NCBI GenBank assembly: GCA_903891095.1
Contig: CAITDI010000093.1
Span: 1 to 45,880 of the forward strand
From: an uncultured bacterium
GTDB taxonomy: Bacteria > Planctomycetota > Phycisphaerae > Phycisphaerales > SM1A02
Direction: 5' to 3'
DNA: 45,880 bases
The notes under the pieces are model-generated. The model was not told the origin of the DNA. It was given only the letters and a program-made list of their open reading frames with translations, and searched no databases. The position numbers were made by a program, and so were the translations under genes. Position 1 is the stretch's first letter, and the number at the start of each line of letters is the position of its first letter. Positions 1-45,880 of the stretch are shown one piece after another.

Positions 1-161
1 GGGGAAGTGGCACCCGCGCCTCCGGCGCGGCGGTGGACGTGGTGACCGAGTTTGCCGCCGCGCGCAGCGCGGGTGCCACTTCCTCTGCAAAGCAGAGGTA
101 GTGGTCGCCGTGCGTCAGAGTTCACACGGGCGCGCCGGCGCAGCCGGCGATCACCGATCCC
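1..161. repeat. Noncoding left edge with a 17-bp perfect inverted repeat and a hairpin
   Basis: No credible gene is seen here. Positions 3-19 and 67-83 are exact reverse complements over 17 bases (arm core GAAGTGGCACCCGCG), separated by 47 bases. A second perfect hairpin follows: CCTCTGC at 82-88, AAA, GCAGAGG at 92-98. The region lies downstream of the minus-strand metal-binding lipoprotein gene and could end its transcript, but there is no T-tract. It may be a dispersed intergenic repeat; its left limit may lie outside the window. Confidence 0.6.
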
Positions 162-488
162 TCACTTCTCAACCGAATACCCCAACCGCGTAATCGCCGC
201 GATAATCGCCGCCTTCTGCTCGGCCGGCGCGATCACCTCGACGTCCTCCGCAGTGTGGCTCGCCTTGCACGCGGTCACGCCCGCGATCTTGCCGACCTTG
301 TCGCAGATCGCGCTCTCGCAACCCTCGCAGTGCATGCCCTTCACAGACAGCCGAAAGTTCACCGGCGCGGAGAGCTTCTGCTCCGCCGGCACCGCGCGGT
401 CACAACCGACCATCGCCATCGGCGCAAGCGTCATCAGAGTCGCAGCAACAGCAACAACAACAACCGAATTCATGTGGGCGGAACGCAT
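162..488 (-). CDS. Heavy-metal-associated (HMA) domain lipoprotein
   Basis: Small 108-residue protein. Residues 1-28 form a signal peptide ending in a lipobox-like MAMVGC, which puts the lipidated Cys at position 29. The rest is one ferredoxin-like HMA domain with the metal site GMHCEGCE (Cys54, Cys57), as in copper and mercury chaperones such as CopZ and MerP. It therefore probably binds a soft metal outside the cytoplasm; the metal is not shown. The gene follows the DUF1501 gene by 17 bases but has its own TAGGAT exactly 6 bases before the ATG and no Shine-Dalgarno, so a separate leaderless transcript is likely. An alternative start is Met6 (MNSVV), but promoter spacing favours 488. Confidence 0.85.
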   Translation of the reverse strand: MRSAHMNSVVVVAVAATLMTLAPMAMVGCDRAVPAEQKLSAPVNFRLSVKGMHCEGCESAICDKVGKIAGVTACKASHTAEDVEVIAPAEQKAAIIAAITRLGYSVEK

Positions 489-494
489 GGCGTG

Positions 495-500
495 ATCCTA
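495..500 (-). promoter_or_regulatory. Predicted -10 hexamer TAGGAT for a leaderless mRNA (HMA lipoprotein)
   Basis: On the minus strand TAGGAT is followed by six bases and then the ATG at 488. A -10 box normally starts RNA about seven bases beyond its end, which is the A of the start codon. The -35 region is weak (TTTGCG at 17-base spacing). The hexamer sits in the 17-base gap after the DUF1501 stop codon. Confidence 0.55.
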
Positions 501-505
501 ACGCC

Positions 506-1831
506 TCACGCCTTGGCCGCAAACAGGTGCGGATTCGCAAACCGCGCCCGCAGGATCTTCTCCGACGGCGCCTTCATCCAGTCCTCGAGCACCGACGCGT
601 ACACGCAGCGGAAGTCGATCCCGTACTTGAGGTCGCCCTGGTCGAGATCGACGAGCGACGGGTGGTTCCCGAACACGCCCGGCTTCACGCCCGCGCCGAT
701 CAGGAACATCGGCGCCGCCGTGCCGTGGTCGGTGCCGCCCGACGCGTTCTGCTTGACGCGGCGGCCGAACTCACTGAACACCATCGTGGTCACGCGCGCG
801 TCGTTGCGCTGTTCCTTGAGGTCGCGCTGGAACGCCTGCACCGACTCGGCGAACTGCTTCATCAGGTTGCCGTGCGTGCCGAGCTGCGAACCGTGCGTGT
901 CGAAGCCGCCCATCGACGCGTAGTAGACGCGCGTCGGCATGCCGTCGCGGATCATCGCGCCGATCATCTTGAGCTGGTTCGCGAGCGGATGCTGCGGATA
1001 CGGCACGAGCGGGTCCTTGGCCGCGGCCGCGCGGATGCGGTCGCTCGACAGCTGCGCATCGAGCGCGGTGCGCATGAGGAACGACTTCTGCGAGTCCGGC
1101 TCGCTCGCGCCCGTCGGCGATGCGGCCGCGCCCGCGCGATTGATGCGGTCGTACGGCTCCTTGAGCGAAGGATGCAGGTCCTGCCCGATCCAGCGGAAGA
1201 GCGACGGGCTCTCGAACGCGACGGGCTTCTGCACGTCGCCCTCGAGCGCGAGCGGTGCGTTGCGGCCGATCGCGATCGCGGCCTCGGGCTTGGGCGTGCC
1301 GCCGCAGGTGTTGTCGAAGTAGCGGCCGAGCCAGCCCGAGCCCTTCGCGTCGAGGCGGCCGGTCTGCCAGATGTCCATCGACGTGAAGTGCGAGCGGTTC
1401 GGGTTCGGATAGCCGACGCCTTGCACGACCGACACGAGGCCCTGGTCGTACAGCTCCTTCAGCGCCGCGAGATTCGGATGCAGTCCGACGCCGCGCGCGC
1501 CGTCGAGCGCGAGCGCCGCGGGCTGGCCGTTCTGCGCGGCGGCGCCGGGACCGCGGATACCGATCTGCGGCCGCGCGCGGTAGTACTCGTCGTCGCCAAA
1601 CGGCACGACGGTGTTGAGCCCGTCGTTGCCGCCGCCGAGCTGGATCACCACGAGGATGCGCTCGTCGGGCACGCCGGGCTGCGACGAAAGCGCGGGATCG
1701 CCGAGCATCCCAAGCGCGCTCTGCTCGATGAAGTACGGCACCGTCGCCGCAAGCGAAGCGAGCGCGCATCCGCGCTGGATGAAGAGCCGTCGAGTGAAGG
1801 CGTGTTCGTGCATCATGGTGGCCGTCGGCAT
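506..1831 (-). CDS. DUF1501 family secreted protein
   Basis: 441 residues from the ATG that lies two bases after the DUF1800 stop codon; an upstream extension of the frame is an Arg-rich shadow of that gene and was rejected. The N-terminus carries a twin-arginine-like signal (TRRLFIQRGCALASLAA), so Tat export is likely. The body matches DUF1501, a family in the alkaline-phosphatase/sulfatase-like superfamily: QLGGGNDGLNTVVPFGDDEYY near residue 55 and later FSEFGRRVKQNASGGTDHG. These proteins are abundant in planctomycetes and are encoded next to DUF1800 partners, as here. Substrate and biochemical role are unknown. Confidence 0.9.
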   Translation of the reverse strand: MPTATMMHEHAFTRRLFIQRGCALASLAATVPYFIEQSALGMLGDPALSSQPGVPDERILVVIQLGGGNDGLNTVVPFGDDEYYRARPQIGIRGPGAAAQNGQPAALALDGARGVGLHPNLAALKELYDQGLVSVVQGVGYPNPNRSHFTSMDIWQTGRLDAKGSGWLGRYFDNTCGGTPKPEAAIAIGRNAPLALEGDVQKPVAFESPSLFRWIGQDLHPSLKEPYDRINRAGAAASPTGASEPDSQKSFLMRTALDAQLSSDRIRAAAAKDPLVPYPQHPLANQLKMIGAMIRDGMPTRVYYASMGGFDTHGSQLGTHGNLMKQFAESVQAFQRDLKEQRNDARVTTMVFSEFGRRVKQNASGGTDHGTAAPMFLIGAGVKPGVFGNHPSLVDLDQGDLKYGIDFRCVYASVLEDWMKAPSEKILRARFANPHLFAAKA

Positions 1832-1833
1832 TT

Positions 1834-3390
1834 CTAGCAGAGCTGGAACTCGGGCATCGCTGCGATCAGGCAGAGAAGCGCCTGTAATCGCTCGTTGTTG
1901 ATGGTGGGGTTGATCGTGGACTTGATCGTGGACTTGATCGCCGAGTTGCCGCCGCCCGCGCCGCCCACCGACTCGAGATACGCGTCGAGCTCCGCAAGCC
2001 GCGCCGCGCCGGGATCGCCGCCGAGCGCGAAGCTCGCGACGCTGCGCACGCATTCGCGCGCGTCGAGCGCGCCGGTCGAGTCGCGCAGGTGGTCGACGAG
2101 ATGCATCGCGTCGAATGGCTCGGGCTTTCCGCCGTCCTTGGTCGGATCAGGCGCCGGCCCGCGCACGCTCCGGCCGCTGATCAGGAACACCGCCGTGTTC
2201 TGCCGCATGAACAAGGTCGATGTGTTGATCCACGAGCGTCCGCCCGGCCAGCCCTTCACGCTCGGCGGCTGGAAGAGCTCCTGCCCCATGTAGTCGCCCG
2301 AGTCGACGAGCCGGTCGATGCTGCGCACCGGCGTGCCGAGGCTTCGCACGGTCTGCACCATCAGCTGCGTCGGGCTCTTGACGATCGAGAGGCGATTTTC
2401 CTTTGCGTAGAAATGCTGCGAGCGGAACAGCGCGCGCAGCACCGGCCGCAGCTCGTAGCGCGCGTCGCGCAGCGCCTTCGCGGTGCGCTCGATCGTCTCG
2501 ACGCCGTCGCGCGTGATCGTCGGCGCGTCGCTCACGAAGAAGCGGTACAGCTTGTACGCCACGAATCGCGAGCACGCATGCTGCTCGAGGATGATCGAGA
2601 TGAAGTCCTCGCCCGAGAAATTGCCGCTTCGCCCGAGGATCTGCTTGCCGCCTGCGTCGTGCACCTGCTTGTCGAAGAAGTAGTCGTTGACCTTGAACGT
2701 GCGGCCGGTCAGCGCGCGCGCGCCTTCCTTGATGTCGCGCTCGGAGTAGCCGTTGCCCTCGCCCATCGTGAAGAGCTCGAGCAGCTCGCGCGCGAGGTTC
2801 TCGTTGGGGCTCGACTTGCGGTTCTCGTCGTTGTCGAGGTACTTGAGCATCGCGGGATCGCTGATGATCCCGCGCGCGAGATCGGCGAAGTTTCCCGCGC
2901 AGTTCGAGCGGAACAGCCCGTTCTGCATCAGCATGTGCCAGCTGTTCTCGATCGTGCGGTAGCCGGTCGCGAAGTGCCCGTGCCAGAACAGCGTGAGCTT
3001 CTCCTGCAGCGGGCGGCCCGACTCGATCATGCGCGCGAGCCACCAGCGCTTCATCGCGGCGATCTGCGCGCGGTCGTTGTTCTGCCGATCCTGCCGCTCG
3101 CGCTCGAGGCGCGCGATGGTCTCGGTGTCCTTCTCGATGCGCGCGCGGCGGAGGAGCTCCTGCTCCTGGGGCGTCTGCGCGCGGAGGATGTCGTTCTTGA
3201 ACGCGAAACCGTCGTTCGACACGCGCTCGCCCTTGAAGTCGACGAGGTAGTCGACCGCGTCGTCAAGCCCGAGCTCGACCAGCGCGCGCACCTGCGCGGG
3301 CGTGCCGCCGAAGCCCGCGCGGTTGAGCAGGTGCTGCGCGGCCGCGTAGTCGAAGTCCTTCTTGGCGATCGGTTGAAAGACGTTGCTCAT
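1834..3390 (-). CDS. DUF1800 family protein
   Basis: 518 residues from the ATG of MSNVFQPIAKKDF; the frame is open 17 codons further but that stretch does not look coding. Family motifs are clear: HLLNRAGFGGTP near the N-terminus, LFWHGHFATGYRTIEN, NENLARELLELFTMGEG, GARALTGRTF and a distal KGWPGGRSWINTSTL. Function is unknown; it pairs with the DUF1501 gene two bases downstream, and the two presumably act together. Near the C-terminus a 12-base unit is repeated in frame (IKSTIKSTINPTIN, about 1899-1941), which looks like a slippage insertion. No obvious signal peptide is seen. Confidence 0.9.
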   Translation of the reverse strand: MSNVFQPIAKKDFDYAAAQHLLNRAGFGGTPAQVRALVELGLDDAVDYLVDFKGERVSNDGFAFKNDILRAQTPQEQELLRRARIEKDTETIARLERERQDRQNNDRAQIAAMKRWWLARMIESGRPLQEKLTLFWHGHFATGYRTIENSWHMLMQNGLFRSNCAGNFADLARGIISDPAMLKYLDNDENRKSSPNENLARELLELFTMGEGNGYSERDIKEGARALTGRTFKVNDYFFDKQVHDAGGKQILGRSGNFSGEDFISIILEQHACSRFVAYKLYRFFVSDAPTITRDGVETIERTAKALRDARYELRPVLRALFRSQHFYAKENRLSIVKSPTQLMVQTVRSLGTPVRSIDRLVDSGDYMGQELFQPPSVKGWPGGRSWINTSTLFMRQNTAVFLISGRSVRGPAPDPTKDGGKPEPFDAMHLVDHLRDSTGALDARECVRSVASFALGGDPGAARLAELDAYLESVGGAGGGNSAIKSTIKSTINPTINNERLQALLCLIAAMPEFQLC

Positions 3391-3462
3391 GGCGTGGGAT
3401 CGCTGCAGCGTACGGGGCGTGTCGAGCGGATATCGCACCAATCCCGCCGTTTGCTGCGGAAA

Positions 3463-4602
3463 TCAGGCGTCGTTCGCAGCGCGCCCGCGCCGCGCGAACA
3501 GCGCGATCGCCGCGAGCGGCACGATCACCGCGAGCGGCGCGCTGAGCGTCGGCCCTTCGATGAACGCGTGGTCGAGGATCGGCGTGACCGCCGCGAGCGC
3601 GACCGCGAGCGCGATCAGCGCGCCGAGCGTCGGCTTGCCGATCGTGCGCAGCGCGAGCGCCGCATACGCCGGGAAGAGCAGCCCGTACAGCCCGAGGAAA
3701 CGCAGGTACATCTCGCGGCTCGGGTCGTACAGCGACGCGCCGAGCCCGACGAGCCCCGCGCCGACGCCGAGCACGATCCGCTGATTGGACGTGATCCGCG
3801 CGAGCCTGAGCTCCGACAGATGCAGCGCCGAAGTCAGCGTGAGCTGCACCGCCATGTGCGTGCGGACCGCGGGATTGTTGAGCCCGCCCGCGCCCGCCGC
3901 GAGGTAGCAGCAGGTGAGCACGAGCATCGACGCGAAGGTCACGCCGAACACCGCGAAATTGTGCGGCTTCTGGCCCGCGGCGACTTCCTGCCGCGCGCGA
4001 TGGAAAGTCAGGTCGAGGTTCGGCGACAGCATGAAGCCGAACACGATCGTCGGCAGCACGAGCCACATCTGCGCGGGCTGCCACTCGCCCTGCGTCTGGA
4101 CCGCGTGCATCGAGCCCCACGGCAGGAACGCGAACGTGAGCAGGCTCACGGGATACGCGAGCGCCGCAAGCCCCCACAGCACGCCGCGCGGAAGCATCGC
4201 CAGCGCGACCGCCGCCGCGAACACCGCGCCCGCGCCGAGCGCGCGGCCGTTGCCGATGGTCGTCGTCATCGCCTCGCTGATCGGCTGGCCCCATTGCCAT
4301 CCCGCGAAGAACACCTGGTACGCGATCGTCGCCGCGCTAAAGACCGCCATCGCGAGCGCGTGGTCGCGCGTCTCCTGGCGCGATCGCTCGGCGCTGCGCA
4401 GGTAGCCAAACAGCGCGCAGCCGAGGACGTTCGGCACCGCGAATGCGAGGATGCCCGGCCAACCCATGAGCGAGCCGATCACGATCGGCGCGAACATGCC
4501 GATGCACCATGTCCAGCTGGTCGCGAGGGCGAAGCCCGAGAGCACGGTGCGCACGCGCATGCTCATGCCCATGTCCATGCCCATGTCCATCCGTTGGCCC
4601 AT
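3463..4602 (-). CDS. Multi-pass membrane protein of unknown function
   Basis: 379 residues with about ten hydrophobic segments. The start (SWTWCIGMFAPIVIGSLMGWPGILAFAVPNVLG) reminds me of the first helices of sodium:solute symporter-like proteins, but the rest is not clearly a transporter and I do not assign one. The N-terminus is a Met/Asp/Gly repeat (MDMGMDMGMSM). The ATG at 4602 shares its A with the TGA of the upstream gene (TGATG); a GTG at 4605 would give a four-base overlap instead. The overlap points to translational coupling with the hotdog-fold gene. Confidence 0.75.
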   Translation of the reverse strand: MGQRMDMGMDMGMSMRVRTVLSGFALATSWTWCIGMFAPIVIGSLMGWPGILAFAVPNVLGCALFGYLRSAERSRQETRDHALAMAVFSAATIAYQVFFAGWQWGQPISEAMTTTIGNGRALGAGAVFAAAVALAMLPRGVLWGLAALAYPVSLLTFAFLPWGSMHAVQTQGEWQPAQMWLVLPTIVFGFMLSPNLDLTFHRARQEVAAGQKPHNFAVFGVTFASMLVLTCCYLAAGAGGLNNPAVRTHMAVQLTLTSALHLSELRLARITSNQRIVLGVGAGLVGLGASLYDPSREMYLRFLGLYGLLFPAYAALALRTIGKPTLGALIALAVALAAVTPILDHAFIEGPTLSAPLAVIVPLAAIALFARRGRAANDA

Positions 4603-5357
4603 CACGCGGACTTCTCGCCGGTTTCCGACGCGCGCGCGGCGTCGGCCAGCGCGGCCTTCTTCTCCATCCGCGCGCGGCGCTTGCCGGCGCGCTCGCGCAC
4701 CATCGACTTGGGCGTGCAGTGGAAGGTGATGTTGCAGCGCCCGACGAGGATCTCGTCGCGCTGCTTGACGATCTGCTGCTGGAAGATCTCGAGCTCAAGC
4801 GTCACGTTGAACTCGCCGCCCGCCGCGACCTTCTGCTCGACGTCCTCGCTCTGGACCACGCGGTAGATCGCGGGCCCGAGGCACGGCCGCAGGAAGCGGT
4901 ACTTCATCTCCTTGCAGACGACCGTGTAGTCGCCGCCGCACACCGAGAAGAGGTACATGCCCGCCGCGACCTCGGAGTTCCCGAGCAGCGCCGCGCCGGC
5001 CATCGCGTCGTAGAAGTTCCGGTTGAACCGGCGGAAGGGCAGGATCGCCGCGAACCGCTCGGTGCTGAGGTTCTTCTTGATCCCGTGCATCTTGATGCCC
5101 GACCGCCATGCGAACGGCAGCCACACCAGCGAGAAGATCTTGTGCCAGAAGTTGTTCTTGATCGACAGGCGGCTCGCCCAGGCCTCGAGGCGCTCGAGGC
5201 GCGTCTGCGGACGGGTGGGGGGGCGGATCCCGGGGCCTGTTTGGAGGGGGCCTGTTTGGAGGGGGCCCGTTTGCACGGGACCCGTCTGGACAGCAGCAGC
5301 GTGCGGCGGCGCCGCGCTCGATGTCTCGCTGTCGGGGTTGATCTTGGCGGTGTCCAC
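4602..5357 (-). CDS. DUF4442-like hotdog-fold (putative thioesterase) protein
   Basis: About 251 residues. The central part (NNFWHKIFSLVWLPFAWRSG, then RNFYDAMAGAALLGNSEVAAGMYLF) resembles DUF4442/PaaI-type hotdog proteins, which act on acyl thioesters; catalytic residues cannot be assigned by eye. The start is uncertain: GTG at 5357 is the first plausible codon before the conserved part and has TACCAT 12 bases upstream, with no Shine-Dalgarno. Residues about 22-42 are four copies of a QTGP unit encoded by an 18-base tandem repeat (about 5233-5292). The C-terminus is charged (KRRARMEKKAALADA). The stop overlaps the start of the following membrane-protein gene. Confidence 0.7.
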   Translation of the reverse strand: MDTAKINPDSETSSAAPPHAAAVQTGPVQTGPLQTGPLQTGPGIRPPTRPQTRLERLEAWASRLSIKNNFWHKIFSLVWLPFAWRSGIKMHGIKKNLSTERFAAILPFRRFNRNFYDAMAGAALLGNSEVAAGMYLFSVCGGDYTVVCKEMKYRFLRPCLGPAIYRVVQSEDVEQKVAAGGEFNVTLELEIFQQQIVKQRDEILVGRCNITFHCTPKSMVRERAGKRRARMEKKAALADAARASETGEKSA

Positions 5358-5468
5358 GAGGAGCGCCGCATGGTAGTCGCGCCTCGCGTTGCTTTGGCAG
5401 GGTCGAACGCGGGCTGCGCGATTCGGTTGCGCGGCGGGGCGGTTTTCGGAACCGCCTCGCAGTTGCGG

Positions 5469-5474
5469 TAGATT
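5469..5474 (+). promoter_or_regulatory. Predicted -10 hexamer TAGATT for a leaderless mRNA (sugar isomerase)
   Basis: TAGATT is followed by exactly six bases (GCGGCG) and the ATG at 5481; no Shine-Dalgarno precedes the start. The same arrangement occurs before several other first genes in this window. Confidence 0.55.
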
Positions 5475-5480
5475 GCGGCG

Positions 5481-6314
5481 ATGCCGATCTCGAATGCGCC
5501 CGTCGCCGTCTGCTCGTGGAGCCTCCAAGCCGCATCGCCCGCCGAACTTGTCGCGCGCGTGCAGGCCACGGGCGCTCGGGCCGTGCAGCTCGCGCTCACG
5601 CCCATTGTCGAGAAGCCCGCCGTCTGGCGTGACACATTCGCCCAGCTCGCCGCGGCCGGCATCGAGGTCGCGAGCGGCATGCTCGAGACCGTCGGCGAGG
5701 ACTACTCGACGCTCGACACGATCCGCGTGACCGGCGGCGTCGTCCCCGACGCGACCTGGCCCGCGACGCGCGCACGCGCCGCGGAGGTCGCCACTCTCGC
5801 GGGCGCGCACGGGATCAAGCTCGTCACGTTCCACGCGGGGTTCATCCCGCACGAGGAGGGCGCCGAGCGGACCAAGCTCTTCGGCCGCCTGCGCGAGATC
5901 AGCGCGATGTTCGCCGCGCACGGCGCGCGCATCGCCTTCGAGACCGGCCAGGAGTCGGCCGACACGCTCGCCCACGCGCTCGACGCGCTCGGCGACGCGA
6001 CCATCGGCGTGAACTTCGATCCCGCGAACATGATCCTCTACGGCATGGGCGATCCCGTCGCCGCCGTCCGCGTGCTCGCGCCGCGCATCGCCCAGGTGCA
6101 CATCAAGGACGCGCTGCCGACCAAGGTCGCCGGAGCGTGGGGCAGCGAAGTGCGCGCTGGCACGGGCGCGGTCGACTGGAACGCGTTCTTCGCCGCGCTC
6201 GGCTCGGTGCCCGCGACCGTGCGTCTCGCGATCGAACGCGAGGCTGGCGATGACCGCGTCGGCGATATTCGCGCGGCGGGGGAGATGCTGGCGGCGCGCC
6301 TCACTCGCGCGTGA
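5481..6314 (+). CDS. Sugar phosphate isomerase/epimerase (xylose isomerase-like TIM barrel)
   Basis: 277 residues, the usual size for the AP-endonuclease-2/xylose-isomerase-like barrel family. Visible marks are the first strand VAVCSWSL, the metal-site strands LVTFHAGFIP, IAFETGQE, GVNFDPANMILYG and VHIKDA, and a late IERE. The Glu, Asp, His and Glu residues in these strands are the usual divalent-metal ligands. It probably interconverts a sugar or inositol derivative; the substrate is unknown. Its stop overlaps the convergent FmdB-like gene by 14 bases. Confidence 0.85.
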   Translation: MPISNAPVAVCSWSLQAASPAELVARVQATGARAVQLALTPIVEKPAVWRDTFAQLAAAGIEVASGMLETVGEDYSTLDTIRVTGGVVPDATWPATRARAAEVATLAGAHGIKLVTFHAGFIPHEEGAERTKLFGRLREISAMFAAHGARIAFETGQESADTLAHALDALGDATIGVNFDPANMILYGMGDPVAAVRVLAPRIAQVHIKDALPTKVAGAWGSEVRAGTGAVDWNAFFAALGSVPATVRLAIEREAGDDRVGDIRAAGEMLAARLTRA

Positions 6315-6594
6315 TCGACTTCGGACCCACGCCCGCCGTCTTCTCGTACTTGCCGTCGCCGACCTTCTGGTACTTGGTAAAGCCCAGCCGGTCGAGGTTC
6401 GCGTCGGAAGTCTTGCGCTTGTCTGCCGCCTCGGAGTGCTGGCCGCCGAGCATCGGCGCCTGCAGGACCTTCTGCACCGGCGCGCCCGTCTCGGGGTGCT
6501 TGGTGAGCGCAGGATCGCTCATCTTCTGGATCACCTCGAAGTGCTCTCCAAGGGATCCGTCCGGCTTCACGACTGCGTAGACGTACGTGGGCAT
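6301..6594 (-). CDS. FmdB-like small protein lacking the zinc-ribbon cysteines
   Basis: 97 residues from the ATG of MPTYVYAV. The frame of the N-terminal half follows the FmdB putative regulatory family (MPTY-Y, then HFEVIQKMSDPALT, then a proline/glycine pair and PVQKVL), but all four zinc-binding cysteines are absent: the second CPxCG position reads HPETG. I recall similar cysteine-less relatives in planctomycetes and Bacteroidetes. The C-terminal half is charged and ends in GPKSITRE. TACCAT lies exactly six bases before the start. Function unknown. Confidence 0.75.
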   Translation of the reverse strand: MPTYVYAVVKPDGSLGEHFEVIQKMSDPALTKHPETGAPVQKVLQAPMLGGQHSEAADKRKTSDANLDRLGFTKYQKVGDGKYEKTAGVGPKSITRE

Positions 6595-6600
6595 CGGCGC

Positions 6601-6606
6601 ATGGTA
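6601..6606 (-). promoter_or_regulatory. Predicted -10 hexamer TACCAT for a leaderless mRNA (FmdB-like gene)
   Basis: On the minus strand TACCAT is followed by six bases and the ATG at 6594. It lies in the 52-base divergent gap shared with ligA. Confidence 0.5.
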
Positions 6607-6607
6607 G

Positions 6608-8796
<2,189 letters not shown>

Positions 8797-8798
<2 letters not shown>

Positions 8799-8802
8799 GA
8801 CT
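8797..8802 (+). promoter_or_regulatory. Predicted -10 hexamer TAGACT upstream of the 8812 gene
   Basis: TAGACT is followed by nine bases and the GTG at 8812, predicting a leaderless or nearly leaderless mRNA. Its first two bases come from the second copy of the ligA-end duplication. Confidence 0.4.
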
Positions 8803-8811
8803 GCCCGCCCC

Positions 8812-9324
8812 GTGTCGCAAGTCCTCCTCGGCGTTCGCAATCTCTCGCTCCGCATCGCGGTGTTCGTCGCGCTGGCGGCCGCGCTCGCGTGGTTCCTCGG
8901 CGGCGAGCTGTTCCCGCGCGCGAAGAGCCTTCCGCGCAGCAGCGTCGAGGAAAGCGGCGTGTCTGCGCGCGTCGTCCTCTGGTACACGCCCGACGGACTC
9001 GTCTCCGAGCGCGCGCAGTGGCGGCTCGAGGTCGACGCAGGCAAGGGCGCGCACCGCGTCGAGCCCGCGTGGTCGGAGCTCACCGATCCCTTGATCGACC
9101 GCGACGGAATGGTCCAGGTCGGCGCGCTGCGAAACGGCGCATGGGGCGTCTGGATTGTCGATCCGAAGTCCGAGCAGCCCGCGGCGACGCTGCGCTCGAA
9201 CTTCAACGACCGGCTCGAGGTCGAGCGGCAGCTCGCGCGCGTTGCGGCGGGACTTCCGCTGCAGACCCGCGAGCAGGCGGGCGCTGCGCGCGGCGGGCTG
9301 CTGCGCGCGGGCGACGAGGGGTGA
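8812..9324 (+). CDS. Membrane-anchored protein of unknown function
   Basis: 170 residues starting with GTG 29 bases after ligA. Residues about 13-33 (LRIAVFVALAAALAWFLGG) form one transmembrane anchor; the remainder is a soluble domain, presumably outside the cytoplasm, with the segment VVLWYTPDGLVSERAQWRLEVD and a Gly-rich C-terminus. I do not recognise the family. Cotranscription with ligA is possible, but the TAGACT hexamer suggests its own start. Confidence 0.65.
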   Translation: MSQVLLGVRNLSLRIAVFVALAAALAWFLGGELFPRAKSLPRSSVEESGVSARVVLWYTPDGLVSERAQWRLEVDAGKGAHRVEPAWSELTDPLIDRDGMVQVGALRNGAWGVWIVDPKSEQPAATLRSNFNDRLEVERQLARVAAGLPLQTREQAGAARGGLLRAGDEG

Positions 9325-9364
9325 ATGCACGCGGCGGGTCGATGCGGGGAAGGACGGCATCACG

Positions 9365-9871
9365 ATGAAGAACATCGAGTTCAAAGCCGAACTGCGCGAC
9401 CTCGAACTGGCGAAGGCGATCGCGATGAACGTCGGCGCCAAGCGCGCCGCCGTGCTGCTGCAGACCGACGAGTACGTGCGCGTGCCCGAAGGCCGCCTCA
9501 AGCGCCGCGTGGAGCGCAACGATGCCGCAGGCGCCGTGCGCGAGCTGTGGATCTGGTACGACCGTCCCGATCGCACGGGACCGCGCGCTTCGCGCTGGAC
9601 TTCGCTCGACGACCGTCAGGTCGAGGTGCGTTGGCCTGGCCTCGACCGCACCGTCGCACGCCTGGTCATCAAGCGCCGCGAGGTCTGGTCCGTGGAGAAC
9701 ATCCGCATCCACCTCGACGCGGTCGCCGGCCTCGGCAACTACCTCGAGCTGCACGGCATCGTCGACCACACCGCGGATCCCGGCGAGACGCGCCTCAAGG
9801 TGACGACGCTGATGGAGCAGTTCCGCCCGGCGCTTGGGGAGCCGGTGAGTGGCTCGTACTCGGAGCTGTGA
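9365..9871 (+). CDS. CYTH domain protein (class IV adenylate cyclase / triphosphatase-like)
   Basis: 168 residues. It opens with the CYTH signature NIEFKAEL (alternating Glu/Lys that bind the triphosphate) and continues with LLQTDEYVRVPEGRLKRR, LVIKRREVW, IHLDAVAGLGNYLELHGI. CYTH enzymes hydrolyse or cyclise triphosphate substrates with Mg2+ or Mn2+; the substrate here is not known. A Shine-Dalgarno-like GGGGAAGG lies upstream of the ATG. The last 77 bases overlap the 3' end of the convergent uppP gene. Confidence 0.85.
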   Translation: MKNIEFKAELRDLELAKAIAMNVGAKRAAVLLQTDEYVRVPEGRLKRRVERNDAAGAVRELWIWYDRPDRTGPRASRWTSLDDRQVEVRWPGLDRTVARLVIKRREVWSVENIRIHLDAVAGLGNYLELHGIVDHTADPGETRLKVTTLMEQFRPALGEPVSGSYSEL

Positions 9872-10730
9872 TCTCGAGATTGCCCGTGAAGATCGCCGCG
9901 CCAACCGCGGCCGCGAGCAACACGCGCCACCAGCCGAACACCGCGAATCCGCCGCGCGACAGGTAGCCGACGAGCCATTTCACCGCGAACGCCGCGGAGA
10001 TCGTGGCGACCGCGATGCCGACGACGACCGGCACCGGTCCGCCGAGCGACGTGAGGAACGCCGACGGATCGGGCTTCGCGCTCTTGTAGAGCTCGTACAC
10101 GCACGCGCCGCCAAGCGTCGGAAGCCCGAGCAGGAAGCTGAACTCCGCCGCACGCCGCGGCGACAGCCCGAACAGCATGCCGCCGATGATGACGACCATC
10201 GAGCGACTCGTGCCCGGCCACATCGCGAGCGACTGCATGAGTCCGATCGCGAGCGCGTGGCGGTAGGAGATCATCGAGAAGTCATCGCGCTCGTCCGCCT
10301 CGCGCGCGGTGAGCGACTTGATCCACGGCGACAGGATCAGCAGCAGCACGCCGCCGCCGCCGAGCGCGATCAGCACGGGAACCGGCAGGAAGAGATGCTC
10401 CTTGATGCGCTTGTTGAACGCGAGCCCGAGCACCGCCGCGGGGAGGAAGGCCACGACAAGCTTGAGGAACAGCTGCAAGCCCGCAGGATCGCGTCCCGCG
10501 ATGCCCTTGAGCATCGACAGCACGCGCGCGCGATAGAGCCCAAGCACCGCGAGGATCGCGCCACCTTGGATGATCACGTTGAACGCATCGACCGCGGCCT
10601 TCTTCGCCTCATCGCCGCTCGAAAGCCCGAGCGCCCACGCCGTCAGGATGAGGTGGCCGGTGGAGCTGACCGGCAGGTACTCGGTGATGCCTTCGACGAG
10701 GCCCAGGATGATCGCTTGCAGAATGGTCAC
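9795..10730 (-). CDS. uppP: Undecaprenyl-diphosphatase UppP (BacA)
   Basis: 311 residues. An integral membrane enzyme that dephosphorylates undecaprenyl diphosphate so the carrier can be reused for cell-wall and polysaccharide synthesis. Both hallmark motifs are present: EGITEYLPVSSTGH (residues 13-26) and PGTSRSMVVIIGGM further on, within about eight hydrophobic helices. The start is taken as the GTG of VTILQAIILG, as the frame before it is not family-like. A Pro/Ser/Ala-rich C-terminal tail of about 25 residues is encoded antisense to the end of the CYTH gene. Confidence 0.95.
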   Translation of the reverse strand: MTILQAIILGLVEGITEYLPVSSTGHLILTAWALGLSSGDEAKKAAVDAFNVIIQGGAILAVLGLYRARVLSMLKGIAGRDPAGLQLFLKLVVAFLPAAVLGLAFNKRIKEHLFLPVPVLIALGGGGVLLLILSPWIKSLTAREADERDDFSMISYRHALAIGLMQSLAMWPGTSRSMVVIIGGMLFGLSPRRAAEFSFLLGLPTLGGACVYELYKSAKPDPSAFLTSLGGPVPVVVGIAVATISAAFAVKWLVGYLSRGGFAVFGWWRVLLAAAVGAAIFTGNLEITAPSTSHSPAPQAPGGTAPSASSP

Positions 10731-10752
10731 GCGCGATCTATCGACCACGAAC

Positions 10753-10900
10753 GGTGCCTGGCACCAACCTGGCACCAACCGCGCACCCACCATGCCAACA
10801 CGGTTGGTGCACGGCACCGGCCCCCATGAGACACCGTGCCAGGCACGTGCCTGGCGAACCTGGTTGGGTTGCGGTTGGTGCCAGGTTGGTGCCAGGCACC
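10753..10900. repeat. Intergenic element with 30-bp perfect inverted repeat (GGTGCCTGGCACC family)
   Basis: The arms at 10753-10782 and 10871-10900 are exact reverse complements over 30 bases. Each contains two copies of a TGGCACCAACC-type unit. The 88-base interior has further symmetry, including the 18-base palindrome GCCAGGCACGTGCCTGGC at 10838-10855 and another GGTTGGTGC copy. The core GGTGCCTGGCACC resembles REP-type palindromes mobilised by Y1 (RAYT) transposases; no transposase is nearby. It fills the gap between the starts of uppP and the end of ilvC, on opposite sides. Confidence 0.8.
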
Positions 10901-10914
10901 GGCGGGGCGCGGCG

Positions 10915-11928
10915 TCAGGCGTCGCGGAGCCACGGCATCAAGCCGCGCACCGTCGCGCTCGCCTGCTCGATCGGATGCTCGCTCGCGGCCTTCCGCCAAG
11001 CCGCAAACTCCGGATGCCCCGCATTGTGGTCGCGCATGAACCGCTCCGCGAACGCGCCGCTCCGCACATCCGCAAGCAGCGCACGCAGCTTCGCGCGCAG
11101 GTGCTCGTCGACCAGCGCCTGCTCCGCCACGAACGCGCCAAACTCCGCCGTGTCCGAGATCGCGCGCCGCATGCCGTCGGGCCCGCGCGCGTACAAGAGA
11201 TCCGCGACCTGCTTCACCTCGTGGCAGCACTCGATGTACGCAACCGCCGGCGGATACCCGGCCGCGACCAGCAGCGCGTAGCTCTCATGCACGAGCGCAA
11301 GCAGCCCGCCGCAAAGCACCGCCTGCTCGCCAAAGAGATCGCTCTCCGCCTCCGCCGCAAACGTCGCCTCGATCAGTCCGCTGCGCGCGCAGCCGATGCC
11401 CGCGCCCCACGCGATCGCGGTCGCCCGCGCCGTGCCCGCGGCGTTCTCACGCTCCACGGCAAACAGCGCAGGGATTCCCAGGCCTTCTTCGTACCGCGCG
11501 CGCACCGTCGCCCCCGGACCCTTCGGGGCGACCAGCACCACGCCAAGATCCGCCCGCGGCGCGATGAACCCAAACCGAATCGCGAACCCATGCACGAAGC
11601 CAACCACCGCGCCCGTCGGCAGCGCGTCCTCGATCCACTTGCCCCAGGCTGCCGGTTGCGCCTGATCGGGCAGCGCGACGATCGCGAGATCCGCGCGCGC
11701 CGCCGCCTCGGTCAGCGTCATCGCCTCGAAACCCTCGCTGCGCGCCTGCTCGACCTTTGCCGAACCAGCGCGCCCGCCGACCACGACCCGCAGGCCCGAG
11801 TCGCGCAGGTTGAGCGCGTGCGCACGTCCTTGGTTCCCGTAGCCGAGCACCGCGATCGTCTTTCCGCGCAGCGCGTCCATCGACGCCTCTGCGCCGCGGA
11901 GGATGAGACCGTCGGTCGACTTCGTCAT
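10915..11928 (-). CDS. ilvC: Ketol-acid reductoisomerase (NADP+)
   Basis: 337 residues, class I length. It converts acetolactate or acetohydroxybutyrate to the dihydroxy acid in branched-chain amino acid synthesis. The Rossmann motif GYGNQGRAHALNLRDSG (from residue 29) is followed by GGRAGSAK, the APKGPGATVR loop, the Mg2+ ligands in DLFGEQAVLCGGL and, in the knotted domain, YIECCHEVKQVADLLY and ISDTAEFG. Several of these are more divergent than in typical IlvC, so a specialised paralogue is possible; no other ilv gene is nearby. TATCTT lies six bases before the ATG. Confidence 0.88.
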   Translation of the reverse strand: MTKSTDGLILRGAEASMDALRGKTIAVLGYGNQGRAHALNLRDSGLRVVVGGRAGSAKVEQARSEGFEAMTLTEAAARADLAIVALPDQAQPAAWGKWIEDALPTGAVVGFVHGFAIRFGFIAPRADLGVVLVAPKGPGATVRARYEEGLGIPALFAVERENAAGTARATAIAWGAGIGCARSGLIEATFAAEAESDLFGEQAVLCGGLLALVHESYALLVAAGYPPAVAYIECCHEVKQVADLLYARGPDGMRRAISDTAEFGAFVAEQALVDEHLRAKLRALLADVRSGAFAERFMRDHNAGHPEFAAWRKAASEHPIEQASATVRGLMPWLRDA

Positions 11929-11934
11929 GCCGCG

Positions 11935-11940
11935 AAGATA
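11935..11940 (-). promoter_or_regulatory. Predicted -10 hexamer TATCTT for a leaderless mRNA (ilvC)
   Basis: On the minus strand TATCTT is followed by CGCGGC and the ATG at 11928, exactly six bases. The surrounding sequence is otherwise very GC-rich, so the AT-rich hexamer stands out. Confidence 0.55.
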
Positions 11941-12065
11941 GCGGGGCGCTCGCCCGCCCGCCGCGACCGCGCGCGCGCAATCCCCGCGGCTAGCGGACCT
12001 TTCCGCCGCCTCGGCGTGCCGCAGATGCATGAGATTGAGCGCCCGCAGCCGATGAAGGACCTCGC

Positions 12066-12587
12066 ATGCAGACCTCGACCTCGTCACCCACCCCGACCTC
12101 CAGCCAAGTCACGACCGACCGCCGCCAGCACGCGCGCTTCGTCGTGGACCCGATGTACAGCGCGGTGTCGGTCGCGCCCGCGCCGTCCAAGCGCAAGGCG
12201 TCCGCGCCGAGCGTCGAAGGTCACGTCTACGACGTCTCGATGGGCGGCATGCGCTTCGAGCTCGACGAGCCGATGCGCAAGGGTTCCCGAGTTCTGGTCG
12301 AGATCTCGCTTCCTGGCTGCGTGACGCCGATCCATGCCGAAGGCCGCATCGTGCGCGTGTTCGATCAGCTCGACGATCCGGGTCCGCGCCGCATGGCGGT
12401 CGAGTTCGAGACCTTCGCCGAAGGCTCCCGCGACATCCTCGAGCGCTACTTGGGCCAGAAGTGGCTCCGTCCCGCGCCCGCTCAGCCGTTCGTGGACGAG
12501 TCCGAACTGACCTGCGAGGCGATGATCGAAACCAGTTCCTCTGCCCGCAGTGGCTCCAAGAGCCGCACGTCGGTGAGTGCCGCGTAA
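12066..12587 (+). CDS. PilZ domain protein (putative cyclic di-GMP receptor)
   Basis: 173 residues. The c-di-GMP-binding signature is complete: RRQHAR (residues 19-24, giving RxxxR) and DVSMGG (56-61, giving DxSxxG). It is a stand-alone PilZ domain with a Ser/Thr/Pro-rich N-terminus and a low-complexity Ser/Lys C-terminus. It may link c-di-GMP to motility or surface traits; no partner is shown. GAAGGA precedes the ATG at a normal distance. The last 106 bases overlap the convergent aroK gene. Confidence 0.9.
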   Translation: MQTSTSSPTPTSSQVTTDRRQHARFVVDPMYSAVSVAPAPSKRKASAPSVEGHVYDVSMGGMRFELDEPMRKGSRVLVEISLPGCVTPIHAEGRIVRVFDQLDDPGPRRMAVEFETFAEGSRDILERYLGQKWLRPAPAQPFVDESELTCEAMIETSSSARSGSKSRTSVSAA

Positions 12588-13033
12588 AGCGGTCGCCGAG
12601 CTGCCGCGACAACCTCGAGTTCCGCAACGACGCCCCGGCCAGTCAGGCTGGGGCGGTCTCCTTCATGGGCAGCGAGCCGCTCCGCGAGCAGCGGCAGGGG
12701 AAGGTCGAGGAACACCATGTACGCGCGCCCCGCGCTGCGCGCCGCTTCGAGCAGTTCGCGCGCGCCTGGTGCGGTCGGCGTGCCGCCTCCGAGCGCGATC
12801 ACCTGCGGAACTTCGCCCAGCGCCCGCGCGAGTGCATTCGCCTCCGCGGCGCGAAACCGATCCTCGCCTGCGTCGCGAAACGCATCGCGCACCGTCGCCG
12901 CCCCGAGGATTTCCCGTGTTCGGTCGTCGAGGTCGACAAAGGGAGCAGCGAACGCCTGCGCGGCAGCCGCGCCAAGCGTGGATTTGCCCGACGCCCTGAG
13001 ACCCATGAGAACGAGATGCCGGTACATCGACAT
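12482..13033 (-). CDS. aroK: Shikimate kinase
   Basis: 183 residues. It phosphorylates shikimate at the 3-OH with ATP in aromatic amino acid synthesis. Walker A is GLRASGKST (residues 11-19), followed by the DLDD shikimate-binding strand, FRDAGEDRFRAAEANAL with its conserved Arg, the ALGGGTPT loop and a lid RPSLTGRG. The start could be the ATG at 13033 or the one at 13027; the latter would place TACACC six bases upstream. The C-terminal 35 codons overlap the PilZ gene on the other strand. Confidence 0.9.
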   Translation of the reverse strand: MSMYRHLVLMGLRASGKSTLGAAAAQAFAAPFVDLDDRTREILGAATVRDAFRDAGEDRFRAAEANALARALGEVPQVIALGGGTPTAPGARELLEAARSAGRAYMVFLDLPLPLLAERLAAHEGDRPSLTGRGVVAELEVVAAARRPLYAALTDVRLLEPLRAEELVSIIASQVSSDSSTNG

Positions 13034-13097
13034 GGTGTAGTGGGGCTATCGGTGCGCGGCGCCGTCCGAGTGGAATCGCAGAACCGCGTTCGACCTG

Positions 13098-13134
13098 AAA
13101 AAACACACACGCGACCTCGACGAGGCCGCGTGTG
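13098..13134 (-). terminator. Intrinsic terminator downstream of rpmH
   Basis: On the minus strand, arms CACACGCGGCCTCG and CGAGGTCGCGTGTG (one G-U pair) form a strong stem followed by TGTTTTTT. It lies 28 bases after the rpmH stop codon and upstream of aroK, so it should end a monocistronic rpmH transcript. Confidence 0.85.
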
Positions 13135-13161
13135 GGGATGATTTCAATCGTTCGCGAGCGA

Positions 13162-13296
13162 TCAGCGCGTCGTAAGACGGCGCCCGAGGCGACGCTTCGA
13201 GTTCATGATCTTGCGGCCCTTGCGCGTGGACATGCGCTTGCGGAAACCGACCTTGCGAATCTTCTTGATGCGGCTGAGCTTGTGCGGATAGTGCAT
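13162..13296 (-). CDS. rpmH: 50S ribosomal protein L34 (bL34)
   Basis: 44 residues, the normal size for bL34. The protein is highly basic and contains the family core KVGFRKRMSTRKGRKIMNSKR, aligning with the usual HGFRARM-TK-GRKVLNRRR; the N-terminus MHYPHKLSRIKKIR differs from the common MKRTFQPS form. GAGGT lies five bases before the ATG, and a TTGCGG-N17-TACCGT promoter precedes it. Unusually, no rnpA follows: a terminator lies 28 bases downstream and the next gene is aroK. The gene is divergent from rnc. Confidence 0.93.
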   Translation of the reverse strand: MHYPHKLSRIKKIRKVGFRKRMSTRKGRKIMNSKRRLGRRLTTR

Positions 13297-13320
13297 ATAG
13301 ACCTCGAAAGCGAGTCGCAG

Positions 13321-13349
13321 ACGGTAACAGGCTTGCGCGCTTCCCGCAA
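13321..13349 (-). promoter_or_regulatory. Sigma-70-type promoter of rpmH
   Basis: On the minus strand TTGCGG (13344-13349), a 17-base spacer and TACCGT (13321-13326). Predicted transcription start is about 18 bases before the rpmH ATG, leaving room for the GAGGT ribosome-binding site. Confidence 0.55.
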
Positions 13350-13527
13350 GGCGGTTGACCGGGGAGAAATCGATCCTTCTGCAATCTTGCGCGCATCGAC
13401 GGCCGCCCGCGGTCGATATCGGAGTACATTTGCACGGACCGATGCTCGTCCTCCAGCCTCCGCGGTGTTCGCGGCGCCTGGAGAACCCGCTTCGGCCACT
13501 CAGGAGGCCCGTTCATCGACGGGCCAC

Positions 13528-14262
13528 ATGGTCATGGACGGTTCTATCTCGCTCGACGAAGTCGAGCTTCGCATCGGTTATCGGTTCACGGATCGAACCC
13601 TGCTCGCGCAGGCGCTCATCCACGCATCCATCTCGCCCACGCGAGTCGCGAGCAACGAGCGCCTCGAGTTCCTCGGCGACGCCATCCTTGGCGCGGTGGT
13701 CTGCGAGCACCTCTACCGCAAGTTTCCCGTCGAGCTCGAGGGCGAGCTCACAAAGATCAAGTCGAACGCCGTGAGCCGCCGCGTCTGCGCGGAGGTCGCG
13801 ACCGAGCTCGGTTTGGCAGACGCCGTGCACCTCGGCAAGGGCATGGGCGACCGCGCGTCGCTTCCGCAGTCGCTGCTTGCGGCGCTCCTCGAGTCGGTCG
13901 TCGGCGCGATCCATCTCGACGGCGGCATCGAGCCGGCGCGCGCGTTCATCCTCCGCTGCCTCGAGGAGCGCATCGATGAATCGACGCGTCTCGGCCACCA
14001 GCAGAACTTCAAGAGCGTGCTGCAGCAGTCGCTCCAGCGCAAGGACCTCGGCACGCCCGCGTACCACGTCCTCAACGAGAAGGGCCCCGATCACGCGAAG
14101 TGCTTCGAGATCTGCGTCGGCCTCGGCGAGCGTCGCTTCCCGGGCTGCTGGGGCATGAGCAAGAAGTCCGCCGAGCAGCTCGCAGCGCTCGAGGCGCTCG
14201 TCGAACTCGGCTTTGCCGAGCGCAGCGAGTCGGGCGAAGTGCGCGTCGTCGTCGCGGCGTAG
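13528..14262 (+). CDS. rnc: Ribonuclease III
   Basis: 244 residues. It cleaves double-stranded RNA, including rRNA precursors. The catalytic signature NERLEFLGDAILG is at residues 43-55, and the second acidic cluster is in LLAALLESVVGAIHLDGG. A double-stranded-RNA-binding domain follows (NFKSVLQQSLQRKDLGTPAYHVLNEKGPDHAKCFE, ending MSKKSAEQLAALEAL). The start is ATG 13528 or 13534; AGGAGG lies about 20 bases upstream, too far to decide. The frame open before this does not look coding. Confidence 0.94.
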   Translation: MVMDGSISLDEVELRIGYRFTDRTLLAQALIHASISPTRVASNERLEFLGDAILGAVVCEHLYRKFPVELEGELTKIKSNAVSRRVCAEVATELGLADAVHLGKGMGDRASLPQSLLAALLESVVGAIHLDGGIEPARAFILRCLEERIDESTRLGHQQNFKSVLQQSLQRKDLGTPAYHVLNEKGPDHAKCFEICVGLGERRFPGCWGMSKKSAEQLAALEALVELGFAERSESGEVRVVVAA

Positions 14263-14280
14263 GCCGCGCGCCCGTGAATT

Positions 14281-14772
14281 TCAGCGGAAAATCAGCCAGC
14301 CGATGAGCACGGCGTCGGTCGCGATGGCCGCGGAGATCGCCGTGACCCAGAGCCAGGCGAGGCTCCGTTGCAACGTCGGCTTGGGAAGCAGGGCGATCGT
14401 CGGCGCCGCCGACTCGATCGACTCTCCGCGTCGCGCGCGGTCCTGCACGAGCGCCACGATGAGGTTTGCATCGAACGGCCGGATGCCGAGCCGCTGCGCG
14501 AGCGCGAGCAGCCCCTTGCGATCCTCGTACGCGAGCACGGCGCCTTGAAGCGCACGCTCGGTCTCCTGCGCGAGGCGCCAGCGCGCATCCGTCGGATCGA
14601 ACTGCGGATCGCGCGTGCTCTCGCGGGCAAGCAGCATCTCGTGCGCGACCGCCTGGCGAAACACCCGCTCGGCCCGTGCATCCCGAAGGGGATGCTGATG
14701 GGTGTCGAGCTCACGCTGCAACCGAAGTGGGTTGCCGGGGCGGCTGTTGGGCTTCGCGCGCAAGCGATTCAT
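14281..14772 (-). CDS. Small protein with a C-terminal membrane anchor
   Basis: 163 residues, function unknown. The N-terminal part is Arg-rich and hydrophilic; the middle reads ETERALQGAVLAYEDRKGLLALAQRLGIRPFDANLIVALVQDRARRG, a helical stretch that I believe recurs in planctomycete hypotheticals. Residues about 137-161 (SLAWLWVTAISAAIATDAVLIGWLIF) form one C-terminal transmembrane helix, so most of the protein should be cytoplasmic. It is convergent with rnc and lies 188 bases upstream of the phoU 3' end, in which gap I see no gene. Confidence 0.7.
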   Translation of the reverse strand: MNRLRAKPNSRPGNPLRLQRELDTHQHPLRDARAERVFRQAVAHEMLLARESTRDPQFDPTDARWRLAQETERALQGAVLAYEDRKGLLALAQRLGIRPFDANLIVALVQDRARRGESIESAAPTIALLPKPTLQRSLAWLWVTAISAAIATDAVLIGWLIFR

Positions 14773-14960
14773 TCTCTGAGGCTGATGTCTTCAAGCCTGA
14801 TGGGCGTTGTGACGGACCGACCAGACGCGGATCATCCACGCCGGTCGCGGCGAGTCTACGACACCCAAGCGAAAACGCTAGGAAACGCCCGCTGAATGGG
14901 CAACATGCCTCGCGGACCTGCCCTCACAAGCGGAATCTGCGCGATGCGCGAATGCGACCG

Positions 14961-15617
14961 TCACTCGGCGCCGTGGCGCACGAGCCGGCCCTCGACCAGG
15001 AACACCGTGTCCTCGGCGATCGCCGTGACGATGTCGGCAAGTCGCTCCACGCGCTGCGACACCGCGAGCAGTTCGATCGCCACGCCGCTGCACTCGACGT
15101 TCTCGGCGATCCATTCGCGCGCCCACGCGACCACCTCGCGGTTGAGGTCGTCGACGTAGCTGTCCGCGCGACGCACCTCGAGGCAGAGCCGGATGTCCTC
15201 GTTCGAGAACGCGACGAGCACGTCGCGCATCATGTTGAGCGCTGCCTCGGCCATCTGCACGAGTGCGGGCGGATAGCGGTAGTTGCCGCTCTCGACGAGT
15301 CGGATCACGCGCTTCGAGATGCCCTTGCACATGTCGGCGATGCGCTCGAGTTCGTTCGAGACGCGCATCGCGGTCAGGATCATGCGGAGGTCGCTGGCCA
15401 TCGGGCTGCCGAGCGCGAGGAGCCGCATGCACTCGCCCTCGAGATCGAGCTGCATCTGGTCGATCTCGGCGTCGCCCTGGCGCACCTTGCGCGCGAGGTC
15501 GACGTCGCCGTCGCGGATCACCTCGATGACGTTGGTCACGCGCTGCTCCACCAGCGCGCCAAGCGCGAGGAGGTTGCGGCGGAGGTTGATGATGCGCGAC
15601 TGCAGGTGGACTGACAT
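14961..15617 (-). CDS. phoU: Phosphate signalling/transport regulator PhoU
   Basis: 218 residues forming two three-helix bundles. Metal-binding-type acidic motifs occur in each half (RVSNELERIADMCKGI and VSQRVERLADIVTAIAEDTVF). PhoU links the PstSCAB transporter to the PhoR kinase and represses the regulon when phosphate is plentiful. It is the last gene of the phoB-to-phoU series, 24 bases after pstB. Confidence 0.96.
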   Translation of the reverse strand: MSVHLQSRIINLRRNLLALGALVEQRVTNVIEVIRDGDVDLARKVRQGDAEIDQMQLDLEGECMRLLALGSPMASDLRMILTAMRVSNELERIADMCKGISKRVIRLVESGNYRYPPALVQMAEAALNMMRDVLVAFSNEDIRLCLEVRRADSYVDDLNREVVAWAREWIAENVECSGVAIELLAVSQRVERLADIVTAIAEDTVFLVEGRLVRHGAE

Positions 15618-15641
15618 GGATGTAGACCCCGCGAAATGCGA

Positions 15642-16514
15642 TTATCCGAAGCGGCCCGTGACGTAATCCTCGGTCTGCTTGTTCTTCGGCTTGGTGAAGA
15701 TGTCTTCTGTAGACCCAGACTCGATAAGTCGCCCTTCGAAGAAGAACGCCGTCTGGTCGGACACGCGCGCGGCCTGCTGCATGTTGTGGGTCACGATCAC
15801 GATCGTGTAGCGGTCTGCAAGCGTCTCGATGAGTTCCTCGATCGCCAGCGTCGACTTCGGGTCGAGCGCCGAGCAGGGCTCGTCCATCAGCATGACCTCT
15901 GGGCCGATCGCGATCGCGCGCGCGATGCAGACGCGCTGCTGCTGACCGCCCGAAAGCCCGAGCGCGGACGCCTGCAGGCGGTCCTTGACCTCGTTCCAGA
16001 TCGACGCCTGCCGCAGGCTCTGCTCGACGAGTTCGTCGAGCTCCGCGCGCGTGTAGTGCTTGTGGAGCCGCGGGCCGAACGCGACGTTGTCGTAGATCGA
16101 CTTCGGGAACGGATTCGGCTTCTGGAACACCATGCCCACGCGGCGGCGCAGGTCGACGACGTCGAGGTTCTTCTCGAGCAGGTCGACGCCGTTGAGCTGC
16201 AGCGAGCCTTCGGCGCGCGCCGAGGGGATCGTGTCGTTCATCCGGTTGATCCAGCGCAGGAACGTGCTCTTGCCGCAGCCGGACGGTCCGATGAACGCCG
16301 TCACCTGCTGCGATGGGATGTCGAGGTCGAGGCTCTTGAGCGCCTGGAACGAGCCGTACCAGCTGGAGAATCCGCGCACCGCGATGGCCGTTGGCGTCGC
16401 GACCGGCGACGGCGCGCCTGGCACGGCCATGAACTGCCGGACATGCTGTCCGTGCTGCGGGGCGCCAGTGCCTGGTGATGGAGGAGTCGACTCGATCTGC
16501 ATGGGTAGGCTCAC
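15642..16514 (-). CDS. pstB: Phosphate ABC transporter ATP-binding protein PstB
   Basis: 290 residues from GTG one base after the pstA stop, or 286 from the ATG at 16502. Walker [10 protein letters not shown] is at residues 76-84, the signature is LSGGQQQR and Walker B is [30 protein letters not shown] is specific for PstB. An unusual Pro/Gln/His-rich extension of about 40 residues precedes the family start. Confidence 0.96.
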
Positions 16515-16515
16515 G

Positions 16516-17454
16516 TCACTGAAGGGGCTTCTGCAGCTTCTGTCGAATGAAGACGGCGATTCCGTTGAAGGCGAGGAGCGCCACCAGCTGCACGATGATC
16601 GCGCTCGCAGCGATGGCGTGGAACTCGTCCTGCGGCCGGCCTGCCCAGTTGAAGATCTGGAGCGGCAGCACCGCGAAGTCGCTCATCAGGTTCTCCGGCG
16701 CGTTGAGCACGAAGAGCACCGCGCCGACGACGAGCAGCGGGGCGCTCTCGCCGATCGCGCGGCTCATCGCGAGGATCGCGCCGGTCATGATGCCTGGGAT
16801 CGCCGCGGGGAGCGTGATGCCCCACACCGTCTGCCACGGCGTCGCGCCGAGCGCGAGCGCGCCCGAACGCAGCGACTTGGGCACGGAGCGCAGCGCTTCC
16901 TGCGTGGCGATGATCACGATCGGCAGGATCACGAGCATCAGCGTCAGTCCGCCCGCGAGCACGCTCGAGCCGAAGGGCAGCTTGAAGTAGAGCAGGCTCT
17001 CCTCGTTGCCGATGGCGAAGCCGCCGTCTTCAGCCGAGGTGCCGAACGCACCGAACATGCGGGCGAACGCGGTGAGTCCGAGGATGCCGTACACGATCGA
17101 CGGCACGCCCGCGAGGTTCATGATGTTCGTCTGCACGATGCGCGTGAAGCGTCCCTTGCGCGCGAATTCCTCGAGGTAGATCGCGGTGCCGATTCCGAGC
17201 GGGAGCGCGACGAGGCCGCAGATCGTGCAGACCCAGACCGAGCCCCAGAGCGGTGCCAGAATGCCCGCCTCGGCAGGCTTGCGCGAGGCGGCGTGCGTGA
17301 GGAAGTTCCAGTTCAGCGAGCCCAGGCCCTGCCAGAGGATCGAGATCAGCAGCACGGCGAGCACGACCACGGCGACGTTGGTCGCGAGCAGGCAGACCGC
17401 GAGGAATGCGCGGTTCGTCAGGAGGCGGGTCGCGGTGGAGCGCGGCGTTGCCAT
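16516..17454 (-). CDS. pstA: Phosphate ABC transporter permease PstA
   Basis: 312 residues with six predicted membrane helices and the permease coupling loop [22 protein letters not shown] with the EAA-type glycine. The ATG shares one base with the pstC stop (TGATG), indicating coupled translation. The rest of the upstream frame is a shadow of pstC. Confidence 0.95.
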
Positions 17455-18428
17455 CACTCGTACTCCTCGCGGAAGCGGCGCAGGATGTACTGGCCGACCA
17501 TCGTGAGCACGAACGTCATCGCGAAGAGCATCGCCGCGACTGCGTAGCTCGACTTGTACTCCACGCCCGTCGCGGGCGCGTCGCCGAGGAAGATCTGCAC
17601 CATGTACGCGGTCATGGTCTGCACTTCGGCGGTGGGGTTCGCAGTGATCTGCGCGATGCCGCCGGCGGCGAGCGCGACGATCATCGTCTCGCCGATCGCA
17701 CGCGAGATCGCGAGCAGGAACGCCGCCACGATGCCCGAAAGCGCCGCAGGAACCACGACCTTGACCGAGACGTCGAACTTGGTGCCGCCGAGCGCGAGCG
17801 CGCCATCGCGAAGGCTGCGCGGCACGGCGCGCAGCGCGTCTTCCGAGAGCGAGCAGACGATCGGCAGGATCATGATGCCGGTGGCGAGTCCCGCGCTCAT
17901 CGCGTTGTAGCTGCCGAATGCGGGGCTGATCTTCTGCAACAGCGGCGTGATGAGCGTGAGCGCGAAGAAGCCGTACACAACCGTCGGAATGCCTGCCAGG
18001 ATCTCCAGCGTCGGCTTGAGCGTCGCGCGCACGCGCGGGCTTGCGTATTCGCTGAGATACACCGAGGTCACGAGTCCGATCGGCAGCGCGAACGACGCGG
18101 CGATCACCGTGACAAGGAGCGTTCCCGAGACCAGCGGCCAGATTCCGAAGTGCTTCTCGCTGCCGAGCAGCGGGTTCCACTCCAGGCCTCCGAAGAACTC
18201 GCCGACCGAGACGTCGGGAAAGTGGAAGAAGCCCCACGTCTCGCGCGCGAGCACGATGACGATGGTGGTGGTGACGAGGATCGAGAAGGTCGCGGCGATC
18301 GCGAGCGTGCCCACGATCATCTGCTCACGGAATCGACGCGCGGCAGTCGACTTCGGCCGCCCGAGGGCAGCGATGTCGCGGACGGCCGGGGTTGTGGGCA
18401 GGGTCGTCACGTTTGCGGTCTCGTCCAC
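17454..18428 (-). CDS. pstC: Phosphate ABC transporter permease PstC
   Basis: 324 residues, GTG start. Six membrane helices follow a hydrophilic N-terminus of about 35 residues. Family marks are [31 protein letters not shown] and the coupling loop [23 protein letters not shown]. It forms the membrane channel with PstA. A possible secondary promoter is CTGACG-N18-TAGATT ahead of it (hexamer at 18449-18454). It is separated from pstS by 162 bases containing a strong hairpin. Confidence 0.95.
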
Positions 18429-18540
18429 GCGCCGTCAGGAGGGCAGGCAATCTAGCGTGTGGCGCGCAGTCGCGTCAGCGCTCGGTCGTGCGAGTCCTGT
18501 AAAGACCGCGATGAGATTTCATGGGGCGGGCTGGAATGCA

Positions 18541-18564
18541 ACGCGGCGGCTTTCGCCGCCGCGT
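18541..18564 (-). other. Hairpin between pstS and pstC
   Basis: A perfect 10-base stem (ACGCGGCGGC / GCCGCCGCGT) with a four-base loop lies 26 bases after the pstS stop. There is no T-tract, so it is more likely a stabiliser or partial attenuator than a full terminator. Such hairpins behind binding-protein genes help make more PstS than PstC/A/B. Confidence 0.65.
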
Positions 18565-18590
18565 CGCGTGGGTGTTCCTGTCGTTCGCGA

Positions 18591-19628
18591 TCACTCGTAC
18601 ACGTTCGCGAGCGGGCCGGTGACGGCCTCGCCCGTCGGCTTCGTGAACTGCGTGCCGGTGCGGCGCGCGTTCCAATTGCTCGCGACCTTGGCGTAGATCG
18701 CGTCGGGGAGCTTGACGTAGCCGACCTCGCTCACGAGCTTCGGCGCGTTCTTGAGGTAGTACTCGATGAACGCAGCGACCTCGGGCTTGGCCGCGCTCTT
18801 CTTGTTCACGTAGATGAAGAGCGGGCGGCTGAACGGCGCGTAGCTGCCGTCCTCGATGGTCTTGGTCGAGACTGCGACGGGACCCTTGCCTCCGTCGATG
18901 GTGAGGGCCTTGAGCTTGTCCTTGTTCTCGAAGTAGTACGCGCAGCCGAAGAAGCCGATCGCGCCCTCGTCGCCCTCGACGCCGCGAACGAGGACGTTGT
19001 CGTCCTCAGACACGCTCATGTCGCTGCGGATCGCGCCGTCCTTGCCGACGGTGACTTCCTTGAAGTAGTCGAAGGTGCCCGAGTCGGTGCCCGGCGAGTA
19101 GACCTTGATCGCCTTGTCCGGCCACGAAGGATTGACGTCCTTCCAGGTCTTGGCGGTGCCCGAGGCGGAGTAGATCTTCTTGATCTCAGCCACGGTGAGC
19201 GAGCTGCACCAGGTGTTCTTCGGGTTCACGACGATGGTGAGGCCGTCGAACGCGATCGGGAGCTCGACGTAGTCGATGCCCGCCTTGGCGGCGACGTCGG
19301 ACTCGGCCTTCTTGATCGGACGCGAGGCGTCGGAGATGTCGGTCTCGCCCGCGCAGAAGCGCTTGAAGCCACCGCCGGTGCCGGAGACGCCGACGGTCAC
19401 GCGGACCTTGCCGGCGACCTTGTTGAACTCCTCAGAGACGGCTTCGGTGATCGGGTAGACGGTCGAGGAGCCGTCGATCTTGATGGCGCCCTTGAGGGTC
19501 TTCAGATCGAGGGTCTTCAGATCGGGGGTCTTGAGGTCGGGAGTCTTGGTGTCCTGCGGGGCCGCGGCGATGAGCGCCGTGGCGGTTGCGATGAGGCCGA
19601 GAGAGGCGATCTTGAGCATGGTGTTCAT
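18591..19628 (-). CDS. pstS: Phosphate-binding protein PstS
   Basis: 345 residues. The secretion signal is [23 protein letters not shown], without a lipobox, so a soluble periplasmic form is likely. The family core begins [16 protein letters not shown] and continues [26 protein letters not shown] and [12 protein letters not shown]; the Ser/Thr/Gly residues here bind phosphate. Just after the signal, a 15-base unit is repeated about four times (19497-19556), giving [23 protein letters not shown] sits eight bases before the ATG. A Pho-box-like sequence lies 72 bases upstream. Confidence 0.96.
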
Positions 19629-19700
19629 GGGTTTCCTTCGCGGGATGCTGTGGATGTCCGGAGAGTCTGGCTCGGAGGAACTTGTCGGACTTCGCAATAC

Positions 19701-19718
19701 GTGAACGATTTCTGAATG
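19701..19718 (-). promoter_or_regulatory. Pho-box-like PhoB operator upstream of pstS
   Basis: The minus-strand sequence CATTCAGAAATCGTTCAC matches 13 of 18 positions of the E. coli Pho box (CTGTCATAAATCTGTCAC), including both TCA cores at 11-base spacing and the AAATC linker. It lies between phoR and pstS, 72 bases before the pstS ATG. The adjacent phoB gene encodes the expected binder. Confidence 0.6.
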
Positions 19719-19798
19719 CGGGGAGGGTCGCCCGATCGCGCCAAGATCGTGTAAAGGAAGTGTTCAATCGACGGGAAATCGCGGCGTGGGCGCGGGTT

Positions 19799-21133
19799 TC
19801 AGCGTTCGGTCGTGCGCGGCAGCAACAGGCTGAACCGACAGCCTTCGCCCAGCTGGCTCGTGACCTCGACCCGCCCGCCGTGGATCACGGCGATGTGCTT
19901 GACGATCGCAAGCCCGAGTCCCGTGCCGCCTTGCGTTCGGGCGCGCGCCTTGTCGACTCGGTAGAAGCGCTCGAAGATGCGCGGCAGGTGCTTGGCCGCG
20001 ATGCCGGGCCCGGTGTCCACGACCGAGATGCGGATCAGCTCGCCTTCCTCGGCCAGCTCGATGCCGACGGCGCTGCCCTCGCCTCCGTAGCGGATGGCGT
20101 TGGATACGAGGTTGGCGAGCGCCTGCTCGACCAGCGAGCGGTTGGCAAGCAGGACGAGCCGCGGCGCTGGCTTGGTGCTGATGCGGATCGACTTGGCGCT
20201 TGCCGCCGACTCGAGGTCCTCGATCACCTGGCGCACGACCTCGTCGGCTGCGACGGGCGCGCGCTCGAGCGAGTGCCTCGCCTCGGGTTCCTCGAGGAAT
20301 GCGAGCGTCAGGATGTCCTCGACGATTCCCGAGAGCCGAACGGTATTGCGGTGCACGATCTCGAGGAACTTCCGAAGCCGCTCGGGGTCGTCGATGCCGA
20401 CCTGCAGCAGCGTCTCGACGTAGCCCTTGATGTTCGTGATCGGCGTGCGCAGCTCATGCGAGACGTTGGCCGCGAACTCGCTGCGCATCGACTCGAGCCG
20501 GCGCATGCGCGTGACGTCGACGAGGCTCACGACGAGGCCTGGCGGCTGCGCATCGTTGTGGAGCGGTTCGCAGGAAACCTGCACCTCCAGCGGGGCGTCG
20601 AGCTCGAGGTGCAGTTCGCACTCGATGCGGCCGCCGTCGTTGAGCGCGCTCGCCACGGTGCGGTTGAGGCCGGGCTGGCGCACGACTTCCTGCAGCAGCC
20701 GGCCGCGCGCGGTGCGCTCGTCGAAGCCGAGCAGGCGTTCTGCGGCGGGATTTGCCGAGACAACGCGCTGCATGTGGTCGAGCGCGATCACCGCGATCGG
20801 CGTCGCGCGAACCACGCGCTCGATCTCGAGAAGCCGATCCGCAAGACGCGTCTGCCGCTGCCGCTCGAGCCGAACTCGGCGGAGCGCGCTGCTCGCGGTG
20901 GCCTCGAGCATCGGATAGTTGCCGTCGTCGCGCGGATCGAAGTCCTCGCGGGCGAGCTCCTGCTCGAGCGCGCGCTTGCTGCGGCGATTGATGCGCGCGG
21001 AGACCGCCCAGCCGGTCGCAAGCACGGCGGCAATCGTCCATCCAGCGATGGCAAGACCGTCGCCCGATGATTCGAGCAGCACGTTGGATGCGGTCCCGAA
21101 TGTGGAACCAAATGCGGACAAGTGGCCGAGCAT
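19799..21133 (-). CDS. phoR: Phosphate-sensing histidine kinase PhoR
   Basis: 444 residues. One or two short hydrophobic segments near residues 26-45, then a PAS domain (about 106-210), the HisKA box FAANVSHELRTPITNIKGYVETL with His226, and a HATPase domain with N (LVSNAIRYG), G1 (VDTGPGIA), F (IFERFYRVDKAR) and G2 (GGTGLGLAI) boxes. There is no large sensor domain outside the membrane, as usual for PhoR, which listens through PhoU and Pst. TACACT lies six bases before the ATG in the 39-base gap after phoB, so phoR may have a second, leaderless start. Confidence 0.93.
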   Translation of the reverse strand: MLGHLSAFGSTFGTASNVLLESSGDGLAIAGWTIAAVLATGWAVSARINRRSKRALEQELAREDFDPRDDGNYPMLEATASSALRRVRLERQRQTRLADRLLEIERVVRATPIAVIALDHMQRVVSANPAAERLLGFDERTARGRLLQEVVRQPGLNRTVASALNDGGRIECELHLELDAPLEVQVSCEPLHNDAQPPGLVVSLVDVTRMRRLESMRSEFAANVSHELRTPITNIKGYVETLLQVGIDDPERLRKFLEIVHRNTVRLSGIVEDILTLAFLEEPEARHSLERAPVAADEVVRQVIEDLESAASAKSIRISTKPAPRLVLLANRSLVEQALANLVSNAIRYGGEGSAVGIELAEEGELIRISVVDTGPGIAAKHLPRIFERFYRVDKARARTQGGTGLGLAIVKHIAVIHGGRVEVTSQLGEGCRFSLLLPRTTER

Positions 21134-21139
21134 CGTTCG

Positions 21140-21145
21140 AGTGTA
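21140..21145 (-). promoter_or_regulatory. Predicted -10 hexamer TACACT for a leaderless mRNA (phoR)
   Basis: On the minus strand TACACT is followed by CGAACG and the ATG at 21133, exactly six bases, with no Shine-Dalgarno. It lies in the short phoB-phoR gap. Confidence 0.5.
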
Positions 21146-21172
21146 ACCGTCAGTGCGCGGCGATCGCGAGGG

Positions 21173-21895
21173 TCACGCGTCGTCCATGCCGCTGTCGGCA
21201 AACCGATAGCCGACGCCTCGGACGGTCTCGACGCACTCGGAGAGCTCGCCGATCTTGCGGCGCAGGGCGGTGATGTGCACGTCGACCGTGCGGCTCGAGA
21301 GAACCGTGCTCTTGCCGTGCACGGCGCTGATGATCTGGTCGCGTGTGCGCACGAATCCCGGGCGGCTCGCGAGGTAGTGCAGGATGCCGAACTCGGTCAG
21401 CGTGAGGTCGGTCTTCTTGCCCTCGCAGAGGACCTCGTGGCGGTCGATGTCGATGATCAGGCGGCCGTCCACCATGATCATGCGCTCGCCGGAGGCAGGC
21501 GCATCCTCGATCACGCCTGCACGACGGAGGACGTTGCGAAGGCGCGCCATGAGGACGCGCGGGCTGAACGGCTTGGTCACATAGTCGTCCGCGCCGAGCT
21601 CGATGCCGGCGACGACGTCGGATTCCTCGCCCTTGGCGGTGACCATGACGATCGGGATCGAGCGCGTGTCGTCCGACTGCTTGAGCTTGCGGCAGATCTC
21701 GAGGCCGTCGAGGTCGGGCAGCATCAGGTCGAGGACGATGACGTCGGGCTTCTCGCGGCGGATGAGGTCCATCGCCAGGCGACCGCTGTGGACCTTGCGG
21801 GGACGCATGCCTGCGCGCTCGGCGTGGAACTCGATGAGCTCCGCGATCTCAGGCTCGTCTTCGATGATGAGAACCTGTGCCTTGGCGTTCGACAT
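21173..21895 (-). CDS. phoB: Response regulator PhoB (OmpR family)
   Basis: 240 residues. Receiver domain with acidic pocket IEDE (12-14), phospho-acceptor Asp56 in VIVLDLMLP, Thr in VMVTAKG and Lys in YVTKPF. The C-terminal winged-helix domain has LTLTEFGILHYLASRPG and SRTVDVHITALRRKIG. It activates pstS and related genes on phosphate starvation. It is the first gene of the phosphate series and has TTGACA and TACCTT upstream. Confidence 0.94.
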   Translation of the reverse strand: MSNAKAQVLIIEDEPEIAELIEFHAERAGMRPRKVHSGRLAMDLIRREKPDVIVLDLMLPDLDGLEICRKLKQSDDTRSIPIVMVTAKGEESDVVAGIELGADDYVTKPFSPRVLMARLRNVLRRAGVIEDAPASGERMIMVDGRLIIDIDRHEVLCEGKKTDLTLTEFGILHYLASRPGFVRTRDQIISAVHGKSTVLSSRTVDVHITALRRKIGELSECVETVRGVGYRFADSGMDDA

Positions 21896-21902
21896 GGGAA
21901 GT

Positions 21903-21933
21903 AAGGTAGGGCGAGTCGTCCCTCCGCTGTCAA
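21903..21933 (-). promoter_or_regulatory. Predicted phoB promoter with near-leaderless start
   Basis: On the minus strand a perfect -35 TTGACA (21928-21933), 19 bases, and TACCTT (21903-21908), followed by seven bases and the phoB ATG. The spacing is two bases longer than ideal. No Shine-Dalgarno is seen. Confidence 0.5.
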
Positions 21934-21952
21934 GAAACGGTGAAGAGTGGGT

Positions 21953-23116
21953 TCAGTCCTGCGCGTTTCCCGCGGAAAAACCAGCGTTGATCACCGCCGA
22001 CTCGGGAATCAGCGATTCCGCGCCAGTTACTTGCCGCAGCGAGTAGCGCACCCCGTCGTCGGCGAGCGCGCCGAGGATCGCCATCTCCGCCGCCTCGCGC
22101 ATGCCCACGGGAACCCCGTTCGATTCGTCGGTGGTGCGAACGGCTGCGCCAGTGCGCCGCGCGATCGCCGCCTGGAGCGCGCGGTTCCGCGCGGATCCGC
22201 CGGCGATCAGGATGTCGGTCGTCGGCTCGGAAAGCTCGGCGCGGAGCGTGCGCGCCGTCGCGTCGGCGATCGCCTCGACGATCGTGCGGCAGGCGTCGTC
22301 GGGCGGCAGCGCCGCCGTGAGCTCGACAAGGCGAGCGGCCTCGTCACCCGTCCCGAGCGAGCGCCGCGCTGTGCCAGCCGTCTGCGTGGGCGCGATCGCG
22401 AGCGAGATGCGCTCTGCGATCGCTTCGCTGGACGTCCCGCGCGAGGCGGCCGCGCCGTCGGCGTCGTACGCGCTGCCAAGCCGCGCGCGCGCGACGTGAT
22501 CGAGCAGGTGATTGCATGCACAGAGGTCGAAGCCGCGGATCGCCTCGACGCCCTGTGCGCGCATCGGCACGAACGTGACGTTGATGAAGCCGCCGAGGTT
22601 CATGACGACCTTCGCGCTGCGGTCGTCGGCGAACATCACGAAGTCCGCGATCGGCGTGATCGGCGCGCCTTGTCCGCCGCTCACCACGTTCGCGCTGCGG
22701 AGGTCGTAGCGCACGCGGCAGCGGAGTTGCGCCGCGACGGGCCACGGATCAAGCAGCTGCCAGGTGAGCGGGGGAGCGTGGAAGACCGTCTGCCCGTGCA
22801 GGACCGCGAGGTCGGGTTGCACGCCGGCGCCTGAGCAGAGTTCGTCGAGCGTGCGCGCGTGCGCCTCGCCAAACGCGCGCGCGATCCGCGCGAAGTCGCG
22901 CGCCGGCATCGGCTCCTGCGCTGCGATCCTGCGGAGGTCGTCGGCGACCGCGCCGAGCGGCCGCGAGAGCGTGGCCTCGATCGAGGCCTGCATGGCCAGC
23001 CCGTGCCCGCGAACAGCCACGAGCGCCGCGTCGATGTCGCCGTCGATGCTCGTGCCCGTCATCGTTCCGACGACGAAGCGCGGGGCGTCATGCGAGAGTC
23101 TCGTCGACCTTGCCAT
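21953..23116 (-). CDS. anmK: Anhydro-N-acetylmuramic acid kinase
   Basis: 387 residues from [10 protein letters not shown], matching the family length. It phosphorylates and opens 1,6-anhydroMurNAc during peptidoglycan recycling. The ATP-binding start [17 protein letters not shown] corresponds to the usual GLMSGTSLDG. Further marks are [22 protein letters not shown], the NLGGFINVT strand, [11 protein letters not shown] and [14 protein letters not shown]. The gene is divergent from the UDP-glucuronate decarboxylase gene. Confidence 0.93.
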
Positions 23117-23174
23117 CTCGGCATACTCGCCGTGCAGCGGCGACTCCGCAACCGCATTTCGACGGCGTTTCTCG

Positions 23175-23180
23175 TACCAT
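23175..23180 (+). promoter_or_regulatory. Predicted -10 hexamer TACCAT (UDP-glucuronate decarboxylase)
   Basis: TACCAT is followed by nine bases (CCCCGCCCC) and the ATG at 23190; there is no purine-rich ribosome-binding site at all in this C-rich leader. Confidence 0.5.
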
Positions 23181-23189
23181 CCCCGCCCC

Positions 23190-24161
23190 ATGGTCAAGCG
23201 CATCCTCGTCACCGGCGGCGCCGGGTTCCTCGGCTCTCACCTCTGCGATCGCCTCGTGGCGATGGGGCACGACGTGATCTGCCTCGACAACCTCTTCACG
23301 AGCCAGAAGTCGAACATCGAGCACCTGCTCGACTGCAAGAACTTCGAGTTCATCCGCCACGACGTGACCGAGCCGATCATGCTCGAGGTCGATGAGATCT
23401 TCAATCTCGCGTGCCCTGCGGCGCCGGGGCACTACCAGTTCAACCCGATCAAGACCATGAAGACGAGCGTGCTCGGCGCGATCAACATGCTCGGCCTGGC
23501 CAAGCGCGTGCGTGCGAAGATCTTCCATGCGTCGACCAGCGAGGTCTACGGCGATCCCGAGGTGCATCCGCAGCCCGAGAGCTATCGCGGCAGCGTGAAC
23601 CCGATCGGGCCGCGCGCGTGCTACGACGAGGGCAAGCGCGCCGCCGAGACGCTGTTCTTCGACTACCACCGTCAGAACAAGGTCAACATCCGCGTCGTGC
23701 GCATCTTCAACACCTACGGTCCGCGCATGCACCCGTACGACGGCCGCGTGGTGAGCAACTTCATCCGCCAGGCCATCGCGGGCGAGCCGATCACGATCTA
23801 CGGTGAGGGCACGCAGACGCGCTCGTTCTGCTACGTCGACGACCTGCTGAACGGCTTCCTCGCGCTGATGAACGCGCCCGACGACCTGCCGGGACCGGTC
23901 AACATCGGCAACCCGACCGAGTTCACGATCCGCGAGCTGGCGGAGATGACGGTCGAGCTTTCGGGCAGCAAGTCGCAGATCATCAAGGCCAGGCCGCTGC
24001 CGGCGGATGATCCGCTGCAGCGCAAGCCCGACATCACGCTCGCCAGCACCCGCCTGGGCTGGGAGCCGAAGGTCCCGCTGCGGGAAGGTCTTGCGCGCAC
24101 GATCGCGTACTTCAAGTCGATCGACATGGACCAGTTCCGGGCGCCGACGCCGAACTACTGA
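23190..24161 (+). CDS. uxs: UDP-glucuronate decarboxylase (UDP-xylose synthase)
   Basis: 323 residues, short-chain dehydrogenase fold. It converts UDP-glucuronate to UDP-xylose for surface polysaccharides. NAD-binding motif [10 protein letters not shown] at residues 8-17, then [22 protein letters not shown] typical of [19 protein letters not shown], and the catalytic Tyr145-Lys149 pair in [10 protein letters not shown]. The region [19 protein letters not shown] and [16 protein letters not shown] also fits UXS rather than other epimerases. The next 342 bases hold the recA control region and no gene. Confidence 0.95.
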
Positions 24162-24267
24162 GTTGAACCGCAGCTGCTTGGAGAGCTCCGACTTTGCCGC
24201 GGAGGAGGCTGTGCTGCGCCTCGGGTTCGTGGAGCGACGGTGCCTCGCCAAACCGCGCGGAGAAATT

Positions 24268-24357
24268 TGTTCGGAAAAAAGTAGGGTGATGCCCACAGCT
24301 CGAACCGATGTGGTACTGTCCGAACATACACCGAACAGAAGAGCGGATTCTGTTCGG
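24268..24357 (+). promoter_or_regulatory. recA control region with SOS-box-like GAAC-N7-GAAC
   Basis: The heptamer CCGAACA occurs four times: inverted at 24268-24274, direct at 24320-24326 and 24331-24337, inverted at 24351-24357. The two direct copies give GAAC-N7-GAAC, the geometry of the alphaproteobacterial LexA box (GTTC-N7-GTTC). The last two copies form a 10-base perfect inverted repeat (CCGAACAGAA / TTCTGTTCGG, seven-base spacer, 24331-24357). I could not place a confident -35/-10 pair. The recA ATG is 147 bases downstream. Confidence 0.6.
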
Positions 24358-24503
24358 GTGTCAGGCAGTCGATCCGCTGGTCAGGTTCAACTCGGGCGCG
24401 AATGAGAAACCGAGTGGGAAAGCCACGAGCAGGCGCAGAAAGCGCGTGATTTCGGGACCCATGGAAAGATCGCGCCCCCAACAGGCTCTAGAAGGGGATA
24501 CAG

Positions 24504-25805
24504 ATGGTTGCAGCGACTCAGAACGGAAAGAACAGCACGCCCGCCAGCCCGGCAAGCGCCGCGACAAGCGCCGCGATAAGCAACGCGAACGCCGGCCCCC
24601 GGCCCGCCACAGGAACCAGTCCCATGCCGACTCCCTCCAGCAACACGACCCGTCCCGCTTCCGCCGCCATCAGCATCGAGGACAAGCCGCGCGTGAGCGC
24701 AGCGCCCGTGCTTTCGAAGGCCGACGCCGCCAAGGCTGCGCACAAGGTTGATGAAGAGCGCAAGGGCAAGCTTGCCGCCATCGAGCGCGCCATGGGCGCG
24801 ATCGAGAAGGCGTACGGCAAGGGCTCGATCATGAAGCTCGACGGCGATTCGCTCGCGCCGATCCCGTCGATCCCGACCGGAGCGCTGAGCCTCGACCTCG
24901 CGCTCGGTGGCCGCGGTCTGCCGCGCGGCCGCATCATCGAGATCTTCGGCCCTGAGTCCTCGGGTAAGACCACCCTCGCGCTCACCGTCGTCGCCAATAC
25001 CCAGAAGACGGGCGGCGTCGCCGCCTTCATCGACGCCGAGCACGCGCTCGATCCCTCGTGGGCCAAGCGCATCGGCGTCAACCTCGATGAGCTGCTCGTG
25101 TCGCAGCCCGACACCGGCGAGCAGGCGCTCGAGATCTGCGAGATGCTCGTGCGCTCGAACGCCGTCGACATCATCGTCATCGACTCGGTCGCGGCCCTCA
25201 TCCCGAAGGCCGAAATCGAGGGCGAAATGGGCGATTCCGTCGTCGGTCTCCAGGCCCGCCTCATGTCGCAGGCCATGCGCAAGCTCACCGGCGCCATCGC
25301 CAAGAGCGAGTGCATCGTGATCTTCATCAACCAGCTCCGCGAGAAGATCGGCGTCATGTTCGGTTCGCCCGAGACGACCACCGGCGGCAAGGCGCTCAAG
25401 TTCTACGCGTCGGTCCGCATCGACATCCGCCGCATCGGCGCGATCAAGGACGGCGAGCGCAACATCGGCAACCGCGTCCGCGCGAAGGTCGTCAAGAACA
25501 AGGTCGCGCCGCCGTTCCGCGAAGCCGAGTTCGACATCATGTTCAACGAAGGCATCTCGACCACGGGTGACCTGGTCGACCTCGCCGTCGAGGAGAACAT
25601 CATCGAGAAGGCTGGCTCGTGGTTCGCCTACAAGACCACGCGCATCGGCCAGGGCCGCGAGAACGCGAAGGCGTTCGTCAAGGAGAACCCGGCGATGTTC
25701 GCGGAGATCCGCCAGCGCGTGATCGAGAAGCGCATGGCCGCCAACGAGGGCACTGCCAAGAAGGGCCCCGCGCCGAAGGACGACGACGGCGACGAAGACG
25801 AGTGA
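24504..25805 (+). CDS. recA: Recombinase RecA with long N-terminal extension
   Basis: 433 residues, about 80 longer than usual at the N-terminus. Residues 1-80 are low-complexity Ala/Ser/Thr/Pro; normal RecA sequence begins near [24 protein letters not shown]. Walker A GPESSGKT is at 149-156, and [30 protein letters not shown] and [13 protein letters not shown] follow. The C-terminus is acidic (DDDGDEDE), as normal. GAAGGGGA lies at the right distance from ATG 24504, so the extension appears genuinely translated; Met41 is the next possible start. The upstream region has SOS-like repeats, and a terminator lies 163 bases after the stop. Confidence 0.96.
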
Positions 25806-25968
25806 ATTCGGAACAGCGCCGCAAGGCGGTTGATCCTGGGTAACGCCGTGTCGGAGCGGCGCCGGTGATCGCACGCCTTAGGCGCAAAGGCGAAGTCGTT
25901 CCGCTTGGTTCTCCAGACCGGCAGCACGACAGGTCCCGCATGGCGGGAAACGATCCATTCGCGTAGCG

Positions 25969-26010
25969 CAGGCAGAGCGGCGAGGCTCCTCACGCTCTGC
26001 CTGTGTTTTT
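25969..26010 (+). terminator. Intrinsic terminator downstream of recA
   Basis: An 11-base perfect stem CAGGCAGAGCG / CGCTCTGCCTG with a 13-base loop is followed by TGTTTTT. The 163 bases between the recA stop and this hairpin hold no recX-like or other gene that I can see. Confidence 0.85.
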
Positions 26011-26028
26011 GCGTTGTTCGCGTGATGC

Positions 26029-26057
26029 TTGAAGCCAAGGCTTCGCCGCCGTACACT
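26029..26057 (+). promoter_or_regulatory. Promoter of tRNA-Leu
   Basis: TTGAAG (26029-26034), 17-base spacer, TACACT (26052-26057). The mature tRNA begins 12 bases further on. Confidence 0.6.
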
Positions 26058-26068
26058 CCGCCTCCCAC

Positions 26069-26149
26069 GCGGTCGTGGCGAAATGGCAGACGCGCTAGTT
26101 TCAGGTACTAGTGGGGCAACCCGTGGAGGTTCAAGTCCTCTCGACCGCA
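26069..26149 (+). tRNA. tRNA-Leu (anticodon CAG)
   Basis: Acceptor arms GCGGTCG (26069-26075) and CGACCGC (26142-26148) with discriminator A; CCA is not encoded. The anticodon stem CTAGT/ACTAG encloses the loop TTCAGGT, with CAG at 26102-26104 reading CUG. A long variable arm (TGGGGCAACCCGT) marks a class II tRNA, and the T-arm is GGAGG-TTCAAGT-CCTCT. A terminator follows immediately. The 3' end is duplicated 179 bases downstream. Confidence 0.95.
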
Positions 26150-26155
26150 TTAGAG

Positions 26156-26189
26156 ACAGGCCCAGCGAAAGCTGGGCCTGTGTCGTTTT
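26156..26189 (+). terminator. Intrinsic terminator of tRNA-Leu
   Basis: Perfect 11-base stem ACAGGCCCAGC / GCTGGGCCTGT with a GAAA tetraloop, followed by GTCGTTTT. It is repeated almost exactly at 26335-26368. Confidence 0.85.
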
Positions 26190-26305
26190 GCGTAGTTGAG
26201 GACTTGAACACGTTCATCGTGGACCAGGCTGAAGCGGATTCAGTCCGCTCAGCCGTGCGAAAGCGCTGAGGCGGCGGTAGCCGCCTTGGCGCGCTCAAAG
26301 AACGT

Positions 26306-26374
26306 AGGTTCAAGTCCTCTCGGCCGCATGAGAGACAGGCCCAGCGAAAGCTGGGCCTGTGTCGTTTTGCGTAG
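26306..26374 (+). repeat. Duplicated tRNA-Leu 3' end plus terminator (tRNA remnant)
   Basis: Sixty-nine bases repeat 26127-26195 at an offset of 179 with two visible substitutions. The copy holds the T-loop strand, the 3' acceptor strand (now CGGCCGC) and the full terminator hairpin, but no recognisable 5' half. The 110 bases between the copies contain GAGGACTTGAAC (26198-26209), the reverse complement of the T-arm core, plus other small hairpins. It could be a decayed second tRNA gene or an attachment-site scar. Confidence 0.8.
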
Positions 26375-26396
26375 GTACTGGCCGGCCGAACGCCGC

Positions 26397-27587
26397 TCAG
26401 TTCCCTACGGCCGCGGATGTCGACGACCGCAGGCGGGCAATGGCCTCGATTACGCGGCGGGCGGCTTCGTCGCACTCGGCTTCGGTGGTGTCGCGCGAGA
26501 GGCTGAAGCGGATCGAACCGTGCGCGACTTCGGGCGCGATGCCCATCGCAAGCAGCACTGGCGACGGATCGAGCGATCCCGACGAGCACGCGGCGCCGGC
26601 CGATGCGAAGACGCCGCGCTCCGAGAGCAGCAGCAGGATCGCTTCTGCCTCGAGGCGCGTGAAGCCGATGTTGGTGGTGTTCCACAGACGCGGGGCGCCG
26701 GATGCGTGAGCGATCCCGCTGGTCGCGCCGGACACAGCCTGCTCGAATCGGTCGCGGAGCATCGTTCCGCGCGCGACGCCGTCGCCCGCGAGCCACGTCC
26801 GCGCGAGATCCGCCGCGACACCCATGCCTGCGATGGCAGGGGCGTTCTCCGTTCCGCCGCGTCGCTCGCGCTCCTGTGGACCGCCGTAGGTCTGCGGCGT
26901 GATGCGCACGTTGCGGCGCACATAGAGCGCGCCGACTCCCTTCGGCCCGTGGAACTTGTGCGCGGCGAAACTCGCGAGGTCGACTTGCAGCGCCGCGAGA
27001 TCCGTCGGCAGCTTTCCGATCCACTGCGTTGCATCGGTGTGAAAGCGCACGCCGTGCTCGCGGCAGAGCGCGCCCGCGCGCGCGATGTCGGTGATGGCGC
27101 CGGTCTCGTTGTTCGCCCACATGAGGCTCACGAGCGCGATCTCGTTGGCACGCGAGGCGAGCAGAGCGGACAGCGCGTCGAGGTCCGGCGTTCCCGCTGC
27201 AGCGGGGGAGCTTGGGAGCCACACGACCTCGACGCCGCGCTTCTCGAGCTGCTGCGCGAGTTCGCGCACCGCGCTGTGCTCGAAGCGCGACGTGACCAGC
27301 ACGCGCCGCGCGGGCTCGCTTGCTGCGAAGTGCTCGAGCGAGCCACGGATCGCGAGGCTTGCGCCTTCGGTCCCGCCCGAGGTGAACACCAGCTCGCGGT
27401 CCTGGCAGCCGACCAGCCGCGCGACGCTCTCGCGTGCGAGTTCGACGATGCGCTTCGCCTCGCCGCCGGCGCGGTGGACGCTCGATGGGTTCGCCCACGA
27501 ATCGTGCATCGCGCGCGTCATCGCATCGACGACCTCCGGCGCGGGGCGCGTCGTGGCGTTGGAGTCGAGGTAGATGCGCTCCGTCAA
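26397..27587 (-). CDS. iscS: Cysteine desulfurase (NifS/IscS family)
   Basis: 396 residues from a TTG codon with AAGGA ten bases upstream; no ATG or GTG fits, and the frame before it runs into the preceding gene. It removes sulfur from cysteine for Fe-S clusters and thiolated RNAs using PLP. The N-terminus IYLDSNATTRPAPEVV is typical; His104 stacks on PLP, the PLP lysine is Lys211 in SFAAHKFHGPKG, and the catalytic Cys334 sits in GAACSSGSLDPS. The RGGTEN motif is present. No iscU or sufE is adjacent, so whether it serves clusters or tRNA is open. Confidence 0.92.
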   Translation of the reverse strand: MTERIYLDSNATTRPAPEVVDAMTRAMHDSWANPSSVHRAGGEAKRIVELARESVARLVGCQDRELVFTSGGTEGASLAIRGSLEHFAASEPARRVLVTSRFEHSAVRELAQQLEKRGVEVVWLPSSPAAAGTPDLDALSALLASRANEIALVSLMWANNETGAITDIARAGALCREHGVRFHTDATQWIGKLPTDLAALQVDLASFAAHKFHGPKGVGALYVRRNVRITPQTYGGPQERERRGGTENAPAIAGMGVAADLARTWLAGDGVARGTMLRDRFEQAVSGATSGIAHASGAPRLWNTTNIGFTRLEAEAILLLLSERGVFASAGAACSSGSLDPSPVLLAMGIAPEVAHGSIRFSLSRDTTEAECDEAARRVIEAIARLRSSTSAAVGN

Positions 27588-27621
27588 GGGCAGGGCGTCC
27601 TTCGCGTCGGGGATGTGCGCT

Positions 27622-28932
27622 TCATTGGCCGCTGCTGGCGGGCTTCTTGTCAGCCGGCGTCTTCGCCGCGCGTGCGGCGTTGTCCTGCTGGCGCGCGGCG
27701 AGCAGCTGTCGCTGGCGGTCGGCCTCGCGCTGCGCCTCGGCGGCTTCGCGCTGGTGGCAGTCGTTGGTCTTCGCGGGGTCGAAGCCCACGTGGGGCGGCG
27801 TCGTCGCGTCGTTCGCGTGCATGCGACGCATCGCGTCGGTGGACTGCGCCTGATACTGGTTGAGGAGCGACTGCTGGTACGCGTACGCGGTCGCCGCGGG
27901 AACCGGCGTTGCAGGCGTCGCCGCCAGCACCGGCAGCGCCACGGGAGCCGCCATGACCGGCTGAACGGGCTGCACCGGCGCAACGGGCGCGACAGGCGTC
28001 GCCGCGACCACCGATGGCGGAATGCGCGTGACCGGCGTCAGCGGCTGGACCGACTCGGCGGGAACGAAGGTCAGCGTGTCGCTCGTCGCCGGCATGTCGC
28101 CGATGATCGACGGCCCGTACACGGGAAGCTGCCCGCGCACGGCGCGACCGCTGCCCATCAGCGTGCGGCTGTTGACGAAGTTGATCGATGAACCCTGCGT
28201 CGAGATGCCACGCGCTTTGGCGGCGGCGCCAAACACCTGCGTCGCATCCGTGTTCGCGAGGCAGTTGGTTACATCCAGCAAGGTCACATTTCGCGGTGCA
28301 GGGACGCGCGCGGCGAGCACGCCGTCCTGCGTGTGTGCCCACTTGCCCCAGGTTCCGTGCATGTCGCGCGACATGAGCTCCTGCTCGGCGACTTCGAAGT
28401 TGGTCGTGTTGAACACACGCTCCGTCGCGACGAACATCCATGCGAAGGTCGGCTGCGGGCATTCGCTCGACTGCGTCTTCTCCGTGGTGGCGAGGCGCGG
28501 CGCCCAGCCCACGATGCCGTCGGTCGCGCGCCACGAGACGGGCGCGGCGCTCCACTCGCGGCCTGGAACCCAGAGCCATCCGCGGCGCTGGTCGTAGGTC
28601 CATGATCCGTAGTGCTCGGTCGCCCAGCCGAAGGGATACGCGCTGCGCCAGTACGGCGAGCCGTCCTGGGTCACGATCCACTCGCCGACGGAGAACGGCT
28701 GCCACCACGGCTCGACGTCGTGCGGCTGCCAGACCCACCCGAAGGTCGGGTGCGACATCCACACGCCGTAGTTCGCGACCGACTGCATGAGCTGCTGTGC
28801 GGTCAGGGTGTTGGTGACGCCGGTTTCCTGCTGGGCGACAAGTTTGGCCGAGGCCGCCGTCGAGGCGGTGCCGGCCAAGCCGAGTGCGAGTGCGAAGCAT
28901 GCAGCGGTTGCGGTGATGCGAGCCATAGCCAT
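27622..28932 (-). CDS. DUF6600-like Trp-rich secreted protein
   Basis: 436 residues with a signal peptide (MAMARITATAACFALALGLAGTAST). Residues about 50-150 are a tryptophan-rich repeat of the DUF6600 kind: YGVWMSHPTFGWVWQPHDVEPWWQPF, SVGEWIVTQDG, PFGWATEHYGSWTYDQRRGWLWVPGREW, APVSWRATDGIVGWAP. A Pro/Val/Ala linker (PVAPVAPVQPVQPVMAAPVALP) and a charged, coiled-coil-like Gln/Arg/Ala tail follow. It probably acts in the periplasm or cell envelope; function unknown. TACGAT lies eight bases before the ATG. Confidence 0.85.
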   Translation of the reverse strand: MAMARITATAACFALALGLAGTASTAASAKLVAQQETGVTNTLTAQQLMQSVANYGVWMSHPTFGWVWQPHDVEPWWQPFSVGEWIVTQDGSPYWRSAYPFGWATEHYGSWTYDQRRGWLWVPGREWSAAPVSWRATDGIVGWAPRLATTEKTQSSECPQPTFAWMFVATERVFNTTNFEVAEQELMSRDMHGTWGKWAHTQDGVLAARVPAPRNVTLLDVTNCLANTDATQVFGAAAKARGISTQGSSINFVNSRTLMGSGRAVRGQLPVYGPSIIGDMPATSDTLTFVPAESVQPLTPVTRIPPSVVAATPVAPVAPVQPVQPVMAAPVALPVLAATPATPVPAATAYAYQQSLLNQYQAQSTDAMRRMHANDATTPPHVGFDPAKTNDCHQREAAEAQREADRQRQLLAARQQDNAARAAKTPADKKPASSGQ

Positions 28933-28940
28933 AGCGCCGC

Positions 28941-28946
28941 ATCGTA
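28941..28946 (-). promoter_or_regulatory. Predicted -10 hexamer TACGAT (DUF6600-like gene)
   Basis: On the minus strand TACGAT is followed by eight bases and the ATG at 28932. It lies in the 31-base gap after pgi, suggesting transcription separate from pgi. Confidence 0.45.
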
Positions 28947-28963
28947 GCAACGGCTCACTTCGA

Positions 28964-30745
28964 TCAGCGACCGCGCAATGCCCTGTACTTGGCGATCAGC
29001 GCGTTGGTCGAGCTGTCGTGCGCCGTCTTCGCGGGCTTCGCGCCCGAAAGCTCGGGAATGATCCGCTTGGCAAGCACCTTGCCGAGCTCGACGCCCCACT
29101 GGTCGAAGCTGTTCACGCGCCAGATCGAGCCCTGCACGAACACCTTGTGCTCGTAGAGCGCGATGATCCGGCCGAGCATGCGCGGCGAGAGCTTCTCGAT
29201 GAGCATGGTGTTGGTCGGGCGGTTGCCGGTGAACGTGCGGTGCGGCACGAGCCACTCGGGCGTGCCCTCGGCGCGGACTTCGGCGGGCGTCTTGCCAAAC
29301 GCGAGCGCTTCGCCCTGCGCGAAGATGTTCGCGAGCAGGATGTCGTGGTGCTCGCCCGCGGCTTCGGAGCCGACCGCGTGCAGCGGCTGCGCGAACGCGA
29401 TGAGGTCGCACGGCACGGGCGACGTGCCCTGGTGGATCATCTGATAGAAGGCATGCTGGCCGTTGGTGCCGGGTTCGCCCCAGATCACCGGGCTCGTCTG
29501 CCAGCGGCAGGGGCTGCCGTCGAGCTGGACGCGCTTGCCGTTCGACTCCATCTCGAGCTGCTGGAAGTACGCGCTCAGGCGGTGCAGGTACTGGCAGTAG
29601 GGGAGCACGGCGACGGTCTCGCAGCCGAGGAAGTCGCGGTTCCAGATGCCGATCAGCGCGAGGAGATACGGCAGGTTCTTGCGCGCGGGGGCCGTGCGGA
29701 AGTGCTCGTCCATGTCGTGGAAGCCCGCGAGCATCTCGCGGAAGTTGTCGGGCCCGACCGCGACCATCGTCGAGAGGCCGATCGCCGAGTCCATCGAGTA
29801 GCGGCCGCCGACCCAATCCCAGAAGCCGAACATGTTGGCGGTGTCGATGCCGAACTTCGCGACCTCGGCGGCGTTGGTCGACACGGCGACGAAATGCTTG
29901 GCGACCGCCGCGGGATCCTTGAGCTTCTTGAGGCTCCACGCGCGCGCGGTCTGCGCGTTGGTCATCGTCTCGATGGTGGTGAAGGTCTTCGAGCTCACGA
30001 CGAACAGCGTCTCCTCGGGATCGAGGTCGCGCGTCTTCTCGTAGAAGTCCTCGCCGTCGATGTTGGAGACATAGCGGCAGTCGATCGAGCGTTCGGTGAA
30101 GTCCTTGAGCGCCTCGTACGCCATGACGGGGCCGAGGTCGGAGCCGCCGATGCCGATGTTGACGACGGTGCGGATGCGCTTGCCGGTGTGGCCGCGCCAC
30201 GCGCCGCTGCGCACGGCGTTCGCGAACTTCTCCATGCGCGCGAGGACCTCGTGCACATCGGGCACGATGTTCTTGCCGTCGACCTTGATCACGGCGTTCT
30301 TTGGCGCGCGGAGCGCGGTGTGGAGCACGGCGCGGTTCTCGGTGACGTTGATCGCGTCGCCGGCGAACATCGCCTTCATGTGCTTCGCGACGCCGCACTC
30401 GGTGGCGAGGGCGAAGAGCGCGTCCATCGTCGCGCCGTCGATGAGGTTCTTCGAGTAGTCGAGGTGGATGCCGAGGGCTTCGACGGCGAACTTGGTGCCG
30501 CGCGACTTGTCCTTGGCGAAGGCCTTGCGGAGGTCCATCGACTTGCCCGTCATCAAGTTGCCCGTCTTGGACAGGGCGGTGAGCTTCTTCCAGGCCTTGG
30601 TCTTGTCGGGCGCGACGTGCCATGCGGGCACGGTCGGTCCGGCGGCGGACTTGGCGGGGGCGGGCTTCTTGGTCGAGGCCTTCGTGGTCGAGGGCTTCTT
30701 GGTAGACGACTTTTGGGTCGAGGTGGAGTTCTTCTTGGCGGCCAT
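28964..30745 (-). CDS. pgi: Glucose-6-phosphate isomerase with Lys-rich N-terminal tail
   Basis: 593 residues. It interconverts glucose 6-phosphate and fructose 6-phosphate. Family signatures are present: [69 protein letters not shown] and a late [11 protein letters not shown]. The first 35 residues are a Lys/Ser/Thr/Pro/Ala tail resembling eukaryotic-type histone H1 tails and absent from ordinary Pgi. AAAGGAA precedes the ATG at a normal distance, so the tail seems translated. The gene is divergent from tal across 131 bases. Confidence 0.96.
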
Positions 30746-30876
30746 GCTGTTCCTTTGGAAGGGGGATCTTCATCGGCAGATTTGGGCCGCGACGGGCAGG
30801 GGAAGTTGCCTGAGATGCCACGCCCTTGCGCGGTTTGCTCTGTTAGTGTGCCGAAGACCCCTTTGGAAACCTCCGC

Positions 30877-31974
30877 ATGACGAACGCCACGCTCCCCACC
30901 GCCCGTCTCGCCGCCCTTGGTCAGTCGCTCTGGGTCGACAACATCACCCGCACGCTGCTCGATTCGGGGACGCTCGCGCGCTACATCCGCGACCTGTCGG
31001 TGACCGGCCTCACGTCGAACCCGACGATCTTTGAGAAGGCGATCGGCTCGGGCAACGCGTACGACGCGCAGGTGCGCGAGCTTGCCGCGAAGGGTCTGTC
31101 GATCGAGGAGATCTTCTTCGCCTGCGCGATCAGCGACCTGACGCGCGCGGCGGATCTCTTTGCCGACATCCACAAGAAGACCAACCGCATCGACGGCTGG
31201 GTCTCGCTCGAGGTCTCGCCGCTGCTGGCGAACGACACCGCGGGCACCGTCGCGCAGGCGATCGAGCTGCACAAGCGCGCGGGGCGGCCGAACCTGTACA
31301 TCAAGGTCCCGGGCACGCCTGAGGGTTGCCCGGCGATCGAGGAGCTGATCTTCCGCGGCGTGCCGATCAACGTCACGCTGCTCTTCTCGCGCGAGCAGTA
31401 CCTCGCGGCGGCGGAGGCGTACACGCGCGGCATCGAGCGTCGCGTGGCGGCGGGTCTCGATCCGTTCGTGTGCTCGGTCGCGAGCGTGTTTGTCTCGCGC
31501 TGGGACCGCGGCACCGCGAAGACCCTCCCTGCGAACCTGCAGAACACCGTCGGCATCGCCATGGCGGGCCGCGTCTACAAGTCGGTGCTCGACTTCTACG
31601 CGACGCCGCGCTGGAAGGCGCTCATCGCCAAGGGTGCGACGCCGCAGCGCGTGCTCTGGGCGTCGACCGGCACGAAGGATCCCGCGCTCTCGCCGAGCCT
31701 CTACTGCGATGTGCTCGGCGCGCCGAACACGGTGAACACGATTCCCGAGGAGACGCTCCTCGCGGTGGCCGAGAAGGGCAACCCGCAGGGCGCGATGGCG
31801 ACCGACGGCGTGGCCGCCGAGAAGGCGCTTGCCGCGGCGACCGCCGCTGGCGTCGACCTCGCCAAGCTCGCCGACACGCTGCAGATCGAGGGGCGCGACA
31901 GCTTCAACAAGAGCTGGGCGGATCTCCTCGCGAAGATCGGCTCCAAGCGCGAGTCGCTCGCGGCTGCGCGCTGA
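30877..31974 (+). CDS. tal: Transaldolase
   Basis: 365 residues, the longer transaldolase class. It moves a dihydroxyacetone unit between sugar phosphates in the pentose phosphate pathway. Marks: SLWVDNITRTLL, GLTSNPTIFEKAI (residues 44-56) and the Schiff-base lysine Lys143 in NLYIKVPGTPEG. Divergent from pgi, whose product shares a metabolite pool. The start is taken at the ATG of MTNATLPTARLA. Confidence 0.96.
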   Translation: MTNATLPTARLAALGQSLWVDNITRTLLDSGTLARYIRDLSVTGLTSNPTIFEKAIGSGNAYDAQVRELAAKGLSIEEIFFACAISDLTRAADLFADIHKKTNRIDGWVSLEVSPLLANDTAGTVAQAIELHKRAGRPNLYIKVPGTPEGCPAIEELIFRGVPINVTLLFSREQYLAAAEAYTRGIERRVAAGLDPFVCSVASVFVSRWDRGTAKTLPANLQNTVGIAMAGRVYKSVLDFYATPRWKALIAKGATPQRVLWASTGTKDPALSPSLYCDVLGAPNTVNTIPEETLLAVAEKGNPQGAMATDGVAAEKALAAATAAGVDLAKLADTLQIEGRDSFNKSWADLLAKIGSKRESLAAAR

Positions 31975-32022
31975 GCGCACGATCAATCACCGGCACGACA
32001 CATGCAGAAGAACGGATCCGCA

Positions 32023-33294
32023 ATGTCATTCCTGGATGAACTCACCTGGCGCGGGCTGCTGCACCAGACGACCTCGCCTGAGCTCGCGGTGCATCTCGCG
32101 AGCGGTACGCGCGCGGGCTACGCGGGCTTCGATCCGACGTCGGACAGCCTGACCATCGGCAACTTCATGGGCATCAAGCTGCTCGCGCACCTGCAGCGCG
32201 CGGGGCACCGGCCGATCGTCGTGTCGGGCGGCGGCACGGGCCTGATCGGCGATCCGAGCGGCAAGAGCGCGGAGCGTCAGCTGCTCACGCGCGAGCTCGT
32301 CGAGCACAACGCGCGGAGCCAGCAGCGGATCTTCGAGCGATTCCTCGATTTCCGCGGCGTGAACGGCGCGGTCATCCGCAACAACGTCGACTGGCTGAGC
32401 TCGATGTCGTACCTCGACATGCTGCGCGACGTGGGCAAGCACTTCAGCGTGAACCAGATGATCGCGCGCGACTCGGTCGCGTCGCGCCTCGAGGGGCGCG
32501 AGCAGGGCATCAGCTACACCGAGTTCAGCTACATGATCCTGCAGGCGTACGACTTCCTGCATCTCTACCGCAAGGAAGGCTGCTCGATCCAGCTCGGCGG
32601 CAGCGACCAGTTTGGCAACATCGTGTCGGGCATCGATCTGATCCGCCGCGTCGCGCAGGGCGAGAGCTTTGGCGCGACATGCCCGCTCGTGACCACGAGC
32701 GACGGCCAGAAGATCGGCAAGACCGAGAAGGGCGCGATCTGGCTGACCGCCGACAAGACGAGCCCGTACCGCTTCTACCAGTACTGGCTCAACACGACCG
32801 ATGCCGACGCGGTGAAGTTCCTCAAGTGGTTCACGTTCCTCGAGCATGATCCGATCCAGGCGCTGGCGCATTCGCTCGCGCACGAGCCCGGCAAGCGCGA
32901 GGCGCAGAAGACGCTCGCCGCCGAGATGACGCGCATGACGCACGGCGAGACCGAGCTTGCGCGCGCGATCGCGACCAGCGAGGCGATCTTCTCCGGTGAC
33001 GTGAAGAGCCTCGATGCCGCGCAGATCGCGGAGATCGCGGGCGACCTGCCGTCGAGCGGCGTGCCTGCGGGCGCGCTGTCGGCGGGCGTGGGAATCGTGG
33101 ACTTCATCACCGGCACGACGTGCGCGGCGAGCAAGCGCGAGGCGCGCGAGTTCGTGCAGAACGGCGCGGTCAGCGTGAACGGCGAAAAGGTCGGCGCGGA
33201 CTTCGTGGTGAAGAGCGAGCACGTGCTTCCGGGCGGCGTGATTCTCGTTCGCCGCGGCAAGAAGGCGTATCACGCGGTCAAGCTTGAGAACTAG
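32023..33294 (+). CDS. tyrS: Tyrosyl-tRNA synthetase
   Basis: 423 residues from MSFLDELTWRG; an in-frame ATG at 32002 would add seven residues not typical of the family. Class I synthetase: GYAGFDPTSDSLTIGNFMG holds the HIGH-equivalent motif, here TIGN (44-47), with the first histidine replaced by threonine. GGGTGLIGDPSGK, the tyrosine-binding region YMILQAYDFLHLY, LGGSDQFGNI and the KMSKS-equivalent KIGKT (230-234) follow. The C-terminal S4 RNA-binding domain is AREFVQNGAVSVNGEKV. It lies 48 bases after tal. Confidence 0.95.
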   Translation: MSFLDELTWRGLLHQTTSPELAVHLASGTRAGYAGFDPTSDSLTIGNFMGIKLLAHLQRAGHRPIVVSGGGTGLIGDPSGKSAERQLLTRELVEHNARSQQRIFERFLDFRGVNGAVIRNNVDWLSSMSYLDMLRDVGKHFSVNQMIARDSVASRLEGREQGISYTEFSYMILQAYDFLHLYRKEGCSIQLGGSDQFGNIVSGIDLIRRVAQGESFGATCPLVTTSDGQKIGKTEKGAIWLTADKTSPYRFYQYWLNTTDADAVKFLKWFTFLEHDPIQALAHSLAHEPGKREAQKTLAAEMTRMTHGETELARAIATSEAIFSGDVKSLDAAQIAEIAGDLPSSGVPAGALSAGVGIVDFITGTTCAASKREAREFVQNGAVSVNGEKVGADFVVKSEHVLPGGVILVRRGKKAYHAVKLEN

Positions 33295-33325
33295 AGAGGT
33301 TGAGGACGAGAGAGGCCCGTGCGAT

Positions 33326-34402
33326 TCACTTGGCCGTGATCTCGACCTGCACCGTCGGAATCGCCGTCAGCCCGCCGACGCTCACCACGCGCACGCCTGG
33401 CGGCAGCGACCACAACGCGATCGGCTTGCGCACGGAGGTCTGCTCGAAGTCCGCATCACCGAGCGTGACGATGGCGGCCACCGTCGACTTGATCTCTCCG
33501 CGCTCGATGGCGCGCAGCAGGGGCTCGGGGCCGGCGAGCATGACGTTCGCGAGGTACTCGTCGGACTGCGCGAGCCGAACCGCGTGCGACGCGAGCTGCG
33601 TCGGCGACGCCGAGATCTGCACGGGAACCTGCTTGATCGTGAGCGCGCGCTCGGCGCTGTCGAGCGTAAACGCCACGCGCGCCTTGGCGGGCGTGATGCG
33701 CGCACGGCCCGCGATCGCCGCGACGTCGGGCGGCAGCGTGAGCGGGGCCTCGACCTGATGCCGCCGGCCCGGTTCGAGCTGCGCGAGCGTATCGGCGGGG
33801 ACGATCGCATCGACGACGAGCTGGTCGGGAATTCCCGCGAGCTGCTGCGACGGAATCATCACGCGCACGGTCGACGGCTCGATCGCGACCTCGCCGCCCG
33901 CGCGTGCGTTGCCGAAACGCGCGGTGACGCGCGCCTCGCGGGTGACCAGCGTTTCGACCGCGAGGCCCGCCGACGATGGCTGCACCGAATGCACCGCGGC
34001 GCCTGACTCCGAAACCACGGGAAGCTGCGCGAGCATGTCGGCGAGCATCACCTTGTGCGCGCCGCTCTCGTTGGGGACTCCCGCAGTTCCGACCGGGACA
34101 TCGATCGTGCGGCCGTTCATCGCGTCGATCGCCCGATCGACCGCGATCTTCGACCCCGTGAATTGGATGCGCAGCGTGATGGGCTCGGTCGGCTCGACGA
34201 TCTGGCTCTCAGGAGTCGCGGGCACGAAGTGGATCTCGCACGTGACATCCGCCGACTGGCGCGTCTGGCTCGACGCCCACACCCACACCAGCGCGGTGGT
34301 CGCGGTGACCGTGGCGATGGTCAGCAGACGCTCGCGCCAGGTCTCGATGCGCGTTGCCTTGCTCATGACGCCGCTCATGCCGCCGCTCATGCCGCCGCTC
34401 AT
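33326..34402 (-). CDS. ybbR: YbbR domain protein (CdaR-like regulator of CdaA)
   Basis: 358 residues. One N-terminal transmembrane helix (TIATVTATTALVWVWAS, about 29-45) is followed by several YbbR-type beta domains outside the membrane, e.g. ITLRIQFTGSKIAVDRA and VPVQISASPTQLA. CdaR-type proteins bind and modulate CdaA; here the ATG overlaps the cdaA stop by four bases (ATGA), strongly suggesting they work together. The N-terminus is a triple in-frame repeat of MSGG/MSGV, each with its own ATG, before MSKATRIETW at 34366. Confidence 0.85.
   Translation of the reverse strand: MSGGMSGGMSGVMSKATRIETWRERLLTIATVTATTALVWVWASSQTRQSADVTCEIHFVPATPESQIVEPTEPITLRIQFTGSKIAVDRAIDAMNGRTIDVPVGTAGVPNESGAHKVMLADMLAQLPVVSESGAAVHSVQPSSAGLAVETLVTREARVTARFGNARAGGEVAIEPSTVRVMIPSQQLAGIPDQLVVDAIVPADTLAQLEPGRRHQVEAPLTLPPDVAAIAGRARITPAKARVAFTLDSAERALTIKQVPVQISASPTQLASHAVRLAQSDEYLANVMLAGPEPLLRAIERGEIKSTVAAIVTLGDADFEQTSVRKPIALWSLPPGVRVVSVGGLTAIPTVQVEITAK
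34367..34402 (-). repeat. Tandem repeat multiplying the ybbR start codon
   Basis: Three 12-base units of the form ATGAGCGGCGGC/GTC lie head to tail and are followed by ATGAGCAAG, giving four in-frame start codons spaced 12 bases apart. Only the first overlaps the cdaA stop. Confidence 0.9.
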
Positions 34403-35226
34403 AGTTGCAGCGCTCCGTTCGCGCGGCGTTCGGAGGTGAAGCCGACGGGCTGTGCGGAGAGTCGCTGCACGAGTTCTTCGCGCAGTTCGTCCGCGCTGAG
34501 CGGCTCGGACAGGCGGCCGGACTCGGCGATGCGGATGCCGCCGTTCTCCTCGCTCACGACGACGGCGATGCAGTCGTTGTCGGCGGTCACGCCCGCGGCG
34601 GCGCGATGGCGCGCGCCGAGCGTGCTGGGGACGGAGCCTTCCTCTGCGAGCGGAAGCTGGACGCCTGCGCCCCAGACGCGGCCGTTGCGGATCACGACCG
34701 CGAGGTCATGCAGCGGCGAGTTGGGCCAGAAGATGCTCTGCAGCAGCGTGGCCGAGACCTTGGCGTCGAGCTCGGTGCCGCCCTCGAGGTCGCCGACGCC
34801 GACCTGTCGCTCGATCACGACCAGCGCGCCAAAGCGGTTGCGCGACAGGAACTTCGCCGCATCGCTGATCTCCTCGGCGAGGCCCGTCGCCTGCGCACGG
34901 CGCGTGCCGAAGAAGTTCGTGCGTCCCAGCCGGCTCATCGCCGCGCGGAGCTCGGGCTGGAACACGACCACCAGCAGAATCGCCAGCAGGTTGAACACGC
35001 GGTCGAAGAGGAACCGCAGCCGGCTGAAGCCGTCGGTCGCGTCGCCGAACACGCGGATCAGCATGGTGAGCGCGACCGCGACAAGCAGGAATCCCTTGAT
35101 CACGCCCGCGCCGCGCGTGCCGCGGAGGAAGCGGAGGACCCCGTAGACGCACAGCCAGATCACCGCCAGCTCGAGCAAGATCTCGAGGGCGCCGTCCGCG
35201 TGGAAGACGTCAGAAATGGATCCCAT
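34399..35226 (-). CDS. cdaA: Diadenylate cyclase CdaA with variant DGA motif
   Basis: 275 residues, the CdaA (DacA) layout: three transmembrane helices (about residues 16-32, 43-60, 77-91) and then a DAC domain that condenses two ATP into cyclic di-AMP. The RHR motif is intact (LGARHRAAAGVT, 206-208). The DGA motif, normally LHDGAV, reads LHDLAV (Asp174-Leu-Ala), so the glycine is replaced. The catalytic Asp is kept, so activity is possible but untested. The next gene is ybbR, overlapping by four bases. The promoter appears to lie in a palindrome just upstream. Confidence 0.92.
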   Translation of the reverse strand: MGSISDVFHADGALEILLELAVIWLCVYGVLRFLRGTRGAGVIKGFLLVAVALTMLIRVFGDATDGFSRLRFLFDRVFNLLAILLVVVFQPELRAAMSRLGRTNFFGTRRAQATGLAEEISDAAKFLSRNRFGALVVIERQVGVGDLEGGTELDAKVSATLLQSIFWPNSPLHDLAVVIRNGRVWGAGVQLPLAEEGSVPSTLGARHRAAAGVTADNDCIAVVVSEENGGIRIAESGRLSEPLSADELREELVQRLSAQPVGFTSERRANGALQL

Positions 35227-35228
35227 CG

Positions 35229-35270
35229 GAGCCCGCGATCATACGCGGCGCACCGTATGATCGCGGGCTC
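35229..35270. promoter_or_regulatory. Symmetric divergent promoter palindrome between cdaA and the 35271 gene
   Basis: Perfect 17-base inverted repeat at 35229-35245 and 35254-35270 with an eight-base centre, filling nearly all of the 44-base gap. Each arm carries TATGAT pointing outward: plus-strand copy at 35256-35261, nine bases before the ATG at 35271; minus-strand copy at 35238-35243, eleven bases before the cdaA ATG at 35226. No Shine-Dalgarno exists for either gene. It could be a bidirectional promoter, an operator, or both. Confidence 0.65.
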
Positions 35271-35798
35271 ATGAGCAGGATCTCGACCACTTGGGACATC
35301 GGACGTTCCTCCGGACAGTGCGCGGCCACGGGCGCGCCGCTGGTCGCGGGGCAGGCGTGCATCGTGGCGCTCGTCGAGCGCGAGGATGACGACGCCGCGC
35401 CGCTCGCGCGACTCGATTTCTCCGAGGATGGATGGAACTCGCCGCAGCGGCCGAAGGGCGTCATCGCCTTCTGGCGCGCGGTGGTCGCTGCGCCGAACGA
35501 GAAGCGCCGCGGCTTTGTCGACGACCAGACGCTGATCGACCTCTTCGAGCGCCTCGGCGCCGACGAGCGGCCGCATCGCGTGCGGTTCCGCTTTGTGCTC
35601 ATGCTGCTGCTTGTCCGCAAGCGCCTGCTGCGCGTGACCGGCACCGAGAGCGACAAGGGCGTCGAGGTCTGGCACGTCCTGCCCAAGGGCGCGGCCGAAG
35701 GCGAGCAGCCGATGCCCGTCGTGAATCCCAAGCTCGACGAAGCCGCGATGAAGGAAGTCACCGAGCAGCTCGGCGAGGTCCTCGATGGCGCGTGGTGA
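35271..35798 (+). CDS. Conserved small cytoplasmic protein of unknown function
   Basis: 175 residues, no signal or membrane segment. It begins WDIGRSSGQCAATGAPLVAGQACIVALVE, with a Cys that could be functional, and continues LARLDFSEDGWN, GVIAFWRAV, VDDQTLIDLFERLG and RVRFRFVLMLLLVRKRLLRV. I believe this pattern recurs in planctomycete hypotheticals, but I cannot name the family. It is divergent from cdaA through a perfect palindrome and overlaps the next gene by 14 bases. Confidence 0.85.
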   Translation: MSRISTTWDIGRSSGQCAATGAPLVAGQACIVALVEREDDDAAPLARLDFSEDGWNSPQRPKGVIAFWRAVVAAPNEKRRGFVDDQTLIDLFERLGADERPHRVRFRFVLMLLLVRKRLLRVTGTESDKGVEVWHVLPKGAAEGEQPMPVVNPKLDEAAMKEVTEQLGEVLDGAW

Positions 35799-36792
35799 CG
35801 CAGCGTTGCCGGCGTGCGCATTGCTCGGCGCGTGGATGTGCTTGATCTCGGGCGCGGGTTGCGGCCCGAAGGCTGTCCCCGCGGGCGCGGGGAGCGGCGA
35901 GGTGCAGGTCGACCCGGCCGTCGAGCAGGCCGACGCGGAGCGCGCCTTCGCGGAGATCGTCGCGGGCCACAACGCGCGCACGGAGCATCTCGACACGTTT
36001 GAGTCGCGCGCGTCGCTTGAGATGCGCTACGCGGATTCGGCGGGCGATCACTTCGACCAGTGCGAGGCGGACATCTTCATGGCGTCTGGCGGGCGCGGCG
36101 CGATGCGCGCGTCCAAGCTCGGCGAGAACCTGCTGTGGGTCGGCGGCGACGGCACGCGCGGCTGGGTGTTTCGGCTCGATCACGAGCCGACGAGCCTGAT
36201 CGTCTACGACCACGTCGACGATCGCGTGTGGGGCCAGGCGTTTGACAACCGCGGTGGCGGCGACTTTACGATGCTCACGCCGCGCAGCGTGCGCGTGCTT
36301 GCGGGCATGGCGCCGATCCAGGGCGATTACACGGTGCGCCGCATTGCGGGTGCGGCTGCAGGCGCGCCGGTGCACGAGCGTTTCGAGCTGCATTGGGCGC
36401 CGTTCCCCAAGGTGGAGGGCGTGATGCGCTTTGATGCGGCCGGCCTGCCGACCCAGTTGGTCGTGAACAACGGCGCGGGCAATGAGATCATCCGCGCGAC
36501 CCTCTCCGAGTACGCGACCGCGCAGGCGGCGAACCTCGCGCAAGGCGCGTGGCCGAAGGTCGCGCGTCGCATCGAGGTGCATGCGAGCGAGCCCAAGGCC
36601 GAGGTGCGCCTGTACCTCGACGAGCCGGTGGCGATGGTCAAGCGCATGAAGCCGAAGTTCTTCATGCTCGACGAACTCACGACGCAGCTGCGGCCTGATT
36701 CGGTGGCGCACTACGTGCCTGCGGACGCGCCGACTGCCACTGCCAAGCCGCCTGTTGCCAAGCCGACCTCCGGCGCGGGCAAGAGCAAATGA
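35785..36792 (+). CDS. LolA-like / DUF4292-like lipoprotein
   Basis: 335 residues. The signal peptide ends in a lipobox-like SGAGC, with the lipidated Cys at 26. The body suggests a LolA-type half-barrel: HLDTFESRASLEMRY, then WVGGDGTRGWVFRLDHEPTSLIVYD, VEGVMRFDAAGLPTQLVV and RIEVHASEPKAEVRLYLDEP. Such proteins bind lipids or lipoproteins in the envelope. The assignment rests on pattern only. The C-terminus is Pro/Ala/Lys-rich. It overlaps the following RDD gene by four bases (ATGA). Confidence 0.75.
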   Translation: MARGDAALPACALLGAWMCLISGAGCGPKAVPAGAGSGEVQVDPAVEQADAERAFAEIVAGHNARTEHLDTFESRASLEMRYADSAGDHFDQCEADIFMASGGRGAMRASKLGENLLWVGGDGTRGWVFRLDHEPTSLIVYDHVDDRVWGQAFDNRGGGDFTMLTPRSVRVLAGMAPIQGDYTVRRIAGAAAGAPVHERFELHWAPFPKVEGVMRFDAAGLPTQLVVNNGAGNEIIRATLSEYATAQAANLAQGAWPKVARRIEVHASEPKAEVRLYLDEPVAMVKRMKPKFFMLDELTTQLRPDSVAHYVPADAPTATAKPPVAKPTSGAGKSK

Positions 36793-38501
36793 CCGAGCTG
36801 AGGCGGGTGATGTTCGCGGTGCTTGCTGCGATGGTCGCGCTGCTGAGCGCGTCGTGGTCCCGCGCGGATCTGCCTGGCCCGATGCCGCTTTCGGCGGCGG
36901 GCGACGGACATCTTTGGTGGGTCGTGCGTGCAGACGCGCAGTCGACCGGCAACGCGGCTTCAACCGCGGGCGGCGATGTCGCCGCTGCGACGGGATACGC
37001 GCTCATGCATCACGCGGTGGACGAGCCGAGGCCGACCGAACGGCTGGTCATGCGCTTTCCGCGCGAGCCCGATGCGATCGCGGCCGATGGCTGCCGCGTC
37101 GTGGTGGCGACTCCGGGCGAGCGGGGCGCGGGTGCGTTCATCGTCAGCATGTTTGCGGTCAAGAACGAGGCGACGGGCCTGTGGTTCACGGTGCCGCAGG
37201 GGATCCCGCGCGTGCTGCCGAGTCCGCCGGTGGCAGGCGAACTGCGTGCGATGGCGGTCGCGGGCGACGTGCTCTTTGCGATCATCCGCGTGCGCGAGGC
37301 GCTCGGCAGCGCCAACGCCAATGGTCCCGCCGAGCTGTGGTTCGGAAGCGTTGCGTGCGAGTCGGGCGCCGCGGCGCAGTGGACCAAGCATGCGTTGCCC
37401 GACCTGGACATGTCGGAGCCCGTGCGCCTGTTTGCGCGCGGCGGCGCGCTGGCAGCCGAAGGCGCGCGCGATGGACGCGCGGCTTTTGCAGACTTCCGCG
37501 ACGGCAAGTGGTCGGTGGAGCCGCTGGCACGCGCCGGTGCTGGGATCGACGCGCGTACAGCGCTCGGCGGCATGGAGATCTCGGGGCGCAGCGTGCTCGT
37601 CGAGCGCGCGCTGATCGCGGGCGAGGCTCCGCGCGTGCGGCTTGGACTTGTGCGCGACGGTCAGGTGCAGCCGTGGGCGGATTTCGAAGAGCCGACGCAG
37701 CCGTGGTCGGTGGCGCCGTTTGGCGCCAGCGCGACGCTGCTCGAGGTGCCGACCGAAGGCGTCGATCGTGGCCACGCGGTGGTGCGCGGGATTTCGTTCT
37801 CGCAGGGCGAGCCGCTGGCGGCGATCTCGCTCGCGCCACCTGGGTTCGTGTCGGGCAGCTGGATCCACCTTCCGATCCTCGGCGTGCTGTCGGTGGCGCT
37901 GGTCCTGGCGGCGGTGATCTTCGGATCCGAGGCGTATCTCGAAGGCCGCATGCGGAGCCTGCACGGCAAGACCCCCGAGCAGGTGCTCAAGCTGGTGGAA
38001 TCGCTCGAGCGTTCCCGTCCGCGCGGCGCATCGCTCGGTCGTCGCGGCGCGGCGATGGCGATCGACCTGCTGCCTGGGCTGATCGTGGTCTGGGCGATCG
38101 TGGGAGGGCGGCCGGGCAACCTGCTGCAGATCCCCGCGTTCCTTCCTGATCTTGGCGCGAACCTGCCCGCGATCTGGGTGTTCGCCTCGGGCTGGGTGTT
38201 TGCGTCGCTCGGCGACATCTGCTTCGGGCGGTCGCTGGGTAAGTGGATCGTTGGCTTGCGGGTGATCCGATCGACGGGCGGTCCGGCTTCGGCTGGGCGG
38301 CGCGCGCTGCGGTCGCTGGCGTCGGCGATCGCCGTGGCCAGCCCCGTGGTGATGCTGCTGTCGATGCTGCATCCGCGGAGCGACGGTCCTGCCGAGATGC
38401 TCACGGGCACCGCCGTGGTCGACGCCCGAGCGTACGCGGCGCTCGAGTCGGCTCGGTCGACCGCCGCCGACGCTCCGTCGGGCGGGAACGACCCGGTCTG
38501 A
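36789..38501 (+). CDS. RDD domain membrane protein with large extracytoplasmic N-terminal domain
   Basis: 570 residues. A signal sequence (VMFAVLAAMVALLSASWSRA) leads a domain of about 330 residues with repeated strand-like segments, perhaps a beta-propeller (DGHLWWVVRA, AIAADGCRVVVATPG, MAVAGDVLFAIIRV). A transmembrane helix (ILGVLSVALVLAAVIF) and then an RDD domain follow: LGRRGAAMAIDLLPGLIVVW with the RDD-type Arg and Asp residues, and GRSLGKWIVGLRVI. RDD proteins are suggested transporters. It is coupled to the LolA-like gene. Confidence 0.8.
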   Translation: MTELRRVMFAVLAAMVALLSASWSRADLPGPMPLSAAGDGHLWWVVRADAQSTGNAASTAGGDVAAATGYALMHHAVDEPRPTERLVMRFPREPDAIAADGCRVVVATPGERGAGAFIVSMFAVKNEATGLWFTVPQGIPRVLPSPPVAGELRAMAVAGDVLFAIIRVREALGSANANGPAELWFGSVACESGAAAQWTKHALPDLDMSEPVRLFARGGALAAEGARDGRAAFADFRDGKWSVEPLARAGAGIDARTALGGMEISGRSVLVERALIAGEAPRVRLGLVRDGQVQPWADFEEPTQPWSVAPFGASATLLEVPTEGVDRGHAVVRGISFSQGEPLAAISLAPPGFVSGSWIHLPILGVLSVALVLAAVIFGSEAYLEGRMRSLHGKTPEQVLKLVESLERSRPRGASLGRRGAAMAIDLLPGLIVVWAIVGGRPGNLLQIPAFLPDLGANLPAIWVFASGWVFASLGDICFGRSLGKWIVGLRVIRSTGGPASAGRRALRSLASAIAVASPVVMLLSMLHPRSDGPAEMLTGTAVVDARAYAALESARSTAADAPSGGNDPV

Positions 38502-38672
38502 GCAGTTTCTGCCTTTTGAGGATTCTCTTCTTGCCTGCCGATGTACCGAACAGGCTCGGTGCCTTCGGGATTCTGTTCCGTAGGTCGGGCTTGGGTAGAT
38601 GCCGCGCGTGCCAAGGATTGGCACGCCAGCGCCGCAAGAAAGGGCGCACTCGGAAGGATTCTGAGGCCAGCG
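38502..38672 (+). other. Gap before the flagellar block with two inverted repeats
   Basis: No gene seen. GAACAG at 38548-38553 and CTGTTC at 38573-38578 are inverted and separated by 19 bases; the same half-sites occur in the recA control region with 11-base separation. A second hairpin is GCGTGCCA-AGGAT-TGGCACGC at 38606-38626. Its TGGCACG resembles a sigma-54 -24 element, but no matching -12 element follows. Confidence 0.4.
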
Positions 38673-41171
38673 ATGTCGGACACGCCGTCAACCGATCCAA
38701 CTCCCGCAGCCAAGCCCTCGCCGTCGCCGTCGCCGGCGCGCGCGTGGCGCGATGCGTGGCAGATCCCGTTGCTGGTGATCGGCGCGGGTGGCGTTGCCGC
38801 TGCGATCTGGTTCGGCACGGCGCGAAAGCCTGCGAACGACTTCGAGGGTGCGCTCGATCAGGCTGAGAAGTACATCGAGGGCCGCGACATCCCCGTCGCG
38901 CGCAAGATCCTCGACGAGGTCGTCGCACCGCACATCGCCGGGGCGCCCGAGGAGTTCGTCCATCGCTACGAGGCGCTGCGCGCCGATTTCGCCGCCGAGG
39001 AACTCGCCGAGCGAAAGGACGGCTCGCAAGCCGACCACGAAGCGGTCGCCAAGCTCTACGAAACGGCGCTCGCGCACGGTGCGGATCTCGATGATCGCCA
39101 GTACGCGCGCTACGCGAACGCGCTCGAGGGCGCCAAGCGCAACTCCGACGCGATCGCTGCGGCTGAGAAGGCCGGCGACCACGATCGCGCGCGCAAGCTC
39201 GAGGTGCGATTCGGCCGCAAGCGGGTCGAGGACGCGTACGAGGCCGCGCGTGCTGCGAACGGATCGCGCACCGCCGCGGCGGAAACCGACAAGTTCTTCA
39301 AGGAGCACGAGGCGTTCCGCTCGTTGCGCCGGATTTCCGCGGATGACCGCGCGTGGGCCGCTGGTCTCGCGGCGCGGCTGCGGCTTGCGTCGGGACGCGT
39401 CGCCGACGCCACCGACCGCCTGCTGGTCGAGCTGCGGCTGGCCGAGCGTGCGTCGCAGGTCGGCGACATCGTCTCGCAGCAGGAGTTCGCGCAGCTTTGG
39501 TATCTGCTGGGCGAGGGCTTCCGCCAGCAGGACAAGTTCTCCGACGCCGAGCATGCGCTCGAGCAGGCCCATGAACTCGCGCAGCGTTCGTCGCTGGTCG
39601 CGGGCGAGATCGATCTCGCGCTCGGCCGCACCAAGCTCGCGCTCGATCGCGCGGAGGACGCGCATGAGATCTTCGACCGCGGCGTGCAGGCCGAGCATCC
39701 CGCTGCCCTCAAGCAGGCGCTGACGCTCGGCCGCGCCAACGCGCGCGCGCTGCTCGGCGACATCGACGACGCGCTGCGCGACTTCGACACGCTGGTCGCG
39801 CTCTCCGAGAAGGGCGCGCTTTCGCCCGCGGTTGCCGGCGAATCGCTGCGCACGCTCAACGCCCTCGCGCGCAACGAACTCGGCGACGAGAAGTATCCGA
39901 ACGCGATCGCCTTCGCGCAGCGCGCGACGGCGTTCGGCTCGCGCGATGTCGACGGCGCGAACGCGTTCATCACGCTCGCGGAGAGCTGCTACCGCCAGGC
40001 GCAGCTCATGCGCGCGGCCGCGATCGAGCGCTCGGGCAGCCCGACGGAGATCGACCCCGAGGACCGCGCGGAGATCAACGCGCAGTTCAGCCGCGCGGGC
40101 AAGAGCTACTCGAGCTACCTCGAGACCGACTCCGCGAAGGACTTGCCCGCGGTGCAGCGCTCGATGCTGCACTTCAGCGCGGCCGACGGGTTCGAGTGCG
40201 CGGGCGATCTCGGGCTTGCGCTGATGCACTTCGCGCGCGCGACGGACATCCTGCCTGAAGGCGACAGCAAGCGCACCGAGAGCTACCTGCGCATGGGCAA
40301 CATCTACAGCCTGCGCGGCGAGTACGACAAGGCCAAGGAGTCGTACGAGCGCGTGTACAAGATCACGCGCAACGATCCGCGCGTCGCGATGCCGCTGTGC
40401 CGCGCGCTCGTCGCGAGCCGCGACACCGCGGGCGCGCTCGCGCAGCTCAAGAAGATCCTCGAGGGCGGCGCCGGCCTGCGACCCGACAGCGAGCAGTACC
40501 AGGAGGCGCTCGATCTCTACGCGAAGCTCGCGTTCGACCGCGGCGACTTTGTCGCGAGCGCCGAGCGCCTGCGCGAGCTGGTCGACCGCAATCCGAACGA
40601 CGTCGCGGTCGGCGAGCGGCAGTTCCGTCTCGGCCTGAGCCTGCAGCAGATCGCCAAGGCCGCGCGCGACGAAGCGTCACGCGACGACCTCACCGGATCG
40701 CGTCGCTCGCAGGTCGAGCGCGCGGCGTCGGATCGCACGCTCGAGGCGCAGCGCGCGTTCCAGTCGAGCATCGACGCGCTCGAGGGCCGCGGACGCGCGC
40801 TCGACGGCCTCGGCCGCGACATGCTGCGCAACGCGTATCTCCAGCGCGCGCACTGCGCGTTCGACCGCGCGCAGTACAAGGAAGCGATCGACTTCTACGA
40901 GACCGTCGACCGCAAGTACGCCGACAGCGCGTCGAGCGTGGTCGCGCTCGTGCAGATCGTCAATGCCGCCGACGCGATGGGCGACCTGTCGCGCGCGGAG
41001 GCCGCGCACACGCGCGCGCTGCGCCGCATCGAGAGCCTGCCTGACCAGGCGCTCGTCGGCGACGGCGGAATCCTCGCCCGCGAGGACTGGAAGACCTGGC
41101 TCCGCAACCATCCGCCCGGCGCGACCAAGGTCGCTGGCGCGACGGAACAGAAGCAGGAGTCGCACCGATGA
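38673..41171 (+). CDS. Membrane-anchored TPR-repeat protein
   Basis: 832 residues from MSDTPSTDP, with GAGG six to eight bases upstream; the frame before it has no coding character. After a Pro/Ser-rich head, residues about 30-48 (QIPLLVIGAGGVAAAIWFG) form one membrane helix; the rest is alpha-helical tetratricopeptide repeats, e.g. AQLWYLLGEGFRQQDKFSDAEHALEQAHEL and RTESYLRMGNIYSLRGEYDKAKESYERVYKI. TPR proteins scaffold complexes. It overlaps the next gene by four bases and leads the flagellar regulatory genes, so a part in flagellar assembly or control is plausible but not shown. Confidence 0.85.
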   Translation: MSDTPSTDPTPAAKPSPSPSPARAWRDAWQIPLLVIGAGGVAAAIWFGTARKPANDFEGALDQAEKYIEGRDIPVARKILDEVVAPHIAGAPEEFVHRYEALRADFAAEELAERKDGSQADHEAVAKLYETALAHGADLDDRQYARYANALEGAKRNSDAIAAAEKAGDHDRARKLEVRFGRKRVEDAYEAARAANGSRTAAAETDKFFKEHEAFRSLRRISADDRAWAAGLAARLRLASGRVADATDRLLVELRLAERASQVGDIVSQQEFAQLWYLLGEGFRQQDKFSDAEHALEQAHELAQRSSLVAGEIDLALGRTKLALDRAEDAHEIFDRGVQAEHPAALKQALTLGRANARALLGDIDDALRDFDTLVALSEKGALSPAVAGESLRTLNALARNELGDEKYPNAIAFAQRATAFGSRDVDGANAFITLAESCYRQAQLMRAAAIERSGSPTEIDPEDRAEINAQFSRAGKSYSSYLETDSAKDLPAVQRSMLHFSAADGFECAGDLGLALMHFARATDILPEGDSKRTESYLRMGNIYSLRGEYDKAKESYERVYKITRNDPRVAMPLCRALVASRDTAGALAQLKKILEGGAGLRPDSEQYQEALDLYAKLAFDRGDFVASAERLRELVDRNPNDVAVGERQFRLGLSLQQIAKAARDEASRDDLTGSRRSQVERAASDRTLEAQRAFQSSIDALEGRGRALDGLGRDMLRNAYLQRAHCAFDRAQYKEAIDFYETVDRKYADSASSVVALVQIVNAADAMGDLSRAEAAHTRALRRIESLPDQALVGDGGILAREDWKTWLRNHPPGATKVAGATEQKQESHR

Positions 41172-41632
41172 GCGCTTCGCGACTTTGCGAGATCGCGCAG
41201 ATCCGCGTGTCGTCGGCGCGCGCGATGCGCGCGCTTTCGGAGCACGAGCCGCATGTGCTCGGCGCCGTCGATGCCGCTGCGCGCGGCGAGATCGCGCAGG
41301 GCGAGGCGGAGGACATCCTCGCGTCGCACCTCGGCGCGCGCGAGTCGTGCATCGCGTCGATGCGCAGCTTCGACACCGAGTGGCGCGAGCTCTCGCGCGA
41401 CGTCGCGAGCCTGCCTGCAGCGGAGAGCGACGAATTGCAGGCGCTTTCGCGCGATTTCCTCGCGCTGCTCTCCGAGATCGAGTCGTCCGACGCGCGCTTT
41501 GCCGCCGAGCTCGGCGAGCGCCGTCGCCAGGCCAGCGTCGAGATCGCGCGCGCCGACACGGGCCACGCCGCGCATCGCGCGTACGGGCCGCGTTCCGATT
41601 CGCAACCACGATTCACCGACAGGAAGGGCTGA
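41168..41632 (+). CDS. Small helical protein, possibly FlgN-like flagellar chaperone
   Basis: 154 residues, almost entirely alpha-helical and charged (LSRDVASLPAAESDELQALSRDFLALLSEIESSDARFAAEL). Its start overlaps the TPR gene by four bases and its stop shares a base with the kinase start, so it belongs to the same coupled unit. Size, helix content and position beside flgBC-fliE are compatible with the FlgN export chaperone, but no diagnostic motif is seen and the call is tentative. Confidence 0.55.
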   Translation: MSASRLCEIAQIRVSSARAMRALSEHEPHVLGAVDAAARGEIAQGEAEDILASHLGARESCIASMRSFDTEWRELSRDVASLPAAESDELQALSRDFLALLSEIESSDARFAAELGERRRQASVEIARADTGHAAHRAYGPRSDSQPRFTDRKG

Positions 41633-42630
41633 TGAGCGCGATGCCGAACACAGCTTCCTCGACGGTCGTCGCTGCTGCGGCGAGTCCGATGGGCAACGCG
41701 GATTTCGCCGAGTTCATGCGGTCCTTCTCCGAGGCGACCACTCGGCTGCAGGAGACGCATGCCGCGCTGACCTCGCAGGTCGAGCGTCTGCAGGCCGAGC
41801 TCGCCGAGGCCAACGAGCGTCTGCGCCGCTCGCGCTCGCTTGCCGCGCTCGGCGAGATGGCCGCGGGCATCGCGCACGAGATCCGCAATCCGCTGGGCGC
41901 GATCGCGCTCAACGCCGAGATGCTGCAGCAGGATGTCGCGGATCGCCCTGATTCCACGGCGTGCGTCGACAAGATCCGCCGCGCGGCCGACCGGCTCGAC
42001 CGCATCGTGGGCGATGTGCTCAGCTTTGCGCGCGACACGCGCGTGCACGCCGTGCCGACGACGGCGCGCGAGATCTTCGACATCGCCGTCGCCGACTGCG
42101 AAGGCGTGCTCGCCAAGGAAAACGTTGCGATCCGCTGCGAGGTCGACGGCGCGTGCGAGCTCGGCGCCGACAGCGCGCTGGTCGCGCAGGCCGTGTCGAA
42201 CCTCGTGCGCAACGCCGTCGAGGCGATGCGCGGCGCGACGGTTCGCGAGATCACGCTCGCCGCGCGCGAGGCGCGCCTTCGCACCGCCGACGGCATTCGC
42301 CGCGGATTCGTCGTCCTCTCCATCGAGGACACGGGCCCGGGCATTCCCGCCGAGGCGCGCGAGCGCATCTTCAATCCGTTCTTCACGACCCGCGAGGAAG
42401 GCACCGGCCTCGGCCTCGCGATCGTGCACCGCATCGTGGACGCGCATGGCGGGATGACCGCGTGCGTCGACTCGACGCGGCGAATCGATGGCAAGCAGGT
42501 CGGTGCGAGGCTCGAGCTTTCTCTTCCGCTCGAGCATTCGCGGATGGCGGCGGCCGAGGGCGTGTCCCTCGGCGAGGCGGTGCGCCGACGGATCGGCGGA
42601 AGTTCTCACGTCCACGCAAACGCTGGATGA
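41632..42630 (+). CDS. NtrB-type soluble histidine kinase (FleS/AtoS-like)
   Basis: 332 residues with no membrane segment, so cytoplasmic. A coiled coil (residues about 35-70) leads to the HisKA box GEMAAGIAHEIRNPLGAIALNAEML with phospho-acceptor His82. The HATPase domain has NLVRNAVEAM, EDTGPGIPAEARERIFNPFFTTREEGTGLGLAI. This pattern is typical of NtrB-like kinases that pair with sigma-54 activators. AGGAAGGG precedes the ATG; the cognate regulator starts 12 bases after its stop. Confidence 0.93.
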   Translation: MSAMPNTASSTVVAAAASPMGNADFAEFMRSFSEATTRLQETHAALTSQVERLQAELAEANERLRRSRSLAALGEMAAGIAHEIRNPLGAIALNAEMLQQDVADRPDSTACVDKIRRAADRLDRIVGDVLSFARDTRVHAVPTTAREIFDIAVADCEGVLAKENVAIRCEVDGACELGADSALVAQAVSNLVRNAVEAMRGATVREITLAAREARLRTADGIRRGFVVLSIEDTGPGIPAEARERIFNPFFTTREEGTGLGLAIVHRIVDAHGGMTACVDSTRRIDGKQVGARLELSLPLEHSRMAAAEGVSLGEAVRRRIGGSSHVHANAG

Positions 42631-42642
42631 AGGAGTTGCAGC

Positions 42643-44187
<1,545 letters not shown>

Positions 44188-44236
44188 GCGGGCGCTGACC
44201 GGGCTCTGGCCACGCGATGCATCAGGAGTACACGCC

Positions 44237-44662
44237 ATGATCGACGGATTCCTCGGCAGTTCCTCGCTTCCCGCGCTTGAGCGCTCGATGCAGTTCATGT
44301 CGGCGCGCCAGAAGCTGCTCGCCGGCAACCTGGCCAACGTCGAGACGCCCGGATTCCGCCCGAGCGACGTCGATCCGAAGGCGTTCCAGGCGTCGCTGCG
44401 CGAGGCGCTCGAGGCCGACAGCGTGAACGAGCAGGGGAGCCTCGAGTTCGACAGCTCCGCGCCCGTGTCGTTCAGCGACCGCGGCACCGAGCTCAAGCCC
44501 GAGGCGCTCGGCGAGAACGTGATGTTCCACGACGGCAACGACCGCAGCGTGGAACGGCTCATGCAGAAGCTCTCCGAGAACGCCTACGCGTTCCGCATCG
44601 CCTCGCAGCTGAGCCGACGCGAATTCGACCTGATCAACACCGCGATCCGCGAACGGCCCTGA
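44237..44662 (+). CDS. flgB: Flagellar basal-body rod protein FlgB
   Basis: 141 residues. The N-terminal rod signature reads LERSMQFMSARQKLLAGNLANVETPGFRPSDVDPKAF, and the C-terminal helix ends SQLSRREFDLINTAIRE. It forms the proximal rod with FlgC and FliE. AGGAG lies at a normal distance. It is 49 bases after the regulator gene. Confidence 0.96.
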   Translation: MIDGFLGSSSLPALERSMQFMSARQKLLAGNLANVETPGFRPSDVDPKAFQASLREALEADSVNEQGSLEFDSSAPVSFSDRGTELKPEALGENVMFHDGNDRSVERLMQKLSENAYAFRIASQLSRREFDLINTAIRERP

Positions 44663-44702
44663 GCCGGAGAAACCCGCGCCTCGCGCCTAAGGAATCCACA
44701 CC

Positions 44703-45104
44703 ATGTTCGGCGTCTTCGACATCTCCACCTCTGCCCTCGTCGCCACCCGGACGCGACTGGACGCGATCTCGGCCAACATGGCCAACGTCGACGTGCCCGT
44801 CGACCCGAACAGCAAGGAGACCCCGTTCTCCGAGCGCGTGGTCTACCTCGCCCAGGGCGACCCGACCTCGGGCGCGGCCGATGGCGTGCATGTCGCCGCG
44901 ATCCTGCCGCGCAACGACTTCCGCAAGGTCAAGGACCCCAAGAACCCGATGGCCGACAAGGACGGGTTCGTAAGCTACGCCAACATCGACCCCGTGATCC
45001 AGCAGTCGAACGCGATGCTGGCCAGCCGGACCTACGACGCCAATCTTGCCGCCATCGAGGCGTCCAAGTCGATGATCGACGCGGCGCTCAGGATCATCGC
45101 CTGA
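44703..45104 (+). CDS. flgC: Flagellar basal-body rod protein FlgC
   Basis: 133 residues. N-terminus FDISTSALVATRTRLDAISANMANVDV and the C-terminal helix YANIDPVIQQSNAMLASRTYDANLAAIEASKSM are characteristic of FlgC. AAGGA precedes the ATG. Rod component, cotranscribed with flgB. Confidence 0.96.
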   Translation: MFGVFDISTSALVATRTRLDAISANMANVDVPVDPNSKETPFSERVVYLAQGDPTSGAADGVHVAAILPRNDFRKVKDPKNPMADKDGFVSYANIDPVIQQSNAMLASRTYDANLAAIEASKSMIDAALRIIA

Positions 45105-45120
45105 CCCCGCCGTGCGCCGC

Positions 45121-45136
45121 TGGCACGGCATATGCT
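45121..45136 (+). promoter_or_regulatory. Sigma-54 (-24/-12) promoter upstream of fliE
   Basis: TGGCACGGCATATGCT fits TGGCACG-N4-TTGCW with one mismatch (A for the first T of the -12 element). The invariant GG and GC are present and separated by the required ten bases. Predicted start is near 45147, about 70 bases before the fliE ATG. The NtrC-type activator encoded 1 kb upstream is the likely partner. Confidence 0.7.
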
Positions 45137-45216
45137 GAAGTCCCCGCGAGGAAACCCGGTGTCCGAGGCTGCTTCCGCAGTCCGAGGCCGCAGGGCAAAG
45201 CAGAATTGAGCTCGCC

Positions 45217-45516
45217 ATGATGGATCCGCTCGGCATCGTCTCTCGCGTGAACACCCAGTCGACCGGTGTCGTGCGTCCCCAGCAGGACGCCGGCGGTGCC
45301 GACTTCAAGCAGGAACTGCTCGACGAGATGCGCAAGGTCAACGAGATGCAGCAGGACGCCTCCAAGGCGACCAACGACCTGCTCACGGGCCAGCGCGACG
45401 ACCTCGAAGGCGTCATGATCGCCACCCAGAAGGCCGATTCGGCGTTCCGGATGCTCCTCGCCCTCCGCAACAAGGTTGTGGATGCGTATGACGAGGTGAA
45501 GAATATTCGCGTTTAA
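45217..45516 (+). CDS. fliE: Flagellar hook-basal body protein FliE
   Basis: 99 residues. The second half has the FliE pattern: DFKQELLDEMRKVNEMQQDASKATNDLLTG, then DLEGVMIATQKADSAFRMLLALRNKVVDAYDEVKNIRV, the last segment being the conserved FliE C-terminus. It links the MS ring to the rod. Two adjacent Mets allow starts at 45217 or 45220. The usual next gene, fliF, is absent; a repeat array follows at once. Confidence 0.95.
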   Translation: MMDPLGIVSRVNTQSTGVVRPQQDAGGADFKQELLDEMRKVNEMQQDASKATNDLLTGQRDDLEGVMIATQKADSAFRMLLALRNKVVDAYDEVKNIRV

Positions 45517-45525
45517 GCGGCGATT

Positions 45526-45792
45526 TTGAGCGGTCGCAGCGTAGTTTGAGCGGTCGCGGCTTGCGGCCGCTTCCTCTGGCGGGGTCCGCGTGGGGTGTTG
45601 ATCGCGCTCAAGCGAGCGCGCGCACGGCGCGAGCGCGACGATTTTGAGCGGTCGCGGCGTAGTTTGAGCGGTCGCAGCTGCGGCTGCTCCCGTAGTTTGA
45701 GCGGTCGCGGCTTGCGGCCGCTTCCTCTGGCGGGGACCACGTGGGGTGTTGATCGCGCCCAAGCGAGCGCGCGCACGGCCCGAGCGCGACGA
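45526..45792 (+). repeat. Repeat array downstream of fliE (TTGAGCGGTCGCRGC units and 101-bp direct repeat)
   Basis: The 15-base unit TTGAGCGGTCGCRGC (R = A or G) occurs five times, at 45526, 45546, 45644, 45664 and 45697, often preceded by GTAG. A longer direct repeat of 101 bases covers 45541-45641 and 45692-45792 (offset 151) with four substitutions; it includes GCGGCTTGCGGCCGC, which can fold. No gene is credible in the last 364 bases. Spacing is irregular, so it is not a CRISPR. The final 88 bases hold nothing I can identify. Confidence 0.8.
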
Positions 45793-45880
45793 CTACCGCG
45801 CGCAGAAATCGCCACTTCGACGCGCACTCTTTGCGGAGTGAAACACATCCTTGCCGATGAGGCTTCTCTGACTGCGTGAC

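Follow-up and report, generated by a model that had tools for sequence, protein, structure and literature searches.

A predicted head-to-tail LexA operator in front of recA in a probable member of the planctomycete order Phycisphaerales

The DNA motif bound by LexA changes between bacterial groups, and its direct-repeat form is remarkable in that a symmetric dimer must read an asymmetric site. Outside the Alphaproteobacteria, an alphaproteobacterial-type LexA box occurs in Acidobacterium capsulatum, whose lexA was reportedly acquired laterally from Alphaproteobacteria, going by the title of Mazon et al. 2006. In the Alphaproteobacteria themselves the LexA operator is GTTC-N7-GTTC (PMC8565304, PMC3323433) and in Gram-positive bacteria it is GAAC-N4-GTTC (PMC3323433), according to the sections of these articles that were available. 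According to the available text of PMC3108266, which refers to a different study, the E. coli motif is not recognised by planctomycete LexA, and no stated LexA motif for planctomycetes was found in the portions of the open-licence literature at hand (Planctomycetes/Planctomycetota, Phycisphaerae, Rhodopirellula).

The site described here has the same half-site core and the same 11-bp head-to-tail spacing as the alphaproteobacterial operator and is, like the A. capsulatum box, an alphaproteobacterial-type case outside the Alphaproteobacteria. It lies on contig C93 of a 3.6-Mb genome in 131 contigs, and this contig is the window, i.e. the whole stretch of DNA that was analysed (45,880 nucleotides). 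The parts of the site and the gene behind it are as follows.

24268–24274, minus strand: upstream inverted heptamer, an exact CCGAACA match (TGTTCGG on the plus strand)
24311–24319, plus strand: probable extended -10 element TGGTACTGT, identified by eye, abutting the putative operator on its 5′ side
24320–24326 and 24331–24337, plus strand: direct heptamers CCGAACA, both exact, with an 11-bp period
24321–24337, plus strand: putative direct-repeat operator CGAACATACACCGAACA, kept across the genus
24322–24325 and 24333–24336: GAAC, with N7 between the two copies
24331–24357, no strand: perfect inverted repeat of 10 bp, formed between the second direct heptamer and the 3′ inverted one
24351–24357, minus strand: 3′ inverted heptamer, an exact CCGAACA match (TGTTCGG on the plus strand)
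24490–24497, plus strand: probable ribosome-binding site AGAAGGGG of recA, identified by eye
24504–25805, plus strand: recA, 433 aa (TIGR02012, 546.9 bits, cut-off 325.3; PF00154)

An earlier note on this DNA had described the layout, and it did so correctly to the base: GAAC-N7-GAAC spans 24322–24336, four exact heptamers are present with two inverted copies flanking the direct pair, and the 3′ pair forms a perfect inverted repeat in which CCGAACAGAA (24331–24340) and TTCTGTTCGG (24348–24357) are complementary along all 10 bp and enclose a 7-base spacer. The 3′ inverted heptamer begins 20 bp after position 24331, where the second direct heptamer begins, and the upstream inverted heptamer stands 63 bp before that same heptamer, a distance shared by 4/4 genus members compared. 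The note had also called the geometry alphaproteobacterial, and a positive control agrees with it: a scan of up to 500 bases found GAAC-N7-GAAC before lexA in 5/5 alphaproteobacterial loci and GAAC-N4-GTTC in Collinsella. The same scan found neither pattern before lexA in Bacillus, Streptomyces or E. coli, hence it misses inexact sites.

We consider it very likely that the recA site is an SOS operator, bound head to tail by the single LexA of this genome. The LexA half-site would be CCGAACA, with two copies in the same orientation at a distance of one helical turn (11 bp). At recA the operator would lie just 3′ of the probable -10 element, and at lexA it would overlap the probable -10 of an upstream promoter, so that bound LexA would block transcription. 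Upon DNA damage, RecA filaments would trigger the self-cleavage of LexA, and recA, lexA, uvrD, radA and probably imuA would be switched on together. The sequences, their conservation, their positions upstream of these genes and the family membership of LexA were observed, from which we infer LexA binding, dimer geometry, repression and damage induction.

Single heptamers and the bare GAAC-N7-GAAC were rejected as evidence for an operator, as both are too common. The window contains 19 copies of CCGAACA (5.36 expected from shuffles, 6.9 from an order-2 Markov model) and bare GAAC-N7-GAAC matches the genome 155 times (reversed control, 53), hence the claim needed more than the evidence of the earlier note. 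Elsewhere in the window than 24268–24357 there are 15 CCGAACA copies, 12 of them on the plus strand. The 17-mer pattern CGAACATNNNCCGAACA, defined after inspection of the recA and lexA sites, has two exact copies in the 3.6-Mb genome, one at recA and one upstream of the only lexA; allowing a single mismatch adds no match and allowing two adds 16, against six in all for the reversed control. The expected number of exact copies is 0.045 (order-2 Markov model, 129 kb of own sequence), which describes rarity, since the pattern was derived from these two sites; independent testing comes from relatives and from further genes. Within the window there is one exact copy, and the four matches at up to three mismatches are not above shuffles (3.75).

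That no lexA lies in the window was rightly observed before: at E ≤ 0.001 a single gene of the genome, on contig C61, matches the LexA DNA-binding domain, and the sole S24 peptidase match falls in this gene too. The product is a LexA homologue, matching TIGR00498 over its full length with 155.4 bits (curated cut-off 110.95) and both PF01726 and PF00717 above cut-off. Upstream of this gene, GAACATCTCCCGAAC (C61:3664–3678) has an arrangement identical to that of the recA site. The putative operator begins 692 bp 5′ of the lexA start codon, and in the other seven genus loci read it lies 658–871 bp from the start of the LexA match. Open frames lie in the interval, one of which overlaps the lexA start in the loci shown, hence lexA may be the second gene of one transcript. 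A promoter of the form TTGCG-N18-GAACAT, predicted by eye, is directed at lexA in 9/9 lexA-type genus loci, and the first half-site of the operator is the -10 hexamer of this predicted promoter. The far-upstream operator likely controls lexA; we go no further than this because the site is distant, open frames intervene and a divergent gene, conserved in the loci read, lies on the other side of the operator. This divergent gene may share the operator with lexA. It carries the motif LFPLDRSYTFLNHGSFGS or a close form of it (L011 2357–3550, minus strand, and eight lexA loci). Several genus members also have a second, weaker CGAACA-type direct repeat 34 bp past the first (L011 3697–3713; L080).

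Relatives in the genus retain both sites. Among the matches listed, CGAACATNNNCCGAACA is exact in 18 of 30 genus loci, with recA downstream in nine and lexA within 1.5 kb in eight, while the remaining locus ends 135 bases past the site and has a lexA-like flank. Matches with up to two mismatches, among those listed, outnumbered the reversed control in 13/13 genus genomes, the present one included, where the control differs from CGAACATNNNCCGAACA in its dinucleotides and 4/13 genomes are <83% complete. The sequences flanking the site at recA are unlike those at lexA, so the common 17-mer is not simply one promoter that was copied. In the recA-type loci GATGTGGTA occupies the -10 position in 9/9, followed by NNNT in 8/9 (the exception is L081), and an extended -10 element TGGTANNNT, recognised by eye, is found immediately 5′ of the operator in 8/9. 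This position of the predicted promoter suits a repressor.

The earlier note had proposed looking for the motif at lexA, imuA and other repair genes, and besides the exact copies at recA and lexA, two-mismatch matches to CGAACATNNNCCGAACA are found before uvrD, radA and a probable imuA. The first lies 139 bases before the first residue used of uvrD/pcrA (L201; PF00580, 283.9 bits), the true start of which is uncertain, and the second starts 54 bases 5′ of the radA/sms start codon (L199; TIGR00416, 488.1 bits, cut-off 403.05). The third lies 829 bases before the matched part of the probable imuA (L193), which is assigned by the ImuA model at E 1.1e-7 and 31.9 bits, below the curated cut-off of 150. 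The first half-site is weak at both imuA (CTAACA) and radA (CAAACT), and 13/16 two-mismatch matches in this genome are not before a recognised repair gene, as judged by eye.

Among relatives, the radA site is present in 5/5, which were chosen because the motif was listed there beforehand. For uvrD, the pattern CNAACA-N5-CGAACA, made after the site in the present genome was seen, occurs with 0–1 mismatch in five of 10 loci, with two mismatches in four and in none of the forms in one; three of the 10 loci have an additional two-mismatch hit, probably by chance. Ten genus genomes have an ImuA match; the imuA site is present in five of them, and its absence in the other five may reflect an ImuA match inside the gene, with the 1.5 kb fetched falling short of the promoter. 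Two loci were left out of the imuA count, one with the motif but no recognisable imuA (L299, genome G107) and one with an imuA-like promoter context only (L298, genome G101). The imuA site of the present genome (L193 1501–1526) combines the direct repeat with CCGAAC-ATCG-GTTCGG (1511–1526), a palindrome of Gram-positive type, and the two have one half-site in common.

It is unlikely that LexA binds here but reads the inverted pair (24331–24357), with the upstream GAAC incidental. In 9/9 recA-type genus loci the 3′ inverted heptamer is unchanged and keeps its spacing, and inverted GAAC-N4-GTTC sites do occur elsewhere, both in the imuA site just described and at recA in the sister genera g8 and g14, where CCGAAC-N4-GTTCGG directly follows TTGACA; g14 also has CCCGAACAAAAGTTCGGG at lexA. 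The earlier note's separation of the site from the Gram-positive palindrome thus stands for the genus itself at recA and lexA, where the half-site core is that of the Gram-positive operator but the half-sites run head to tail, and does not extend to these sister genera or to the imuA site. However, the exact element common to the recA and lexA sites is the direct repeat, there is no TGTTCGG in the 30 bases past the site in the nine lexA-type loci, and in the inverted pair at recA GAAC and GTTC are separated by 15 bases, a spacer 11 bases longer than that of the Gram-positive palindrome. GAAC-N4-GTTC was absent upstream of recA in 4/4 genus members compared. As a separate observation, GAACCGTGGTTCAGGAA upstream of lexA is common to genera g8 and g10 (L071, L072) and contains GAAC-N4-GTTC with flanks other than CCGAACA.

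The head-to-tail arrangement extends in weaker form through the family. The word ACCGAACA is found upstream of recA in 20/25 other genomes of the family, where any word reached at most nine in one shuffled set. CC.AA lies exactly 11 bp 5′ of CCGAACA upstream of recA in 11/17 other family genera, with three for the next offset (-22), and the looser C.AA at 11 bp is found in 11 genera against five for the next offset. The family thus appears to be characterised by an 11-bp head-to-tail arrangement whose upstream partner is weak. Across the order, strict GAAC-N7-GAAC on either strand is present at recA in 9/70, all in the same family, and at lexA in 8/51, six in the same family and two in family f2 with other flanking bases. 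The strict direct repeat is not the commonest spacing order-wide (recA, DR2 12 vs DR7 9, n = 70; lexA, DR30 9 vs DR7 8, n = 51), because it is concentrated in few genera. No CCGAACA-type site was found in family f2, the one other family covered by motif discovery, which there (26 recA and 18 lexA upstream regions) gave only G+C-rich words.

An RNA hairpin that the 3′ inverted repeat would form in the leader of recA, by itself or in addition to LexA binding, is an improbable explanation of the site. The 10-bp stem is stable (z -3.66, with 0/200 shuffles as stable), but it has no Rfam match, and by eye the heptamers are invariant across relatives while the inner stem pairs are often broken, a pattern that fits protein half-sites better than a hairpin.

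The earlier note had left a choice between a LexA of this lineage that uses a direct-repeat site and another DNA-damage regulator, and the first is favoured by the exact motif at both recA and lexA. That a regulator other than LexA binds CCGAACA is very unlikely: the great distance between the upstream site and lexA itself would suit it, but recA and lexA are the genes that the two exact sites precede, and the genome has one complete LexA.

Similarity of the operator to that of the Alphaproteobacteria raises the matter of where this LexA came from. The best 80 named records nearest to it are mostly labelled Phycisphaerales, Phycisphaerae or other Planctomycetota, the rest having another group label or none, and it is these labels that make the order Phycisphaerales probable for the present genome. 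Phycisphaerales-type LexA also occurs in records labelled Candidatus Kuenenia and Bacteroidia (L110, L152), labels that are probably wrong. Phycisphaerales sequences (10 rows) and alphaproteobacterial ones (5) form separate clades in a tree of 19 LexAs, with support of 100/99 each, and the present LexA does not fall inside the alphaproteobacterial one. Its recognition helix differs from those of alphaproteobacterial LexAs and it is one residue shorter before this helix than all nine outside LexAs.

Acquisition of lexA from Alphaproteobacteria, with the operator geometry arriving alongside, is most unlikely, since the identical geometry and a best 19-LexA tree that groups the two clades against the four remaining sequences (at a weak 78/58, with a program warning of long branches meeting) are set against the missing residue, the separate clades and a DNA-binding domain with 29–34% identity to five alphaproteobacterial LexAs, values close to those for Bacillus (33%) and E. 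coli (35%). Hence the present LexA, unlike the lexA of A. capsulatum, gives no clear sign of lateral acquisition. The geometry in common with Alphaproteobacteria looks convergent because the DNA-binding domain is no closer to theirs than to that of Bacillus or E. coli, and it is most likely of independent origin; as the best tree does pair the two clades, if weakly, such an origin is favoured rather than demonstrated.

The recognition helices of LexA are similar but not identical in the present genome (SKVTVFEHVESL), in g14 with its palindrome (SKVTVFEHVQAL) and in g8 with a palindrome at recA (SKVTAFGHVEAL). Over all spacings up to 32 in 110 lexA upstream regions, GAAC-N7-GAAC (19, control 1) and GAAC-N4-GTTC (15, control 4) came top, in a set that includes near-copies and whose control regions reach 18 at other spacings. 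Mapped on a tree of 97 distinct LexAs, the palindrome requires one change and the strict direct repeat six, under a strict scoring of absence that treats degenerate sites as missing. Linker length of LexA was not associated with direct-repeat use (long, one with and four without; short, 11 with and 52 without; Fisher p = 1), in a test that dropped 42/110 rows without a measurable linker, including most rows from the genus. It is quite possible that the family evolved the alphaproteobacterial head-to-tail LexA operator independently and preserves the steps, with a strong CCGAACA half-site whose partner 11 bp upstream is degenerate in most genera, two strong half-sites in the present genus, a switch to the palindrome elsewhere, and a similar recognition helix throughout.

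A direct-repeat LexA operator is itself known, and what appears new, within the limited open-licence literature available in part, is the host group and the apparently independent origin. A second such case, together with palindromic close relatives, would offer naturally occurring variants with little change in the protein and much in the site, so that the shift of LexA between palindromic and head-to-tail sites becomes testable with few purified proteins. If the family did preserve such steps, operator geometry would change as half-sites are rearranged along a single face of the helix, with the protein following via a flexible domain arrangement. The sites also provide a concrete predicted SOS regulon for these planctomycetes.

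The recA product has a feature of its own. Its match to the RecA model begins at residue 89 of 433, and ahead of the conserved core are about 88 residues (24504–24767) rich in S, T, A, P and N. Similar N-terminal extensions, beginning MVA, are found in several relatives from the genus.
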